Origin: Chloroflexota bacterium
GTDB taxonomy: Bacteria; Chloroflexota; Anaerolineae; Aggregatilineales; Phototrophicaceae
Reading direction: 5' to 3'
Length of the DNA: 64,000 nucleotides
NCBI GenBank assembly: GCA_011523735.1
Contig: WTGB01000130.1
Coordinates: 1-64,000, forward strand
In this document: positions 1-64,000 of the stretch, one piece after another
How the letters are laid out: each line of letters begins with the position of its first letter
Position numbering within the stretch: the stretch's first letter is position 1
Notes under the pieces: model-generated
Database searches by the model: none
The model's input: the letters and a program-made list of their open reading frames with translations, nothing else
Told to the model about the DNA's origin: nothing
Translations under genes and position numbers: made by a program

Positions 1-87
1 TACGGATTTCGCACAGTTGAGGCAAGAAGAATTGGCGATTTCTCGTCAAAATGGATCAGAAAGTTGGCTGACAGAACACAGTTTTGA
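1..87 (+). CDS. 3' end of an unidentified gene (partial)
   Basis: Frame 1 is open from the first base of the window to a TGA at 85-87, giving 28 residues rich in Arg and Lys and ending in TQF. A good intrinsic terminator lies seven bases downstream, which supports a real gene ending here on the plus strand. The piece is too short to assign a family. Confidence 0.45.
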   Translation, partial: YGFRTVEARRIGDFSSKWIRKLADRTQF

Positions 88-93
88 AAGGTG

Positions 94-130
94 CCCGCTC
101 CTCAGCCCACAAGGGGAGAGGGACTTTTTT
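94..130 (+). terminator. Rho-independent terminator after the partial gene
   Basis: The arms CCCGCTCCTC (94-103) and GGGGAGAGGG (113-122) pair with one G-A mismatch and one wobble, followed by six T residues at 125-130. It closes the gene that ends at base 87. Confidence 0.65.
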
Positions 131-138
131 CATCACAT

Positions 139-165
139 GGGCGCGTAGATACCGACCGCCGGCAG
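139..165. repeat. Partial copy of the interspersed intergenic repeat
   Basis: The segment starting GGGCGCGTAGATACCG closely matches the inner part of the full repeat copy around 34227-34253 (GGGCGCGTAGACACCG). Only this inner part is recognisable here, so it is probably a decayed fragment. Confidence 0.4.
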
Positions 166-215
166 AGAAACGGGGCAAGTTCACCGCAATTGCAACCGAC
201 GGGGACGGCATCGCG

Positions 216-221
216 TATAAT
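216..221 (+). promoter_or_regulatory. Probable -10 box of the small membrane protein
   Basis: A consensus TATAAT lies 32 bases upstream of the chosen ATG at 253. A TTGCAA at 190-195 could be the -35 element, but its 20-base spacing is longer than ideal. Confidence 0.5.
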
Positions 222-252
222 AAAGGAATGTGAAGGACGGAGGCATCTCGGC

Positions 253-597
253 ATGAAATTTAAAATCGGCGTTGGCATCGCCTTGGCATTGCTCATTGTG
301 CTGCTCTTGCTGCCCGGCATGCTGGGCCGGCTGATCGGCTTGGTGATTTCGCTGGCGGTATGGGCGTCCAGCGGCTACCTGGCTGGCAAGCTGCTGCAAG
401 GCAAGGGTTACGGGCTGGTCGGCAATATCGTGCTCGGCATCGTCGGCGGCTTCGTCGGTTCGCTGCTGGTGACGCTGTTTGGGATCACCGGCTTGGTGAA
501 GCTGCCCTTCATCGGCGGCATCCTGGTCGGCGCGCTGGGTTCGGCGGTGGTGGTCGTTGTTGCGGGTCTGCTGGGTGATGATGGAGATGGGGAGTAG
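253..597 (+). CDS. Small GlsB/YeaQ/YmgE-like membrane protein
   Basis: The 114-residue product is almost entirely hydrophobic. It has an N-terminal membrane segment (about residues 5-30), a Gly/Ala-rich second segment and a third segment ending in a short acidic tail (DDGDGE). Size and glycine spacing resemble the GlsB/YeaQ/YmgE (transglycosylase-associated) family, whose members sit in the inner membrane and are often stress-induced; their biochemical role is not firmly known. The ATG at 253 is chosen because a GGACGGAGG ribosome site and a TATAAT box precede it; the frame stays open upstream to 91 but that part is polar and unlike the family. It converges tail to tail with the nuclease gene, the two stop codons being adjacent. 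Confidence 0.65.
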   Translation: MKFKIGVGIALALLIVLLLLPGMLGRLIGLVISLAVWASSGYLAGKLLQGKGYGLVGNIVLGIVGGFVGSLLVTLFGITGLVKLPFIGGILVGALGSAVVVVVAGLLGDDGDGE

Positions 598-1038
598 CTA
601 CAGGTTGCCCTGTAATACCCAATTCTGAAAATCCTGCGGACTGAATACTTCAATCAGCCTGTACCCAGTCTGGTTTTCGACCCAACTGATGACTTCGGGT
701 TTAAGATTTTCGCCGCCCATAACGATTATTGTTTCAAGACCCGATCGTTTGATATTCATAACAATGAAAGGAAACTTCTCGTCAACCGTTCCGTTGACAC
801 CTTGCCAACGTACCTCGACGACAAGACCCTTTGACCACTTCTCCGGGTGAAATAATAGAAAGTGACCTTTGCGATTGTTGTTGTAAATGTTTTTGCCGAC
901 GGAGACGTTTTTTGAATAGATGGGGTATTTCAACTCGACTAACTCGTCCAATCGCATTTTTTCGACGAATCGGTAGCCCGACTCGAGCAACTGCGACTCC
1001 ACAAATTCCAGAAGGTATTTTCGATCAGATACGTACAC
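598..1038 (-). CDS. PD-(D/E)XK-type nuclease, probable restriction endonuclease partner of the adenine methylase
   Basis: A 146-residue protein starting at GTG. The block around residues 72-88 (VVEVRWQ, then GTVDEKFPF) resembles the core of PD-(D/E)XK nucleases that have Glu-X-Lys/Arg followed by Gln: Glu75, Arg77 and Gln79 would be the catalytic strand, with Arg in the usual Lys position. The C-terminal half alternates strands and helices as in that fold. The gene begins 13 bases after the methylase stop codon, with GGGAGA just before the GTG, so the two are transcribed together. That arrangement suggests a type II restriction-modification pair. The nuclease assignment rests on this motif and context only; base composition is lower in GC than the surroundings, consistent with transfer. 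Confidence 0.6.
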   Translation of the reverse strand: MYVSDRKYLLEFVESQLLESGYRFVEKMRLDELVELKYPIYSKNVSVGKNIYNNNRKGHFLLFHPEKWSKGLVVEVRWQGVNGTVDEKFPFIVMNIKRSGLETIIVMGGENLKPEVISWVENQTGYRLIEVFSPQDFQNWVLQGNL

Positions 1039-1051
1039 TAGCCAATTCTCC

Positions 1052-1940
<889 letters not shown>

Positions 1941-1992
1941 TCAGTAAATCCAAGTTAGTCAGGCGAAAAATGATATGTAGTGGATGTCGCTG

Positions 1993-2022
1993 GCGAGCGA
2001 CTCACAGAGTCGCCCCTACATG
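1993..2022. repeat. Partial copy of the interspersed palindromic repeat
   Basis: GCGACTC and GAGTCGC form a short palindrome followed by CCCTACAT, the same end as the full copies at 15667 and 34158. The rest of the 1932-2130 region shows no gene. Confidence 0.45.
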
Positions 2023-2132
2023 ATTTCGATTGCGCGCTGTTGTAAGTAAGACTCGCACACTTGATCTATATGATCATTTTGTCCGCCTGTCAAGCGGCGG
2101 AAAAAGCCAGAATCCAAAACCGGAAACTTCTA

Positions 2133-2141
2133 TGGTATACT
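2133..2141 (+). promoter_or_regulatory. Extended -10 promoter of the 2-oxoacid dehydrogenase operon
   Basis: TGGTATACT is an extended -10 element (TGnTATAAT type) about 50 bases before the E1 alpha start. No good -35 hexamer is seen, as is usual for extended -10 promoters. Confidence 0.5.
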
Positions 2142-2190
2142 TGCCGACTTAACCAAGCTGATAACACTCACGAATTAACGAAGGGAAAGC

Positions 2191-3222
2191 ATGGGTTCAC
2201 CAAGCAAAGACATGCTCCTCGATTGGTATCGGCAGATGGTGCTGATACGCGAATTCGAAGAGACTTGCCACCGACTCTACGAAGAGAAGCGCATCACCGG
2301 CGTCTACCTGCACCTTTACAGCGGTCACGAAGCCAGCGGCGTCGGTTCTATGGCGGCGCTGCGAAAGACCGACCACGTCATCACCGCCTACCGCGACCAC
2401 GGCATCGCCCTCATCCTGGGCATGGATCCCAAAGCGGTCATGGCCGAGATGATGGGCAAGAAAACCGGCAGCAGCGGCGGCAAAGGCGGTTCCATGCACC
2501 TGGCGTCGAAGGACCACAATTTCTGGGGGGGCTATGCCATCGTCGGCGGCCACCTGCCCCTGGCGGCCGGCATCGCTCTCGAAGCGCGCTACAACGGCAA
2601 GGACGATGTCACCATGACCTATGTCGGCGATGGCGCCACCAACAACGGCTATTTTCACGAATCGCTCAATATGAGCGCTATTTGGGATCTGCCCGTCATC
2701 TGGATCATCGAGAACAACGGCTATGGCATGGGCACCGAGGTCGAGCGCGCCAGTGGCCAGACCGAGCTGCACCGCAAAGCCGAAGCCTACGGCATCAAGA
2801 GCTTCGGGCGGGTCGATGCCCAGAATGCGCTCGATGTCTACGCCGTCGCTTCAAAGGCGGTCGAATACGCGCGGGAAAATGGTCCCGCCGTCATCGAGCA
2901 CGTCACTTATCGCTATCGCGGGCATGGCGTCTCCGACAAGCAGTACGACGCCCGCGAGGATATGTCGGCCGAGTTGAAAGAGTGGATGGCGACGCGCGAG
3001 CCGATCAAGATATTGCGCGATTGCATCGAAGCGAAATACGGCGATGTCGGCGAGGTTCTCGCGGAGCACGAAGCTGATGCAGAACGCATCGTGGCGGAAG
3101 CGGTAACTTTCGCCGAAGCCAGCGAATTGCCCAGCAGCAGACAGGAATTATTACAGAATACCTATGTGCCGTCCGAGCTAGTGCACAAATCCGCGCATAG
3201 CATCGGCGCCGGCATCGATTGA
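2191..3222 (+). CDS. pdhA: 2-oxoacid (probably pyruvate) dehydrogenase E1 component, alpha subunit
   Basis: The 343-residue product is the thiamine-diphosphate-binding alpha subunit of an alpha2beta2 E1. With the beta subunit it decarboxylates a 2-oxoacid and transfers the acyl group to lipoyl-E2 in the cytoplasm. The cofactor motif begins GDGATNN near residue 147 and ends in the ENN pair about 28 residues later; the YRDHG and GSMH motifs are also present. ATG 2191 follows AAGGGAAAG. It is the first gene of a three-gene operon, 18 bases ahead of E1 beta. Pyruvate is the most likely substrate given its size and the lipoyl-E2 partner, but acetoin or branched-chain 2-oxoacids cannot be excluded from sequence alone. 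No E3 gene is in the window. Confidence 0.85.
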   Translation: MGSPSKDMLLDWYRQMVLIREFEETCHRLYEEKRITGVYLHLYSGHEASGVGSMAALRKTDHVITAYRDHGIALILGMDPKAVMAEMMGKKTGSSGGKGGSMHLASKDHNFWGGYAIVGGHLPLAAGIALEARYNGKDDVTMTYVGDGATNNGYFHESLNMSAIWDLPVIWIIENNGYGMGTEVERASGQTELHRKAEAYGIKSFGRVDAQNALDVYAVASKAVEYARENGPAVIEHVTYRYRGHGVSDKQYDAREDMSAELKEWMATREPIKILRDCIEAKYGDVGEVLAEHEADAERIVAEAVTFAEASELPSSRQELLQNTYVPSELVHKSAHSIGAGID

Positions 3223-3240
3223 CCGAATCAAGGACAGATC

Positions 3241-4227
3241 ATGGCAGCTAGAAATGTCGCCATGCGGGAAGCGATCCGCCGGGCGCTGAGAGAAGAAATG
3301 CACCGTGACGAGAACGTCTTCGTCATGGGCGAAGAGGTGGCTTACTGGCAAGGCACGCACCGCGTCACGCGCGGCTTCCTGGAGGAGTTTGGCGAGCGCC
3401 GCGTCCGTGATACGCCCATCAGCGAGATGGCTATCGGCGGCCTGGCGGTCGGCGCGGCTATGGCCGGCTTGCGCCCCGTGGCCGAATTCATGACCATCAA
3501 CTTCGCCTTCCTGGCTCTAGACGCCATCGCCAATCACGCGGCCAAAGTGCGCTACTTCTTCGATGGCATGTTCAAAGTCCCGCTGGTCTATCGCGCGGCC
3601 AGCGGCTGGGGCAATCAAGCCACCGCCTCCCATTCGCACGCGCCCGAGCCGATCTTCGCCCATTTTCCGGGCCTCTACGTCGGCTGTCCGTCAAACTCGC
3701 TCGATGCTTACGGTATGCTCAAAGCGTCGATCCGCGATGACAATCCGGTCCTTTTCACCGAAAGCATCGCGCTCTATCCCAAGCCCAGCCCCATGCCGGA
3801 GGACCTCGATGAGGATTATCTGATTCCCATCGGCAAGGGCGATATCAAACGCGAAGGGAGCGATGTCACGCTGGTGGCTTATGCCCGCGGCGTCGATTGG
3901 GCGCTGCAGGCGGCGCGAGCCCTGGCCCGCGATGGCGTCGAAGCGGAAGTGGTCGACTTGCGCTGGCTGCGCCCGCTGGATATGGCGTTGGTCTACGAGA
4001 GCTTCAAGAAGACTAACCGCTGCGTCATCGTGGAAGAGTCCCTGCCGATGTACAGCTTCGGGGGGGAGATCGCCGCGCTGCTGCAAGAGAACATGTTCGA
4101 TTATATGGACGCGCCGATCAAGCGGGTCGCGGCCGAAGACGTACCCCTGCCCTATTCGAAAGAGATCGAATTGCTGGCGCTGCCGAATGCCCAGAAGGTC
4201 GTGGATGCGGTCAAGGAGATCCTATAA
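3241..4227 (+). CDS. pdhB: 2-oxoacid (probably pyruvate) dehydrogenase E1 component, beta subunit
   Basis: This 328-residue protein is the transketolase-like beta subunit that completes the E1 active site. Family features include GEEVAYWQGTHRVTRGF near residues 30-46, DTPISEMAIGGLAVGAAMAG near 58-77, and the C-terminal transketolase domain with VVDLRWLRPLD. The length is normal. Its stop codon directly abuts the E2 start codon (TAA then ATG), so E1 beta and E2 are very likely translationally coupled. Confidence 0.88.
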   Translation: MAARNVAMREAIRRALREEMHRDENVFVMGEEVAYWQGTHRVTRGFLEEFGERRVRDTPISEMAIGGLAVGAAMAGLRPVAEFMTINFAFLALDAIANHAAKVRYFFDGMFKVPLVYRAASGWGNQATASHSHAPEPIFAHFPGLYVGCPSNSLDAYGMLKASIRDDNPVLFTESIALYPKPSPMPEDLDEDYLIPIGKGDIKREGSDVTLVAYARGVDWALQAARALARDGVEAEVVDLRWLRPLDMALVYESFKKTNRCVIVEESLPMYSFGGEIAALLQENMFDYMDAPIKRVAAEDVPLPYSKEIELLALPNAQKVVDAVKEIL

Positions 4228-5475
4228 ATGGCGCACGAAGTCAAGCTCACGATGGACGGCCTGCTGATTAACTGGCTGAAGGATGTCGGCGATGCCGTAA
4301 GCGCGAGCGATATCATCGCCGAATTCGAAGCCGACAAAGCGACCGTCGAGATCGAAGCGGGCAGCGGGGGCCAGCTCCTGGAACTGCGCGCGGAGCCGGG
4401 CGATGAACTGAGCGAAGGCACGGTGATCGCTCTCATCGGCGGGGCTGATGAAGGCGCTGTTTCAGCCGCATCCGAGGCGCCAGAGGAGGCCGCGGAAAAA
4501 CACGAAAAACTGAGTGTGAAAGACGGAGCCGGGTCATCAAATGGCCAAAAAGTTGAGGCTGACGGACGAATAAAAGCATCGCCCCTGGCGCGCCGCATCG
4601 CCGCCGACAAGGGCATTGACCTGGGCCGCGTGCCTGGCTCCGGTCCCGGCGGGCGAATCGTTAAAGCCGATGTCGAGAACTTCAGCGCGACGCCGCAATT
4701 GCCGCCGCTGCCAACTGCGCCACCTGCCGCTACCGTGGGACAAGCCACCTGGGGCAAGGTTCCTGAAGCCGATGTCGAAGTCACCCCACTGTCGCGCATG
4801 CGCCGGGCAATCGCCGATGGCACTGTCCGCAGCAAGAGCAACACACCCCACTTCTATGTCACGGTTGAAGCCGATGTGGCGCCGCTGCTGGCGCTGCGAG
4901 CCGAGATCAACAGCGCGCTGGCGGAGCGCGGCATCAAGGTAAGCGTCAACGATATGCTGATCAAGGCGCTTGCCCTGACGCTGAGAGCCTTCCCCAACCT
5001 GAACACGCATTACTACGGCGACCGCTTCGTGCGGCATGAGCGCGTCAACATTGGCATTGCCGTCGCCCTGCCGGAGAATGGCTTGGTCAATGTCGTCTGC
5101 CATGATGCCGATAAGGTGACACTGAGCGAAATGGCGGAAGCTAACAAGGCGATGTACGAGCGGGCGCGGGCGGGCCGCATCAAGCCGGACGACATCCGCG
5201 GCGCCACCTTCACCATCAGCAACATGGGCCCCTTCAACATCAAGGAGTTCTCGGCCATCATCAGCGCGCCGGAAGCCGGCATCCTGGCTGTGTCTTCGGC
5301 GCAGCGCGTGCCGGTCGTGCTGGAAGACGGGACGCTGGGCGTGGGGACGCGCATGAATATGACGCTGAGCGTCGATCACCGCGTCAGCAACGGCGCTGAG
5401 GGCGCGCAATTCCTGAATCACCTGCGCGAATTGATCGAGAATCCGCTGCGCCTGCTGGACCTTTCATCGGTCTAG
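4228..5475 (+). CDS. pdhC: Dihydrolipoyl acyltransferase, E2 component of the 2-oxoacid dehydrogenase
   Basis: 415 residues in the usual E2 order. There is one lipoyl domain (about 1-75) with the lipoylated lysine at 37 in EADKATVE. A linker follows, then a peripheral-subunit-binding domain (about 112-147, ASPLARRIAADKG) that holds E1 and E3. After a Pro/Ala-rich linker comes the catalytic domain (about 185-415). The active-site motif reads DHRVSNG (383-389) where most E2 enzymes have DHRxxDG: the histidine is kept but the aspartate is Asn. Plastid E2 proteins also vary at this position, so activity is still likely. It acts as the core of the complex, moving the acyl group to CoA. Confidence 0.87.
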   Translation: MAHEVKLTMDGLLINWLKDVGDAVSASDIIAEFEADKATVEIEAGSGGQLLELRAEPGDELSEGTVIALIGGADEGAVSAASEAPEEAAEKHEKLSVKDGAGSSNGQKVEADGRIKASPLARRIAADKGIDLGRVPGSGPGGRIVKADVENFSATPQLPPLPTAPPAATVGQATWGKVPEADVEVTPLSRMRRAIADGTVRSKSNTPHFYVTVEADVAPLLALRAEINSALAERGIKVSVNDMLIKALALTLRAFPNLNTHYYGDRFVRHERVNIGIAVALPENGLVNVVCHDADKVTLSEMAEANKAMYERARAGRIKPDDIRGATFTISNMGPFNIKEFSAIISAPEAGILAVSSAQRVPVVLEDGTLGVGTRMNMTLSVDHRVSNGAEGAQFLNHLRELIENPLRLLDLSSV

Positions 5476-5509
5476 ACCAGCGCGCGTTTGTTTTCGAGCA
5501 AGGAAAACG

Positions 5510-6673
5510 ATGGGGCGGGCGAGGCAGCGGTCTAGCAACGGAGGCCGCCTGCTTTTCATTGCGTCACTGCATCATCCCAAAGAGCTCGCCGACGAGAGTC
5601 GAGCCGCCGAGGGGGACACCCCGCCGCTCTTCCCGCGCAGCATGGAGCTATTCACCTGGGAGCGCGCCTTCCGCAAAGCCGGTTATGAAACGGACGTATT
5701 CTGGCGGAATCTGCCCGGATTCGGCGCGCGGGACATCACCCGCCTGAGCAACAAAGTCTTTCGCAGCGGGCTGACGCCGGGCAAGCTCATCGCCGGATTG
5801 CTGCAGCGAATTCCGCCGGGGCTCCAGCCCGATCTGCGCCGCCGCAATCAACTCTTGCTCGAGCAGGCGCGGCGCTACCAGCCCGATCTTATCTGGCTGG
5901 CCGGCGGCAATCGGGAGATCCTGCCCGCCACGCTGGAGCGCCTCAAGCGCGAGCACAACTGCAAACTGCTTTTTATCCACGGCGATTCGCCCATCGTCTT
6001 CTCCAATCCCAACGAGCGGGCGGCCGCGCCCCTCTATGACCTGGTGCTGGTCAATGATCTGTATCATGGCTCGCAGTGGCGAGAGTTGGGCGCAAAGCGC
6101 GTTGAGTGGCTGCCTTATTCCTCGATTGACCCCGAGCTCCATGCGCCGCAGCCGGTTACCGATGTGCCGAATGCATACCTCTGCGACGTGGGCTTCGTGG
6201 GCACGCTGGTGCCGGGCAATCTGTACAGCGAGCGCGTCGCGGCGCTGGAGAGTCTGCGCGACTTCGACCTCGGCATCTGGAGCGTGCACGATGTGCCGCC
6301 GTCGCTGAAGCCCTGCTACCGGGGTTACGCCTTGGGCGAAGACATGCTGCAAGTGCTGTCCTCGGTGAAGATATGCGTCAACACGCACGGCGATACGATG
6401 CGTTACGGCGTCAATCTGCGCTTGTTTGAATGCGCGGCGCTGGGCGTCTTCCAGATCGTCGATGATCGGCCCGGGGTCGCGCAGCACTTCACGGTTGGCG
6501 AGCATCTGGTTACTTTCAGCGACTTGAAGGACTTGCGGGAGAAAGCGCGGTATTACCTGGCGCATGATGAGGAGAGATTAGGCATGGCGGCGGCGGCGCG
6601 GGAGCATACTCTGGCGCAGCATCGGGTGGATCAGCGGCTGGCGCGGGTGCTTGAGTTGTTGGGGGAGGTGTAG
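5510..6673 (+). CDS. Glycosyltransferase, CgeB-like / family 1 type
   Basis: A 387-residue soluble protein with two Rossmann-like halves. The N-terminal half carries MELFTWERAFRKAGYETDVF. The C-terminal half has the pattern NLRLFECAALGVFQIVDDRPG then ARYYLAHDEERLGMA, typical of CgeB-like proteins and the glycosyl transferase family 1_2 domain, where the conserved Glu (FE) contacts the sugar nucleotide. Such enzymes transfer sugars to surface polysaccharides or proteins. ATG 5510 follows AAGGAAAA. It starts 34 bases after the E2 gene and may be read with it, although no shared function is apparent. Acceptor and donor sugar are unknown. Confidence 0.7.
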   Translation: MGRARQRSSNGGRLLFIASLHHPKELADESRAAEGDTPPLFPRSMELFTWERAFRKAGYETDVFWRNLPGFGARDITRLSNKVFRSGLTPGKLIAGLLQRIPPGLQPDLRRRNQLLLEQARRYQPDLIWLAGGNREILPATLERLKREHNCKLLFIHGDSPIVFSNPNERAAAPLYDLVLVNDLYHGSQWRELGAKRVEWLPYSSIDPELHAPQPVTDVPNAYLCDVGFVGTLVPGNLYSERVAALESLRDFDLGIWSVHDVPPSLKPCYRGYALGEDMLQVLSSVKICVNTHGDTMRYGVNLRLFECAALGVFQIVDDRPGVAQHFTVGEHLVTFSDLKDLREKARYYLAHDEERLGMAAAAREHTLAQHRVDQRLARVLELLGEV

Positions 6674-6758
6674 AGACCCCCAAATAGTGGGGCTGTGTTG
6701 CCAGTGATTTTGTGTTTTCATTGTTTTCAATGGCAAATGGCTTGCTAGGGAGGCAACA

Positions 6759-7487
6759 ATGATTATAGCGATTCCAGCAATAGTTGCGGCATTGACACCC
6801 GTAGTTAAGGCGGCGCTTGTCTCGGCCGGAATCAGCGCAGCAGTTAGTGGTGGCATAGGCGCAGTCGGTGGAGCTGTCGAAGGCTATCAGGAACACGGCG
6901 AGATAAACCGCGAGGTTTTGGACAATGCCGCTCACGGCGCTTTGAACGGCGCAAAGGACGGAGCCTTGATCGGCGGCGTGTTTGGACCAGTTGGGGCTTT
7001 TGTTGGGCCCGCAATTGCGCCTGCGGTTCAAGTAGTCGACGATATCGCTCGCCCAGTTATTCAAGTGGCGGACGAAGTAGCAGGCCCCATTTTCAACAGG
7101 ATCGGTACGGCATCGCATTCGTTAGCAATGTCTGCTGATAAAGTTGTCTATAATACTCTAAAGAATGTGAGAAATGGTGCGCCGCCTGCAATCCAGAAGC
7201 TACTTCCGAAGACAAAATATTCCGTCGGTTATGGCTATGTTATGGACGATGCAGCTTCTGGAGCATCCAAGATCGGGAGGTCAATTGACCCGAAGCGCCG
7301 TCTGGGGGAAGTCAAAGGCCCGTCGGGAGCTAAGCCAAAGATTGCCTGCACAATCCCGACTTACAATATGAAAGCGCTGGAAGACTCATTGCACGCAGTC
7401 TACGCCAGCCAAAATCTGCCCAACACCGGAGCAGGCCGCGAGTGGTTTAATCTGAGTACATCGCAAGTCAAGGCGATTTGTAACTAA
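6759..7487 (+). CDS. GIY-YIG (T5orf172-like) nuclease-domain protein with a glycine-rich hydrophobic N-terminus
   Basis: Of 242 residues, the first 90 or so are Ala/Gly-rich and hydrophobic (SAAVSGGIGAVGGAVEG, then GALIGGVFGPVGAFVGP), like glycine-zipper or pore-forming helices. The last 90 form a compact GIY-YIG domain of the T5orf172/MUG113 kind: GYGYVMDD (GIY strand), KIGRSIDPKRRL with the catalytic Arg, a central Glu in LEDSLHAVYA, and a final GREWFNLS. The domain order, a membrane-active head followed by a nuclease at the very C-terminus, recalls toxin proteins, but no export motif or immunity gene is recognisable. Composition is more AT-rich than its neighbours, which suggests recent acquisition. 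ATG 6759 follows GGGAGG. Confidence 0.6.
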   Translation: MIIAIPAIVAALTPVVKAALVSAGISAAVSGGIGAVGGAVEGYQEHGEINREVLDNAAHGALNGAKDGALIGGVFGPVGAFVGPAIAPAVQVVDDIARPVIQVADEVAGPIFNRIGTASHSLAMSADKVVYNTLKNVRNGAPPAIQKLLPKTKYSVGYGYVMDDAASGASKIGRSIDPKRRLGEVKGPSGAKPKIACTIPTYNMKALEDSLHAVYASQNLPNTGAGREWFNLSTSQVKAICN

Positions 7488-7548
7488 CAGGCACTCATGG
7501 GGGCTTTTTTAAGTCTCGATCAAGCCCAATCTGTCAGGAGAAGTCACC

Positions 7549-8292
7549 ATGCCCAACATCACCACCACCCTCTCCAAGCACATCCTCCGCATCCAACTCA
7601 ACCGGCCGGAGAAGAAGAACGCCCTGACCCCAGCCATGTACACTCGGCTGCGCGAAGCGATTGAGCGGGCAAACAGCGACAGCGACGTCCGCGTCATCAC
7701 CATCACCGGCAGCGGCGACAGCTTCTGCGCCGGCAATGACCTGAACAGCTTCTTGCAGGACCCCGGCTCGGATGCGGCGGCGCGTTTTATCAAGGCGATC
7801 GCGAGTGCCGAAGCGCCGATCGTGGCGGCGGTCAATGGCGTGGCGGTCGGCGTCGGGGTGACTATGCTGCTGCATTGCGACCTGGTCTACGCGGTCCCGG
7901 AGGCCAAGTTCAACTTCGCCTTCATCGACCTCGGCTTGCTGCCGGAAGCAGGATCGACCTACCTGCTGCCGCGCATGATGGGATACAGCCGGGCGGCCGA
8001 ACTGCTGATGCTGGGCGGGGCTTTCACAGCCGAGAAGGCTATGGAATGCGGCATCGTCAACCAGGTAGTCGCGGCGGATGAATTGGAGGCGCTGGCGCTG
8101 GCGAAAGCGGAGCAACTCGCAGCAAAGCCACCGGAGGCGCTGCGTCAGACAAAGATGCTCTTGAGGCGGGGGAGCGCGGCGGCGGTGCAAGAGGCGATGG
8201 AGATCGAACTGGGCATGATCGGCGAGCGCTTGGTCTCAGACGAGGTGCGGGAGATCATGGAAGCGTTTTTTGCGCGGCGGAGCCAGAGATAA
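7549..8292 (+). CDS. Enoyl-CoA hydratase/isomerase family protein
   Basis: A 247-residue crotonase-fold protein. It begins with RIQLNRPEKKNALTPAMY, has the CAGNDL oxyanion-hole segment near residue 66 and the second oxyanion segment ANGVAVGVGVTMLLHCD near 97-113, followed by DLGLLPEAGSTYLLPR. In the last motif the residue after Pro is Glu, as in hydratases and many isomerases. It probably hydrates or isomerises an acyl-CoA in fatty-acid or related oxidation; the exact substrate is unknown. The start is set by CAGGAG eight bases before ATG. No other beta-oxidation gene lies nearby. Confidence 0.82.
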   Translation: MPNITTTLSKHILRIQLNRPEKKNALTPAMYTRLREAIERANSDSDVRVITITGSGDSFCAGNDLNSFLQDPGSDAAARFIKAIASAEAPIVAAVNGVAVGVGVTMLLHCDLVYAVPEAKFNFAFIDLGLLPEAGSTYLLPRMMGYSRAAELLMLGGAFTAEKAMECGIVNQVVAADELEALALAKAEQLAAKPPEALRQTKMLLRRGSAAAVQEAMEIELGMIGERLVSDEVREIMEAFFARRSQR

Positions 8293-8373
8293 CCCAACAA
8301 TCGGCGCGGGATGTGCTATGCTCAAAGTGGCAGTCAAATCGCCGACAACTGCAAGCCCTGAGGACAAGCCATA

Positions 8374-8658
8374 ATGCGACGCCTTTTGCTTCAAGCCACT
8401 AAAGTCGCCCTGCTCGGCGCTGTCATCGGCGCGCTTGCCGGATTGGTCATGTCCGAGTTCAGTCTCGAAGTGGCGATGGCCGGCGGAATTATTGGCGCTC
8501 TCATCGGCGCCGGCATCGCTGCGCGGATTGACTCACATCGAGAGACGGCAAACCGCGCCATCAGGGGTCAGGTTGAAGGGACACGCTTCGGCGATGCCAT
8601 AGAAAAAGAGAATATGTTAGGACCCAAAGGCCAAGACCTTCATGGTCCCTACAGATGA
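8374..8658 (+). CDS. Small glycine-zipper membrane protein, paralogue 1 of 3
   Basis: 94 residues. Two hydrophobic helices with GxxxG-like spacing (about 12-30 and 35-53: LGAVIGALAGLV, GGIIGALIGAG) are followed by a short basic/polar tail that starts RIDSHRETANR. The first 50 residues match those of the next two genes, so the three form a tandem paralogous set. Function is unknown; the fold suggests an oligomerising inner-membrane hairpin with a cytoplasmic tail. Confidence 0.6.
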   Translation: MRRLLLQATKVALLGAVIGALAGLVMSEFSLEVAMAGGIIGALIGAGIAARIDSHRETANRAIRGQVEGTRFGDAIEKENMLGPKGQDLHGPYR

Positions 8659-8703
8659 CCAATGGCGCCTGTGGATCGGAGTGGGTAGCAGGATTAGCCT
8701 AAC

Positions 8704-9063
8704 ATGATCCGGTTAGCCCTTTACGCGCTCGCTGTCGGAGTTCTTAGCGCCATCATCGGCGCAATCGGCGTATTCATCCTCACCGAAGGTCTGCCCGAAG
8801 GCGCGATCATGGGTGGCATTCTAGGCGGCAGCATCGGCATCCTCATAGCTGCTCGGATAGACGCGCGTCAATCGGCTAAGGCCTTTGAAGAGGCAGATCC
8901 AAATGCGGCGAAACGCAGCGCCACGCTCTTATCGGCCCGCGAAAGGCAAATCCGCCACTTCCACCGTGGTTCATCCCCCGACGAGCCCGGAATAAACCTC
9001 TTGAGGAAATTAGAGGATTCGGCATCCAGCGCTGCACAAACAGACAAGGAGACAAAACGTTGA
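8704..9063 (+). CDS. Small glycine-zipper membrane protein, paralogue 2 of 3
   Basis: 119 residues: the same two-helix head (ALAVGVLSAIIGAIGVFILT and GAIMGGILGGSIGILIAARID) followed by a longer polar tail. It shares EGLPEGAIMGG with paralogue 3 (DGLPEGAVVGA). Its stop codon TGA at 9061-9063 overlaps the TTG start of the next gene, so translation is coupled. Function unknown. Confidence 0.6.
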   Translation: MIRLALYALAVGVLSAIIGAIGVFILTEGLPEGAIMGGILGGSIGILIAARIDARQSAKAFEEADPNAAKRSATLLSARERQIRHFHRGSSPDEPGINLLRKLEDSASSAAQTDKETKR

Positions 9064-9557
9064 TCCGACTGGTTTCTTACGCTTTCCTCGCCGCCGTGTT
9101 AGGCGCGGTCATCGGCTACTTGCTGGCGGATGGCTTGCCCGAGGGCGCTGTCGTTGGCGCTCTGCTCGGCGCGAGCATCGGCATCATCATCGCCATGCGG
9201 CGGGCGAGCGGCGGGGCGGGCGCCGCCTTCGAATATGAGGCGGCCGGCATCCATGACGACAATCTGATCACGACAGCGCGGCGCAATCTCGTCCGCGAGG
9301 CTTACCGGGAAACTTATGACAGGTTCTCCCGCGCCGATTTGGAGCGTCGGCTGGGCAGCGCTCGTGGGCGTTTGCTGGCCGACGCCGACTCACGGTCGGA
9401 GCTTGGCGAGCAATTTCACCGGCTAGAATATGGGCAACATGCCAGCGAATACAGAAGTTGGCTGCCGCCCCAGGATAAGGCGCAAGCTTATGACTTGCAG
9501 ATGCCGCCCGGCATCCGCAAGCGCAAGGAGAAACCCAAACGAAAGCGCTATGGCTGA
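9060..9557 (+). CDS. Small glycine-zipper membrane protein, paralogue 3 of 3, with long basic tail
   Basis: 165 residues starting at TTG within the overlap TTGA. The head (FLAAVLGAVIGYLLADGLPEGAVVGALLGASIGIIIAM) matches the two upstream genes. The tail of about 110 residues is charged, predicted helical and ends in a Lys/Arg cluster (RKRKEKPKRKRYG) that might contact nucleic acid or phospholipid. The three genes differ mainly in tail length, as if one membrane anchor had been fitted with different cytoplasmic parts. The 3' end overlaps the convergent DUF3179 gene by 10 bases. Confidence 0.6.
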   Translation: MIRLVSYAFLAAVLGAVIGYLLADGLPEGAVVGALLGASIGIIIAMRRASGGAGAAFEYEAAGIHDDNLITTARRNLVREAYRETYDRFSRADLERRLGSARGRLLADADSRSELGEQFHRLEYGQHASEYRSWLPPQDKAQAYDLQMPPGIRKRKEKPKRKRYG

Positions 9558-11317
9558 GCCTCAGCGCCATAGACCAGCGTGTCCGGATAGAAGCCGAACC
9601 AGCCGAACCAGAATGCCAGGTGCCCGCCGATGCGTTTGAGGCGCTCGCCATCCGCCGCGATGAGCGCTTCTTCGGTGACCTGCCAGTTGCGCCCGTCATC
9701 GCTGAGCAGGGTCAGGCTGTCATCGCCGGGGCTGAAGACCAGTCCCCCGCTTTCATAGGCGCGCACGGCTGCACCACCCGGCTCGAAAAAGTCGCGCTCG
9801 GGGCTGGCTTCGGCGATGATGACGACATCGGTTTGTCCGACGCGGTCGTTGATGATGCGCTCGGGGATGATCGCCGCCAGCGGATAGGCTTTTGCCTCTC
9901 CTTGCAGGCGCAGGGCGAAGACCATTTCCTTGTTTTGGATAAGCGCGGTATCTTGCTGCCAGGACGGAAACATCAACTCAGCGCTGTTGAAATAGTCGCT
10001 GTAGGCGGCGCCGTTGGTGTAATTGCGCAGAAAACCGGTATCGAGGCTGAGCACGCTGGTATCGGGATGCGCCTCCAGCCAACTTGCCCAGTCCGTGACA
10101 ACCACCGGCAAGACATCAAGGACGATGCCGCTGGTAGCGAGCGGACCAAAAGCCGGTTCGCCAGTGATGGCGTTCCAGATGGTATCGGTGTTGCGATCGT
10201 ACATCAGCTTGTTCGAACGCATCAGCAAACCCGAAGAGCCAAACTCGAGGGCAGTGTCGCCCAGCACGATGCTTTCGCCATTGAGGTCGGTGTAGGCCAG
10301 GTCGGCGATATCGACATCATAGAGCACGCCGGCGCCGCAGAGGGTGCAATAAGCCAGCATGACCGGCTTGCCCCATATTTGGCCTTGAGGACCTACGCTA
10401 AGAGCCTCGTCGCCGATGGCGAGATCCGGCAATTCGGGCGGGGCAACCGCGCCGTCATTCTCAATCCAGGAGACATCTGCGGCAGCCAGCCAACCTGAAC
10501 GCGGGCAATCAGCCGAACGCCCGTAAATCAGCAGCCAGTCTTCGCCAGAGCGCGCGCGAACTTCAAAGGGAGTTGGCGCGCGGAAGTGGCAGACCAGTTC
10601 GCCATTAGGCTCGGCATAGAGCGGCGCCTTGCCGAATACATCGTTGAACATCTCATGCCAATTCAAAAGGCGCAAGGGATAGGCGCGGCTGTCGCCATCT
10701 ATGCTCACGCCGAAGACCAATTCATCAGCAGCCGGATAGCTGCAATCGCCGTCGCGGCAGAACTCTTCATGCCGATGACCTTCGTCTCTAGCTTCTTCGG
10801 GGCTTATCTGCCGAGCATTAACCAAGGACGGGATGCCATCGACGGTCACGCCGCCCCAGACCGGCTCAACCATATTGATCCTTGCCGTCTGCATAACACC
10901 GGGCAGGAAGAAACGCGTGAATTCCGGATCCACGAAGGCCGCCAGCATCTGCCCTTTGAAGTCATCGTAATGCGGCGGCAGGGCAATATCATTGGCGCCC
11001 GCCCATTCGAAGTACCCTTGCCAGTCCATCTGTTCTCCCGTGAGGGTATTGAGGGCGGCGATGACGCTTCTGTGCAGTTCAGCGCTGCGGGCGAAATAGG
11101 CGATATCAACCAGCGGCGCGATATATAATGGGTCCCCTGAAGTGGCGATGGCATCAAACACCGCAAGGTCAATTAGGCGTCCGCGACTCGCGTCAAACGC
11201 GGAACCCAGCATTTGAATCATAGTCTTGCGATAGTTGTCGGCGTCGTAGTCAAGCGCGCTGACCGCCGGCATGAGCAGCAAGACAATTACCAGGACAAAT
11301 CCCGCGAAGCGTTTCAT
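9548..11317 (-). CDS. Secreted DUF3179 protein with an inserted SH3-like segment
   Basis: 589 residues with a signal peptide (MKRFAGFVLVIVLLLMPAVSA). The DUF3179 family core is visible: AYPLRLLNWHEMFND, then YCTLCGAG in place of the usual CPLCNS, then FGSSGLLMRSNKLMYD, and YPLAAIIPERIIND plus the terminal FWFGWFGFYPDT near the end. Between the first strand block and the cysteine motif lies an insert of roughly 60-70 residues (LVCHFRAPTPFEVR to GWLAAADVSW) resembling a bacterial SH3 domain. The N-terminal 150 residues are a helical module absent from the two shorter paralogues at 51513 and 52787. The two cysteines could bind metal or form a redox pair; no activity is established. ATG 11317 follows AGGAGA. 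Confidence 0.75.
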   Translation of the reverse strand: MKRFAGFVLVIVLLLMPAVSALDYDADNYRKTMIQMLGSAFDASRGRLIDLAVFDAIATSGDPLYIAPLVDIAYFARSAELHRSVIAALNTLTGEQMDWQGYFEWAGANDIALPPHYDDFKGQMLAAFVDPEFTRFFLPGVMQTARINMVEPVWGGVTVDGIPSLVNARQISPEEARDEGHRHEEFCRDGDCSYPAADELVFGVSIDGDSRAYPLRLLNWHEMFNDVFGKAPLYAEPNGELVCHFRAPTPFEVRARSGEDWLLIYGRSADCPRSGWLAAADVSWIENDGAVAPPELPDLAIGDEALSVGPQGQIWGKPVMLAYCTLCGAGVLYDVDIADLAYTDLNGESIVLGDTALEFGSSGLLMRSNKLMYDRNTDTIWNAITGEPAFGPLATSGIVLDVLPVVVTDWASWLEAHPDTSVLSLDTGFLRNYTNGAAYSDYFNSAELMFPSWQQDTALIQNKEMVFALRLQGEAKAYPLAAIIPERIINDRVGQTDVVIIAEASPERDFFEPGGAAVRAYESGGLVFSPGDDSLTLLSDDGRNWQVTEEALIAADGERLKRIGGHLAFWFGWFGFYPDTLVYGAEAQP

Positions 11318-11413
11318 TGGACAGTCTCCTATCTCGTTTCGGCTCTGCGCTATAGGCTAACGTATAAATCTTGCGGAAGTATTGTCTCGCCAGAGCGCAG
11401 CGGGACTCGCATC

Positions 11414-13822
11414 TTAAGAGCGCGGATTGCGCACGCGAATGGCGCCGAGCACAACAGTATCATCCTGCGCGCCTTCCACGTTGGTCAAGACATCGTAGCG
11501 GATGGCGAAGGGCAGCTCGTACCAGCCAGTCAGCACGCGGTATTCGCCAGGCGACAATTTGCTGGCATCCAGTTTCAGGGTCTCGGTCAATTCGCTGCCA
11601 GCGGCGATCTCGCCGAAGGAGCGGTCATCGGGACGGTCGCTGACCGGCAGCCCATTCTCATCCAGGATATGAATGAAACGCACATCCTCGTTGGAACGAT
11701 CGGATTCAAAGCGCCACCATAGACGAATGGCGACCTCGTCGTCGAATTGTTTAGGCAGGTAGTAGCCAGCGAGCTCAATGCCGTCGGCGATGCGAATAGG
11801 ATCGTAGATGGCGCCATTAGTCAGGATACGGGTATCGACGCTATCGACGGTCACGCTTTGGCAGAGCAGCAACTCGGTATTGATGCGTTCGGGGCATGGC
11901 GGATCGAGAGCGATGCGAAAGGTATGGTAGCCGCCGCGAGCGATTGGCAGGGGAATTGAGACGGGAATCCGGCCGTTGACCTGCAACGTTTGCAGCGGTG
12001 TGCCATTAAGCGACAAATGCACACGCCGGTTGACCGCTTCCAATATCGCGCTGAACTCCATCCAGCCGGGCTGTTCCTTGTAAATATAGGTCACATGAGA
12101 TTGACCGTCCCACTTCGTCGAGTGCAGTTTCGGCGTCCGCTCCGGCGAGAATGGCGTTTCGAACAGGGCGTAGCGCTCATCTTCATAAAATGGCTCGCCC
12201 AGCCACTGTCGCGCTCGCGGCAAGAGTTCGGGTTGCCCGCTTTGCAGCGCGCGAATCTTGTTGACGATCACCACATCAGCATCAGCACCGTTAAGTAGCG
12301 TCGGGCGAAAACTGGCGAGCAATTCGAGGCGGGCGGGATCAACTGGCGTGATACGGGCATCGTGCCCCGCGATCAAAGGCTTGTTATGGGCGGTCTGCAA
12401 ATACATAGATTCCTTCGCCGCCAGCAGGTTGTCATACGGCGCATTGTAAATAGCGCGTATATCTCGCCGCCCTCGCAGATTATGGATGGCGCGGGGAATC
12501 TCTGCCGGCACAGTAGGGAACTGGGCAAAAAGTCTATAGTCTTCGACAAGAAAGACGACACAAAGAACAGCGAATGCCATACGACCGTAAGGGTATCGCC
12601 TGGCTAGCAAGCGACTGGACCAGACTTCCGACAGACCATAGCCGGTCAAGAGCGCGAACATCGCGGCAAAGAGGAACATAAAACGGCCCGGCGCGCGCGC
12701 CAACTCGAATATTGGCAGGTCCATGACAAGGGCGAAAGGCAGAGGCAAGACCGCATCATAGCCCACGATTTTTGCCGTAAATGCTTGATCATAGATCTTT
12801 AGAACTGGACCCAAAGCCAGCAGCCAGGCCACAAAGGCGACAAACAGCCACCAGCGCGCGGCGCGCCGACGGCTGATGCCGATAATCGCCAAAACGCCAC
12901 CAATAACCCCGATGTAGCTGGAGCCTTCTCCCAGATTGGTACCCAAGACTTGTGCCGAATGCCGGGCGATATCCGCCCAGAATGGATTGGCAAAAGAAGG
13001 CGAAACGAGACCCAGCAGATCAATGCTGTAGCGCAGGTAGCCCCCCATCGAGATGACGCGCGATGCGCTTAGCGTCCCGGCAAGTATTGGCGAGAGAAAT
13101 AGCAGCAAGAGCAAGCAGCCAACGGTAACAATGCCAGCGCAGCGAACCATGCCGACATAATCACGGCGAGAGATCCGCGCAACCATGAACAGTCCGGTAA
13201 ATGGCGCTAGCGTGTAAATGAGTAGCAAGGTGTGGCCCATGGCGGCTAATAGGAAGAATAGCAGCGCAATTAGATAGCGACGCGCGCCGCCATAATCAGC
13301 GTATTCAAAGAAGAAGATGATGAACAGCGGCAGAGGCCACTGTACCAGCAAGCCGATGTGCCCGTCAAAGAGGTGCCCCTGCATCGTCGGGAAGACCATG
13401 TAAACCAGACCGGCGAAAAACGCTGGGAAATTGTGCCCAGCGGGCAGCCAGCGCCGAGCCAGCAGGAACAGCGACAGACCATTCATGCAAAGAACAAGGA
13501 TGAGCCCAAGGTTGTAGGCTGCGGCGAGGGGCATCACATAGGCGAATAGCCAATAGGGAAAGAACTGCAGAGGGCAAGCCCAAAGTTGAATCGCGGCGAA
13601 GCCTTCCGGATGGCCCAGCAGGGACTGCGCAAGAATGTCCCCGCCATTTTGCGCCACAGTCTTGTACCACCAGATGTGACGCGCCATCTCATAGACATCG
13701 CCGGTTTCACTGCCGAGGAAGCGGGTCGAAAACGAGCCGATGACAGGCGATGCCAGATAGACCGCAACAAGCAGGTATGCGAGGGCGGGCAAAGCAAATC
13801 GGTAGTCAAGACGCCTCAACAA
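11414..13822 (-). CDS. Large polytopic membrane protein, GT-C glycosyltransferase-like
   Basis: 802 residues. The first 450 or so contain about ten to twelve membrane helices, starting with YRFALPALAYLLVAVYLASP. The first extracytoplasmic loop has an acidic pattern (GSETGDVYEMARHIWW) of the kind that carries the catalytic Asp/Glu in GT-C enzymes using lipid-linked sugars. The last 300 residues form a soluble, mainly beta region outside the membrane. Similar GT-C-like proteins make surface polysaccharides or glycoproteins, but acceptor and donor cannot be told. The start is TTG at 13822, preceded by GAGGA seven bases upstream; no ATG fits. Confidence 0.55.
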   Translation of the reverse strand: MLRRLDYRFALPALAYLLVAVYLASPVIGSFSTRFLGSETGDVYEMARHIWWYKTVAQNGGDILAQSLLGHPEGFAAIQLWACPLQFFPYWLFAYVMPLAAAYNLGLILVLCMNGLSLFLLARRWLPAGHNFPAFFAGLVYMVFPTMQGHLFDGHIGLLVQWPLPLFIIFFFEYADYGGARRYLIALLFFLLAAMGHTLLLIYTLAPFTGLFMVARISRRDYVGMVRCAGIVTVGCLLLLLFLSPILAGTLSASRVISMGGYLRYSIDLLGLVSPSFANPFWADIARHSAQVLGTNLGEGSSYIGVIGGVLAIIGISRRRAARWWLFVAFVAWLLALGPVLKIYDQAFTAKIVGYDAVLPLPFALVMDLPIFELARAPGRFMFLFAAMFALLTGYGLSEVWSSRLLARRYPYGRMAFAVLCVVFLVEDYRLFAQFPTVPAEIPRAIHNLRGRRDIRAIYNAPYDNLLAAKESMYLQTAHNKPLIAGHDARITPVDPARLELLASFRPTLLNGADADVVIVNKIRALQSGQPELLPRARQWLGEPFYEDERYALFETPFSPERTPKLHSTKWDGQSHVTYIYKEQPGWMEFSAILEAVNRRVHLSLNGTPLQTLQVNGRIPVSIPLPIARGGYHTFRIALDPPCPERINTELLLCQSVTVDSVDTRILTNGAIYDPIRIADGIELAGYYLPKQFDDEVAIRLWWRFESDRSNEDVRFIHILDENGLPVSDRPDDRSFGEIAAGSELTETLKLDASKLSPGEYRVLTGWYELPFAIRYDVLTNVEGAQDDTVVLGAIRVRNPRS

Positions 13823-13905
13823 TGGTCATCCTCAGTGGCAGGCATTGGACGCAGGTGAATACTCAGTTTTGATCTCGCCTTTACTTTCGACAAGTCCATG
13901 AGCCT

Positions 13906-14406
13906 TCAATCGATAGCTTCGGCCGATAGCAGCAGGCGGGCATGAGCGCTGCGATAGATCCGATAGGGCGCCTCGTGCCGGAAACTCAGGAAAACTTCGC
14001 GAGTCACATGGAGGCTGCTGCCGCCGATGCGGATAAGATAGTTGTCGCCGTGTCGTCCCCGGCGCAGGACACGTTCCACATCGCCGTCCAGCACCTCGAT
14101 ATTGCCAGCGCGCAAATCACTGCCCAAGCGCATAAATGCCCGCCCCACTATGCCGACCAGAATCGCGTTGACCACGATCAACAGCGCCCCTGCCATGGCG
14201 AGAATCTGGTTCTGATTGCGCTGCCCGAAATAGAGCAAGCTGGTGGCTAGGATGACAAATGCAAAAAAGACAATAACAGCGATTATGAGTTGCCGCCGTC
14301 TCGCACGTTTCATGCGTTCGGCTTGCACCCGGCTAAGCTCGCCCGAGCGGTTCGCCTGCAGATCGGCTTCGCTAAAGCGCATCGCTCGCATCAAGGCGCT
14401 CGTCAT
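13906..14406 (-). CDS. Two-TM membrane protein of unknown function, coupled to MscS
   Basis: 166 residues. A basic cytoplasmic N-terminus (ERMKRARRRQ) is followed by two membrane helices (about 40-60 and 68-90), then a soluble beta-rich C-terminal part of about 70 residues. Its ATG overlaps the stop codon of the upstream mechanosensitive channel gene by four bases, so the two proteins are probably made together. I do not recognise the family. Confidence 0.55.
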   Translation of the reverse strand: MTSALMRAMRFSEADLQANRSGELSRVQAERMKRARRRQLIIAVIVFFAFVILATSLLYFGQRNQNQILAMAGALLIVVNAILVGIVGRAFMRLGSDLRAGNIEVLDGDVERVLRRGRHGDNYLIRIGGSSLHVTREVFLSFRHEAPYRIYRSAHARLLLSAEAID

Positions 14407-15587
14407 CGCTGGTCTGATCCTTTTGTATCATCCGGCTCCATATCCGGCGGCGCTTGTGTGGTTTCCGTCTGCGTCTCAAGTGTTTGCGGGGGCGAATGAG
14501 TCTCAGGCGTAGATTCGATATAGACTGATTGGCTGGGGAAAGCGAAGTCGATGCCGAGGCGCTCGACGATGCCCATGACCTCGAGGAATACGGTTTCCTT
14601 CCGCGCGGTGAACTCTTTCCAGTCAGTGAGCAGCACTTGAGCGATAACGCGCACATTGAGCGAGCTGGAGTCGAAGTCAACAAAGTGGACGATGACTGAT
14701 TCGGGGTCGACATCGTCCGTATTCTGCAGCAATTCACGAATCTCGGCGATAGCCTGGCGCATCTGGTCGGCAGTGGTGCTGTAGGTGAAAGTCAAGGTGA
14801 CATCAAAGCGGCGCTTTTCCATGCGCGACAAATTTAAGACTACGGCGTCTGTCAATTGATTGTTGGGCACCGTAAGCAGAGCTTGATCGAGTTGCCGAAC
14901 GCGAGTGGAGCGGACGCCAACCGATTCGACGATGCCGGACAAGGTTGGGGTGCGGATGAAGTCGCCAACCTTGAAAGGATTATCAGAGACGATCGCCGCG
15001 AAGCCGAACATATTGCTAACAGTATTCTGCGAAGCCAATGAGATGCCGATGCCGACCACGCCAAGTGAGGCGATCAAGGCGGCGACATCGAAGTGCAGTT
15101 CTTGCAGGACGAAGATGGCGCCCAAAGCAATGATGAGGAATTTGACCAGCGTATTCAGAAAGGGCAGCAGACGCTCGGGTATCGTCCAGCCGGTGATACG
15201 GGCAAAAGCTTCCGGGCGCAGCGTGACAACCTCAAACCAGCGGACAATGGCGAAGAACATGGCGCTAATCAGCAAGGCGCGGCCGACCGTCAAGGCAATC
15301 TCCTTGACTTCGATGTCGAAGGCGAAAAGGAATGTGACCAGGATCAGCGAGAAACCGACCACCGCCAAACGCAAGGGTGAGACGCTGGCTTCCAGCAGGC
15401 GGTCATCAATATCGCTCGCGCTGCGGCGGACAAGTACGCGTAAGGGCCGCAGCAGAATAGCTGTCAGTATCACGCGCAGCAGCAGAATCAATATCAACGC
15501 GACCACAAATGGAAAGACATCTATCGCGATTCTTTGAACAAATGCCGGCTGCTCGCGCAGAAATGGCAGCAAGTCAAGAAAATCCAT
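14403..15587 (-). CDS. MscS-family mechanosensitive ion channel
   Basis: 394 residues. Four membrane helices precede the MscS signature: the pore-lining helix (about residues 160-190) with ALIASLGVVGIGISLASQNTVSN, then the beta domain with FKVGDFIRTPTLSGIVESVGVRSTRVR and VPNNQLTDAVVLNLSR. The cytoplasmic alpha/beta domain ends near 345 and a disordered Pro/Thr/Glu-rich tail follows. Channels of this kind open under membrane tension and release solutes during hypo-osmotic shock. The downstream two-TM gene overlaps its stop codon. Confidence 0.88.
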   Translation of the reverse strand: MDFLDLLPFLREQPAFVQRIAIDVFPFVVALILILLLRVILTAILLRPLRVLVRRSASDIDDRLLEASVSPLRLAVVGFSLILVTFLFAFDIEVKEIALTVGRALLISAMFFAIVRWFEVVTLRPEAFARITGWTIPERLLPFLNTLVKFLIIALGAIFVLQELHFDVAALIASLGVVGIGISLASQNTVSNMFGFAAIVSDNPFKVGDFIRTPTLSGIVESVGVRSTRVRQLDQALLTVPNNQLTDAVVLNLSRMEKRRFDVTLTFTYSTTADQMRQAIAEIRELLQNTDDVDPESVIVHFVDFDSSSLNVRVIAQVLLTDWKEFTARKETVFLEVMGIVERLGIDFAFPSQSVYIESTPETHSPPQTLETQTETTQAPPDMEPDDTKGSDQR

Positions 15588-15666
15588 CTATGGTTCAAAC
15601 CTCTAGATCTGACAAGTTTTATTCTACGCTTGCCACGATGATTTGCAAGCGAGAGGCGGACCGGCA

Positions 15667-15777
15667 GTGGTGAATTTGCTGGATACTAAATCGTTGGTAG
15701 GGACAATCTACTCGGTCGCCCACGTTTCCAGGTACAGTTTTCGGGCGACTTAATAAGTCGCCCCTACATTGCCTTGC
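15667..15777. repeat. Interspersed intergenic repeat, copy A (full length)
   Basis: About 110 bases starting GTGGTGAATTTGCTGGATAC and ending CCCTACATTGCCTTGC. It contains a perfect palindrome at 15743-15763 with 10-base arms GGGCGACTTA and TAAGTCGCCC. The same sequence recurs at 19529-19635 (same strand) and, inverted and enlarged, at 34158-34290. No ORF lies inside, so it resembles a MITE- or REP-like element. Confidence 0.75.
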
Positions 15778-15808
15778 ATGGGAAAGCAGGGGGACAATCG
15801 TTATCGCT

Positions 15809-16135
15809 TCAAAGCTGAAAGCCGTTGCGATAATCGACGACTTTCCGTTCATAGTCATCGACATAACGCCGGAGTTTGTTTTCCAGTTCGTCCCATTCGT
15901 CGCTGAGGAAAAGGCGGCGGAGGGTATCTGAACTTTCCGTGACAAATTCGATCTTGCGACGGGGATAATCGCCATAGGCGACATGCCATACCATGTGCAT
16001 ATAAACACCCAGCTTTTGAATCGCGGGTACGAAGCTGCTGAGCATGTAGCGATAGTATTGGTCTTGTTTCTCGGGTTTGATATTATAGAATAAGATGAGC
16101 TTATATCTGGGCCTGATATGCTGAAACGATGCCAT
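15809..16135 (-). CDS. Small dimeric alpha/beta-barrel-like protein, unknown function
   Basis: The 108-residue product (YKLILFYNIKPEKQDQYYRY near the start, KIEFVTESSDTLRRLFLSDEW in the middle) has the strand-helix-strand pattern of dimeric alpha/beta-barrel proteins such as the NIPSNAP or EthD groups, which act as small oxygenases or binding proteins. The ATG at 16135 is preferred over an upstream start at 16168 because the extra 11 residues do not look like part of the fold. It stands alone on the minus strand. Confidence 0.5.
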   Translation of the reverse strand: MASFQHIRPRYKLILFYNIKPEKQDQYYRYMLSSFVPAIQKLGVYMHMVWHVAYGDYPRRKIEFVTESSDTLRRLFLSDEWDELENKLRRYVDDYERKVVDYRNGFQL

Positions 16136-16284
16136 AATTGGTTGACCGCAGTCGGATTTTGAACTCACCCTACTCTATCATAGAATCCCTCGACGTGGTA
16201 TGGCGCTTGTCGCATCGGTCTGCTGCGCCGCGCGTCCCGGAAAGCGCTAGGTGAGCCGGGACAGGTAAGACGGGAATCTCAACC

Positions 16285-18663
16285 ATGCATGACCTGCAAC
16301 GGGCAATTCAAGATTTACGACAACGCGCGCAAGCAACCGCTGATCCGCAAGCGCTGAGCGAATTGGAACAGGAAGCTCGCGACCTGCTGATGGAGGCGAA
16401 GAACACGCCGCTTGAGCAGATGGCGCAAGCGCTCTTCGCCGAAATCGCGGGCAGCCAATCGACCCAGGCGCGGCCAAATACGGCGGCGCTGCGCGGTCTG
16501 GTGCGGCGAGCCCGTATCCGCATCGAGATCGCTGGCGATGACGATGACATAGACGAGGCCATTGATATTCTCGCCGACGCCCTGCGCATGGACGCCGGCA
16601 ACAACGATGTGATCAACCTGTTGCAGCAGGCCGGATCACATAGCGCGCAAGCCCGGCAGCGGGTCCAGGAAATATTTGATCGGCACGATGTCAGGTCGGC
16701 GCCATCCAGGGAGTCGAGCGAAGCTTCGGCGCCCCGGGCTTCAACTTCGGGCGCGCTTGAGACGGATCGGGAAACAAGGTCTCGCCCAACCTACGGGCGC
16801 GCTGCTGATTATCCACCGCGCGAGCAAACCTCAAGAGACCGGACCCACCAGACGGCGGAAGAGCGCCCCCTGCCCACGACAGATCCTCTCGACGAACTAC
16901 TGAAAAGCCTGACCGAGAGCTATTACTCGGGCGACTATCAGCAGACGATTGATGTCGCCAACCGCATCTTGTCGCTGCAGTCGAATAATGCCACCGCCCT
17001 CGAATACCGGGAGAAATCTGAAGACAATCTCATACGCGGCATCGTGCCCGATCATCGCATCCCCTTTGAAGCGCGCGTGGCTTACAACCGGGCGAATTCC
17101 CTGGTCCGCGCCGGGAATTACGAACAGGCATCGGGACTGTATCGCGAGGCGCGTGAACTGGCGGAACGCGACGGCATCCTGACCTGGAAAGATGTCGAAC
17201 AGGCGCTCCTGGATATCCAGGATTTGGCGCTTGCTCGCGAGTTATTGGCTGATGGCGACCGGCTGATGGCGAATGACAACTGGACGGAAGCGCTGCGCAA
17301 ATATGAAGGCGCGCTGCGCGTCGTGCCGAATGACCCGCAAGCCGAAGAACGCCTGGAGATGATCCGGCGCATCCAGCGCGATTATGACCAGATCGCGGTC
17401 AGTATGAATACCATCGGCGGCACGCTGGAAGAACAGGTGGCGCAGATCGCCGGTGTCCGCGCCCTGCTGTCACATGCGCGGCAGTTGCTGCCCAACAGCC
17501 AGCGCCTGGCGCAGATGCAGCAGGAGATGGACAACAAGCTCGCCAGCATCCGCAGCCAGGTGAATGACCAGGCGCAGCTGTCGCTGAACCACGCGGGGAA
17601 TTCCACAACGCTGGACGAGCGCATCTTGCTGTTGAACGCGGCGATCAAGCTGCTGGAATTGGGCTTGGAACTGGACCCGACGGATAGCACCTTCTCCGAA
17701 TTGCTGATGCGGTCGCGGAATCAGCAAGCCGATATTTCCCGCGCGCAGCAGTCCATACGGCGGGCGCAGTCCCTCGTCTCGCAGAACTTCGATGCCGAAT
17801 TGGCGCAGGCGCGGCAAATGCTGGCGGAAATGGTGGGCGATTTTGCGCAAGACGAGCGTTATCGCGCCACGGTGAACGACTTGTTTACGCGATATCTTGA
17901 ACGGGCTGAGGAGGCGCTGCAAGATGGCAGCACGCGCGAGGCGCGAGCCTGGCTGGATGCGATGCGGGACGATCCCTTCCGCGTCCTCGGGCGGCGCGCC
18001 GATATCTCCCGCATTGACGGCGTGATTCGCAGTCGCCGCAATCGCGGCCGGCTGGTGTCGCTGGTCTTATTCATCATCATTATCGGCATCGCTGGCGCCG
18101 CCGCTTTCCTCACTCGGCCGCAGTGGGAGGCGGTGCTTTTCCCGACGCCAACCGAGACGCCGACGCCGACCCAGACGCCGACAATCACGCCAACGCCGAC
18201 GGCTACTTTTACGCCGACGGACACCGCGACAGCCACCAACACCGCGACCAATACCGGCACGCCAACGCCGACTTTCACGCCAACCGATACATTTACGCCG
18301 ACCAGTACGCCAACCGCTACCTATACGGCGACGGTCACGCCGACAGCCTCCAATACGCCGACGGCGACCAATACACCGACCGCATCACCGACGCCGGAGG
18401 TGATCTGTCGGGCGGTTGTCCTGAATCTCAACGCGATAAACGTGAGGGCGCGCCCAACAACGAGAACGGGAACGCCTATCGTCGGTTACTTGCCAACCGG
18501 CACAGTGGTTTCGATCTTGAGGCAGGAACGAGAAGAACGCAATCCCGTCGGCGAGATCTGGTACTTCGTCAATGTGACCGTGGATGAGGGCGCGATTTCC
18601 GGGTGGATCCGGAACGATACCGTGGTCGCGGACCGAGCGCGACCCTGCCCGCCCCTGCCTTAA
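16285..18663 (+). CDS. TPR-like protein with one membrane segment, Thr-Pro linker and extracytoplasmic SH3 domain
   Basis: 792 residues. Positions 1 to about 585 are soluble and helical with TPR-like repeats, for example [20 protein letters not shown] near 213 and [20 protein letters not shown] near 328. One membrane helix follows at about 592-612 ([20 protein letters not shown]). After it comes a Thr/Pro-rich linker of about 85 residues and then a C-terminal SH3-type domain (about 710-785, [21 protein letters not shown]). No signal peptide is present, so the TPR part should be cytoplasmic and the SH3 part outside, linking an internal protein complex to the cell envelope. Thr-Pro linkers of this kind are common in Chloroflexota. 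Partners are unknown. Confidence 0.65.
18142..18400 (+). repeat. Degenerate ACNCCGACN coding repeat (Thr-Pro linker)
   Basis: A run of imperfect 6- and 12-base units such as ACGCCGACGCC encodes alternating Thr and Pro in the preceding gene. The unit is degenerate and fully in frame, so it is a protein linker rather than a separate DNA element. Confidence 0.8.
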
Positions 18664-18670
18664 AGCGGCA

Positions 18671-19441
18671 TCACCAAGATGTGTAGCCGCCATCGACGAC
18701 CAGATTGCTGCCGGTGGTGAATTTAGCGGCCGGCGAGGCCAAGTAGTAAATCGCCGCAGCCACGTCTTCCGGCGCGCCGACCTTGCCCTGCGGCGTCATC
18801 GACAGCCACTTGGGATACCAGTCTGTGTTGCTCATGCCCTCAGCGGTCATATCGGTACCGATATAGCCCGGCGAGACGCAATTGACGCGCAGTCCGCGGC
18901 CCGCCCATTCGCCGGCCAGCGATTTGGTCAGCAATATGACGCCGGCTTTCGCGGCATTATAGTGCGATTGGGGCTGCGGTGTATTCGAGATCATGCCGGA
19001 CATGGAAGCGGTATTGACAATGGCGCCGCTGCCGCGTTCGAGCATGTGGCGGCCGATGGCGCGGCAGCACCAAAAGACGCCGTTGAGGTTGACCGCCATC
19101 ATGTTGAGCCAGTCTTCATCGCTGCATTCTTCGGCTTTCACCGCTTGGGCGATGCCAGCGTTGCAGACCAGGATGTCTATCTGTGAAAAGGCGCCCAGGG
19201 CGGCTTCCGCCATACGATTGACGCTGTCGGAATGCCGAACATCAACTTTGATGAACAAGGACTTCCGCCCCATGCCCTCGATCTCGGCGGCGGCGCGTTC
19301 GCCATTTTCGACGATATATTCAGCGATGATGACATCAGCGCCAGCGGCGGCCAGGCGGCGCGCGGTGGCCAAGCCGATGCCGCGTCCAGCGCCGGTAATC
19401 AAGGCGGTCTGCCCCGTCAGATCAAAGTCGGAATTGCTCAT
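18671..19441 (-). CDS. Short-chain dehydrogenase/reductase (SDR)
   Basis: 256 residues of a classical SDR. Features are the cofactor motif TGAGRGIG (residues 15-22), CNAG (in place of NNAG), the catalytic Ser in NTASMSG, and YNAAKAG with catalytic Tyr and Lys, then PGYIGTDMT and the C-terminal NLVVDGGYTSW. It probably oxidises or reduces a sugar, polyol or 3-oxoacyl substrate with NAD(P). ATG 19441 is chosen because the family normally begins about 12 residues before the TGxxxGIG motif. The gene converges with the TPR-SH3 gene. Confidence 0.82.
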   Translation of the reverse strand: MSNSDFDLTGQTALITGAGRGIGLATARRLAAAGADVIIAEYIVENGERAAAEIEGMGRKSLFIKVDVRHSDSVNRMAEAALGAFSQIDILVCNAGIAQAVKAEECSDEDWLNMMAVNLNGVFWCCRAIGRHMLERGSGAIVNTASMSGMISNTPQPQSHYNAAKAGVILLTKSLAGEWAGRGLRVNCVSPGYIGTDMTAEGMSNTDWYPKWLSMTPQGKVGAPEDVAAAIYYLASPAAKFTTGSNLVVDGGYTSW

Positions 19442-19528
19442 GTCTGCCCTCGAATATGTATTGCCGAATTCATCGAAGCGACAATACCACAGCGCTCGGG
19501 CGCTTGACAAGTTGCTGGCGTCATGGGG

Positions 19529-19635
19529 GTGGTGAAATTGCTGGATGCTAAGTCACTTGCAGGGGCGACCAACCTGGTCGTCCGTCATAGCGACAGGATG
19601 CGTTTTCGGGCGACTTGATAAGTCGCCGCTAAGAT
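19529..19635. repeat. Interspersed intergenic repeat, copy B
   Basis: It starts GTGGTGAAATTGCTGGATGC and ends in the palindrome GGGCGACTTGATAAGTCGCC, matching copy A except at scattered positions. Length is about 107 bases; it fills the gap between the SDR gene and moaA. Confidence 0.7.
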
Positions 19636-19667
19636 TACGACAGGACTGTAGATGGAACTATTGAGCG

Positions 19668-20687
19668 TCAGCCGCCGATATGATACATCTCGACTTTTTT
19701 GCGCCGATCGCGGACCTCATCGGTGAGCGAGCTGCGAATCTCCGAATAGCGGTCGATGCGCGCGCCCCAGGTAGCGCGTATGATCGCCTCGATATCATCA
19801 TCGCTGGCGCCGGCGCGGAGCGGGTCGCGCAGATCGGTGCCTTCGGTAGCGAAGAGGCAGGTGAAGATCCGCCCCTCAGGCGAGAGCCGCATGCGCGTGC
19901 AAGAACCGCAGAAGGGCTGCGTTACCGAGCTAATCAAGCCGATTTCACCGCCGCCATCGGCATAACGGTAACGCCGCGCGACCTCGCCGAAATAATTGCC
20001 CGCGACCGGCTCCAGTGGCAATTCAGCATGAATGCGCTCGACGATCTCAGCGGATGGCAGGACTTCATCCATCTTCCAGCCGTTCTTATTGCCCACGTCC
20101 ATGTATTCGATGAAGCGCAGGATATGATCCCGTTCTTTGAAAAAACGCGCCAAATCCACCAGCGTGTGGTCATTGACGCCGCGCTGCACGACGGCATTGA
20201 TCTTGAGCGGTGTATACCCAGCTACTTCGGCCGCTTCAATGCCAGCGAGCACCTTGTCGACGCCGGAGCGCCCGCCATTCATGCGGCGGAAGATTTCGTC
20301 ATCGAGTGTGTCCAGGCTAATCGTCAAGCGCTTAAGCCCGGCCGCTTTGAGCGCGTCCAGCTTCTGCGGCAGCAGGTAGGCATTGGTGGTCATCGCCAGA
20401 TCATCGACGCCGTCTATCGCCGCCAGCATGGCGACCAGGTCTTCAATATCTTGCCGCAGCAGCGGTTCGCCGCCGGTCAATCGGATCTTCACCGCGCCCA
20501 GCCGCACGATGATGCGCGTCAGACGGACGATCTCTTCAAAGGTAAGAAGCTGTGGTTTGGGCAGGAATTGATAACGCTCGCCGAAGATTTCGGCGGGCAT
20601 GCAATATGGACAGCGGAAATTGCAGCGGTCGGTAACCGAAATCCGCAAATCGCGCAGGGGGCGGTCGTATTGGTCTTTGAGATTCAT
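19668..20687 (-). CDS. moaA: GTP 3',8-cyclase, molybdenum cofactor synthesis
   Basis: 339 residues of the radical-SAM enzyme that makes 3',8-cyclo-GTP, the first step of molybdopterin synthesis. The N-terminal cluster cysteines are C22, C26 and C29 in CNFRCPYC. The second cluster uses the C-terminal pattern CGSCTRMRLSPEGRIFTC. RLTGGEPLLR is also typical. The protein ends in GG, as MoaA proteins do, which is required for activity in characterised homologues. ATG 20687 is chosen because the family begins shortly before DQYDRPLRDLRISVTDRC; no strong ribosome site is seen. No other moa gene is in the window. Confidence 0.93.
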   Translation of the reverse strand: MNLKDQYDRPLRDLRISVTDRCNFRCPYCMPAEIFGERYQFLPKPQLLTFEEIVRLTRIIVRLGAVKIRLTGGEPLLRQDIEDLVAMLAAIDGVDDLAMTTNAYLLPQKLDALKAAGLKRLTISLDTLDDEIFRRMNGGRSGVDKVLAGIEAAEVAGYTPLKINAVVQRGVNDHTLVDLARFFKERDHILRFIEYMDVGNKNGWKMDEVLPSAEIVERIHAELPLEPVAGNYFGEVARRYRYADGGGEIGLISSVTQPFCGSCTRMRLSPEGRIFTCLFATEGTDLRDPLRAGASDDDIEAIIRATWGARIDRYSEIRSSLTDEVRDRRKKVEMYHIGG

Positions 20688-20836
20688 CGGCGAGCATCGG
20701 TCCACTAATCGACAAGTAAGTGTAGTGAGGCGGCGACTGATTGCCAAGCCTGCCTGCGCCAGCGTTCTCGCTCATGGAAAGTATAACGTATCTGTCTTAG
20801 AATTGGATATGCGTGGCAAATTGATGAGGACAAGCG

Positions 20837-21919
20837 ATGAGCCAAGTCATCTGCAATTCATGCGCCGGGATCGCCAAGCCCCTCGATTGGCGCTGCCGCT
20901 CTTGTGGCGGCACGCTGGAACTGGCGCTGCCGCGATTTGAGCCGTCTGCGATTGAAGCGAGCGAGTTTAGCCTGTGGCGCTACCGGGCGCTGCTGCCGGT
21001 CCTGAAGCGTTTCAGCCTTGGCGAAGGCATGACGCCACTTGTCTCGGTAGATGTAGCGGGAGACCGATTTCTCGCCAAGCTGGAGCATTTGAACCCGACC
21101 GGCTCCTTCAAGGATCGCGGTACGGTTGTCATGCTCAACCACCTGGCGGCAAACGGCGCGAGCGATGTGATCGACAATTCCTCGGGCAATGCCGGTTCAT
21201 CGCTGGCGGCTTACGCGGGCGCGGCTGGCTTGTCCGCCACCGTGTACGTGCCGGCGGCGACGGCAGTAGAGAGCAAGAAGCAACTCATTCGCGCATTTGG
21301 CGGCGCGATCATCGAGTCACATGACTATTTGGAGGATGTTTATGCCGCCGCACAGAAGGCAACTTATGCCAGCCACGCCTGGAATCCCTACTTCGTGCTG
21401 GGTCAGCAGACAGCCGCCTGGGAGACCTGGGAGCAGTTGGGCGGACGCGGGCCCGCTGCCGTGGCGACGCCGGTCGGGCATGGCGGGCTCTTCCTCGGGT
21501 TCTATCGCGGCTTCAAAGCGCTGCATGAGGCGGGCCTGATCGAGAAGCTGCCTCGCATGATCGCGGTGCAGTCAGCCGGCGTCGACCCGGTAGTGCGTGG
21601 TTGGGAGGCACATGCAAAGCAGCCGGCCAAGATCATGCCAGCGCCGAGTGTAGCGGATGGCATACTGGTTGATGCGCCCGTGCGCGGCGAGCAGATCTTA
21701 AGCGCTCTCTACGACACTGACGGCTTTGCTCTGCACGTTGAGAATGAAGCGATCTTGTCAGCGCAAAAGGCGATGCAGCGCGCCGGCCACATCATCGAGG
21801 CGACCAGCGCCGCGCCGGTGGCCGCCCTGCCTAGCATTCGCGAGCGCATCGGTGAAAGAGCAGAGTTGGTCATCGCCTTGACCGGCAGCGGTCTTAAAAA
21901 CCTGGGCGCTGGGCAATAG
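20837..21919 (+). CDS. thrC: Threonine synthase-like PLP enzyme with N-terminal zinc ribbon
   Basis: 360 residues of fold-type II PLP enzyme. Cysteines 6, 9, 20 and 23 form a zinc-ribbon-like head seen in archaeal-type threonine synthases. The PLP lysine is K92 in PTGSFKDRG, followed by the phosphate-binding SSGNAGSSLAAY and the C-terminal ALTGSGLKN. The enzyme converts O-phosphohomoserine to threonine in the aspartate pathway. Related threonine dehydratases or cysteate synthases share the fold, so the reaction is likely but not proven. ATG 20837 lies just after AGGACAAGCG. Confidence 0.8.
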   Translation: MSQVICNSCAGIAKPLDWRCRSCGGTLELALPRFEPSAIEASEFSLWRYRALLPVLKRFSLGEGMTPLVSVDVAGDRFLAKLEHLNPTGSFKDRGTVVMLNHLAANGASDVIDNSSGNAGSSLAAYAGAAGLSATVYVPAATAVESKKQLIRAFGGAIIESHDYLEDVYAAAQKATYASHAWNPYFVLGQQTAAWETWEQLGGRGPAAVATPVGHGGLFLGFYRGFKALHEAGLIEKLPRMIAVQSAGVDPVVRGWEAHAKQPAKIMPAPSVADGILVDAPVRGEQILSALYDTDGFALHVENEAILSAQKAMQRAGHIIEATSAAPVAALPSIRERIGERAELVIALTGSGLKNLGAGQ

Positions 21920-21959
21920 CCTGTCGGCGTCTCCGTTATCCTGGAAAACTGTTCAGTTG

Positions 21960-21965
21960 TATAAT
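21960..21965 (+). promoter_or_regulatory. Probable -10 box for the NAL1-like protease gene
   Basis: A consensus TATAAT lies 43 bases before ATG 22009, in an otherwise gene-free gap of about 90 bases. No clear -35 hexamer is seen. Confidence 0.45.
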
Positions 21966-22008
21966 GTTGTGGCATTCATCCGCTGAACAACAATGAGGAC
22001 AATGCGGA

Positions 22009-23097
22009 ATGTCGATGGATTTGTTCCGCCAACTGCTGGAGGCGCAGCGAATAGCGCAGGCCGACTTATTGCGGCGGCGCGGCGTGGTCGGCGTGGCGAT
22101 CGGCTATCGCAATTACAAGGAGCAGGTCACCGATCAGTTGGCCATGGCGGTGCTGGTCGAAAAGAAGAAGCCGGTCGAAGCGCTTAGCGCGGAGGATCTT
22201 ATCCCGCCTGATGTCAACGGCGCGCGTACTGACGTGGTCGAAACGGGCCGGCTGGAAGCTTTGACCATTAACCCCCGCGACCGTTTCAGACCCAATATCC
22301 CGGCCGGAGTGAGCATCGGCCACTATATGGTGACCGCCGGGACGCTCGGCGGCATCGTCTTCGACCGCAACACGGGCGAACCGCTTATCCTGTCCAATAA
22401 TCATGTGCTGGCAAATAGCAATGAGGCTGAAATCGGAGACGCGATTCTGCAGCCGGGACCGACCGATCACGGTGTCCGCCCCGATGACGTGGTGGCAAAG
22501 CTGCACCGCTTCGAAATGCTGCGTTTCTTTAGCGACTCGGACCAGGGTCCCAGTCCGCCAACCACGACGCCCCCCCTCTTTCCGCCGGGCGGCTGTGACA
22601 TTGCCGAGTTGTTCGTATCAGTGGGCAACGCGCTGAGCAAGTTGAGCGGCTCGTCAAAGCGGCTGGCGACCGTGCGCGCGCCCAAAGCGCAGATCGGTTC
22701 GGTGCCGATCTATGCCAATCGAGTGGACGCCGCCCTCGCCCGCCCCATCAATCCCATGCTTTTCCAGCAGAGCATCGCGGAAATCGGGCGGCCCAATGGC
22801 GCCAAACTGGCGCAGCTCGGCATGCCCATTCGCAAGCAGGGCCGTACGACCGGCTACACCGAAGGCACCGTGACGCTGATGAACGCGACGGTCGATGTCT
22901 CATACAGCGAGAATTTGCAAGCCCGCTTCGCCGGTCAAGTCATCGCCACGCCCATCAGCCAAGGTGGCGATTCCGGCGCCTTGGTTATTGAGGGCGATAG
23001 CCTAAAGGTGGTCGGCTTGCTTTTCGCCGGCTCACGGCGCGCCACGATTTTCACGCCGATCCAAACCGTGCTCGATGTGATGGAAGTCGACCTCTAG
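22009..23097 (+). CDS. Trypsin-fold serine protease, NAL1-like, without signal peptide
   Basis: 362 residues with no export signal. The three catalytic residues of a chymotrypsin fold are visible: His in LSNNHVLAN (about 130), Asp in RVDAALARP (about 242) and Ser in QGGDSGALV (about 327). Between His and Asp is an unusual Pro-rich insert (PPTTTPPLFPPGG). The N-terminal 85 residues include GVVGVAIGYRNYKEQVTDQ, typical of bacterial relatives of plant NAL1-type proteases. Substrate unknown. Because no signal peptide is seen it is probably cytoplasmic. Confidence 0.7.
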   Translation: MSMDLFRQLLEAQRIAQADLLRRRGVVGVAIGYRNYKEQVTDQLAMAVLVEKKKPVEALSAEDLIPPDVNGARTDVVETGRLEALTINPRDRFRPNIPAGVSIGHYMVTAGTLGGIVFDRNTGEPLILSNNHVLANSNEAEIGDAILQPGPTDHGVRPDDVVAKLHRFEMLRFFSDSDQGPSPPTTTPPLFPPGGCDIAELFVSVGNALSKLSGSSKRLATVRAPKAQIGSVPIYANRVDAALARPINPMLFQQSIAEIGRPNGAKLAQLGMPIRKQGRTTGYTEGTVTLMNATVDVSYSENLQARFAGQVIATPISQGGDSGALVIEGDSLKVVGLLFAGSRRATIFTPIQTVLDVMEVDL

Positions 23098-23108
23098 GTC
23101 CGTTGACG

Positions 23109-24338
23109 CTAGTCAGCATAGCTTTCGTCAATCGCTTGATAGACGAGATTGGGAAAGATCGAGCGCGGCCGATGCGGCTCGGCGCCCCACATCTGCGTCA
23201 TCATCAAGATGAGCAAATCCTCTTGCGGGTCGATGACGAAGTAGGTGCTGGCCGCCCCAGCCCAGCCATATTCCCCCGGCGAACTGTAACCATTGGCGCG
23301 CCCGTAATCCACCATCACGCGGAAACCCAGACCGAAACCGTAGCCATAGCGTTCGATGCCGATACGCAAGGGCAGCATCGCAGGCGGCACGGCGTTGGTG
23401 GCCATGCGCTTGATGGTCAGCGGGCTGACGAGACGGAGGCCATCCAGTTCGCCGCCATTGAGCAGCATGGAGGCAAAACGCAGATAATCGGCAGTCGTCG
23501 AGACCAAGCCGCCGCCACCGGATGGACATTGGGTTGGCAGGCGCACATCGCCATTGGCGACTTCTTCAGGATCGATCAAGACAGGATCGACATTCGTCGG
23601 CGAACCGTAGATAGCGGCCAGGCGCTCCGCCTTGTCCCGCGGCACGGCGAAATCGGTGTCTATCATGCCAAGGGGCGCGAAGATGCGTTCTTTGAGGAAG
23701 TCCGCCAGCGGCATATCCGCGATCACCTGCACCAGATAGCCGACCACATCGCTGGCGACGCTGTACTGCCAGTTCGCGCCGGGCTGGAAGCTGAGCGGAA
23801 GCGCGGCGAAACATTCGATCAGCTCCGCCAGGTCCATGTCGCGGCGGAAGAAGCCGTGTTTGGCCGCAGCCTCGCCAAAGAGCCTGTCGGCCGGATGCCA
23901 GGGATCGCCGCCATAGGTCAGCCCGGAGGTATGCGTCAACAGATGGAAGATGGTCATCGGCGGATCCTGATCGACAAACTGTAGCTGCTTCTCGCTGATG
24001 TGGCTGAAGACCTTGGTCTCCGCGAAGCTGGGGATATAGCGCGAAACCTTGTCGTGCAGTTGCAGCTTGCCTTCATCGTGCAGCATCATCAGAGCCAGGC
24101 TGACGACCGGCTTGGTCATGCTGTAGATGCGGAAGATGGCATCGGCTTGCATCGGGCGGTTCGCAGCAATATCCATCTTGCCGTGCAGGCTATGGTGCAC
24201 GATCTTGCCTCGCCGCTGCGCCAGCGCGATTATACCGGGCAGCCGATCATTCTCGACTTCGTTTTCAAGGTAGGCATGTATTCGCGCGAGCCGCTCGCTC
24301 GACATGCCAACGTCTTCCCCCTCATGCACTCGCATCAT
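23109..24338 (-). CDS. Beta-lactamase-fold serine hydrolase (class C / esterase type)
   Basis: 409 residues. The family motifs are SMTK (the SxxK nucleophile and base, about residue 75), YSV at the second position where class C enzymes have YxN, and HTSG near 130; GWAGAASTYFVIDP lies near the C-terminus. Such proteins hydrolyse esters, peptides or beta-lactams, and many are cell-envelope esterases rather than resistance enzymes. No signal peptide is seen. ATG 24338 is chosen because GGGAGG stands eight bases upstream; a frame extending to 24590 lacks that and is unlike the family. It follows the FG-GAP gene by 37 bases and is probably co-transcribed with it. Confidence 0.8.
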   Translation of the reverse strand: MMRVHEGEDVGMSSERLARIHAYLENEVENDRLPGIIALAQRRGKIVHHSLHGKMDIAANRPMQADAIFRIYSMTKPVVSLALMMLHDEGKLQLHDKVSRYIPSFAETKVFSHISEKQLQFVDQDPPMTIFHLLTHTSGLTYGGDPWHPADRLFGEAAAKHGFFRRDMDLAELIECFAALPLSFQPGANWQYSVASDVVGYLVQVIADMPLADFLKERIFAPLGMIDTDFAVPRDKAERLAAIYGSPTNVDPVLIDPEEVANGDVRLPTQCPSGGGGLVSTTADYLRFASMLLNGGELDGLRLVSPLTIKRMATNAVPPAMLPLRIGIERYGYGFGLGFRVMVDYGRANGYSSPGEYGWAGAASTYFVIDPQEDLLILMMTQMWGAEPHRPRSIFPNLVYQAIDESYAD

Positions 24339-24375
24339 AATGTCCTCCCATTCCAAGCATCCGCACTTAAATCGA

Positions 24376-25692
24376 TCATTGCGGCAGCCAGACGCGCAGA
24401 CGTCCGTCAGCCGTCCCCACCGCCAGCGCCAGGCGGTCTTCCAGCAATTCCACCGGCGCGAAATTTGAGACAATCTCGCCATCCGCCGCCAGACGCCAGA
24501 CTTCTTCCGCGCGATCCTTTGTGCGTTGCAGAGCCGCGACTGAGCGCCGCGCCGCATCCATGACCAGGATTTCGGGCGCGCCATCGCCATTGAAATCGCC
24601 CGCCGCCGTCTGATCCAGATTGCGCGAGCCGATGACGTGACTCGTATAACCGGGCAGCGCGGCAGTCTGTATCAGGGCGTCGCCAGCAAAACGAAAGAAT
24701 TCCAGCGCGCCGCCGATATGGGGCGTCCGCATTGAGGCGATTTCGATCTGCCCATCCGGGGCGAAAGGAGCGGCGCTGAGTTGATGACGCCAGCGATTGC
24801 CCCGCCCGATCGGAGGGCCGTCCACCGCCTGCCTAATGCCCGCGCCATCCCAGAGATAGACCCGCAGCCGCGCGCCCAGCGCCCCGTTCGACACGGTTGT
24901 CACCAGGTCTTCTACGCCGTCGCCATCGATATCCGCCCAGAAAGGCGCGATGCCTTCGTAGACATCTTCGCCGGGCAGGTCGATGCGGGCGAGCAAGCCT
25001 ATCTCGCTTTGGCGGACTTCGAGGACCAGCAAGGTCGCCGCTTCCAGGTCATCGCCCATGATGCCATGCACGTAGCGCTGATCGGTGGCATTGGCGTAGA
25101 GGGCGACTTGTCCACGGCGGTTCATCACCAGGCGAGCGTCCGCTCCCGCCATGACCGGCAAGCGCGTCACCAGCCCTTCTTCGCGCCCGAGCGCCAGGTC
25201 GCCAGCCCGATCGATATAGAGCACTTCAAAGTCATTGACCGGGATGGGGTGGGTCAGCGGCGAGACGCTGTCATCGCTGCGCAGGATGTAGGTGCCCTCG
25301 ACCATGGAGACACCGACGAGCGGCGGCTGCGCGCCCTCAAACCAGCCGGGCTGATGCGCCAAAGTTTGAGCGGCGCCGTCGGGAGTCACTTCTATGACTT
25401 GCAGGTCGCCGTTTTCGAGCAGGACATGCCAGACGGCCGTTTCCATAGCGTAGCCGATCGCCCAGGCTGGTCTGCCTTGCAGCGGTATGTCAACGGTCAG
25501 GACATCGGGGAAGCTGCCCTGGCCGCGGACGAAGTGATTCCCGGCAGGATTGTGGAAAGTGTAGAAATAGCGGTCAAGCAAGGCTGCCTCCTCCTGCGCG
25601 CGTGTCAGTGTAGCAGAGAGAATGAGGAGGGTTAAGAGGACGCAGAAGGAAAATGGCTGAGACGCGCGGCAGCGGAAACGAAACACAGGCAA
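24376..25692 (-). CDS. Secreted FG-GAP/VCBS-like repeat protein
   Basis: 438 residues with a signal peptide (CVLLTLLILSATLTRAQ, residues 17-33). The body looks like a beta-propeller, with calcium-loop motifs DIDGDGVEDLV (about 250) and DFNGDGAPEIL (about 370), which are FG-GAP/VCBS type. It is probably an extracellular binding or structural protein. The start is uncertain: TTG at 25692 or GTG six bases later, both immediately after a terminator hairpin and without a clear ribosome site. Confidence 0.62.
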   Translation of the reverse strand: MPVFRFRCRASQPFSFCVLLTLLILSATLTRAQEEAALLDRYFYTFHNPAGNHFVRGQGSFPDVLTVDIPLQGRPAWAIGYAMETAVWHVLLENGDLQVIEVTPDGAAQTLAHQPGWFEGAQPPLVGVSMVEGTYILRSDDSVSPLTHPIPVNDFEVLYIDRAGDLALGREEGLVTRLPVMAGADARLVMNRRGQVALYANATDQRYVHGIMGDDLEAATLLVLEVRQSEIGLLARIDLPGEDVYEGIAPFWADIDGDGVEDLVTTVSNGALGARLRVYLWDGAGIRQAVDGPPIGRGNRWRHQLSAAPFAPDGQIEIASMRTPHIGGALEFFRFAGDALIQTAALPGYTSHVIGSRNLDQTAAGDFNGDGAPEILVMDAARRSVAALQRTKDRAEEVWRLAADGEIVSNFAPVELLEDRLALAVGTADGRLRVWLPQ

Positions 25693-25695
25693 CGG

Positions 25696-25720
25696 AAAAG
25701 GCGCCCCTCAGAGCGCCCTC
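25696..25720 (-). terminator. Rho-independent terminator after the SPFH gene
   Basis: On the minus strand GGCGCTC and GGGCGCC pair around a TGAG loop, followed by TTTT. It lies 28 bases after the SPFH stop codon and just before the FG-GAP start. Confidence 0.7.
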
Positions 25721-25747
25721 TATAGCCTGATGCTATGCGGCTGGATC

Positions 25748-26794
25748 CTATCGGCCGGCGTCGGTCAACTCGATCGATGCTTCCGGCGCCTCGAAGTCAG
25801 CGCCCAATTGGGTGAAGTCATCCACGCTGAAGATGAAAGGCGCGTCCGCTGGCAGCAGCGCGAAGGACACGTTATCCGACAGGTTGGCGACATAGAGATA
25901 CTGGATCAAGTTGGGATTGGCCGCGATCTGGTCGCTGATAACGCGCAGCGCCTCGGCTTCCGCCTGAGCCTCGATCAAGCGAGCGTTTGCCCGACCGCGC
26001 GCTTCTTGCTCGGCGGCATCGGCGCGACCGCTGGCTTCGGTCTGGACACGTTCCGCTTCCGTGCGGGCGCGCTGCAGCTTCTGATCTTCGATCTGCTTCT
26101 CTTCGATGGAATTGGCGAAGGCATCCGTGAAGTCGATCTGGCGCACGAGTAGCGATGTCAACGTCAAGCCCTCTTCCTTCATGCGCGTCTCAACAGCAGC
26201 AAAGATATCCGAGCCCATCGCTTCGCGGCCCTCTCCGTAGATCGTTTCAGCCTCGAACTTGGAGACGACATCGCGGGCGACCGCGCGGACGGTCGGGCGG
26301 ATGAAATCGGACTCGAAGCGGTTCTGCCAGTTCAGGTGGATCTGGTTCACATCAGACCGGTCGATGCGGTAGAGCACGGTGATATCCAGCCGCACTTCCT
26401 GCCCGTCATTCGTGAGCGCTTCCACGGCGTCATTGCCCTGCAAGCGCCCTTCGCTGCTGATGCCGGACATGGTGTATTCGCGCTGATCGGTCGGGTAGAT
26501 GATGTATTCCTGCAAGCCGGGGATGATGATCGAAGTGCCAGGCGCCCGCGCCGGATTCTCCAGTTCACCGGTCAATACATTCACGATGACCGCGGCCCGC
26601 GCCGGCTGCACAATCAATATGCCCGAGCTGATGACGAAGAGCGCGACCCCGGAGGCGAAGCCGACCACAGCCAGCATGAAACCGCCACGCGCCGAGCGCC
26701 CTTGCGATGCCAGCGTGAAAGCAAAGGCGACCCCGAGGATGCCCACGCCAAAGGCGAGCACGGCGACAATACCTAGTAGACCACTAAAATTCAT
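25748..26794 (-). CDS. SPFH/band 7 (prohibitin-like) membrane protein
   Basis: 348 residues. Two membrane helices at the N-terminus (about 5-28 and 38-60) are followed by the band 7 domain (about 62-230: VQPARAAVIVNVLTGEL, then YTMSGISSEGR and FESDFIRPTVRAVARDVVSKF). After it comes a charged coiled coil (about 228-290) rich in Ala, Glu and Arg, typical of prohibitins and stomatins, which form rings at membranes and scaffold proteases or lipid domains. The ATG is preceded by AAAGGAGCG and the gene by an extended -10 box. It has its own terminator, so it is probably a single-gene unit. Confidence 0.82.
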   Translation of the reverse strand: MNFSGLLGIVAVLAFGVGILGVAFAFTLASQGRSARGGFMLAVVGFASGVALFVISSGILIVQPARAAVIVNVLTGELENPARAPGTSIIIPGLQEYIIYPTDQREYTMSGISSEGRLQGNDAVEALTNDGQEVRLDITVLYRIDRSDVNQIHLNWQNRFESDFIRPTVRAVARDVVSKFEAETIYGEGREAMGSDIFAAVETRMKEEGLTLTSLLVRQIDFTDAFANSIEEKQIEDQKLQRARTEAERVQTEASGRADAAEQEARGRANARLIEAQAEAEALRVISDQIAANPNLIQYLYVANLSDNVSFALLPADAPFIFSVDDFTQLGADFEAPEASIELTDAGR

Positions 26795-26842
26795 GACCGC
26801 TCCTTTACAGCGATTTGTCCGCTGTTTCGATTCTTCGTGGTG

Positions 26843-26851
26843 ATTATATCA
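26843..26851 (-). promoter_or_regulatory. Extended -10 promoter of the SPFH gene
   Basis: On the minus strand TGATATAAT is a consensus extended -10 element about 50 bases upstream of the ATG. No -35 hexamer is needed or seen. Confidence 0.6.
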
Positions 26852-26944
26852 TACCACTATGCGTCGGCGGATTCCCCAATCATTGGGGGATCAGAAGACG
26901 TGAAACACTAAAATTGTCATACGCGGAAAACGACATTGGGTTGC

Positions 26945-28567
26945 TCAGCCACCGACATAACCCGGTCCCCGCACAACCCGCCCGGGCATCTCCCCGGTAT
27001 GTTCGCCATGGCGCAGGACCTGCGCTCCATTAACAAAAACATGTACCATGCCGGTGCTGTAATGATGCGGATCCCCCGGGACTGAATGATCCTGCACCTG
27101 CGCGGGATCAAAGATGGCGATGTCGGCGAAATAACCGGGCTTGAGATAGCCGCGCTCTTTCAGCTTTAGATTATCCGCCGCGAATCCGGACAGGCGGCGC
27201 ACAGCGTCTTCCAGCGTGATCAGCCCTTCATCCCGGGCATACTTGCCGATGACCCGCGCGAAGCTGCCATAAGCGCGCGGATGCGGATGATAGCTCAAGA
27301 AGGCGCCTTCAGTCGCGATCGAGCCGGAATCGGAGCAGAAGCTGACCCAAGGCAACTGGACTTGCTTTCGTAGATTGTCCTCAGTCATGCTGAAGTAAAG
27401 TGACAAGATGCGGCTGTTGTCCTCGATCAGCAGGTCGATGAGGGTATCTTCGGCCGCCGTGCCGCGCTCCGCCATGACTTCGCTCAGCCGCATGCCCTGA
27501 TAGCGACGCAGCTCCGGCTTGGCGAAGCCGGCCAGCAGGATGCCATCGGCGCCATTCTCATAAAATAGGTTCTCCCAGCGTTCGGACTGGTCGGCCATGT
27601 CCGCCTTGATCCGCTCGCGCATCTCGGCATCTTTCAGCCGCTCGATCATAGCCTCGAAGCCGCCATCGTGCGCCCAAGCCGGGATGCAGGCCGCCAAGCC
27701 TGTGCCGCTGTATGTATACGTGTACATGTCGGCGGTCAGGGGCAGCCCCTCAGCCCGCGCCGCTTCGACCCGCTTGATCACCTCGTCCATCTTGTGCCAA
27801 TTCATGGCGCCGGCCGCCTTGAGATGATAGATCTCGCCGGTCACGCCAGTCGCGCGCATAATCGTCAACAACTCGTCCAGCGCTTCCAGGAAGGTCGCCC
27901 CTTCGCTGCGCAGATGCGTGATGTACATGCCTTTCATTTCGGCGACCGCCCGGCATAACTCGATTAGCTCCTCAGTCGATTGGTATGTCGCCGGCGGATA
28001 GATCAAAGCGGCTGACATGCCCATAGCGCCCTCGCGCATGGCTTCATGCAGCAGGCGTTTCATCTCCGCCAGTTCGCCCTCGGTGACGGGCCGGTCATCG
28101 TAGCCAGCGGCGTGGATGCGCAACGTGGCCGAGCCGACGAAAGAGGCCACATTGGTCGCCACGCCTTTGCGCTCGAGGAATTCCAGATATTCGCCCAGCG
28201 TCGTCCACTTGATGTCGTAAGTGATATCGGCGGTGGAGAGGATGGCATCGTGGTGGCGCTTCATCTCGTCGCTGAGCGGACCCATCGAGGTGCCCTCGCC
28301 CATGACTTCCAGCGTGACGCCCTGCTTGATGTCGCTCATGGAGCGGCCGTCTTCAATGAGAGATTCGGTGGCCCAACTGAGCATGTTGATGAAGCCGGGC
28401 GCGACGGCGAGGCCGTCGAGATCGATGGTCTGTGCGGCGGTTTCATGGCGGAGGTCGCCGATGGCGCTGATACGGTCGCCGCGGATGAGGATGTCGCCGG
28501 TGGAGGGCGGGCTGCCCGCGCCGTCGTAGAGGGTGCCGTTTCGGAGGAGGGTTTTGTGGCTTTCCAT
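26945..28567 (-). CDS. Amidohydrolase, N-acyl-D-amino-acid deacylase family
   Basis: 540 residues. The family outline is clear: LLRNGTLYDGAGSPP at the start, THLRSEG and YHLKAAG in the barrel with metal-binding His residues, and the C-terminal ERGYLKPGYFADIAIFDP. The usual PGFIDxHxH segment reads PGFINMLSW (57-65) and lacks both histidines, while the position of the metal-bridging Cys is replaced by an acidic GEGTSMG segment. It may therefore use a single metal ion or a different substrate. D-aminoacylases remove acyl groups from N-acyl-D-amino acids in the cytoplasm. The nitrilase gene lies just upstream. Confidence 0.78.
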   Translation of the reverse strand: MESHKTLLRNGTLYDGAGSPPSTGDILIRGDRISAIGDLRHETAAQTIDLDGLAVAPGFINMLSWATESLIEDGRSMSDIKQGVTLEVMGEGTSMGPLSDEMKRHHDAILSTADITYDIKWTTLGEYLEFLERKGVATNVASFVGSATLRIHAAGYDDRPVTEGELAEMKRLLHEAMREGAMGMSAALIYPPATYQSTEELIELCRAVAEMKGMYITHLRSEGATFLEALDELLTIMRATGVTGEIYHLKAAGAMNWHKMDEVIKRVEAARAEGLPLTADMYTYTYSGTGLAACIPAWAHDGGFEAMIERLKDAEMRERIKADMADQSERWENLFYENGADGILLAGFAKPELRRYQGMRLSEVMAERGTAAEDTLIDLLIEDNSRILSLYFSMTEDNLRKQVQLPWVSFCSDSGSIATEGAFLSYHPHPRAYGSFARVIGKYARDEGLITLEDAVRRLSGFAADNLKLKERGYLKPGYFADIAIFDPAQVQDHSVPGDPHHYSTGMVHVFVNGAQVLRHGEHTGEMPGRVVRGPGYVGG

Positions 28568-28615
28568 AGAGTACTTGTCTCCGTTTTACAGAAATCTATT
28601 CGATTGAAGAAACAC

Positions 28616-29479
28616 CTACCCCAAATTCTCGCTCAAGATCCGACCCAGCTCCCGCCGCACCAGACCGGGCCGCTCATCCCTCAGCAGCGGTAGCCGTGCC
28701 CGCGTCCGATGCAGCTGATTCAAATCGATCGTCTGCGTGATCAGCGCCTCGTCGAAATACAAGCCATGCGTCATGAACTCGCCATCGGGATCGACCACCG
28801 ACGAGCCGCCCCAGAAGTTCTTGCCGTCTTCGTAGCCCACCCGGTTGCAATGCAAGATATACGAGGTGAACATGCTGCCATAAGCCTGATTCACATGCTC
28901 GACCCAGCGCGTGCCCATCAGCCGGTCGCTGTCGTTGAGTCCGCGCGAGGGGCTTGAACTGTTGAGAATCAGCATATCGGCGCCATCCAGCCAGAGCAGA
29001 TAAGGCGGCGAGACATGCCAGAAATCCTCGCAGATCAACATGCCGACCCGCCCGAAGCGCGTGTCGAAAGCGCGCACGCTGTTGCCTTGGGCGAAGTAGC
29101 GCGATTCATCGAACATGGCATAGGTCGGCAGGTAGAGCTTGTGGTGGATGTGCAGAGCCTCGCCGCTGGCTAGGTAGGCATTCGCGATATAAAAGCGCTT
29201 GCGAAAGTCCACATGCACGAAGCCGACGACGATATCGAGCGCCAATTCGCGGCTGGCTTCCAGCAACTGCACGAAGACGCCATCGTCCGCATCCGCCCGC
29301 AGCGCCACCTCCGACACGAGATCCTGCACTTGATAGCCGGTCAGCGACAGCTCGGGGAAGATCAGCAGATCGACGCCCGCAGCGCGCGCCCGCCTGGCAT
29401 AGTCCAGGTGAAGCGCCAGGTTATGTTGCACGTCGCCGAGTTTGGGGTAAATCTGCGCCAAGCCGATGTTGATGCGCAT
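28616..29479 (-). CDS. Carbon-nitrogen hydrolase (nitrilase superfamily)
   Basis: 287 residues with the Glu-Lys-Cys triad of the superfamily: E43 in FPELSLTGY, Lys in HHKLYLPTY (about 113) and Cys in CEDFWH (about 152). It resembles the amidase domain of glutamine-dependent NAD synthetase and stand-alone amidases, acting on a carbon-nitrogen bond of an amide. ATG 29479 follows AGGAGCGG; the frame extends further to 29503 without a ribosome site. It lies 48 bases upstream of the D-aminoacylase gene and the two probably form an operon for an amide substrate. Confidence 0.82.
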   Translation of the reverse strand: MRINIGLAQIYPKLGDVQHNLALHLDYARRARAAGVDLLIFPELSLTGYQVQDLVSEVALRADADDGVFVQLLEASRELALDIVVGFVHVDFRKRFYIANAYLASGEALHIHHKLYLPTYAMFDESRYFAQGNSVRAFDTRFGRVGMLICEDFWHVSPPYLLWLDGADMLILNSSSPSRGLNDSDRLMGTRWVEHVNQAYGSMFTSYILHCNRVGYEDGKNFWGGSSVVDPDGEFMTHGLYFDEALITQTIDLNQLHRTRARLPLLRDERPGLVRRELGRILSENLG

Positions 29480-29566
29480 GATCGCCGCTCCTGATAGGTC
29501 CACCAGGGGACATCATAATGCAGCGGCGGGCAAGCGGCAATTCTTGAGATGAGGGGCAGGAGGCTT

Positions 29567-30088
29567 CTAGTTATGCAGGAGTTCGGGCTGGAGTCCCCGT
29601 AGATACTCCAAATTGCGGAGCAGCCAGTCGCGGAGTTCCGGCGTCTTTATATTAATGCGGCGCAATGCAAAGGCATCCAGCGGGACTTCTTCGGGGATAT
29701 ACTCGCCGTTGGCGGGGTCGCTGAACTCGGGTCCGTAGCGTTTGCTGAGGTCATAATCGTGCAGGCGGCAAAGGAAAAAGTGCTCCTCCAATTGCTTGCC
29801 GGCTTTCCAATGCTCCAGGACAAAGGCTCTATCCAAGACCGTGGCGACTGCACCCAATTCTTCATAGAGTTCGCGTTCGAGGGTCGCGATCAGGTCGGCA
29901 TCGCCGCGCTCCACGCCGCCGCCCGGCGCCACCCAATAAGAGGCGGAGCCGTTGGGTTTTATCCGCTTGATCAGCAGGACGGAATCAGCGCCGGTCAGGA
30001 GGATTGCTCTGACCCGCTGATTGACTCGGACTGACGACTTTAACTCGGCTAACATCGTTTCGAACCGATAACCTTGCCTGTACCTCAT
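29567..30088 (-). CDS. NUDIX hydrolase
   Basis: 173 residues. The nudix box is visible around residues 52-76 (GGGVERGD, then LERELYEELGA), whose REL-EELG part binds the metal ion. These enzymes cleave nucleoside diphosphates linked to another group. The last 40 residues are helical. The substrate cannot be predicted. The preceding 141 bases (30089-30230) show no recognisable element. Confidence 0.78.
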   Translation of the reverse strand: MRYRQGYRFETMLAELKSSVRVNQRVRAILLTGADSVLLIKRIKPNGSASYWVAPGGGVERGDADLIATLERELYEELGAVATVLDRAFVLEHWKAGKQLEEHFFLCRLHDYDLSKRYGPEFSDPANGEYIPEEVPLDAFALRRINIKTPELRDWLLRNLEYLRGLQPELLHN

Positions 30089-30230
30089 TCCACAATAATT
30101 GGCGCACAGCCTAACTCGAAATCTTTAAGCGCGCTTTAGGCGAAACTTAAGCCTCTGGCCACCTCTGGTTAAGAATCGCTGAGTTTTCTGCGCCCCTAAG
30201 ACCGGCAACTGCGGAAAAGGGGACTGGATG

Positions 30231-30923
30231 TTAGCACACGGTTTCGGAAAATTCAACAAGTATAGAAGCAGCCATTTTGAAGCCGATAGTTTGCACGTTC
30301 CGCGGTTGCACCAGGACGACGATCGGACCGTCAAATTGGTCACGTTCGACTACTTCGAGCGTCTTGCCGATCTCCAAGCCCCGCTCTTGCGTATTGCGGA
30401 GCATGGCCGGGTCTTCCATGATAAAGCGCCGGATGCGCGCTGGTGTGTTGAGGGCAAGATCTGACAGGGGGTGCAAATCGCGTTCCGGCATCACGCCGGC
30501 CAGGTCAGGGATCGGGTCCCCATGCGGGTCGTAGCTCGGGTCATTCAGCTTTCGCGAGATCGCCTCCACGAAGCGATCCGACACGGTATGCTCGAGCGCT
30601 TCGGCTTCGTCATGCACTTCATGCAACTCATAGCCGAGATCTTGCAGCAGATACGCTTCGATCAAGCGATGGCGGCGCAGCATCTTCAGCGCCACGCGCT
30701 CGCCTATGTCCGTGAGCCGAACGCCGCGGTATTTCAGGTAGTCGACGGTGCCTTCCTCCACCAGCCGCTGCGCCATATCGGTCACAGCCGGGGCGCTGAT
30801 ATTCAGTGCCTCCGCCAAGGCGCTGGTGGAGACGCGGTCGGTCTCGCGCTGCAAGTTGTAGATCGCTTTCAGGAAGTCTTCCACCGATTGGGATGAACCG
30901 CTTGGGATGTTCCGCTTGCTCAT
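30231..30923 (-). CDS. DtxR/MntR-family metal-dependent transcriptional regulator
   Basis: 230 residues in three parts: an N-terminal winged helix (about 10-75, AEALNISAPAVTDMAQRL as recognition helix); a metal-binding dimerisation domain (about 76-140, VHDEAEALEHTVSD); and a C-terminal FeoA/SH3-like domain (about 150-225). This is the layout of iron- or manganese-sensing DtxR/IdeR/MntR repressors. Its targets are not obvious, as no metal transporter gene is in the window; it stands alone and may regulate genes elsewhere. Confidence 0.86.
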   Translation of the reverse strand: MSKRNIPSGSSQSVEDFLKAIYNLQRETDRVSTSALAEALNISAPAVTDMAQRLVEEGTVDYLKYRGVRLTDIGERVALKMLRRHRLIEAYLLQDLGYELHEVHDEAEALEHTVSDRFVEAISRKLNDPSYDPHGDPIPDLAGVMPERDLHPLSDLALNTPARIRRFIMEDPAMLRNTQERGLEIGKTLEVVERDQFDGPIVVLVQPRNVQTIGFKMAASILVEFSETVC

Positions 30924-31144
30924 GACTATGCCCTAAAGCCCGCCGAGGGAGGCTCGACAAGGCTGATTCGGAGTTGAGTCCTCCCGCAAGATTGCAGCGA
31001 AATTAGTGCTCATATCATAACACAGAACGAAACCGGCAAATTCGGCGGCGATTCACCAACGCCATTCTTACAGTTCTGCCGTAGCATAATGTTGCCGCGC
31101 CACGAGTTCAGCCGATGTTTGGCTTATAGGGCTGGGCATGTCAA

Positions 31145-31173
31145 TTGACCGGCACAGTCGCAAGCCGTACAAT
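31145..31173 (+). promoter_or_regulatory. Sigma-70-type promoter of the J-domain gene
   Basis: TTGACC (31145-31150) and TACAAT (31168-31173) are separated by exactly 17 bases, and transcription would start about 30 bases before the ATG. Confidence 0.72.
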
Positions 31174-31208
31174 AGATGCGGAAGGCGCGAATCCGATGGA
31201 CACAAGCT

Positions 31209-32078
31209 ATGAACAGAGATTACTACGATGTGCTCGGCGTATCGCGTAACGCCAGCGATGACGAGATTAAAAAAGCCTTTCGCCAAAAAGCGAAGCAATA
31301 TCATCCCGACGCCAATCCAGACAATCCGGTCGCGGAGGCGCGCTTCAAGGAAGTCAATGAAGCGTATGAAGTGCTGAGCGATGCGGACAAGCGCTCGGCA
31401 TACAACCGCTTCGGCGAAAATTGGCAGCAGTATCAGGGATTTAACGGACAAGGACCTTTCGCCAATGGCGGCGATGCGACATTCACCGATGTCTCCGATA
31501 TATTTGAGACCTTCTTTGGCGGCGGCAGCCGGCGCGGTGGTTTCCATGGCAACGCGGATTTCCCGCGCGTTGGACAAGACATAGAGCAAGAAATAAGGAT
31601 CAGCCTGCGCGAGGCATACGAGGGCGCACAGCGGATTGTCAGCAAAGCCGGGCGCGATATTACCGTGCAAATTCCCAAAGGCGCCGCGACTGGGACCAAA
31701 GTCCGGCTGGCGGGAGAGGGCAATCCCGGAATCAACGGAGGCCGCCCCGGACATCTGTACCTGGTGGTGAATGTCAGCGAGGACCCACAATTTGAGCGGC
31801 AGGGCGATGACCTCTTTGTCGATGTCAAGGTCGATGCCTTCACCGCCATGCTGGGCGGCGAGGTCCAAGTGCCAACCCTGAATCGGCCGCTGCGATTGAA
31901 GATTCGCCCCGGCACTCAGTCGGGTCAGAAGCTGCGCTTGAGCGGCAAGGGCATGCCAAAACTGCGGGAGGGCGATGCCGCCGGCGACCTGTTCGCGCGG
32001 GTGATTATCACTGTGCCCAAAACGCTGGACGGGGAACAGAGAGAACTGGCGCAAAAGCTCCGCGACAGTATGCGGTAG
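31209..32078 (+). CDS. DnaJ-like (CbpA-type) co-chaperone
   Basis: 289 residues: J domain (1-70) with the HPD motif at 32-34, a Gly/Phe-rich stretch (about 75-115, [17 protein letters not shown]) and two C-terminal substrate-binding domains, but no zinc-finger domain. That makes it a type II, CbpA-like Hsp40, which stimulates the ATPase of DnaK. ATG 31209 is the only start that leaves a clean J domain ([17 protein letters not shown]). The HtrA-like gene follows 23 bases downstream, so both may serve protein quality control. Confidence 0.85.
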
Positions 32079-32101
32079 CGGCGGACGAAAGACAATCAGT
32101 G

Positions 32102-33325
32102 ATGCGGCTCGTTGTCTCATTAATCACTTGCGTCATTCTGCTGGGAGCTTGCAGCTTCGACAGTGAGTTGAGGGTCCCAGCTGAGGACAGCAACCCCGAG
32201 CTTCCGTCAGCCTCCCCAACCGCGGTTCCGCCGACCGCGCTGCCGCAGGAGATCATCAGCGCCGCCGATGCGGAGCACATGTTGCTCAGCAATATCTATG
32301 AGCGGGTAAGTCCGTCTGTGGTGAATATCGAGGCGGTGGTTCTCGCCCCGGACGGCAAAGCCAGCGATACGCGGCGCGGTTCCGGTTTCATCTATGATCG
32401 CGACGGGCATATCATCACGAACGCGCATCTGGTCAGCGCGGTCGACGCCATCACGGTTACCTTGGAGAATGCCTTTGTCCTGCCGGCGGAGGTGTTGGGT
32501 CTGGACAGCTTCAGTGATCTGGCCGTCCTAAAGGTGCAAGCCGATCCGGAGCGATTGCAGCCTTTGCGAATCGGCGAATCGGCGACCGTCAAAGTGGGGC
32601 AGCGCGGCATCGTTATCGGCAATCCCTTTGGTTTGAGCAGCTCAATGACAACTGGCATCGTCAGCGGTTTGGGGCGGACGCTGCCTTCCGCCGAGTTGAT
32701 TGACGCCGGCGTAGCGCCAGGCTTCGATAATCCATCCATCATTCAGATAGACGCCACCATCAATCCGGGCAATTCCGGCGGACCGTTGCTGGATTCCCAA
32801 GGTCTGGTGATCGGCATCACCACGGCGATTCGTTCCGACAATGGCTCGTTTCAGGGCATCGGTTTCGCTGTGCCGGCCGATACAATGCGGCGTGTGATAC
32901 CGGATCTGATCAAGCAAGGTCGCGTCGATTATGCCTGGATGGGCATCTCGGTGACGCGGGAAGATGGTGGTTTCGGCGTGGCCGGCTTGAGCGAAGCGCT
33001 GGATTTGCCAGTAGAGCGCGGCGTTTTGCTGCGTGGCGTCACGGCCGGCTCGCCAGCCCATCGAGCCGGGCTCCGCGGCGGCGATACACTGGTCGATGTG
33101 CATGGCGAAGCGGTCTGCGCGGGCGGCGATGTGATCGTCGCCATCAACGATTTTCACTTTGACGATCTGGACAGTTTGGTCACTTACCTGGTGCAGCAAA
33201 CGCGCCCGGGTGATGAAGTCGAATTGCTCGTTGTCCGCGACCGGAGTACGTTGGAGATACCGCTGACGCTGGAGAGCCGGGCGGCCGACAGCGGAAACAC
33301 ACTGGCTTGCAACTCTGCGCGATAG
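32102..33325 (+). CDS. HtrA/DegP-like serine protease, lipoprotein
   Basis: 407 residues. The N-terminus MRLVVSLITCVILLGAC ends in a lipobox with Cys17, so the protein is anchored outside the membrane by lipid. A Pro/Ala-rich spacer follows. The trypsin-like domain has His in TNAHLV (about 112), Asp in SDLAVL (about 144) and Ser in GNSGGPL (about 226). One C-terminal PDZ domain (about 305-390) contains GVLLRGVTAGSPAHRAGLR. Such proteases degrade or refold damaged envelope proteins. ATG 32102 follows a possible GTG start one codon earlier. Confidence 0.87.
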   Translation: MRLVVSLITCVILLGACSFDSELRVPAEDSNPELPSASPTAVPPTALPQEIISAADAEHMLLSNIYERVSPSVVNIEAVVLAPDGKASDTRRGSGFIYDRDGHIITNAHLVSAVDAITVTLENAFVLPAEVLGLDSFSDLAVLKVQADPERLQPLRIGESATVKVGQRGIVIGNPFGLSSSMTTGIVSGLGRTLPSAELIDAGVAPGFDNPSIIQIDATINPGNSGGPLLDSQGLVIGITTAIRSDNGSFQGIGFAVPADTMRRVIPDLIKQGRVDYAWMGISVTREDGGFGVAGLSEALDLPVERGVLLRGVTAGSPAHRAGLRGGDTLVDVHGEAVCAGGDVIVAINDFHFDDLDSLVTYLVQQTRPGDEVELLVVRDRSTLEIPLTLESRAADSGNTLACNSAR

Positions 33326-33336
33326 AGGGCGACAAC

Positions 33337-33912
33337 ATGAAAGAAGTTATCTTGCAGGGCGAGGTGCTGCTGATGCGTCCGCTGGAAACGCGCGATGTGG
33401 CGGATATTCTCGCGCTGGCCACGGCGAAGGAGATCGCGGACAATACCTTTGTCCCCACGCCTTACCCGCCGGAAGCGGCGCAGGAATTCGTCCGGACGCG
33501 GCGGGAGCTTTGGCATAAAGACGAGGCTTATGTATTCGGTATTATCGAGAAGCGCAGTGATTGTTTCGCTGGCTGCATGGGGCTTCACCCTATCCCAGAT
33601 CATTTTCGCGCTGAAGTTGGTTATTGGATTGGCAAGCCGTTTTGGGGCCGCGGTTTGGCGACGACGGCATTGCGGCTGCTGATCCAGTTTGGCTTTGAGG
33701 CGCTGGAACTCAACCGGATAGAAGCCGGGCATTTTGAACATAATACCGCCTCGGGCCGTGTCATGCAGAAGGCCAATATGCGTTTTGAAGGGGTACGGCG
33801 CCAGGCTTTCTGGCATCGCGATCGTTTCAAAGACGCGCACTGGTATGCCATCCTGCGCGAGGAATACGAGACGCAAAGCGCCGGTCAAAGTAAAGAGACC
33901 GCAGAGGATTAG
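33337..33912 (+). CDS. GNAT-family N-acetyltransferase (RimJ/RimL-like)
   Basis: 191 residues. The GNAT core runs from LLMRPLETRDVADI to LELNRIEAGHFEHNTASGRVM, with the CoA-binding segment YWIGKPFWGRGLATTALRLL around residues 95-114. It belongs with the ribosomal-protein acetyltransferase branch. Substrate unknown. ATG 33337 follows AGAGGG. Its stop codon lies inside the terminator hairpin of the opposing transcription unit. Confidence 0.8.
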   Translation: MKEVILQGEVLLMRPLETRDVADILALATAKEIADNTFVPTPYPPEAAQEFVRTRRELWHKDEAYVFGIIEKRSDCFAGCMGLHPIPDHFRAEVGYWIGKPFWGRGLATTALRLLIQFGFEALELNRIEAGHFEHNTASGRVMQKANMRFEGVRRQAFWHRDRFKDAHWYAILREEYETQSAGQSKETAED

Positions 33913-33923
33913 TCTGCGGTCTC
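33887..33923 (-). terminator. Rho-independent terminator of the minus-strand RNA unit
   Basis: Perfect 11-base arms GAGACCGCAGA and TCTGCGGTCTC (33895-33905 and 33913-33923) are followed on the minus strand by TTTACTTT. On the plus strand no T run follows, so it works best for the minus-strand transcript. Confidence 0.75.
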
Positions 33924-34012
33924 TCGACTGTCAAATTTCACAGTCTGGCGGTTTTCGGGTTCACCCTCTAACAGAGTTCACGTCAGCGGTGAAACCTAGA
34001 GGTGTGAATCGG

Positions 34013-34042
34013 TTAGAGGGTAGCCCCCTTAGAACCTAACAT
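34013..34042 (-). CDS. Nine-residue leader-type ORF MLGSKGATL
   Basis: ATG at 34042, stop TAA at 34013-34015. It is preceded by a 12-base perfect complement of the 16S rRNA tail (AAAGGAGGTGAT) at six bases spacing, far stronger than the ribosome sites of most genes here. Its stop codon lies within a stem arm. It is probably a leader peptide rather than a functional protein. Confidence 0.5.
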   Translation of the reverse strand: MLGSKGATL

Positions 34043-34080
34043 GATCAAATCACCTCCTTTACTCGGCCAACGATGTGTAG

Positions 34081-34109
34081 AGCATATCACAAAGGTATTC
34101 AATTCGCAA
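34081..34109 (-). promoter_or_regulatory. Promoter of the predicted small RNA
   Basis: On the minus strand TTGCGA (34104-34109) and TATGCT (34081-34086) are spaced by 17 bases and the -10 box is extended (TGATATGCT). Confidence 0.6.
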
Positions 34110-34157
34110 GCCCGTGACCTGCGTGGGAGTGGTGAAAGTCGCGGATAGGCCAACATC

Positions 34158-34290
34158 GCAAGGGAATGTAGGGGCGACTTATTAAGTCGCCCGAAAACTG
34201 TACCTGGAAACGCAGGCGACCTAGTAGGGCGCGTAGACACCGCCCGCCGGGCACCCCTACAAATGACTTAGCATGCAGCAAATCCACCAC
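34158..34290. repeat. Interspersed intergenic repeat, copy C (inverted, enlarged)
   Basis: The reverse complement reads GTGGTGGATTTGCTGCATGC and later CGTTTCCAGGTACAGTTTTC, matching copy A almost base for base. It contains the palindrome at 34172-34192 and an extra inner segment (GCCCGGCGGGCGGTGTCTAC) that copy A lacks. No ORF lies inside. Confidence 0.75.
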
Positions 34291-34343
34291 TTCTGCCTGC
34301 GCTCGTTGCCCGCTGGCTTTGCGGCTCAGCGAACTGTGGGCTG

Positions 34344-34352
34344 TGCTATAAT
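34344..34352 (+). promoter_or_regulatory. Extended -10 promoter of the exonuclease gene
   Basis: TGCTATAAT is a consensus extended -10 element 33 bases before ATG 34385, directly downstream of repeat copy C. Confidence 0.6.
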
Positions 34353-34384
34353 CAGCAGCGACTGGAGTGCGGGAACTCTAAGCG

Positions 34385-34963
34385 ATGACAAGGCATTTTC
34401 ACCCGGCGCACCGCCGGCAATCGATACAGTGGGCGCGGAACTTGCTGGCGCATTCATTCTACGTATTGGATACGGAAACAACTGGCTTGGGCAATGAAGA
34501 CGAAATCGTGCAGATCGGCATCGTCGACCGCGATGGCGTTGCCCTGATGAATCAAGTGATCAAGCCGACGATACCCATCGGTACCGGCGCTACCGCGGTG
34601 CATGGCCTCAGCGATCTGGATGTGGCTGACGCTCCTAGTTTTACGCGAATATATATCCAGCTTTCGGCGCTGCTGGCGGGTCAAGTGGTTGTCGCCTACA
34701 ACATGGACTTTGACTGGCGCATGTTGCAGCAAACAGCGGCGCGCTACCGGCTGCCGGATGTGCGCATTGGCAAACGCGACTGCGCGATGAAACAATATGC
34801 CCGCTTCAAAGGCGCGCGAGAGAGCAGCGGCCGCAAATACATTTGGCACAAGCTGGTTAATGCCGCGCGCCAGGAGGGCCTTGAGATCAGCAGAGCGCAT
34901 GATGCGCTTGATGACGCGCGAATGACCCTGGCGCTTATCCACAAGATGGCAGAAACCAGCTAA
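34385..34963 (+). CDS. DnaQ-like 3'-5' exonuclease (DEDDh)
   Basis: 192 residues with the three exonuclease motifs: DTETTG (Asp29 and Glu31), AYNMDFD (about 103-109) and HDALDDARM (about 172-180), of the DEDDh class. It resembles the epsilon proofreading subunit and related RNA/DNA trimming nucleases, but has no extra domain, so it is probably a stand-alone exonuclease. Two metal ions bind the acidic residues. Confidence 0.82.
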   Translation: MTRHFHPAHRRQSIQWARNLLAHSFYVLDTETTGLGNEDEIVQIGIVDRDGVALMNQVIKPTIPIGTGATAVHGLSDLDVADAPSFTRIYIQLSALLAGQVVVAYNMDFDWRMLQQTAARYRLPDVRIGKRDCAMKQYARFKGARESSGRKYIWHKLVNAARQEGLEISRAHDALDDARMTLALIHKMAETS

Positions 34964-35266
34964 ACCCTGCGCGCCATATCGACTCCAAACTCGGAACATC
35001 CCGCCGCCGCGCAACCGGCGAATCGTATGTCTCGCCCAGGCGCATACAGTAGATTATTAAAGAAGTGTCTGTGGCGTTTGTGCGATAGAGCGAATCGTAC
35101 TTAAATGAAAGTGATTTATAGTTCGCCCTGTTGACCAGGCGCGTTAGACGTCCGCATATACATGGCGGTTCAGATGACTTGGAGCGATTAGGTCCGCCTA
35201 TTCGCCGAGCGGTTATACAAGCTAGTCTCTTGTCCGTTTTGCCCGAGTTGAGGATAGGTAGCAACC
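34964..35266 (+). other. Intergenic region before the beta-helix gene
   Basis: About 300 bases without a recognisable gene. It contains TTGACC at 35131-35136 and CATATA at 35155-35160 with 18-base spacing, a possible promoter of the next gene, and a stretch resembling a tRNA D-arm that lacks the rest of a tRNA. Confidence 0.4.
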
Positions 35267-37165
35267 GTGAAAACATTAAATTTTATCTCCAGGAAATATC
35301 TTGTCCTGACGATCACGTTACTGTTCTTGCTGCCGATCGGGCAGACGCTGGCGGCGGACATTATTGTGGACGCCGATTGCAGTCTGCCAAACGCCATACG
35401 CTCGGCAAACAGCGAGGACTTGGTCGAGCCAATGGCCGATTGCGAGCCGGGAGATAGCGATCGAGTTGATGAGGAGACGCCGCCGGGCTTGGACACGATC
35501 ACGATTGACATCGACGGCACGGTTGAAGGCCTCATCACGATTGAAGACACGCTGGCGGTAACATCCGATATTGAGATCGACGGCGGTGGCTACAGGATTG
35601 ATGGCGCTGGCAAGCAGATTTTTAGCGTGGCGGGCGGCTCGCTGGCGATCCAGGACTTGGTTTTGAGCAATGGCTATAGCGCGACCAACGGCGGCGCGAT
35701 CGCAGTGTTGGATGGGGCGCTCTCTCTTGCCAACAGCGCAATTCAGAGCAGCGCGGCTCTAGGGCAAGGCGGCGGCATTTATTCCAGCAATAGCGATGTG
35801 ACCCTGAGCGACAGCGACATCAGCGGCAATACCACTGGCGGCGCCAGCACAGACGCGCACGACCATAGCGCCCATGCACACAGCGCGGAAGACGCGGCCG
35901 CGCTCAACGCGCAAAGCGCAGAGCCGATACCGGTTGTGGAGAACCACAATGGCGGGGGCCTTTACTTCGTGGGCGAATCCAGCAGTCTGATCATCGATCG
36001 GAGCGGCGTAGCCAGCAATGCGTCGCCGGAGAGCGGTGGCGGCATTTACATCGCTAGCGGCAGCGCCACGATAAGCAACTCGACCATCAGCGGCAACAGC
36101 GCTGGCGCTGATGGCGGCGGCATCTATAACGCAGGCGCGAGCATTCTCACGCATGTAACGGTTGTCGGCAATAGCGCTGCAAACGGGGGCGGTATCTTTG
36201 ACGCCGCGCTGCTGCAACTGTACAACAGCATCCTAAGCGGCAATACAGGCGGTGATTGCAGTGGGTCCTTGAACGCCAATCTCGGTAACTTGATCAGGGA
36301 CAATTCCTGCAATCACGATGGCTTGACTGATGATCCTATGTTGCTGCTCTTGGCTGGCTCGCCAGCATACTACTTGCCGCAAGAACGCAGCCCGGCTATT
36401 GACGCCGCCATCCCCGAATATTGCTCGGCGCTGGACCAGCGCGGCATCAACCGACTGCCGGGGTCTTGCGATATTGGCGCGTCCGAGCATCAGGCCGGCG
36501 CCTTCAGTTTCCAGATTCAGAGCGCCCTCGCCGTGTTAACCCCGGGTGAAGGCGGCGGGAGCGACGACGCTGAAGAAGAAGAGGAGGAGCCAGAACCGAC
36601 GCCGGTGCAATCCAACTGCGGAGAACTGCCCGATCATATTATTGTGACCGAGTATACGCACAGCGTCTTTTGCAAGACGATGGACCACGTCGGCATCGGC
36701 AATGAGCTGCTGGTCAATAATGGCGCAATCTATGCGGTCGACCTTTTTGGATGGGTGGCGACGCCGCTCACCGTCTGCTTCCAGCATGAATCCGGAGCGA
36801 TCGTTTTGCTCGATGCGGCCAATTCGCCGCGCAATATCGTACCGCTGACGACCTGGACCGATGGCGACAAGCAATGCGCGACGGTTGACCGCGTTGGCTC
36901 GGCTGTCTTGATGCCGCTGACCTTCTTTACTTCCGGCGTGATCCCGGAACTGATATGGAATTTGACCGAGTGCAGCGTGACAACGACGGATATCCTCAAC
37001 TTGCGCGAAGGTCCATCGACCGACACCGCGACTCTTGCCAACGTACTCAACAATGTGACGCTTAGCGCGGACCGGCGCAATCTCGCGTTCTTCCGCGTGA
37101 ATTATTATGGCGTCATCGGTTGGTTGAGCGCGGATTACCTTTCGGGTGGAGACGATTGCCGATAA
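35267..37165 (+). CDS. Secreted beta-helix protein with a shared cysteine domain and SH3-like tail
   Basis: 632 residues, GTG start, signal peptide (YLVLTITLLFLLPIGQTLAA). Residues about 30-410 form a right-handed beta-helix of the choice-of-anchor Q type (CSLPNAIRSAN head, GGGIYN-type turns), interrupted by a His-rich loop (DAHDHSAHAHSAED, about 197-210) that may bind metal. An acidic linker follows. Then comes a domain of about 90 residues (from CGELPDHIIVTEYTHSVFC to CATVDRVGSAVLM) also found in the two proteins at 61842 and 62857. A C-terminal SH3-like domain (LNLREGPSTDTATLANVL) ends the protein. It probably acts at the cell surface. Confidence 0.7.
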   Translation: MKTLNFISRKYLVLTITLLFLLPIGQTLAADIIVDADCSLPNAIRSANSEDLVEPMADCEPGDSDRVDEETPPGLDTITIDIDGTVEGLITIEDTLAVTSDIEIDGGGYRIDGAGKQIFSVAGGSLAIQDLVLSNGYSATNGGAIAVLDGALSLANSAIQSSAALGQGGGIYSSNSDVTLSDSDISGNTTGGASTDAHDHSAHAHSAEDAAALNAQSAEPIPVVENHNGGGLYFVGESSSLIIDRSGVASNASPESGGGIYIASGSATISNSTISGNSAGADGGGIYNAGASILTHVTVVGNSAANGGGIFDAALLQLYNSILSGNTGGDCSGSLNANLGNLIRDNSCNHDGLTDDPMLLLLAGSPAYYLPQERSPAIDAAIPEYCSALDQRGINRLPGSCDIGASEHQAGAFSFQIQSALAVLTPGEGGGSDDAEEEEEEPEPTPVQSNCGELPDHIIVTEYTHSVFCKTMDHVGIGNELLVNNGAIYAVDLFGWVATPLTVCFQHESGAIVLLDAANSPRNIVPLTTWTDGDKQCATVDRVGSAVLMPLTFFTSGVIPELIWNLTECSVTTTDILNLREGPSTDTATLANVLNNVTLSADRRNLAFFRVNYYGVIGWLSADYLSGGDDCR

Positions 37166-37313
37166 CCATGGCATAGATCAGCGACGCTCAATATGGCGTC
37201 GCCGATTTGCCTTTGGAATAGCTTCGTTGCCCCAGCGGAAGCTATTGATCTTTCGCTGTGCGTTGCGGACGCCCATAAACTCGCGATGAGAAAACTGACT
37301 CCAGGACAAGTCG

Positions 37314-38072
37314 ATGCGATTTGATGCCAAGGTAGCTTTGGTCACCGGCGGGTCGCGGGGCATCGGGCGCGAGATCGCCAAGGCATTTGCGGCGCGGGGC
37401 GCGAAAGTCGCGGTGCATTATCGGCGCGATCTGGCGGCGGCTCAAGCGACCGAGAGACTGCTGGACGGCGAGGGGCATATCATTGTAAAAGCCGACATAG
37501 CCCAAGCCGCGGCAGTCAAACAGATGGTGGATACAGTCGCAGAGCGGATGGGCAAGATCGACATCTTGGTGAATAACGCCGGGATCTACGAGGAGCTGCC
37601 GCTGCCTGAAGCCAGCTACGAAGAATGGGTAGAGTATTTTCCGCGCATACTCAGCGTTAATCTTTATGGCGCGGCCAACGCTATCTATTGCGCCGCTCAA
37701 CACATGATGAAACAGGGAGGCGGGCGCATCGTCAATATTTCGTCGCGGGGCGCTTTCCGTGGCGAGCCGGTTGCGCCGGCTTATGGCGCGAGCAAAGCGG
37801 GCTTGAACAGCCTGGGGCAGTCATTGGCGAAATTGCTGGCGCCGCATAATATCTTCATCGGGACAGTGGCGCCGGGCTTCGTAGAGACGGATATGGCGGC
37901 CAAGCGTCTGTCACAGCCGGATGGCGACGAGATCCGGCGGCAATCGCCCTTGAACCGCGTGGCCAAGCCGGAAGAAGTCGCCCATGTCGCTGTCTTTCTG
38001 GCATCGGAGGGGGCGGAGTTCACGACCGGCACCATCGTCGATGTCAATGGCGCCTCCTACCTGCGCAGTTAA
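37314..38072 (+). CDS. Short-chain dehydrogenase/reductase, FabG-like
   Basis: 252 residues: TGGSRGIG cofactor motif at 10-17, NNAG, NISSRGAF with catalytic Ser, YGASKAGLNSL with Tyr and Lys, and the end TGTIVDVNGASYLRS. It resembles 3-oxoacyl-ACP reductases and sugar dehydrogenases; cofactor and substrate are not determined. ATG 37314 follows AGGAC. The GNAT gene starts 18 bases after its stop, so the two are probably co-transcribed. Confidence 0.83.
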   Translation: MRFDAKVALVTGGSRGIGREIAKAFAARGAKVAVHYRRDLAAAQATERLLDGEGHIIVKADIAQAAAVKQMVDTVAERMGKIDILVNNAGIYEELPLPEASYEEWVEYFPRILSVNLYGAANAIYCAAQHMMKQGGGRIVNISSRGAFRGEPVAPAYGASKAGLNSLGQSLAKLLAPHNIFIGTVAPGFVETDMAAKRLSQPDGDEIRRQSPLNRVAKPEEVAHVAVFLASEGAEFTTGTIVDVNGASYLRS

Positions 38073-38090
38073 GCGGCGAAACACAGCGCC

Positions 38091-38654
38091 GTGATAACAG
38101 GACCGGAGCTCTCAAGCGCACGCCTGCGCATCCGGCATTTTGAAATGCGCGACCTGGACGATTGCCGGCGTTTTCGGCGCGAAGTCTTCGGCTTGCAAGA
38201 GCAGCGGGAAACCGCGACAGCCTGGCTGCGCTGGACGATCGACAGCTACCGCGAGCTGGCCAACCTGAGTCAGCCGCCTTATGCAGATTACGCCTTGGAA
38301 CTGCTTGGCAGCGGCGAGTTCATTGGTTCAGTCGGCATCGTGCCGACGGTTGTGCCCTGGAGCGCCTTGGATGGCGATGCCTCGGATAACCGGCTCAGTC
38401 CGGAAGTCGGTTTGTTTTGGGGCATCCTGCCAGCTTATCGGCGGCGCGGTTATGCCAGCGAAGCGGGCCAAGCGCTGGTTGGATTCCTCTTCGGCACACT
38501 AAATTTGCGGCAGGCGGTGGCGACGACCGAGCATGACAACATCGCCTCACAGAAGACCATGAAGCGGCTGGGCATGACGCTGTACGTCAATCCGCTCTCC
38601 GAGCCGGCTTGGTGCCAAGTAGTTGGCAAGCTCGAGAACGCGGGAAGGGATTGA
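38091..38654 (+). CDS. GNAT-family N-acetyltransferase
   Basis: 187 residues starting at GTG. The GNAT core is recognisable: ARLRIRHFEMRDLDDC, LFWGILPAYRRRGYASEAGQAL (acetyl-CoA segment, about 124-145) and TTEHDNIASQKTMKRLGM. Substrate unknown. The ribosome site is weak, so translation may depend on the SDR gene upstream. A weak hairpin (CCCAAG and CTTGGG) follows within 30 bases of the stop. Confidence 0.72.
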   Translation: MITGPELSSARLRIRHFEMRDLDDCRRFRREVFGLQEQRETATAWLRWTIDSYRELANLSQPPYADYALELLGSGEFIGSVGIVPTVVPWSALDGDASDNRLSPEVGLFWGILPAYRRRGYASEAGQALVGFLFGTLNLRQAVATTEHDNIASQKTMKRLGMTLYVNPLSEPAWCQVVGKLENAGRD

Positions 38655-38797
38655 TCCCAAGATCTCGAAACTATGCTTGGGTCCTTCTAAGCCACCGGCT
38701 GGAATATTCGCGAGCGATGCTGGTATGTTTCGGTCTGAAGGCCGCTTGATACCGATGTAGTTGCTACATACTTTGTAGCCTGATTTTGTCACGCAGA

Positions 38798-38826
38798 TTG
38801 AAGACTTGAGCCGTCAAGGGTACAAT
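38798..38826 (+). promoter_or_regulatory. Sigma-70-type promoter of the 5'-nucleotidase gene
   Basis: TTGAAG (38798-38803) and TACAAT (38821-38826) are separated by exactly 17 bases, 62 bases before the ATG. Confidence 0.65.
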
Positions 38827-38888
38827 CAGGCGACGGACACGGTATTTTTCCAAACATGGACTTTAGGTCACAAGATAAGGAGAGAAAC

Positions 38889-40481
38889 ATGAATCGCAAG
38901 TTTGTTTTGATACTGGGCTTGCTATTGCTTCTGGCAGGCATAGCAAGCGCGCAGGATGAGAGCTTCGAGCTCACCATCATGCATACGAATGACGTGCATG
39001 GACATCATGAACCGCAGCGCAATGGCGATGGTGGCGCGGCGCGTCAGGCGACTGTGGTGCAGCAGATCCGGGGTGAAGTGGACAACCACCTCTTGCTGGA
39101 TGCTGGCGACCGCTTCACGGGTACGCTATTCCATGTACAACATCGCGGGCAAGACAGCGTAGAGATCATGAACGCCATCGGCTACGATGCGATAGCGCTG
39201 GGCAACCACGAATTCAACGAGGGAAGCGATGGGCTAGCGAATTTCGTAACCAGCCTCAACTTCCCCTCACTGAGCGCCAATATCGATTTCAGCGCAGATC
39301 CGTTTCTGGCAGGTTTGGTCGAGCCATCGGTCATCCTCGATGTCGGTGGCGAATCCATCGGCATCATCGGTTTGACCACACCGGAAACCGTGGTTCTGAA
39401 CCGGCCAAGCGATGATCTAGTTTTCAGCGATGACCTGGTCGGCGTCACGCAGGAGCAAGTTGATAAGCTGACGGCACAGGGCGTCAACAAGATCATTCTA
39501 CTGACGCATCTCGGCTATGAGCCTGATGTAGAATTGGCGCAATCGGTCAGCGGCGTCGATGTTGTCGTCGGCGGGCACACCAACACTTTCCTCAGCAACG
39601 CCTACAGCGGCGCACTCGGCGGGTATCCAACTGTGTTGGAAAGCGCCAGTGGCGAGCCAATCTTGGTCGTGCAAGCCGATACTAAGACCATATATCTGGG
39701 GCGGCTGGATGTTGAGTTTGATGGGGATGGCTTGCTGACAGACTGGGACGGCGATGCGATTCTGCTGAGCCGCTATATCAGCCCCGATCCTGCAATCAGC
39801 GATCTGATCGCCACCTTGGCTGAGCCAATTACGAAATTGCGCGCGCAGCCGGTCGGTGAAAGCGCAGTCGATTTGACCGGCACCAGCCCGCGCCTCTGCC
39901 GGATTGAGGAGTGCCTGCTCGGCAATCTGATCGCCGACGCGATGCTGGAAGAAACCGGCGCCGACATCGTCATTCAGAACGGCGGCGGCATCCGCGCTGA
40001 TATCGCGGCCGGCCAAGTATCGCTGGGCGATGTCTTGAACGTGCTGCCCTTTGGCAATTTGATTAGCACCTTTGACTTGAGCGGCGCTGATGTGATCGTT
40101 GCTTTGGAGAACGGTGTCAGCCGGGTTGAGGTCGATGAAAACAACAATCCAGTGGTTGATGGCGCTGCCGGGCGCTTCCCGCAAGTCGCTGGCCTGCGCT
40201 ACGTATTCGACGCGACGCAGGAACCGGGCAGCCGCATTGTCAGCGTCGATGTCATGCAAGATGGCGAATTCGCGCCGATAGATCCGGAAGCGATGTATTT
40301 TGTCGCCACCAATGATTACATGCGCGGCGGCGGCGACGCCTATTCCGTCCTCGAGACCAACGCGGTCAATGCCTACGATCAGGGCCGCCCGCTGGATCAG
40401 GTGGTAGCCGACTATATCGCGGCGAATAGCCCGATAAGTATTGAGCTGGATGGGCGCATCGTGCATCAAGCCGCTGAATAG
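38889..40481 (+). CDS. Secreted 5'-nucleotidase / UshA-like phosphoesterase
   Basis: 530 residues with a signal peptide (FVLILGLLLLLAGIASAQ). The metallophosphatase domain has TNDVHGH, DAGDRFTGT, GNHEFNEG, THLGYEPD and GGHTNT, which ligate two metal ions; the last motif has Asn where many relatives have His and E. coli UshA has Gln. The C-terminal domain has NGGGIRADI and LPFGNL for nucleotide binding. It probably hydrolyses nucleotides or sugar nucleotides outside the cell to recover phosphate and nucleosides. ATG 38889 follows AAGGAGA. A strong terminator follows. Confidence 0.87.
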   Translation: MNRKFVLILGLLLLLAGIASAQDESFELTIMHTNDVHGHHEPQRNGDGGAARQATVVQQIRGEVDNHLLLDAGDRFTGTLFHVQHRGQDSVEIMNAIGYDAIALGNHEFNEGSDGLANFVTSLNFPSLSANIDFSADPFLAGLVEPSVILDVGGESIGIIGLTTPETVVLNRPSDDLVFSDDLVGVTQEQVDKLTAQGVNKIILLTHLGYEPDVELAQSVSGVDVVVGGHTNTFLSNAYSGALGGYPTVLESASGEPILVVQADTKTIYLGRLDVEFDGDGLLTDWDGDAILLSRYISPDPAISDLIATLAEPITKLRAQPVGESAVDLTGTSPRLCRIEECLLGNLIADAMLEETGADIVIQNGGGIRADIAAGQVSLGDVLNVLPFGNLISTFDLSGADVIVALENGVSRVEVDENNNPVVDGAAGRFPQVAGLRYVFDATQEPGSRIVSVDVMQDGEFAPIDPEAMYFVATNDYMRGGGDAYSVLETNAVNAYDQGRPLDQVVADYIAANSPISIELDGRIVHQAAE

Positions 40482-40523
40482 CGCCGGGCGCTGCGAAAGC
40501 CTGTCTCTGCATTCGCAAGTACG

Positions 40524-40555
40524 AACCGCTGGCAAGAGCCGGCGGTTTTCTTTTT
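40524..40555 (+). terminator. Rho-independent terminator after the 5'-nucleotidase gene
   Basis: ACCGCTGGC and GCCGGCGGT form a nine-pair stem around an AAGA loop, followed by TTTCTTTTT. Confidence 0.82.
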
Positions 40556-40668
40556 CGGAGGGGGGCGGCAACGGCGATTGCACTACGCCGATGGTGATGA
40601 TATGCCGCCGCCGCTTATATGTTATATTCATTAGTATCAAGTGCGAAGCGCAGCAAGCTGATTGGACC

Positions 40669-43600
40669 GTGGCTGAAGAGAACCGATTTTACGATCTGTT
40701 TTTTGTCTATCACCCCGACGATGTCTCAATTGTCCGGCGGATCGCCGCGCAATTGAACGCTATGGGCAGCGTATGCCGCTTCGAAGAGGACGACTTCAGT
40801 AAGAGCGCGGTGGATATCGGCGCGCTGAAAGACGGCGTCTTGCGTTCGCATGCGGTCGGGGTGGTACTGTCGTCGGAATCGGCCGCCAGCCAGCTTTGCA
40901 ATGAACTGATCCAGCATGCCGTCAACAACAGCAAACGCATCGTCAGTCTGATTCTTGATGAAGACATTGAGGTGGAGGTGCACCCGGCGATCGCCGACAA
41001 TCCCTTCGTGTTCTTCCGCCAGCAAGATGATCTGGCTGAGCGGGTTGATGAGCTGCGGTGGTATCTGACGGTCGATCACGAAACGAGGCAGCATACTGAA
41101 TTGCTGGTCGCGGCCGACCTGTGGCAGCGGCGAGGTCGGCGGCCCAGCCAGCTCTTGCCGCCGGAGCGAGTGGCTGAGGCGCGGCGGTGGCTGGCGGATG
41201 GCAGCGGGCGAAAGCTGAAGCCATCGCCTTTGCTGGTCGAATTCATCCATAACAGCCGGCGTCAGCGGCAGCCAGGCACAGCTTCCTTTCCCCGCGCCCG
41301 GTTGGTTTTGGCATGTATTGCTCTGATTGGGCTGATACTAGGTTTCCTGCTGCTGCGCGCGGCGCTGGAGGCAAACCAGGCAACGCGAGCAGAAGCCGCT
41401 CAAACGCAAGCGGCGCAGACGCAACTGGCTCTGACCGACGCTGCCGCCACCGCAGCCAGTGACAGCGCCCTGAGCCTGGTTGACGCGCTCGCGGCAACCA
41501 GCGCTATCATCGGCGAATCGGTCAACCAGACAGCGCAGGCAGTTGCTGCTACCGCGACACAAGCGCTGTATGCCAGCGAAACCGCGCAAGCCGTTGCAAC
41601 AGTGCTACGCGCGACAGAGATTTACGAGCAAGCCCGCGATGCTGACGCGGCTCGGCTGGTGGAAGCGGCGGAAGCGGCGCTGGAGGCCGGCGATGCTGAA
41701 CTTGCCCTGGCTTTGGCTTGGGTGGCGCAGGATGCCCTGGACGAGCCCAAGCCGGCTTATCGCGCGCTGCGGCGGGCGGCATCGCTGGCAAGCAACGCAA
41801 TGCTGGACGCAGTCGCAATGCCCCGCTTTCAGCCCGGTGGCGGGCATTTCGCGGTGATCGCTGAGGCCGGCGACTCGGTACGGATATACGAGAGCGCGAC
41901 CTGGAATCTCAAGGCGGAGCTAAGCGATCAGGAAGCACCGATTTCGCAGTTGGCATACAATCCAGATGGCAATCGGTTAATCACTGCGTCAAGCGCTGGC
42001 GAGATCGTCATACGCGCCAGTGATAGCGGCGCCGTCATCAAGCGCTGGTCCGGGCATGAGGGGGCGATCAAGGCCGTTGCCTTTCATCCAACGGGAAACA
42101 AGCTTTACACCGCCGGCAGCGAGCCCCTGTTAGCCGCCTGGGACATCAATAACGGTGAAGCGCTCGGGACATATTCCCCGGAAGAGGGCGGAGTCCTTAT
42201 CATCGACGAGTTGCTGGCGCCGGCCGATGGCGGTCGGATCATTGGCTGGGCGGCCGACGATGGTAAGCGCGTCATGGTCCAGTGGGCGGCGGAGTCGCTT
42301 GCGCGCCTGAGCGCGGACAGCAACGGACTCCTCTATCGCGGCTATGACTCGGCTGGTCGCTATGCTTATAGCGGCGGGCGCAGCCTGCCCGCCTACCCCG
42401 GCGATCCTAATACCGGTGATCTCGTCATTTGGGACCTCTCTACCGGCGAGCAGACCACGCGGCTCGATGATGGCTTCAACTGGTCTTTGGGTGACCTTAC
42501 CGCCGCCAGCGATGACTTGCTCTTCGCCAGTTTTCATGACGATGTGGCGCTAATTGGCGTGAAGAGCAGCGATGGCGGTCAACGCGCTGGTCTGGTCAAT
42601 CTCGCCGATGGCGGCCTCATACAGCAATACGATAGCGAGCTCGCCGCCAATTTAATCTCAGCCGCTTTCCTGGACCGGGCGACGCTTCTGTCGCTGACGC
42701 GAGACAAGCGCGTGGTTCTGTGGTCAATTGCGGACGGCAGCATCATCCGCGAGATCAGCGGCGCCGGACAGGAACTGACGGAGATCAGTTTTAACGCGGC
42801 GGCCAATACGGTCATTGGCTGGGCAGACGACGGTCGAGCTTTTTTGTGGCGCATACACGAGAGTCGGAGCGAATCGGTCCAGTTGCTTTCCGAAGCTTTG
42901 CCGGGCAGCGGCATTAGCCCGAGCGGCGAGGTACTGCTCCTCCTCGAAGATACCGGATTAAGCTTGACCTCGGTGGAAACAGGCGAGACCAAACTGGAGA
43001 TTGATGCTTCGTCCATCTGGCAGCAGGGCGCTTTTTTCGCGGTGTACGATGGCGCACGCGTCAGGCTGTTTGATAGCGAGAGTGGAGAAGAACTGCATAG
43101 CTGGTCCCTTGTACAGGACAGTCTGCCTGCGCTGCATGTTTCGGCTGATGGCGCGTGGCTGCTGGCGGTGGCGGACGGCGACGCGTTTTGGCTGCTGGGG
43201 CGTGAACGCGGCGAGCCGCTTAAGCTGGAAGCCGGCAATGCGAGCGCGCCATCCAAAGTCGAATTCTCGGCAGACGGCGAGCGCATGCTCAGCCTGCACC
43301 AGAATCGCGCCATCTTGTGGGACCTCAGCAACGGGCAGGCGCTGGGCGGATATGTTCTTGGGCAGGTGCCAGCGATCGCTGTGGATGCGGCATTTGGCGC
43401 TGGCAGGGAGAACTTGACCTTCTTCGTCCAATTGGAGAACGGCCTGGCGAGCTTGACGACATTGACCGCGCCTGAAAATGTGCTCAGGCGCAACACGTAC
43501 ATTGACATCGAGGCTGGCAAACTGTCGCGAGATGGGACGGCGCTCTTGCTGAAACTGCGCCAGGGCGGTATTCGCATCCTTGACACAGCCAGCGGAGAAG

Positions 43601-43938
43601 TGATTTACCGCTTGCCCAAAGCTTCTGTCCTGCCCAGCCAATGGCAGTACCTGACCGAGCCAGGTCTGCTTGTCATAGCTGCGGGAGGAGAATTGAGCAT
43701 CTGGGATGTGACGGATGGGGAAGTCGATCAGCGTTTTCTGCAGAGCCAGCCCATCACTGAATTCAGCCTGAGCGACGCTGGGCGTCATATAATCACGCGT
43801 GATGCGGGGGACCTGCACCGCTTCTGGCGCGTCGAGAGTCCGGCGGAATTGCTGCGGCGCATCGAAGCGGAAAATCCCCCGCGGGAATTGACCTGCACCG
43901 AACGCCTGCGCTATCTCGTCCTGCCGCTCTGCGAATGA
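40669..43938 (+). CDS. TIR-domain protein with one membrane segment and WD40-like propeller
   Basis: 1089 residues from GTG 40669. The frame is open further upstream, but an ATG at 40591 precedes TATATT-like -10 boxes near 40617-40630 and a terminator lies at 40524-40555. Residues about 7-135 are a TIR-like domain: YDLFFVYHPDD, VGVVLSSESAASQLCNEL (the Glu after the Cys matches the catalytic Glu of TIR NADases), then FVFFRQQDD. A membrane helix lies at about 210-230, followed by an Ala/Gln/Thr-rich helix and, from about 375 to the end, WD40-like repeats. A cytoplasmic TIR domain tethered to an extracytoplasmic propeller suggests a sensor, possibly an NAD-degrading one. Its ATGA stop overlaps the GT4 start. 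Confidence 0.72.
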   Translation: MAEENRFYDLFFVYHPDDVSIVRRIAAQLNAMGSVCRFEEDDFSKSAVDIGALKDGVLRSHAVGVVLSSESAASQLCNELIQHAVNNSKRIVSLILDEDIEVEVHPAIADNPFVFFRQQDDLAERVDELRWYLTVDHETRQHTELLVAADLWQRRGRRPSQLLPPERVAEARRWLADGSGRKLKPSPLLVEFIHNSRRQRQPGTASFPRARLVLACIALIGLILGFLLLRAALEANQATRAEAAQTQAAQTQLALTDAAATAASDSALSLVDALAATSAIIGESVNQTAQAVAATATQALYASETAQAVATVLRATEIYEQARDADAARLVEAAEAALEAGDAELALALAWVAQDALDEPKPAYRALRRAASLASNAMLDAVAMPRFQPGGGHFAVIAEAGDSVRIYESATWNLKAELSDQEAPISQLAYNPDGNRLITASSAGEIVIRASDSGAVIKRWSGHEGAIKAVAFHPTGNKLYTAGSEPLLAAWDINNGEALGTYSPEEGGVLIIDELLAPADGGRIIGWAADDGKRVMVQWAAESLARLSADSNGLLYRGYDSAGRYAYSGGRSLPAYPGDPNTGDLVIWDLSTGEQTTRLDDGFNWSLGDLTAASDDLLFASFHDDVALIGVKSSDGGQRAGLVNLADGGLIQQYDSELAANLISAAFLDRATLLSLTRDKRVVLWSIADGSIIREISGAGQELTEISFNAAANTVIGWADDGRAFLWRIHESRSESVQLLSEALPGSGISPSGEVLLLLEDTGLSLTSVETGETKLEIDASSIWQQGAFFAVYDGARVRLFDSESGEELHSWSLVQDSLPALHVSADGAWLLAVADGDAFWLLGRERGEPLKLEAGNASAPSKVEFSADGERMLSLHQNRAILWDLSNGQALGGYVLGQVPAIAVDAAFGAGRENLTFFVQLENGLASLTTLTAPENVLRRNTYIDIEAGKLSRDGTALLLKLRQGGIRILDTASGEVIYRLPKASVLPSQWQYLTEPGLLVIAAGGELSIWDVTDGEVDQRFLQSQPITEFSLSDAGRHIITRDAGDLHRFWRVESPAELLRRIEAENPPRELTCTERLRYLVLPLCE

Positions 43939-45086
43939 TCGCTATGAAGCGCATACTTTTTGCCTCCTGGTATAGCGGCTTGGGCGGCGGCGAGACAGAC
44001 CTGCTGTCGCTTGTGGGTACGCTGGACGCGGGCAAGTACGAGAGCCATCTGCTGCTGCCGGCCGAAGGAAGATTGGCGGAGCGCTGGCGGACGCAAGGTC
44101 GGCATACGCATATCATCCCCTATCGCGGCGCATCGACATATTTTCTACCGGCGGTCTGGGCGCGATTCCCGGCGGTCCGCCGCTTTGCCGAGCTTCTGGC
44201 GCGCGAGCGCATTGACCTGGTGCACAGCGATTATCATACTTTGCCCTTGATCGCCCCGGCAGCGCAGTCTTTGAGCATCCCGCTGATGTGGACGGTGCAT
44301 GGCTGGTGGTTCGCGCCGAAACCCTGGCAGCGCGTTTTCTTCCGCGGATTGCGCGCGGTGGCCCGCTCGAAAGCCATCCGTGACGGTTTCCTGGGCAAGC
44401 CTCCCTTCATGGACGCGGCGACATTGCCCGTTGTCTATTCCGGCGTGGATACGAAGCGCTTCCATCCAGGGCTGAATGGCATGAACCTCCGTCGCGAGAT
44501 CGGGCTCAGCGAAGACGCCAATGTCGTGGTGATGGTCGGACGCTTTCAGCGAGTCAAGGGACACCACATCTTTCAGGCGATGGCTGAGAACGTGTTGGCG
44601 GCAATGCCGGAGACGCAGTTTGTGATAGCGGGCGATGATGCCTTCGGCGCGCGGTCCGATCAGCGCTATCGTGATGAGATCCTGGCTCGCGCAGAATCCA
44701 GCGCTGTACTGCGCGAGCGCCTGCGCTACATTGGATTCCGCCAGGATATCGAGTCCCTCTACGCCGCGGCTGATGTCGTCGTATGCCCATCCGAGTTCGA
44801 GAGTTATGGCAAAGCCAACCTCGAAGCGATGGCTTGCGGCAGGCCTGTTGTAAGCAGTCGGCACGGCGGACCTGCGGAAACGGTGGTCGAGGGGGTCACC
44901 GGGTTTCTGGTCGACAGTGGCGATGCAGAGGCGATGGCGGCGCGGGTCATGCGCTTGCTCGATGATGCGGCGCTGCGGAAAGCTATGGCCGCCGCGGGCA
45001 GGCAACATGTCGAGGCGGGTTTTTCCCCGGAAGCAGCTGCCATCGCCTATCAGCAGATTTTTGAAGAGTTGCTCCAGCTTAGTTGA
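43935..45086 (+). CDS. Glycosyltransferase family 4
   Basis: 383 residues. Glycine-rich donor loop near the start (WYSGLGGGETDLLSLV), VVMVGRFQRVKGHHIFQAM around residues 197-215, and the C-terminal PSEFESYGKANLEAMACGRPVV with the two catalytic Glu residues (EX7E pattern). These enzymes build lipopolysaccharide-like or exopolysaccharide glycans. It overlaps the TIR gene stop by four bases (ATGA), so translation is coupled; ATG 43944 is an alternative start. The 3' end overlaps the convergent NmrA-like gene by eight bases. Confidence 0.85.
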   Translation: MIAMKRILFASWYSGLGGGETDLLSLVGTLDAGKYESHLLLPAEGRLAERWRTQGRHTHIIPYRGASTYFLPAVWARFPAVRRFAELLARERIDLVHSDYHTLPLIAPAAQSLSIPLMWTVHGWWFAPKPWQRVFFRGLRAVARSKAIRDGFLGKPPFMDAATLPVVYSGVDTKRFHPGLNGMNLRREIGLSEDANVVVMVGRFQRVKGHHIFQAMAENVLAAMPETQFVIAGDDAFGARSDQRYRDEILARAESSAVLRERLRYIGFRQDIESLYAAADVVVCPSEFESYGKANLEAMACGRPVVSSRHGGPAETVVEGVTGFLVDSGDAEAMAARVMRLLDDAALRKAMAAAGRQHVEAGFSPEAAAIAYQQIFEELLQLS

Positions 45087-46032
45087 CGGTGGCGTTGCCG
45101 AAGAACTTCGCCAGGGTATCGCTAAGCGAATTATCTCGCAGGTAGGCGATATGTTCGCCGGCGAAGGGAATCGGCTCCATGCCGAAGTGCTCGACGAGGG
45201 CGTTATCGGGCACCGTATTCGGGACAGCCAGCAAGTCCAGCAGGCTGGTGCTGACGGGCGAACCGGGCAGCAGCGCCTCCATTACGCGCACAACCGGGCG
45301 CAGCAGCGCGACTGGCACCGGCAGCAAAAGCCGCCATGTGTCCAAAGCTTCAATAATTCGCCGTTCGATATCGCCCAGGCTGAGCACTTCTGGACCGCCA
45401 AGCGCCAGTTCAGCGCCGATCGTGCTATCGTCATCGAGGCAGCGGATGACCGCCTCGACCACATCGTATACCGACACCGGCTGAAACTCCGCCTTGCCGC
45501 CGCCGATCAACGGAAAGACGATGGGCGTCAGCTTGAGCAGGCGGGCGAAGGTGTTGAAGAATTCATCTTGCGGACCGAATATGGCGGAGGGGCGGAGCGC
45601 CGTCCACCGCATATTGGAGGCGGCGACAAATTCCTGGGCACGTCCCTTGCTGGCGAGGAAACGATAAGGCAGATCTGCGCGGGCGCCATTCTGGCTCATG
45701 TTGATGAAGCGCTTGACGCGAGCCGCCTCGGCCGCTTTCACCACATTCACCGTGCCTTGATAATTGACTGAATCGTAAGTTTGCCCGCCTTTTTCCATCG
45801 CGATGGCGACATAGTGAATCACGGCGGTGACATCGCGCATGGCAGAAGCGAGGGAGTCCGGTTGGGTGACATCGCCTTCGACGATTTCGATACGATCGGC
45901 AATATCGCCCAAGCGCAAGCTGGCTTTAGCGGGCCTCCGCACGAGCGCGCGAACCGGCTTGCCCATAGCCACAAGTTTCTTCGCGGTCTGATTGCCGAGA
46001 TAGCCAGCCGCTCCAGTAATCAAGATGGTCAT
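45079..46032 (-). CDS. NAD(P)-binding protein, NmrA-like/atypical SDR
   Basis: 317 residues. The N-terminal TGAAGYLGNQ (7-16) is the atypical SDR cofactor motif; the region ALVRRPAK fits NADP. There is no typical YxxxK pair at the usual place. It resembles NmrA-like regulators, quinone reductases and complex I assembly factors. The C-terminal 100 residues form an extra domain with a helical segment (LLLPVPVALLRPVVRVMEALL). Function cannot be narrowed further. Confidence 0.68.
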   Translation of the reverse strand: MTILITGAAGYLGNQTAKKLVAMGKPVRALVRRPAKASLRLGDIADRIEIVEGDVTQPDSLASAMRDVTAVIHYVAIAMEKGGQTYDSVNYQGTVNVVKAAEAARVKRFINMSQNGARADLPYRFLASKGRAQEFVAASNMRWTALRPSAIFGPQDEFFNTFARLLKLTPIVFPLIGGGKAEFQPVSVYDVVEAVIRCLDDDSTIGAELALGGPEVLSLGDIERRIIEALDTWRLLLPVPVALLRPVVRVMEALLPGSPVSTSLLDLLAVPNTVPDNALVEHFGMEPIPFAGEHIAYLRDNSLSDTLAKFFGNATVN

Positions 46033-46140
46033 CGTTGTTGCCCTCCATCATCTTGCCTATCTTTATTATAAGTGTTGAATGCGAATAGAGTCCAAGGATT
46101 TACGAATGCAATCATTACCAATAGTCGGCTGCAGCGGGCA

Positions 46141-46149
46141 TGGTAGAAT
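46141..46149 (+). promoter_or_regulatory. Extended -10 promoter upstream of the tsaC/sua5 gene
   Basis: TGGTAGAAT is an extended -10 element 41 bases before the GTG start at 46190. Confidence 0.5.
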
Positions 46150-46189
46150 ACGGGCGGCAGTTCTAATACAGGAATATCCAGGTGTCAAC

Positions 46190-47251
46190 GTGACGCGAAC
46201 CGCAGGGCTTTTGCAGGAAAGAGTGCAGCATATCCGCGTTGATGCGCAAGATCCCGCGGCGGAAGACATCGACTTCGCCGCCGAGATCATGAAGTCAGGC
46301 GGCTTGGTCGCCTTCCCCACGGAAACCGTGTATGGATTAGGCGCGATTGCCTGGGAAGCCTCCGCTGTCGATAAGATCTTCCGCGTCAAAGGCCGACCCC
46401 CCAATGACCCGCTCATCGTGCACATCGCCGCTATTGACCAACTCTCGGCGGTCGCGCGGGAGATACCCGACCTGGCTTGCGAGCTCGGGCGCCATTTCTG
46501 GCCCGGTCCCCTGACTCTGGTGCTGAAAAAATCGGCGCGCATCCCCGCGAATCTTACCGCCGGGCTGGATACCGTCGCGGTTCGCCTGCCGGATCACCCG
46601 GTTGCCTCCGCCCTGCTCAAGGCGGTTCGCGCCCCCATCGCCGCGCCGAGCGCCAACCGCTTTTCCCGACCCAGCCCAACCACCGCGCAGCATGTGCTGG
46701 ATGACCTCGGCGATATGGTGGACCTGCTACTGGATGCTGGACCGACGACGATAGGGCTGGAATCCACCATTATTAGTCTGGTCGGTGATAGTCCGCAGGT
46801 TTTGCGGCCGGGGGGCCTTTCCCTGGAAGCCTTGCGGAGATTCCTCCCTGAGCTTGGCTTCTCGCCGCATTTCCTGGGCGAAGATGAGGCAGCGCTGGCG
46901 CCAGGCAGTCTGCTAAAACATTATTCGCCCCGCGCTCGTCTGATTGTTTTTCAGGGTGGTGATGACAGTGCGGTGCGAGCGGCTATGCGGGCTGAAATCG
47001 CGGGAAATCAGAATATCGGAGTGATGGCGGGCGATGCCGACGCGTCTGCCTTTTCCCGGCTCGATGTCAAGATTGAACGCCTGGGGAAGGATGACGAGGG
47101 TGCGGCAAATCGCCTTTTCGCCGCGATGCGCGCCTTGGATCAACAGGGCGTCGATCTAATTATCGCGCGGGCGCCGGAAAAACGCGGCTTGGGACTGGCG
47201 GTATGGGATCGTTTGCTGCGCGCGGCTGAAGGCTCGCTGGTCGAAGTGTGA
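46190..47251 (+). CDS. tsaC: L-threonylcarbamoyladenylate synthase (Sua5/TsaC family)
   Basis: 353 residues. The YrdC domain occupies about 1-215: [32 protein letters not shown] (Lys and Arg of the ATP/threonine site) and [17 protein letters not shown]. The C-terminal Sua5 domain follows. The enzyme makes threonylcarbamoyl-AMP from threonine, bicarbonate and ATP for t6A37 of tRNA; it is cytoplasmic. GTG 46190 is chosen because the upstream extension lies before a -10 box. AsnRS follows directly, another gene of translation. Confidence 0.86.
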
Positions 47252-47313
47252 CGCGCCAGTTGGAGTCTTTGACCCTGCGGCTGAGACCTCACGCTCAGGC
47301 AGAAGCTGGATTA

Positions 47314-47322
47314 TGTTATAAT
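47314..47322 (+). promoter_or_regulatory. Extended -10 promoter of asnS
   Basis: TGTTATAAT matches the extended -10 consensus. It lies inside the frame that continues upstream, so it fixes the asnS start at TTG 47362 rather than at any upstream codon. Confidence 0.65.
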
Positions 47323-47361
47323 GCCGCCCAATACGGCGACAGTATCAGCAAGGAAGAGACT

Positions 47362-48699
47362 TTGAGCCAGGGTATACAAATCAAAGACATCGCGGCATAC
47401 GAGGGCGAAGCGGTCACCGTGCGCGGCTGGGTCTACAATCGGACGGGCAAAGGGCGCCTGCAATTCATCTTGCTGCGCGATGGCAGCGGTCAGGCGCAAT
47501 GCGTCGCCTTCAAGAAAGAGATGACTCCGGAAGAGTTTAACATCGCCCGCAGCTTGACGCAGGAGTCTTCGGTCATTATCAGCGGGGTCGTGCGGGCGGA
47601 TGAGCGCGCGCCCGGCATCCCCGGCGGCTTCGAGATCGGGATTCAGCATTTACAGTTGGTCCAGCAGGCGGATGAGTATCCCATCACACCGAAGGAGCAC
47701 GGCACCGAATTTCTGATGAATCACCGCCACTTGTGGCTGCGCAGCAACCGGCAGTGGGCGATTTTGCGGATCCGCGCGACGATCATCAAGGCTATGCGCG
47801 ACTGGCTGGATGATCAGGGCTTTTTGCTGGTCGATACGCCAATTATCACGCCAGCCGCCGGCGAAGAGACCACGACGCTTTTCGAGGTCGATTATTTCGG
47901 CGAGACGGCTTTTCTGGCGCAGACTGGGCAACTTTATAACGAAGCGAACATCATGGCTTTTGGCAAGGTCTACTGCTTTGGTCCCACCTTCCGCGCCGAG
48001 AAGTCGAAGACGCGGCGTCATCTGATCGAGTTTTGGATGCTCGAGCCCGAAATCGCCTTCTGTTCGCTGGAAGAGTTGATGGACATCGAAGAAGGCTTGG
48101 TCTGCAATGTCGTAGAGCAAGTGCTGGCGAAACACCAAAAGGAACTAGGAATAATCGGGCGCGATGTAAACAAGCTCGAAGCGATCAGAGCCCCCTTCGC
48201 TCGCATAAGCTACGACGAGGCTGTGACCCGCTTAAATGCCTTGCAGGCTGAAATCGAGGACCCGGGGCGGAAAGCGGAATTGGCGCTCGAATGGGGCGAG
48301 GACTTTGGCAGCCCGCATGAGACGGCGCTGGCGGAGATGTTCAATAAGCCCGTATTTGTCTACCACTATCCCACAGCGGTGAAAGCCTTTTACATGACGC
48401 CGGTAGCCGGGCGGCCCGAAGTCTGCCGCAGCGTCGATCTGCTGGCGCCGGAAGGTTATGGCGAGATCATCGGCGGCAGTGAGCGCATTCACGACCTGGA
48501 CCTGCTCGCGGTGAATATCGACGAGATGGGCTTGGGCTCTGAGGCTTACGAATGGTATCTGGACTTGCGGAAGTTTGGCACAGTGCCGCATGCCGGCTTC
48601 GGCATTGGCATTGAACGCACGGTCGCCTGGATCTGTGGCTTGAGCCATGTGCGCGAGACCATACCCTACGCCCGCCTGCTCAACCGGAAATATCCCTAG
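47362..48699 (+). CDS. asnS: Asparagine-tRNA ligase
   Basis: 445 residues from TTG 47362, preceded by AAGGAAGAGA. The N-terminal OB fold (about 10-110) reads the anticodon. The class II core has motif 2 [20 protein letters not shown] (about 213-232) and motif 3 [12 protein letters not shown] near the end. AsnRS and AspRS are close relatives; the motif [20 protein letters not shown] and the overall length favour the asparagine enzyme. It charges tRNA-Asn in the cytoplasm. The 3' end overlaps the convergent radA gene by four bases. Confidence 0.93.
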
Positions 48700-50078
48700 T
48701 CCCGTTCGGGCAAAAGTACGGCCCGCAGAGCCTCCACCATACTACGCGCTTCAATGAGTTGAATCCCGGCGGGCAAGTCGCCGGTATGGCGCCCGAGTTT
48801 GGGCACGAGTGCGCGCTTGAAACCGATCTTCAGCGCTTCGTTGAGCCGCGCCGCCAGTTGCCCGACTCGCCGGACTTCGCCGCTCAAACCGACTTCGCCG
48901 ACGATGGCCAGATCGGCGGGCAAAGGACGATCGTAATAACTTGAGGCGATCGCCATCGCCATCGCGAGATCAGAGGCCGGTTCGGAGATTTTCAAGCCGC
49001 CGATGACGTTGACAAAGATGTCCTGCTCCCAGAGCTTCAGCCCGATGCGCTTGCTCAAGACCGCGCTGATCAACAGCAGCCGATTCAGATTGATGCCGTT
49101 GGGAGTGCGCCGCGGATTGCCGAAGGCGGAGGGATTGGTCAAAGCCTGCAATTCGATGAGCAAGGGGCGAGTGCCTTCCATAGTGATGGCGATGGCGGAG
49201 CCGGCCGCGTTAATCAGACGCTCTTCGAGAAATGCCTCGGAGGGGTTTTCCACCTGCGCAAGCCCGCTGCCGCGCATCTCGAAGACGCCGACTTCGCTGG
49301 TCGCGCCAAAGCGATTCTTGACGCTGCGCAGGAGGCGATACTGCTGAAAGGGATCACCCTCGAGGTAAAGCACGACATCAACGATGTGCTCCAAGACGCG
49401 TGGTCCGGCGATATTGCCGTCTTTGGTGACGTGACCGACCATCAGGATGCTGATGCCGCTCGATTTGGCTAGCGCTTGCAGTTTGGTCGCGCAATGGCGG
49501 ACCTGCGCGATCAAGCCCGGCGACGCGTCCAGTTCAACGTCTCTGGTCGTCTGGATCGAGTCGATTACGACCAGCAGCGGATCGAGAGTCTGGACCTGCT
49601 CGATAATGGCATCGAGATCGGTTTCGGTCAGCAGGTAGAGCTCAGGCGCCTTCAAGCCGAGGCGGTCGGCTCGCAGTTTAATCTGTTTGGCGCTTTCCTC
49701 GCCGCTTACGTAGAGGACACTTCCCTTCGCCTCCGCGAGCAAGGCGGATAGCTCAAGCACCAGGGTGGATTTGCCGATGCCCGGTTCGCCACCAAGGAGC
49801 GCCAAGGAACCCGGCACCAAACCGCCGCCGAGTACGCGGCTGAATTCGGCGATTGGCACGGGTATGCGAATGTCCTTACCGGTATCGATTTCCGCCAGGG
49901 TCAGAGGCGCATTAGGGCGCTCGGCACCGTTGACTAAGCGGCGGTCGGAGGATCGGCGGATCTGCTCTTTGTGTTCCTCCATCGTGCCGAATTGACGACA
50001 TTGAGGACAGAGCTTGAATTGTTGCGGGCTGCGTTTGCCGCAATTGGAGCAGATGTAGGTGCTGCGTGATTTGGCCAC
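48696..50078 (-). CDS. radA: DNA repair protein RadA (Sms)
   Basis: 460 residues with the standard layout: zinc finger with C10, C13, C24 and C27; RecA-like ATPase with Walker [12 protein letters not shown] (about 94-104) and VVIDSIQTT (Walker B); the RadA-specific KNRFG (about 253-257); and a C-terminal Lon-protease-like domain with [19 protein letters not shown]. It acts in homologous recombination and branch migration. ATG 50078 is the natural start before YICSNCG. Confidence 0.94.
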
Positions 50079-50117
50079 GGGGCAGTATCTAGTCTCGCTG
50101 ATTCCGCAGTGCGCGCT

Positions 50118-51254
50118 TTAGTTTCCCGGCATTGTAACATGAGCGCAATCGGATATCGCACCATCGGCGATGAAAGCCTTGATGCAGTCGCCAAGAAGCG
50201 CGCTGATTTTCTGATGACCTTCGTTGCTCCAGTGGTCATCAGGCAAGGGAGCATAGTCTGACGGTGCTTCGAGTCGGTCGATCGGATCGATATGAGCGAT
50301 CTCGAGACTACTCACGATTTCCCGCGCCAGTTGATAGCGCATGCCTGCGCCGCCAATATCATTCGGTCCAGGAATTAGGAGAACCAAGAATTCGGATCCA
50401 TGCTGGCTAACCGCATTTCGCAACTCTTCCAAGTATTGTCGTGTGACTTGCTCGCGGCGCTCGAAGCGCGCGTCCGGGGGTCGGCCAGCTTCCACGGTAT
50501 CAATAAGACGCAACAGCAAGGACCCGAGGCGCGTCAACCCCAGCACCCGTTCCAATTCATTGGCTGGGGGGAACTTCCAGTAGGCGCGAAAATATTCGAT
50601 GTCATTCACATTATAGCGAATGACATTTTCCCAATGGTCGATCTCATACATGCGAATGGCGACCGCATTGCCATTCGGGTCTATCGCGTTCAACCAGGAA
50701 TCGATGGGCATCAGATTGTCATCAAAATCGTTGACGTAAAAACCAAAAATCGTGAGTTGCGGCCGCAGGACTTGAGCATAGGCATTGAAAGTCGCCAGCG
50801 CCTGATGAGTGCCACCGCCAGGCATGCCGGCATTCCAGACGATGCTCTCAGGAAACGCGGCATCAAGCCGCTCCGCAAATGACATCCCGACCTCAGCGTT
50901 CATGCCCCAGGTGAAGGAATCGCCGATCAGCAATACTCGGGGCTTGTCTTCAAACTCATCGTCCCAGACAAAGTCATCTGCGTCGGAATATCCTTGTCGG
51001 TTCACTGCGCATACCCGTCCCTGGAGCTGGCTCGCATCACAGGCAACCAGCACGGCCTCGTAGACATAGTGACAGCCGGCCGTATCACAGGTCCACCAGT
51101 TAGACACGCTGAGGTTGTAGTTGGGCTGTTGGGTCGGGAAATAGGTCGGCAAGCCCCATAGAGATAAAGCCAGTTCGAGCGCAAACAAGGTAAAAACGGT
51201 GATAATAGCGACAGCGGTTATCACTCGCCTTCTCACAGACCAGTCTCCAAGCAT
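50118..51254 (-). CDS. Membrane-anchored SGNH/GDSL hydrolase-like protein
   Basis: 378 residues. One N-terminal membrane segment (about 8-28, RVITAVAIITVFTLFALELAL) is followed by an extracytoplasmic SGNH domain. It has the GDS nucleophile in IGDSFTWGMN (about 118-127), an Asn in WNAGMPGGG, and the block V pair DDHWSNEGH (Asp and His). Such domains are esterases or O-acetyltransferase-like enzymes acting on envelope glycans. ATG 51254 is chosen; the longer frame to 51335 would add an unlikely Cys/Phe-rich stretch. Confidence 0.72.
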   Translation of the reverse strand: MLGDWSVRRRVITAVAIITVFTLFALELALSLWGLPTYFPTQQPNYNLSVSNWWTCDTAGCHYVYEAVLVACDASQLQGRVCAVNRQGYSDADDFVWDDEFEDKPRVLLIGDSFTWGMNAEVGMSFAERLDAAFPESIVWNAGMPGGGTHQALATFNAYAQVLRPQLTIFGFYVNDFDDNLMPIDSWLNAIDPNGNAVAIRMYEIDHWENVIRYNVNDIEYFRAYWKFPPANELERVLGLTRLGSLLLRLIDTVEAGRPPDARFERREQVTRQYLEELRNAVSQHGSEFLVLLIPGPNDIGGAGMRYQLAREIVSSLEIAHIDPIDRLEAPSDYAPLPDDHWSNEGHQKISALLGDCIKAFIADGAISDCAHVTMPGN

Positions 51255-51341
51255 TCTCTCGCCGAAATAACAGAAGCAGTTCCAAGTAAGTAATAAAAAA
51301 TATTGCGTGGAAAAGAAATGGGCAAAATAGCTCAAAAGCTT

Positions 51342-51370
51342 TGTAGGGGCGATTCGGTTGCTCGTCTACG
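51342..51370. repeat. Decayed partial copy of the interspersed repeat
   Basis: TTGTAGGGGCGATTCGGTTG and CGTCTACG recall the inner part of copy C. Only fragments are recognisable. Confidence 0.35.
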
Positions 51371-51512
51371 CCACCATTACATATCAATTTTTACGCGACT
51401 AACTTGGTTCTACTCAGAGCGGACAATATCTTAACAAAGGCTAACGTGTAACGATATTGTAATGAGCTATGGGTAACCTTGCGCTATCAATAGGCATGAG
51501 AGGGCACAGTGC

Positions 51513-52685
51513 ATGTACAGATATCTGCGACCTAGGCAGCGAGCGCTGTTGAAGAGACTTGTCGTCTGGGCGGCGGGCGCGCTATTGCTCGGCGCCTTAA
51601 TCGCGCCTGCCACCGGCGAAAGCGAGTGCCAGCCCAGCAATTTGAGGACGGTCAACTGGTCCACCGACTTCTGCCAGAGCATCGTGAACTTCGACGAAAT
51701 CCTGGTTGGCAATCCGGTCAAGAACGGCATCCCTTCTGTGGCAGACCCGGCGATGGAATCCGTTGAAGCGGCGGCGGCTTGGCTCAGCGAGCGTTCACCC
51801 GTTATCGCTGTGGAAATAGATGACGAGGCTCGCGCCTATCCCTTGGCCATTCTCATGTGGCATGAGATCGCCAATGATGTGATCGCCGATGTGCCGGTCG
51901 CGGTGACGTTTTGCCCGCTCTGCAACAGCTCGGTTACTTTCGATCGCCGAATCAACGACGACTTGCTCGAATTTGGCGTAAGCGGCTTGCTGCGCAACAG
52001 CGATCTCATCATGTTTGATTTCGAGACTGAATCCTGGTGGCAGCAACTGACCGGCGAAGGTCTGGTCGGCGCTTACGCGAGCGTACTCTTGGAAATCCTG
52101 CCATCGCAAGTTGTGAGCTTCGGCAGTTTCGCCGAGCGGCATCCCGCTGGCTTGGTCATGTCGCGCGAGACGGGTTACAACCGGCAGTATGGCATGAATC
52201 CTTACACCGACTACGACAACAGGTCCGGTACGCCCTTCCTGTTCCGTGGCGCCGTCGATCCGCGCCTGAGTCCGCCAGTCGCTCATGTATTGGCGGCGCT
52301 GGTTGATGGCATTCCAGTTGCCTACCCCTTTGAGATTCTGCGCAGCGAAGCTGTGGTCAACGATGTTGTGGCGGAGACGCCAGTCGTGATCTTCTTCCAG
52401 GGCGGCGTGGCGAGCGCTCTCGGTGATTATGTCATTGACAATGCCCGCGATATTGGCACCGCCGGAATGTACGAGTCTACCCTGGACGGCGTCCTGCTCA
52501 CGTTTAGCGCCAACGATGACGGGACATTCAGCGACGACGCGACGGGCTCCACTTGGAACGGATATGGCGAGGCGATCGCTGGTGAGCTTGCGGGCGCTCA
52601 ACTGCCCTGGATAAATGCCTTTCCGCACTTCTGGTTCGCCTGGGCGGCCTTCCATCCCGACACTTTGGTCTATGGGCTAGACTAG
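51513..52685 (+). CDS. Secreted DUF3179 protein (tandem copy 1)
   Basis: 390 residues with a signal or membrane segment (LVVWAAGALLLGALIAPATG). The family core is intact: AYPLAILMWHEIANDVI (about 109-125), FCPLCNSSVTFDRR, LLRNSDLIMFDFETESWWQQLTGEG, and the C-terminal FPHFWFAWAAFHPDT. The two Cys of CPLCNS may bind metal or form a redox pair. Function is unestablished. Start ATG 51513 follows GAGAGGG. It is closely similar to the next gene. Confidence 0.8.
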   Translation: MYRYLRPRQRALLKRLVVWAAGALLLGALIAPATGESECQPSNLRTVNWSTDFCQSIVNFDEILVGNPVKNGIPSVADPAMESVEAAAAWLSERSPVIAVEIDDEARAYPLAILMWHEIANDVIADVPVAVTFCPLCNSSVTFDRRINDDLLEFGVSGLLRNSDLIMFDFETESWWQQLTGEGLVGAYASVLLEILPSQVVSFGSFAERHPAGLVMSRETGYNRQYGMNPYTDYDNRSGTPFLFRGAVDPRLSPPVAHVLAALVDGIPVAYPFEILRSEAVVNDVVAETPVVIFFQGGVASALGDYVIDNARDIGTAGMYESTLDGVLLTFSANDDGTFSDDATGSTWNGYGEAIAGELAGAQLPWINAFPHFWFAWAAFHPDTLVYGLD

Positions 52686-52786
52686 GACTCTGGGCAAAGG
52701 CAAGGCCCGGCGCAGGATCGCTGAAGTTCGGGCATTTTCCACAACGCATGTTCGCTAAAGCCATGACTAGATACGAGGGACGAAAT

Positions 52787-53962
52787 ATGAAGCGAAAACT
52801 GAAGTTTATTGCGCTGCCGCTGCTCTTGCTCTTGCTGGCGCCCACTGCCTCATACGCGCAACTCAGCTGCGATAATCCGCCAGCGCCTTTCAATGATGAC
52901 GCACTTTTGGCGAATTGGCAGTCGGTTTGGGATCTGACCGATGTATGCAAAAGCGCGGAAGGCGTCTTCTATGAAATTATCTCGGGCGGGGTTGGTCGCG
53001 ATGGCATCCCGCCGATCGACAATCCGCAATTCGACGATTTTGAAGCCGCCGACCAGTGGCTGCAGCCCGCATCGCCCGTCATCGCCGTGGCAGTCAATGG
53101 CAGCGCCCGCGCCTATCCACTGGCGATCTTGACACGCCATGAAATCGCTAACGATCAGATCGGCGACACAGCGATCGCCGTTACCTTCTGTCCGCTGTGC
53201 AACAGCGCGATCGTCTTCAATCGGCAAGTCGGCGATGCGATGTTGCGCTTCGGCGTGAGCGGTCTGCTGCGCAACAGCGACTTGATCATGTGGGATGACC
53301 TGACGCAGTCTCTCTGGCAGCAGTTGACCGGCGAAGGCATCGTGGGCGCTTACACGGGCACCCTGCTAGACATTATCCCGTCTCAACTGGTGGGTTACGG
53401 CGCCTTCAAGGAGCAATATCCGCAAGGACAAGTCTTATCAGCGCAAGGTCGCTTTTATGGCAGAAATCCTTATGTCGGCTACGATAGCAACGCACAACCT
53501 TTTCTCTTTGCCGGTACGCCCGACCCGCGTCTGCCCGCGACCGAACGCGTCTTGGCCTTGACAATTGATGGCGCTGGTATCGCTTATCCCTTTTCCTTGC
53601 TATCGGAGGAAATCGTCATAAACGACTCTTTCGCCGATTTGGAGGTTGTGGCCTTGTGGCAACCGGGCGCTTTTAGCGCGCTGGATGCCGCCCGAATCGA
53701 TGAGTCGTATGACGCGGGGATGGCCGCCTTATTCGACCGAGCAATCGACGGCATGGCGCTAACCTTCACGATCAAAGACGGTGAGATTGTCGATGAGGAA
53801 ACGGGAAGCGTCTGGAATATATTTGGCAGTGCCATCAGCGGAGAACTGGCAGGAACGCAACTGCGGACGCTCAACGCCTTTCCCCATTTCTGGTTCGCCT
53901 GGGCCGCCTTCTATCCCGATACTGAAATCCACGGCGCCGATACGCGATCCGCCGAAAGCTGA
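52787..53962 (+). CDS. Secreted DUF3179 protein (tandem copy 2)
   Basis: 391 residues with a clean signal peptide (FIALPLLLLLLAPTASYAQ). The core reads YPLAILTRHEIANDQI, FCPLCNSAIVFNRQ, LLRNSDLIMWDDLTQSLWQQ, NAFPHFWFAWAAFYPDT, nearly the same as copy 1, so the pair arose by tandem duplication. ATG 52787 follows GAGGGA; the frame extends to 52748 but that part has no ribosome site. A terminator follows at 54022. Confidence 0.8.
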   Translation: MKRKLKFIALPLLLLLLAPTASYAQLSCDNPPAPFNDDALLANWQSVWDLTDVCKSAEGVFYEIISGGVGRDGIPPIDNPQFDDFEAADQWLQPASPVIAVAVNGSARAYPLAILTRHEIANDQIGDTAIAVTFCPLCNSAIVFNRQVGDAMLRFGVSGLLRNSDLIMWDDLTQSLWQQLTGEGIVGAYTGTLLDIIPSQLVGYGAFKEQYPQGQVLSAQGRFYGRNPYVGYDSNAQPFLFAGTPDPRLPATERVLALTIDGAGIAYPFSLLSEEIVINDSFADLEVVALWQPGAFSALDAARIDESYDAGMAALFDRAIDGMALTFTIKDGEIVDEETGSVWNIFGSAISGELAGTQLRTLNAFPHFWFAWAAFYPDTEIHGADTRSAES

Positions 53963-54021
53963 TTTCTCTTTGCCAAGCTGGCATTACAGACCAGCGGCAG
54001 TATAGATAGCTAAGTCAAACG

Positions 54022-54050
54022 GGGGGCGAAACAGTCGCCCTCTTGTCTTG
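54022..54050 (+). terminator. Rho-independent terminator after the DUF3179 pair
   Basis: GGGCGA and TCGCCC pair around AACAG, followed by TCTTGTCTTG. Confidence 0.6.
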
Positions 54051-54086
54051 TCAGCGCAATGCCACAAACCGATTATTCGATATCCG

Positions 54087-54857
54087 CTACAGGATCTGAT
54101 CGAGGAATTCCTGTGTGCGCGGGTGATGCACGATATCGGGGCTGAAGAAATTCTCGGGCGGACCTTCCTCGACGATGCGCCCCATATCCATGAAGATGAC
54201 GCGGTCGGCGACTTCGCGCGCGAAGCCCATCTCGTGCGTTACGACCAGCATGGTCATGCCAGTGCGCGCCAGTTCTTTCATCACATCAAGCACTTCCTTG
54301 ATCATTTCAGGATCAAGCGCCGAGGTCGGCTCGTCAAAGAGCATGATCTTCGGTTCCATCGCCAGCGCCCGGGCAATGGCGACGCGCTGCTGCTGCCCGC
54401 CAGATAGCTGACCCGGATACTTGAAAGCCTGTTCGGGGATTTCTACGCGCTCGAGCAATTCCATCGCCCGCTGCTCGGCTCTGTCCCGCGCCCAATGCCG
54501 CACTTTCATCGGGGCCAGCGTGATATTGTCCATGACTGTCAAATGCGGGAAGAGGTTGAATTGCTGGAAGACCATACCGGTTTCGCGCCGGATTTCGGCG
54601 ATATTCTGTACATCGTGGCTCAACTCAATGCCATTGACGACGATTGTGCCGTCTTGATGCTCTTCGAGGCGATTGATGCAGCGGATCAAGGTGGATTTGC
54701 CCGATCCTGATGGCCCGATGATCACGAGGACTTCTTGCGGCATCACTTCCAGCGAGATATTCCGCAGGACATGAAAATCGCCGAACCACTTGTTCATTTC
54801 GCGACAGATGATGACCGGCTCGTCGCCCGCCATGACTTGTGTGCTGCTATCTTGCAT
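54087..54857 (-). CDS. aapP: Polar amino acid ABC transporter, ATP-binding protein (AapP/GlnQ-like)
   Basis: 256 residues with all ABC motifs: Walker [10 protein letters not shown] (about 53-61), Q-loop [12 protein letters not shown], signature [15 protein letters not shown], Walker [14 protein letters not shown] and the H-loop [15 protein letters not shown]. Such ATPases drive periplasmic-binding-protein-dependent uptake of glutamate, glutamine or general L-amino acids. It is the last gene of the four-gene Aap operon, 32 bases after aapM. Substrate range cannot be deduced. Confidence 0.92.
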
Positions 54858-54889
54858 TTGAACCTCCGCCTATCCAATTGCGGCGGGCA

Positions 54890-57800
54890 TCAGAGCTGCT
54901 GCGCCCGCACCGCCCCCGAGCCGGTCGCTTCTATCTTCCGGCTGATGTAGGACATGATATAGCTGAATACAAAGAAGAGGATCGCGACGTACAAGAAGGT
55001 CTCCTGGCGCTTTTGCAGGAATTCCGCCTGCGCCACGACGCGCGAGGCGACGCCGAGGATATCAGCCAAGCCGACGATGAAGACCAGCGATGTATCCTTG
55101 AACAGTGAAATGAACTGCCCCACCAGCGCCGGAATCACCGCCCGCAAAGCCTGTGGCAGCAAGATGTAGAGCGTCGCCTGCCAGTTGGACAAGCCGATCG
55201 CTTGCGCCGCTTCAGTTTGGCCGCGGTCGACTGACTGCAAGCCGCCGCGCACATTCTCCGCCAGATAGGCGGCGCTAAACATGGTAAAAGCGACCCAGGC
55301 GCGGACTGCCTGGTCAATTGCCGCCAGATTCGGGTCCACCAGCGGGACAAGCAGTGAGGCTAGAAACAGTATCGTGATCAAGGGCACGCCGCGCACCAAC
55401 TCAATGTAGAGAATACAAGTGTATTTCACCACCGCGAGATTGCTGCGCCGTCCCAGCGCCAGCGCCAGACCAATAGGGAAGGATGCGGCGATGCCCAGCA
55501 CCGTCAACTGCATGGTGATCATCAAGCCGCCCCAAAGCCGCTTGTCAGACAAGGGCAGCAAGTCATCGGGCGATGCCTGCAGGGCGCCCTGCGCGCCCAA
55601 ACCAGAGATGATGCCGGGGATGATCCATATAGCGGCGAGCCAAGCCCCCGCCACCACAGCGATGCTATGCAACGGGTATCGATTGAAGAGCCATCCGCCG
55701 CGCGCGCCTAACTCCGTCCGCTTGTCCAGTTGGCTCCCTTCGCCTCGCTTGAAGACGACCACGCCGCCAGCCAGCCAAATGACGAAATAAATCGTTGACC
55801 AGCGATCAACCCCGGTGAAACTTTGCATCCACAAGAATGTCAGCAGCAACAATCCAATGATGATTCGATTTGAGGTCCATTTGGTGGCGCCGCTGAAGAA
55901 CATCCAGACGATCCACAACAGGAAGGCCAGACCTGCCAGCATCCCCACCGCGCTATCGGCGGTCGCCGACGCCACATTCGTATTGAGCAGCACGAAGGGG
56001 AAGGCGATGCAGCCGATCAGAAAGCCGTAACGCTTGGTTGCCATGTTCATCGCGCCATTTAGTCGCGTGCCGCCGATGCCGGCCAATATGCCGACGACGG
56101 CAAGCGCCAGCCAAAGCAGTATCGAAATCGAATGATCGGTATACCAGCCCTCCCAAACCAGATTGATAAGGAAAGCTTGCGCGATCTGCAAGAAGAATCC
56201 GCCGACCAGCAGCGCATAGCCGAGTGTTCCTCTGAAGTTGAGACCGACAAAATACATCAGCAGCAGCCAGAATAGACCGCCGACCATACTGCCAAGCGTC
56301 GCGCCTGAGAGACCGCCGATGCCCGATCCCAGCGCGAACATGATTAAGGGATAGGCGCCCCAGCCATAAATCAGAAGGCGATTGGTTGAGCCTTCGGCAT
56401 CCTCGCCCCGATTAGTTCGGTTGAGCCAGGTTTCGCCCCGGCGCACCGCCAATACAGCGCCGTAGGCAGCCGCGATTCTCAGGACCACCCCAATAACGCC
56501 GGTGATCGTCCCATCTCCGTCAAGCAAAGCGAAGTAGACAAGCAGGATGAGCAGGGGCGTCATCGACCAGGCCAAGACCGTGGCTCGACTGCTGTTGTTA
56601 TTGAAAACCGAGTTCTCGCCGAGCAAGTGAGCCGCCGCTCGCCCCAGGATGAATCCCCAGGCGACGGTGATGAGGAAGGGTATCAGCAGCGCTTCGACCT
56701 GTTCAAAAAACGGCGGAATGAAGTGAATCAAATAGGTTTGCAGATCACGAAGGCCGCGAAACTGATTGTCAATCAATACGGCAACGGGTATCGGTCTGCC
56801 ATCGCGCAGCGGACGGCTGTCTGTAACCACCAACTCGTTGTCGGTCAAGCGCACAAATTGCGATTCGGTGGCGCTGAGTGTACGCTCGACAATCGGGTAG
56901 ATGCCAGTCGCCGCCAGGATCGTGCTGCCGTCTTTACCCTCGGCCGCGTTCTTGCTCAGGATATACCAGCCGTCCTCAGGTATATCGAAGCTGACACTGT
57001 CGCCGGCCCCGCTCAAGATACCCTCCGCCAGCGCCGCCCGCGTCTGCGCATCAAGGATCGCCACCGCCATCGGCGTCTGACCGAGCTCGTAAAGCTCAAG
57101 CACGGATTGGGGCGTCAGCAAGCGCACAAACATATCCCGCAGGAATGCGGCTTCCCGCGGCAAAGGCCGGATGAGTTCTTCATCCTCATCGGCTTGGTCT
57201 CTTTCGCCGATGAAATCTTCCGAAAGCTGCACGACGAGAAGCTCGCCCAAGTCTTCCAACTGTTCGCTCGTCAGTACCGTTACCGTCAAATGTTCGATAG
57301 CATCCTGCAGTTCAGCCGGTATCACATCGTTGACCGATAGGTTTTTGACCGCGTCGTCAACTGATTCAGCCTCGACCAGAATAACGTCCGCGCGCGGGTC
57401 CAAGCCTTTGGCGGCGCCTTCCAGCCGGCCCAGCCAAAAGCGCAACTCGCCGACTTCGCTCCCGGCTGAACTGAGGCGCCCGCCGATATGCGCGACGTAG
57501 TCTTCGGTCGAAGCCAGCATGTCATTCGTGCGCGTGAAAGTTCGGATATTCAACCGCGTGCGTTCTTCGAGCGATTCGGTCAATTCGCCACTGGCCATTT
57601 GATCGAAAGTCTCGCCGGTTTTGGCCCGCTGTTCAATTCGGTTTAGCGCGGCGTTCCCCAATGCGTTTGAGCCGCGGTCGGAGAAACCCGATAGCCGGCT
57701 CAAGGTTTCGATGTCGACGACTTCGTCAAGCGCGAGGCTGATTGAAACGCTCTCGCCCGCCTGCGCGATAAACGCCAACTCAGCCTGTGGCGTCAGCGCG

Positions 57801-58288
57801 GTGGCGCGGTCGACGATGTCGACATTGCCAGCCGTGAGGTAGGAGCGAGGCTGCTCGATGGTCGCTTCGATAACCGATGGCAGCACGCCGACGATAATCA
57901 CTGCGCCAAGCGAGATGCCCGCCAGTATGCGCACGGAACGGCGCGCCCAGGCGGCCAGGCTCATACCGGTCAACAAAGCGGCCAGCAGCACGGTAAGCGC
58001 CAGGCGCCACTCGAACTCCGGTTCAAATGACAGCATCATAAAGAGACGCTGATTGTTGATGATGGCGAACCAGTTGGCCGAACGAATCGCCCAGTCAAAG
58101 AAACTGATTAGTAAACCCAGGATAAGCAGCGATGACACGATGGTGACGACAATATCCGCCGGCGAACTAAAGAGGTTCTGCCGCATCCAACCGGCTAAAC
58201 CGACCTCGAGTTTCGGTGGCGGCTTCGCCGGCTCATCCTGATAATGGATGATCGACCTGCCCGCGTCCGCGTTCATTTGCTCCGACAT
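54890..58288 (-). CDS. aapM: Giant AapM-like amino acid ABC permease (1132 residues)
   Basis: Residues 1 to about 80 match the AapM head (RQNLFSSPADIVVTIVSSLL). The last 270 (about 860-1132) are the normal permease with GGLMITMQLTVLGIAASFPIG, ELVRGVPLITILF and the EAA motif QTEAAQAIGLSNWQATLYIL. Between them lie about 700 extra residues: an extracytoplasmic region of about 400 (from about 150) rich in acidic and coiled-coil segments, and about ten membrane helices (about 545-840). AapM proteins are normally near 400 residues. The frame is continuous, with no sign of a stop or shift. The extra part may be a sensor, scaffold or separate transporter fused in; its job is unknown. Confidence 0.8.
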   Translation of the reverse strand: MSEQMNADAGRSIIHYQDEPAKPPPKLEVGLAGWMRQNLFSSPADIVVTIVSSLLILGLLISFFDWAIRSANWFAIINNQRLFMMLSFEPEFEWRLALTVLLAALLTGMSLAAWARRSVRILAGISLGAVIIVGVLPSVIEATIEQPRSYLTAGNVDIVDRATALTPQAELAFIAQAGESVSISLALDEVVDIETLSRLSGFSDRGSNALGNAALNRIEQRAKTGETFDQMASGELTESLEERTRLNIRTFTRTNDMLASTEDYVAHIGGRLSSAGSEVGELRFWLGRLEGAAKGLDPRADVILVEAESVDDAVKNLSVNDVIPAELQDAIEHLTVTVLTSEQLEDLGELLVVQLSEDFIGERDQADEDEELIRPLPREAAFLRDMFVRLLTPQSVLELYELGQTPMAVAILDAQTRAALAEGILSGAGDSVSFDIPEDGWYILSKNAAEGKDGSTILAATGIYPIVERTLSATESQFVRLTDNELVVTDSRPLRDGRPIPVAVLIDNQFRGLRDLQTYLIHFIPPFFEQVEALLIPFLITVAWGFILGRAAAHLLGENSVFNNNSSRATVLAWSMTPLLILLVYFALLDGDGTITGVIGVVLRIAAAYGAVLAVRRGETWLNRTNRGEDAEGSTNRLLIYGWGAYPLIMFALGSGIGGLSGATLGSMVGGLFWLLLMYFVGLNFRGTLGYALLVGGFFLQIAQAFLINLVWEGWYTDHSISILLWLALAVVGILAGIGGTRLNGAMNMATKRYGFLIGCIAFPFVLLNTNVASATADSAVGMLAGLAFLLWIVWMFFSGATKWTSNRIIIGLLLLTFLWMQSFTGVDRWSTIYFVIWLAGGVVVFKRGEGSQLDKRTELGARGGWLFNRYPLHSIAVVAGAWLAAIWIIPGIISGLGAQGALQASPDDLLPLSDKRLWGGLMITMQLTVLGIAASFPIGLALALGRRSNLAVVKYTCILYIELVRGVPLITILFLASLLVPLVDPNLAAIDQAVRAWVAFTMFSAAYLAENVRGGLQSVDRGQTEAAQAIGLSNWQATLYILLPQALRAVIPALVGQFISLFKDTSLVFIVGLADILGVASRVVAQAEFLQKRQETFLYVAILFFVFSYIMSYISRKIEATGSGAVRAQQL

Positions 58289-58295
58289 CAGCGGC

Positions 58296-59900
58296 TTACC
58301 TCGTCACCAGCTGATAGCGCTGATTGATCACATTCATCAGCAGCGAAATGCACAGGCTGATGAACAAATATGACAGCATGACCATCACAATGCCGGTTAC
58401 CGATTGACCCGACTGATTTATGATCGTAAACGTCACTTGATAAATATCCGTGTAAGCCACCGCGATCGCGAGGCTGGAGTTCTTGGAGAGATTGAGAAAC
58501 TGATTGCCTAATGGCGGAATGATGACACGCAGCGCCTGCGGCAAAATGATCAAGCGCAGCATGTCCGCCTGTGACAATCCCAGAGCGCGAGAAGCTTCCA
58601 ACTGTCCTTTGGGCACAGCCTGAATGCCCGCACGCACGATCTCGGCAATGAAGGCTGAGGTGTAGATCACCAATCCCAGAAAGACAGCCAGATAATTGGG
58701 CGAGAATTCGATGCCCGTTTCGATGTTGCGTCCGCGGCGATCAAGCGTTGGCGGGCGGAAGAGCAGCGGCTGCCGCGTATATTCCAGCTCCTGCTCTATC
58801 GTCAGCAAGCCGGATTCGAAAGCCTCCTCGTATTCCATGTCGATGAATTCATCGCGATCCTCATCGTAGACCGGTATCACCGATGGCGTGGGCCGCATGC
58901 CCATGATCACCCAACCCAGCAGCGTGAATCCAACGAAGGTGACCAGGGCGTAGCGCGTCCGCGGAATTGGCTGACCAGTGCTCTCTGTGATGAAGGCGAA
59001 GTAACGCGAAAGCGCCATCGACACAATTGCGCCAATCACGACAAAGACCATCCAGACGCCAAACATAGAGGACGGAATCAACTCGAATATGGCGACGCCC
59101 TTAATGCTGATATAAATGCCGGGGTAGAATTCAATGGGCGTCCCTGACCCGACAAGCACGATGCCCAACAGGTTGACAATGACAACAACGGCGATGCCAA
59201 CCTGCCGCAAGCCATTACGCCAGGCCGGTCTCCGCAAGGTCCCGCCATATTGCCAGATGACCAGAATCACGACGAGCGAAAGCCCGTATTGCAGCAGCGG
59301 CAAGCTGCGCACGCCCTCGCGCGGAAAAGCGATCGATTCCTGCTGCTGCGGCAAGGACAGCATGACAATGAAATACCAGGCGATTATCTGCAGCAAAACC
59401 GGCGTATTGCGCAAGACTTCCACGTAAGCCCGCGAAATCGTCCGCAGCAGGAAGTTGGGGCTCAGCAAGAAGATACCCGCCATGATGCCGATGACGGTTG
59501 TAGACAGCAAGCCGAGCAAGACGACGCGCAGGGTATTGATGAAACCAACCTGAAAGGCGTCAATGTAACGGTCGTTGGAGGAATAACTGCCGGAATCCGC
59601 CAGGCTGAAGCCGGCGCGGTTCTGTAAGAATTCAAAATTCGGAGACTGATTGGTGGATTCCAGCGCGGTATTGATACGCGTCTGTAAATCGTTCAGCACG
59701 ATGACAACGATGACGACAAAAAGCAATTGAGCGATGCCTTTAAGAATGCGGCCATCGCGGAATACCGTCGGCAACAGATGCTCTTGTTGGCTCTCTGCTT
59801 TGATCGCCATCAGCTTTTCGTCATACGGATACAGGAACTCTTCAGCCGGGCTATTTCGATCAACAACAATAATTCTATTCAACCAAAGCGGATATGACAA
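58296..59900 (-). CDS. aapQ: Polar amino acid ABC transporter permease (AapQ-like)
   Basis: 534 residues, longer than usual for AapQ (about 400). AapQ features are FRDGRILKGIAQLLFVVIV near residues 47-65, GFINTLRVVLLGLLSTTVIG, VEVLRNTPVLLQI and the EAA loop EASRALGLSQADMLRLIILP. The extra length is a loop of about 60-70 residues (around 340-405) with EDRDEFIDMEYEEAFES. TTG 59900 is the longest start; ATG 59810 would remove 30 residues. It lies eight bases upstream of aapM. Confidence 0.84.
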   Translation of the reverse strand: MSYPLWLNRIIVVDRNSPAEEFLYPYDEKLMAIKAESQQEHLLPTVFRDGRILKGIAQLLFVVIVVIVLNDLQTRINTALESTNQSPNFEFLQNRAGFSLADSGSYSSNDRYIDAFQVGFINTLRVVLLGLLSTTVIGIMAGIFLLSPNFLLRTISRAYVEVLRNTPVLLQIIAWYFIVMLSLPQQQESIAFPREGVRSLPLLQYGLSLVVILVIWQYGGTLRRPAWRNGLRQVGIAVVVIVNLLGIVLVGSGTPIEFYPGIYISIKGVAIFELIPSSMFGVWMVFVVIGAIVSMALSRYFAFITESTGQPIPRTRYALVTFVGFTLLGWVIMGMRPTPSVIPVYDEDRDEFIDMEYEEAFESGLLTIEQELEYTRQPLLFRPPTLDRRGRNIETGIEFSPNYLAVFLGLVIYTSAFIAEIVRAGIQAVPKGQLEASRALGLSQADMLRLIILPQALRVIIPPLGNQFLNLSKNSSLAIAVAYTDIYQVTFTIINQSGQSVTGIVMVMLSYLFISLCISLLMNVINQRYQLVTR

Positions 59901-59981
59901 ATTTTAGTCTAAATGCTTGTTCCTCCGAGTAAACTAAGGGTTTGCAAACGACTAATCGGCCAGTTGCAATGGGCAGATGCC

Positions 59982-60029
59982 AGAGAAAAAGAGACGAGGC
60001 GCGTCACCTTGTCGATGATACGCCTCGTC
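59982..60029 (-). terminator. Intercistronic terminator between aapJ and aapQ
   Basis: On the minus strand GACGAGGCG and CGCCTCGTC pair around a 19-base loop, followed by TCTTTTTCTC. A partial terminator after the binding-protein gene would lower expression of the downstream transporter genes, as is common in such operons. Confidence 0.7.
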
Positions 60030-60064
60030 AGACTGTCTTAGCGCTAGCTACGACCAGATTCGGT

Positions 60065-61102
60065 TTAACGGAAGGGCGCCGCGTACATCAAGCCGCCGTC
60101 CGTCCAGAGGGCGTTGAAGCCGCGTTCCAGACCGAATATGGTATCCGGACCCAGGTTGCGATCGAAGATCTCGGCGTAGTTGCCCATCTGCGTGATCACA
60201 TCAACCATGAACTGGTCATTGATGCCCAGGTAGTCACCGGCCACGTTGTCACCCAAGCCGAGCAAACGACCGATACCGGCATCTTCGCTATCCATGAAAT
60301 CACCGATGTTCATGCTGTCGATGCCAAATTCCTCGGCGGACAGCAGACCCCAGACCACCCAGCGGATGATATCCGCGAAGTTGGCGTCATTCTGCGGGCT
60401 GACGGGACCGAGCGGCTCCTTGCTGATAGCGCCAGGCAGGATCACGTGCGCGGCCGGATCGGCCGATGTGGCTTTGCGCGAAACCAAGCTGCTGATATCG
60501 CTGGTGAAGGCATCGCAGGCGCCCGCCTCGTAAGCATCCATAATGGCATCGAAATCCGGGAATGTATTCAATTCCCAGTCCGCGCCCAGGGCGTTGGCTT
60601 TGTCCGTGATGTTCAACTCGGTCGTCGTGCCGGCCGTGGCGCACATCGTAATGCTCTCTTCGCCGAGTTCATCAATGGTGCTCACGCCAAAGTCAACCTT
60701 GACCATGATACCCTGACCATCATAGAAGGTCGTGGGACCGAAGGTGGCGCCCCACTCGGTATCGCGGCTGAGCGTCCAGGTGGTGTTGCGGCTGAGCATG
60801 TCGATTTCGCCGCTAGCGAGAGCGGTCGGACGTTCAGCAGCAGCCAGCGGACGGAAAGCGATCGCGTTGGCGTCGCCCAAGATCGCGGCGGCGACAGCGC
60901 GGCAAATATCCACATCAAAACCTTCAAAGTCGCCAGCGTCATTCTGTGTGCCGAAGCCCGGCAGTACCGAGTTCACGCCGCATATCAATTCACCGCGGTC
61001 GCGGATGCGCTCAACAATGTGCCCATCCTGCGCAACTGTAAGCCCCGCGCTGACAACGAGTACGGCAACTATAAGTAGTGCTGCTAATACAAAGCGTTTC
61101 AT
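60065..61102 (-). CDS. aapJ: Polar amino acid ABC transporter substrate-binding protein (AapJ-like)
   Basis: 345 residues with a signal peptide (MKRFVLAALLIVAVLVVSAG). The binding-protein core begins DRGELICGVNSVLPGFG and has GDFEGFDVDICRAVAAAILG and EIDMLSRNTTWTLSRDTEWG, as in AapJ/BztA proteins that bind several L-amino acids. Cys residues in SITMCATAGTTTEL and EAGACDAFTSD could pair. It delivers the ligand to the AapQ-AapM permease. First gene of the operon; GGAGG precedes the ATG. Confidence 0.88.
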   Translation of the reverse strand: MKRFVLAALLIVAVLVVSAGLTVAQDGHIVERIRDRGELICGVNSVLPGFGTQNDAGDFEGFDVDICRAVAAAILGDANAIAFRPLAAAERPTALASGEIDMLSRNTTWTLSRDTEWGATFGPTTFYDGQGIMVKVDFGVSTIDELGEESITMCATAGTTTELNITDKANALGADWELNTFPDFDAIMDAYEAGACDAFTSDISSLVSRKATSADPAAHVILPGAISKEPLGPVSPQNDANFADIIRWVVWGLLSAEEFGIDSMNIGDFMDSEDAGIGRLLGLGDNVAGDYLGINDQFMVDVITQMGNYAEIFDRNLGPDTIFGLERGFNALWTDGGLMYAAPFR

Positions 61103-61249
61103 TGCTGCAATCCTCCAAGATTGACATTGGTCAGATAGATCTGCTATGCGGAAACCAAGAACAAAGAATCAACGGTTCCGCAGAGCATTTCACTTATAGT
61201 CTAAAGGAGAACGCGACTTATGTCAAAACTCAAGCGAGGATATCAACAA

Positions 61250-61288
61250 GAGAAAACCGCTCGTTAAAGGAAACCCTAACAGAGCGGT
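61250..61288 (-). terminator. Rho-independent terminator after the SelW-like gene
   Basis: On the minus strand ACCGCTC and GAGCGGT pair around a loop of 19 bases, followed by TTTCTCTT. Confidence 0.6.
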
Positions 61289-61335
61289 AAATGGCTTATT
61301 GCCTATTGTGAATTGAATCTGCGAAGCGGCTGTGA

Positions 61336-61629
61336 CTATTTGGCGGCCAACTGAAAATCGGCTGGACGGACAGTCTCAAGCACTTTCATGATGCCGGCTC
61401 TGACTTCGCCCGGCTCCGCGTGCCTGCCCACCGCCTGCTTGGAGAAGACCAACTCGCCATTGACCCAGACATCAAAGACGCCGCCGGTGCCCGGTATGAG
61501 CTTCCAACTGCTGATGAAGTATTCAATTTCACGTTCGTTCAAGATTTCGTCCGTCAAACTGACGGCATTAGGTTGGTGTCCTCAAGTCGCGCAGTACTTG
61601 ACGACGATGTCCATTCCACCTTCTTGCAT
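61336..61629 (-). CDS. SelW-like selenoprotein (Rdx family) with in-frame TGA as selenocysteine
   Basis: 97 residues if TGA 61584-61582 is read as selenocysteine, giving YCATUGHQPNAVSL with the CxxU redox motif (C13, U16) of SelW/SelT/SelH thioredoxin-like proteins. The rest is typical: FISSWKLIPGTGGVFDVWVN, then GELVFSKQAVGRHAEPGEV. ATG 61629 follows AGAGGAGAG; ATG 61614 is an alternative. A hairpin 16 bases after the TGA (CCGTCA, loop GTT, TGACGG) fits the bacterial SECIS pattern with GU in the loop. Downstream reading in the same frame is open to the normal stop. It probably acts in thiol redox control. No sel genes are in the window. Confidence 0.82.
61551..61565 (-). promoter_or_regulatory. 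bSECIS-like hairpin of the SelW-like gene
   Basis: Minus strand: six-base arms CCGTCA and TGACGG with loop GTT. The GU of the loop lies 22 bases after the TGA, within the 16-37 base window known for bacterial SECIS elements. Confidence 0.65.
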
Positions 61630-61778
61630 GATGCGCTCTCCTCTACTAAGACGGATATTTGCGGGTGACAACATTATAACTTAGACGCCGGAAAATGCAA
61701 ACCTGAGGCTGGAAATCGGGATTGCTGACGCCTTGCCTACGGGCGATACGCGCCAAGCCTACTATCAAGCCGATTCGC

Positions 61779-61806
61779 TTGACGGGCCGCCTGCCCAGCT
61801 TATGCT
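61779..61806 (+). promoter_or_regulatory. Promoter of the first CPHLPPR-domain gene
   Basis: TTGACG and TATGCT with 16-base spacing, in an upstream module repeated before each member of this family. Confidence 0.6.
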
Positions 61807-61841
61807 TAGCAATAAGTATTTCGCGGGTAAGGAGCGGACAG

Positions 61842-62666
61842 ATGAACGCGAAACGATTTGCGCCGACCGCAATCGCCCTTGGCTGGCTCAGCATTGCACT
61901 GCTGGCTCTGCCCGCGCGAGCGCAAAGCTTCCGAGGCCACACTTGTGAGAACCTGTGGGAACACATCCACGCTGGAGGCTATGTAATTTTTGACGAGATC
62001 AACAAGTGGTTCTATAAGACTTGCGCAAATGCGGAAAAAGCAGACGATCAACAGGAAAACATTGGAGAGCCAGAGGACCGTCCGCGCGATGTGACCTGCC
62101 CCCACTTGCCGCCCAGGGTCGCCGTCTTTGGCTACGCAGTGAACACCCAATGCCAGATGGTCGGCGAGGTCGTCATTGGGAAGACGGACTTGGTCCAGCG
62201 CGGTTTCATCGACGCGGTCGATGTCTGGAGCTACGTCAATGGCGGGCTGGAAGTCTGTTTCCGCAATAGCGGCTGGCTGGTCTTCCTGGACGCCACCTAT
62301 CTTGAGCGCATGGTCATGGAACTGGAGCAGTACACTCGCGCTGGCATGACCTGTGGCCGGATTGACCGTATTGGAACAGTGGTGCTGCTCCGCTCGGCCG
62401 CGCCGGTTGAAACGCCAACCACCAGCGAAACGCCGGCCACGCTGCCCACATTTGATGCCATCCCGCCGAGCGATTGCATGGTCAAACTGGAGGAGACGCT
62501 TTTCCTGCGCGCCGAGCCAGCCGGAGAGATCATCGGCCTCGTCTGGCTCAATTCTGAAGTGCCCGTCTTCGAGATCAACGGCGACTGGTACAAGGTCGAG
62601 TTCGAGGGAACGATTGGCTACATCAGCCGCCTTTACAGCCGGGTCTTGTACGGCGGCTGCACCTGA
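61842..62666 (+). CDS. Secreted CPHLPPR-domain protein with SH3-like tail, paralogue 1
   Basis: 274 residues with a signal peptide (ALGWLSIALLALPARAQ). The central domain (about 79-180) runs from CPHLPPRVAVFGYAVNTQC through RGFIDAVDVWSYVNGG and FLDATYLERM to GMTCGRIDRIGTVVLL, with four conserved Cys. After a Pro/Thr linker comes an SH3-like C-terminal domain (FLRAEPAGEIIGLVWLNSEV, then WYKVEFEGTIGYISR). The same domain pair occurs in the genes at 35267 and 62857. ATG 61842 follows AAGGAG. Probably a cell-surface binding protein; ligand unknown. Confidence 0.65.
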   Translation: MNAKRFAPTAIALGWLSIALLALPARAQSFRGHTCENLWEHIHAGGYVIFDEINKWFYKTCANAEKADDQQENIGEPEDRPRDVTCPHLPPRVAVFGYAVNTQCQMVGEVVIGKTDLVQRGFIDAVDVWSYVNGGLEVCFRNSGWLVFLDATYLERMVMELEQYTRAGMTCGRIDRIGTVVLLRSAAPVETPTTSETPATLPTFDAIPPSDCMVKLEETLFLRAEPAGEIIGLVWLNSEVPVFEINGDWYKVEFEGTIGYISRLYSRVLYGGCT

Positions 62667-62823
62667 GCCCAGCGTATCTCCCCGCCCGGAAGATTCGAGG
62701 CGGGGCGTCGCTGATGCTTCCGGCAATGGAAACCTGCTAAACCTACTGCAACCCTACGGACGATAAGCGCCCAGCCTGTGATCGAGCCGAATTGCTTGAC
62801 CGCCATATTCTCGCGTCTACACT
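62665..62823 (+). repeat. Intergenic module, copy 1 of a direct duplication
   Basis: It includes the hairpin CCCGCC/GGCGGG, GGCAATGGAAACCTGCTAAA and the promoter with TTGACCGCCATATTCTCGCG. Copy 2 lies at 63818-63988 and is nearly identical; a shorter part recurs at about 61734-61785. Confidence 0.7.
62796..62823 (+). promoter_or_regulatory. Promoter of the second CPHLPPR-domain gene
   Basis: TTGACC and TACACT with 16-base spacing, in the repeated upstream module. Confidence 0.6.
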
Positions 62824-62856
62824 GGAAACATGAAATTTATGTGACGCAGGAGAAGC

Positions 62857-63819
62857 ATGATGAACAGGAGACAACTTCAACGACTGTTCCGGCTCGCGCT
62901 CTTCATTTCGCTGGCTGCTGCGCTCCTAGCGCCTCTTCCCGCGCTGGCTCAGAGCGGCGTCAGGAACCTTCGAGCTGCGAAAATTAGTCATAACTCCATC
63001 ACTGTCAAGTGGGACGCTACGCCTGGGTTCTCTACCTATGAAATCTTCTACAGTCCCGTCGGGAGTAATGTTGACTCCTTCGAACTGACCAACGGAACCT
63101 CATTTACGATCAGGGGGCTGCGTCCCCAGACAAACTACCGCATTGTTGTAGGTTATGGCCATCTCGGGCATAGCCAGATCACAGTCCGCACAGCAAAAAA
63201 GACTGAACCTAAAAAAGTCATCAGGTACGTCCCGCCCGATGTGACCTGCCCGCACCTGCCGCCCCGAGTCGTCGTCAGCGACTATATAGAGAATACCCAA
63301 TGCCAGATGGTCGGCGAGGTCGTCATCTCCGGGCAGCCGGATCTGCATGAGCGCGGCTTCATCGATGCGGTGGATGTATGGAACGTTATGCCAGCTGGAG
63401 GCGTCGAAGTCTGTTTCCATTATCACGGCTGGCTCATCTTCCTGGACGCCGCCTACGCGCCGCGCATGGTGACGGAACTGGATCATACGCATCGCGATGG
63501 CATGACCTGCGGCCGGATCGACCGCGCCGGCACGGTGGTGCTGCTCGCCTCAGCCCCGTCCCTGAGGCCAGTGACCCAGCCGGCGGAAAACACCCTGCCC
63601 GTCTTTGAAGCCACCCCGCTGAGCGATTGTCAGATCAAACTGGTGGAGACGCTCTTCCTGCGCGCCGAGCCAGGCGGCGAGATCATCGGCCTGGTCTGGC
63701 TGAATTCCGAGGTGTACGCCTTCGAGATCAATGGCTATTGGTACAAGATCGAGTTCGAGGGCGTGACTGGCTATATCAGCCGCTACTATCGGGAAGTTTT
63801 GCGCGGCGGCTGTGGCTGA
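62857..63819 (+). CDS. Secreted FN3-CPHLPPR-SH3-like protein, paralogue 2
   Basis: 320 residues with a signal peptide (FRLALFISLAAALLAPLPALAQ). A fibronectin type III domain (about 33-115, VRNLRAAKISHNSITVKWDA, then TNYRIVVGYG) replaces the short N-terminal part of paralogue 1. The shared domain (CPHLPPRVVVSDYIENTQC to CGRIDRAGTVVLLAS) and the SH3-like tail follow. The two ATG codons at 62857 and 62860 are both usable; AGGAGAAGC precedes them. The gene and its 3' flank are part of a tandem duplication. Confidence 0.65.
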   Translation: MMNRRQLQRLFRLALFISLAAALLAPLPALAQSGVRNLRAAKISHNSITVKWDATPGFSTYEIFYSPVGSNVDSFELTNGTSFTIRGLRPQTNYRIVVGYGHLGHSQITVRTAKKTEPKKVIRYVPPDVTCPHLPPRVVVSDYIENTQCQMVGEVVISGQPDLHERGFIDAVDVWNVMPAGGVEVCFHYHGWLIFLDAAYAPRMVTELDHTHRDGMTCGRIDRAGTVVLLASAPSLRPVTQPAENTLPVFEATPLSDCQIKLVETLFLRAEPGGEIIGLVWLNSEVYAFEINGYWYKIEFEGVTGYISRYYREVLRGGCG

Positions 63820-63843
63820 GCCAAGCGTATCGCTCAGTTCTGC

Positions 63844-63880
63844 GACGCCCTGCCCGGAAGATTCGGGGCGGGGCGTCTTT
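63844..63880 (+). terminator. Terminator after the second CPHLPPR-domain gene
   Basis: GACGCCC and GGGCGTC flank an inner GCCC/GGGC stem, followed by TTT. Confidence 0.55.
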
Positions 63881-63960
63881 GATGCCGGCAATGGAAACCT
63901 GCTAAACCTACCGCAAGCCTACGGACGATACACGCCCCGCCTACTATCCAGCCGAATTGC

Positions 63961-63988
63961 TTGACCGCCATATTCTCGCGTCTAAACT
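63961..63988 (+). promoter_or_regulatory. Promoter of a gene beginning beyond the window
   Basis: TTGACC (63961-63966) and TAAACT (63983-63988) are spaced by 16 bases, as in the two copies upstream; no start codon of a following gene is reached before base 64000. Confidence 0.5.
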
Positions 63989-64000
63989 GGGAGCACAAGA

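Follow-up and report, generated by a model that had tools for sequence, protein, structure and literature searches.

The window, by which we mean the whole 64,000-nucleotide stretch of DNA that was analysed, carries on its minus strand a reading frame that is opened by an ATG at 61629-61627, crossed by an in-frame TGA at 61584-61582, and closed by a TAG stop at 61338-61336. With the TGA read as selenocysteine (Sec, U), the frame has 97 residues and the motif C-A-T-U, its full translation being MQEGGMDIVVKYCATUGHQPNAVSLTDEILNEREIEYFISSWKLIPGTGGVFDVWVNGELVFSKQAVGRHAEPGEVRAGIMKVLETVRPADFQLAAK. Without readthrough, the longest standard open reading frame is a 73-residue piece that starts from TTG 61557. 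The following features were assigned at the locus.

61336..61629, minus strand: predicted SelW-like (Rdx family) selenoprotein gene, 97 aa, stop TAG; over the cut-offs of PF10262 and TIGR02174, with 71-94% identity to 28 close relatives.
61582..61584, minus strand: in-frame TGA at codon 16, last position of CxxU, putatively read as selenocysteine; TGA in 29/29 loci of other assemblies, where Cys copies have their second Cys.
61551..61565, minus strand: bSECIS-like hairpin CCGUCA-GUU-UGACGG within the coding sequence; class-wide register, 4/6 pairs changed on both sides, fits the bSECIS model.
61637..61644, minus strand: ribosome-binding site (GAGGAGAG region), 5' of ATG 61629; direct reading.
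61673..61701, minus strand: sigma-70-type promoter-like TTTGCA-17-TATAAT; consensus scan, 10 of 12, a sequence match only.
61244..61287, minus strand: probable intrinsic terminator, ACCGCTC...GAGCGGTTTTCT, 3' of the gene, limits approximate; direct reading and fold.

A sequence-only reading of this DNA had proposed both the longer start at ATG 61629 and a ribosome site in front of it, and both, like the frame, the TGA and the hairpin, are located as claimed; relatives also carry purine-rich sites of the AAAGGA type a few bases 5' of the ATG. TATAAT-like boxes occur at a comparable place in several relatives, and of nine relatives inspected most have a similar GC stem and T run 3' of the gene; a strict scan does not list the 61244..61287 element. 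With a promoter-like sequence 5' of it and the GC stem and T run 3' of it, the SelW-like gene probably forms a transcription unit of its own, in front of an amino-acid-type ABC transporter comprising a solute-binding protein and two permeases.

The claim that reading the TGA as Sec restores a SelW/Rdx protein with a CxxU motif is borne out by profile searches, in which residues 8-79 of the full translation match nearly the whole Pfam model PF10262 (Rdx) at 55.1 bits (cut-off 22.6) and the post-TGA fragment alone scores 33.6 bits. The match to TIGR02174 (SelT/SelW/SelH family) also lies above its cut-off (42.5 vs 34.2 bits). By E-value, the best NCBIfam model is NF041051 SelTWH_Campy (67.8 bits, residues 8-78), whose cut-off of 88 bits is not reached, which places the window protein outside that equivalog group. 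In an AlphaFold model built from a 19-sequence alignment (mean pLDDT 74, moderate confidence), the first strand (6-13) ends in the CATU motif (residues 13-16). Foldseek ranks SelW-related proteins first and thioredoxins next, the top matches being solved SelW-related proteins with E about 1e-8 to 1e-3 and TM-scores of 0.83-0.90 by target length. The structures 2FA8, 2OKA, 3DEX, 2P0G and mouse SelW 2NPB have the same fold as the window protein and share 21-32% identity with it, sequence similarity being detectable for most of them. Since the CxxU motif ends the first modelled strand and SelW-related structures are matched first, the protein is most likely a small thioredoxin-fold thiol/selenol oxidoreductase. 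Most bacterial SelW-like proteins have, to our knowledge, no identified physiological substrate.

A scan of genome contigs recovered 29 loci that encode relatives, all in MAGs, of which 28 are titled Anaerolineae or Chloroflexi/Chloroflexota and one plain 'bacterium'. In all 29 relatives, which come from other assemblies, codon 16 is TGA. Across the class, 179 of 396 genomes have an Rdx match, and nearly all of the matches listed contain exactly one stop, a TGA. These data bear on the reading in which the TGA is a true stop in a decayed Cys gene, or a sequencing error for TGC or TGT, and the 73-residue fragment is the product translated. Such a fragment is what mechanical ORF calling gives, but it is without the first strand and the entire redox motif, and the invariance of Y12 and C13 indicates that coding constraint extends 5' of the TGA. 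With the TGA at the same codon in 29/29 homologues from independent assemblies and in most Rdx genes listed for the class, we consider this reading extremely improbable; an assembly error at the TGA can, on the sequences compared, be regarded as excluded because of that conservation. The sequence-only reading had also named close homologues with Cys at this position as evidence that would speak against a selenoprotein, and the close homologues carry TGA, not TGC or TGT.

Two observations were made alongside this comparison. In the close relatives (L018-L045), the base before the TGA (61585, minus strand) is always T, codon 15 being ACT, TCT or GCT; this T is kept despite the availability of synonymous codons and possibly reflects a context effect on UGA decoding. 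The relative titled 'bacterium' (CAR2_bin_19; L046 1501-1722) is a distant TGA homologue with 47% identity and no hairpin in the register of the window gene; it is similar to a second type of SelW paralogue, C-x-P-[U/C]-D-Y-S, of which Cys forms occur in genomes G326, G252 and G350.

The source genome (4.37 Mb in 169 contigs, 95% complete) contains the selenocysteine machinery that the earlier reading had taken the gene to imply, with selA, selB, selC and selD all present, including the selB and selC whose absence it had named as counter-evidence. The tRNA-Sec scores 64.8 bits, over the Rfam cut-off, and has the anticodon TCA (UCA in RNA). SelB scores 343.8 bits, over its cut-off, and has a beta-barrel and the winged-helix domains SelB-wing_2 and SelB-wing_3, while SelA scores 548.7 bits and SelD 383 bits. 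Two further tRNA-Sec candidates, ranked second and third, fell below the cut-off, and the one that was checked is a tRNA-Arg. The SelD gene (L017 1399-2487, minus strand, genome contig C133) has its own in-frame TGA in SCAGU (...ALASCAGUASKL...), the known Sec site of SelD, and a hairpin starts at this TGA. By virtue of this TGA, SelD is a second selenoprotein of the genome, and the window gene is the one Rdx gene detected in it.

An in-frame TGA alone does not identify the residue inserted, and in principle the organism might use an alternative code in which TGA generally specifies an amino acid such as Trp or Gly and not selenocysteine. We regard this as exceedingly unlikely: other genes of the window are open and have normal ends under table 11, homologues have Cys at the position aligned with the TGA, tRNA-Sec, SelA, SelB and SelD are all encoded, and the sole other in-frame TGA seen lies in SelD, at its established Sec site.

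The third element of a bacterial selenoprotein gene, a SECIS hairpin, had been proposed at this locus as six base pairs with GU in the loop at the distance typical of bSECIS elements. Such a hairpin lies at 61565-61551, with six pairs and the loop GUU, 16 nt separating the TGA from the stem and 22 nt separating it from the loop. A published model of the bacterial SECIS allows loops of 3-9 nt and stems of 4-16 bp, requires a G within the first two positions of the loop, and sets a UGA-to-loop distance of 16-37 nt and an energy of at most -7.5 kcal/mol (PMC13188914). The window hairpin falls within every one of these limits (loop 3 nt, stem 6 bp, distance 22 nt), the energy narrowly so, at -7.8 kcal/mol for the surrounding 38 nt; the bare 15 nt have -6.5. 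In one sequence by itself, however, the hairpin is weak evidence, because the 66-nt stretch folds no better than its shuffles (z = 0.40) and 15% of synonymous recodings that use the gene's own codon usage still form such a hairpin; strict hairpins of the same type are found after 1.1% of the window's TGA triplets. At gathering scores, Rfam gave no match in the window, a result that was not weighed against the hairpin because a bSECIS, being a short and variable element, need not be covered.

Among close relatives, however, codons 21-27 show nearly no synonymous variation while the rest of the gene varies freely; mean normalised synonymous entropy is 0.05 over codons 22-27 vs 0.52 for the gene as a whole (permutation p = 2.5e-5), and all of the lowest-scoring six-codon stretches fall on the hairpin. 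Of the six stem positions, five are paired in 52 of 53 distinct sequences and the outermost in 48, and every loop starts with G. In a set of 29 diverse sequences, 98.3% of cells pair, both sides have changed in four of the six pairs, and the other two pairs are invariant. The covariation score of 0.234 exceeds those of all 500 shuffles and all slides (0.124 in shuffles, at most 0.071 when slid); the slides keep relatedness and the shuffles ignore it, so the effect size is to be read with care. Stem variants found across the class are CCGTCA/TGACGG, CGGTCA/TGACCG, CCGCCA/TGGCGG, TCGTCA/TGACGA and CCATCA/TGATGG. The swap of C-G to G-C at columns 33/45 falls on third positions of Ala and Thr codons, both changes being synonymous, and so is not explained by protein constraint. 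From family to family within the class, the register and the loop G stay the same. Judged from these alignments, the hairpin is beyond chance, given the unbroken conservation of the TGA, the loss of synonymous variation at codons 21-27, and the compensatory changes.

Another alternative accepts the selenoprotein and holds that the conserved hairpin is a by-product of protein or codon constraint, the real SECIS lying elsewhere. The protein segment AVSLTDEILNE is itself highly conserved, and the survival of the hairpin in 15% of recodings also favours this view; yet synonymous sites are frozen over the hairpin and free elsewhere, third positions of both arms change together, register and loop G persist across families, and the Cys copies are without the hairpin. 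We judge this alternative very unlikely. The Cys copies in question come from related genomes, and their CxxC aligns to CxxU as a Sec/Cys pair; in the Cys Rdx sequences L048, L072, L091/L092, L100, L113 and L114, no such hairpin was found at offset 22. One of them, L113 (the same gene as L080 493-786, minus strand), has a looser hairpin, ccttaac-AGTC-gttgggg, at offset 23 from the Cys codon, with the loop AGUC and two G-U pairs; its host genome, G326, has no detected tRNA-Sec, and the structure may be a relic SECIS or chance.

Frame, conserved TGA, machinery, conserved covarying hairpin and predicted fold are thus established at the level of sequence, and the window gene almost certainly encodes a SelW-like thioredoxin-fold selenoprotein in which Sec would be inserted at the codon 16 TGA by way of SelB and the hairpin. 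In bacterial Sec insertion, SECIS-bound SelB delivers Sec-tRNA-Sec at UGA, and the parts found here all fit this established scheme. A ribosome translating the gene would reach the UGA at codon 16; SelA would make Sec-tRNA-Sec from selenophosphate supplied by SelD; and SelB carrying Sec-tRNA-Sec would bind the hairpin just 3' of the UGA, delivering selenocysteine. The predicted product is then not a 15-residue peptide but a 97-residue protein with a Cys-Ala-Thr-Sec redox motif, most likely serving as a small thiol/selenol oxidoreductase; we infer both the actual insertion of Sec and the redox activity.

The window gene shares with known bacterial SelW-like selenoproteins (TIGR02174, PF10262) the domain, the CxxU motif, the place of the UGA and a bSECIS just 3' of it, and differs from them only in sequence and in host lineage, a family of uncultured Anaerolineae-type Chloroflexota. 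A 2006 report described bacterial SelW-like selenoproteins and found very few Cys homologues of them among organisms that use Sec (PMC1794560). They form the most numerous selenoprotein family of the Global Ocean Sampling set, with 427 Sec forms vs 56 Cys homologues, and are more abundant in marine than in non-marine samples (PMC2398784). The gene is genuine, but it is of an ordinary and well-described kind, SelW-like CxxU proteins being among the commonest bacterial selenoproteins in published surveys; views on how selenoproteins work are unchanged, and a specialist would not be surprised. Our literature search for SelW in sponge Chloroflexota found nothing specific. What the locus adds is that uncultured Chloroflexota of this kind appear to use selenocysteine and have small SelW genes that mechanical gene calling can shorten; missed SelW genes are a known annotation problem (PMC4607533), and since NCBI has models for such selenoproteins, the gene may already be called whole by some pipelines. 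Additionally, the class-wide set with its covarying hairpin would make a good training or test set for bacterial SECIS models.

Finally, the TGA form and tRNA-Sec (called at E <= 1e-8) were compared over 28 genomes of the window's family. The tRNA was found in 19/19 genomes with the TGA form vs 4/9 without it (Fisher p = 0.0013, uncorrected for relatedness), and it is absent from 5/9 of the latter, including G326, which has Cys forms only. In G344, of the same genus, tRNA-Sec is present and a SelW copy was not detected, a 94%-complete assembly permitting a missed copy. One candidate for a conversion was the Cys protein of G326, taken as the orthologue of the Sec protein in its genus-mate G252; alignment showed it to be a different paralogue, and we therefore claim no Sec-to-Cys conversion. 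It is conceivable, albeit rather doubtful, that SelW and SelD constitute a long-kept minimal selenoproteome of these bacteria, with the SelW SECIS register fixed and its loop nearly fixed over many families of the class, and with genomes losing tRNA-Sec having lost the Sec form or keeping only a Cys paralogue. If true, this would be a new evolutionary case and not a new mechanism.

Two further observations concern other genes of the window. One ABC transporter permease (54890-58288, minus strand) has 1132 residues, an unusual size for an amino-acid permease; its permease domain is confined to the C-terminal part (938-1118), and the long extra N-terminal part has no Pfam match. On the plus strand, 61722-62666 and 62857-63819 encode two adjacent proteins that look secreted and are clearly related; each has a bacterial SH3 domain at its C-terminus, and the second has a fibronectin type III domain as well. 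The pair probably arose by tandem duplication.
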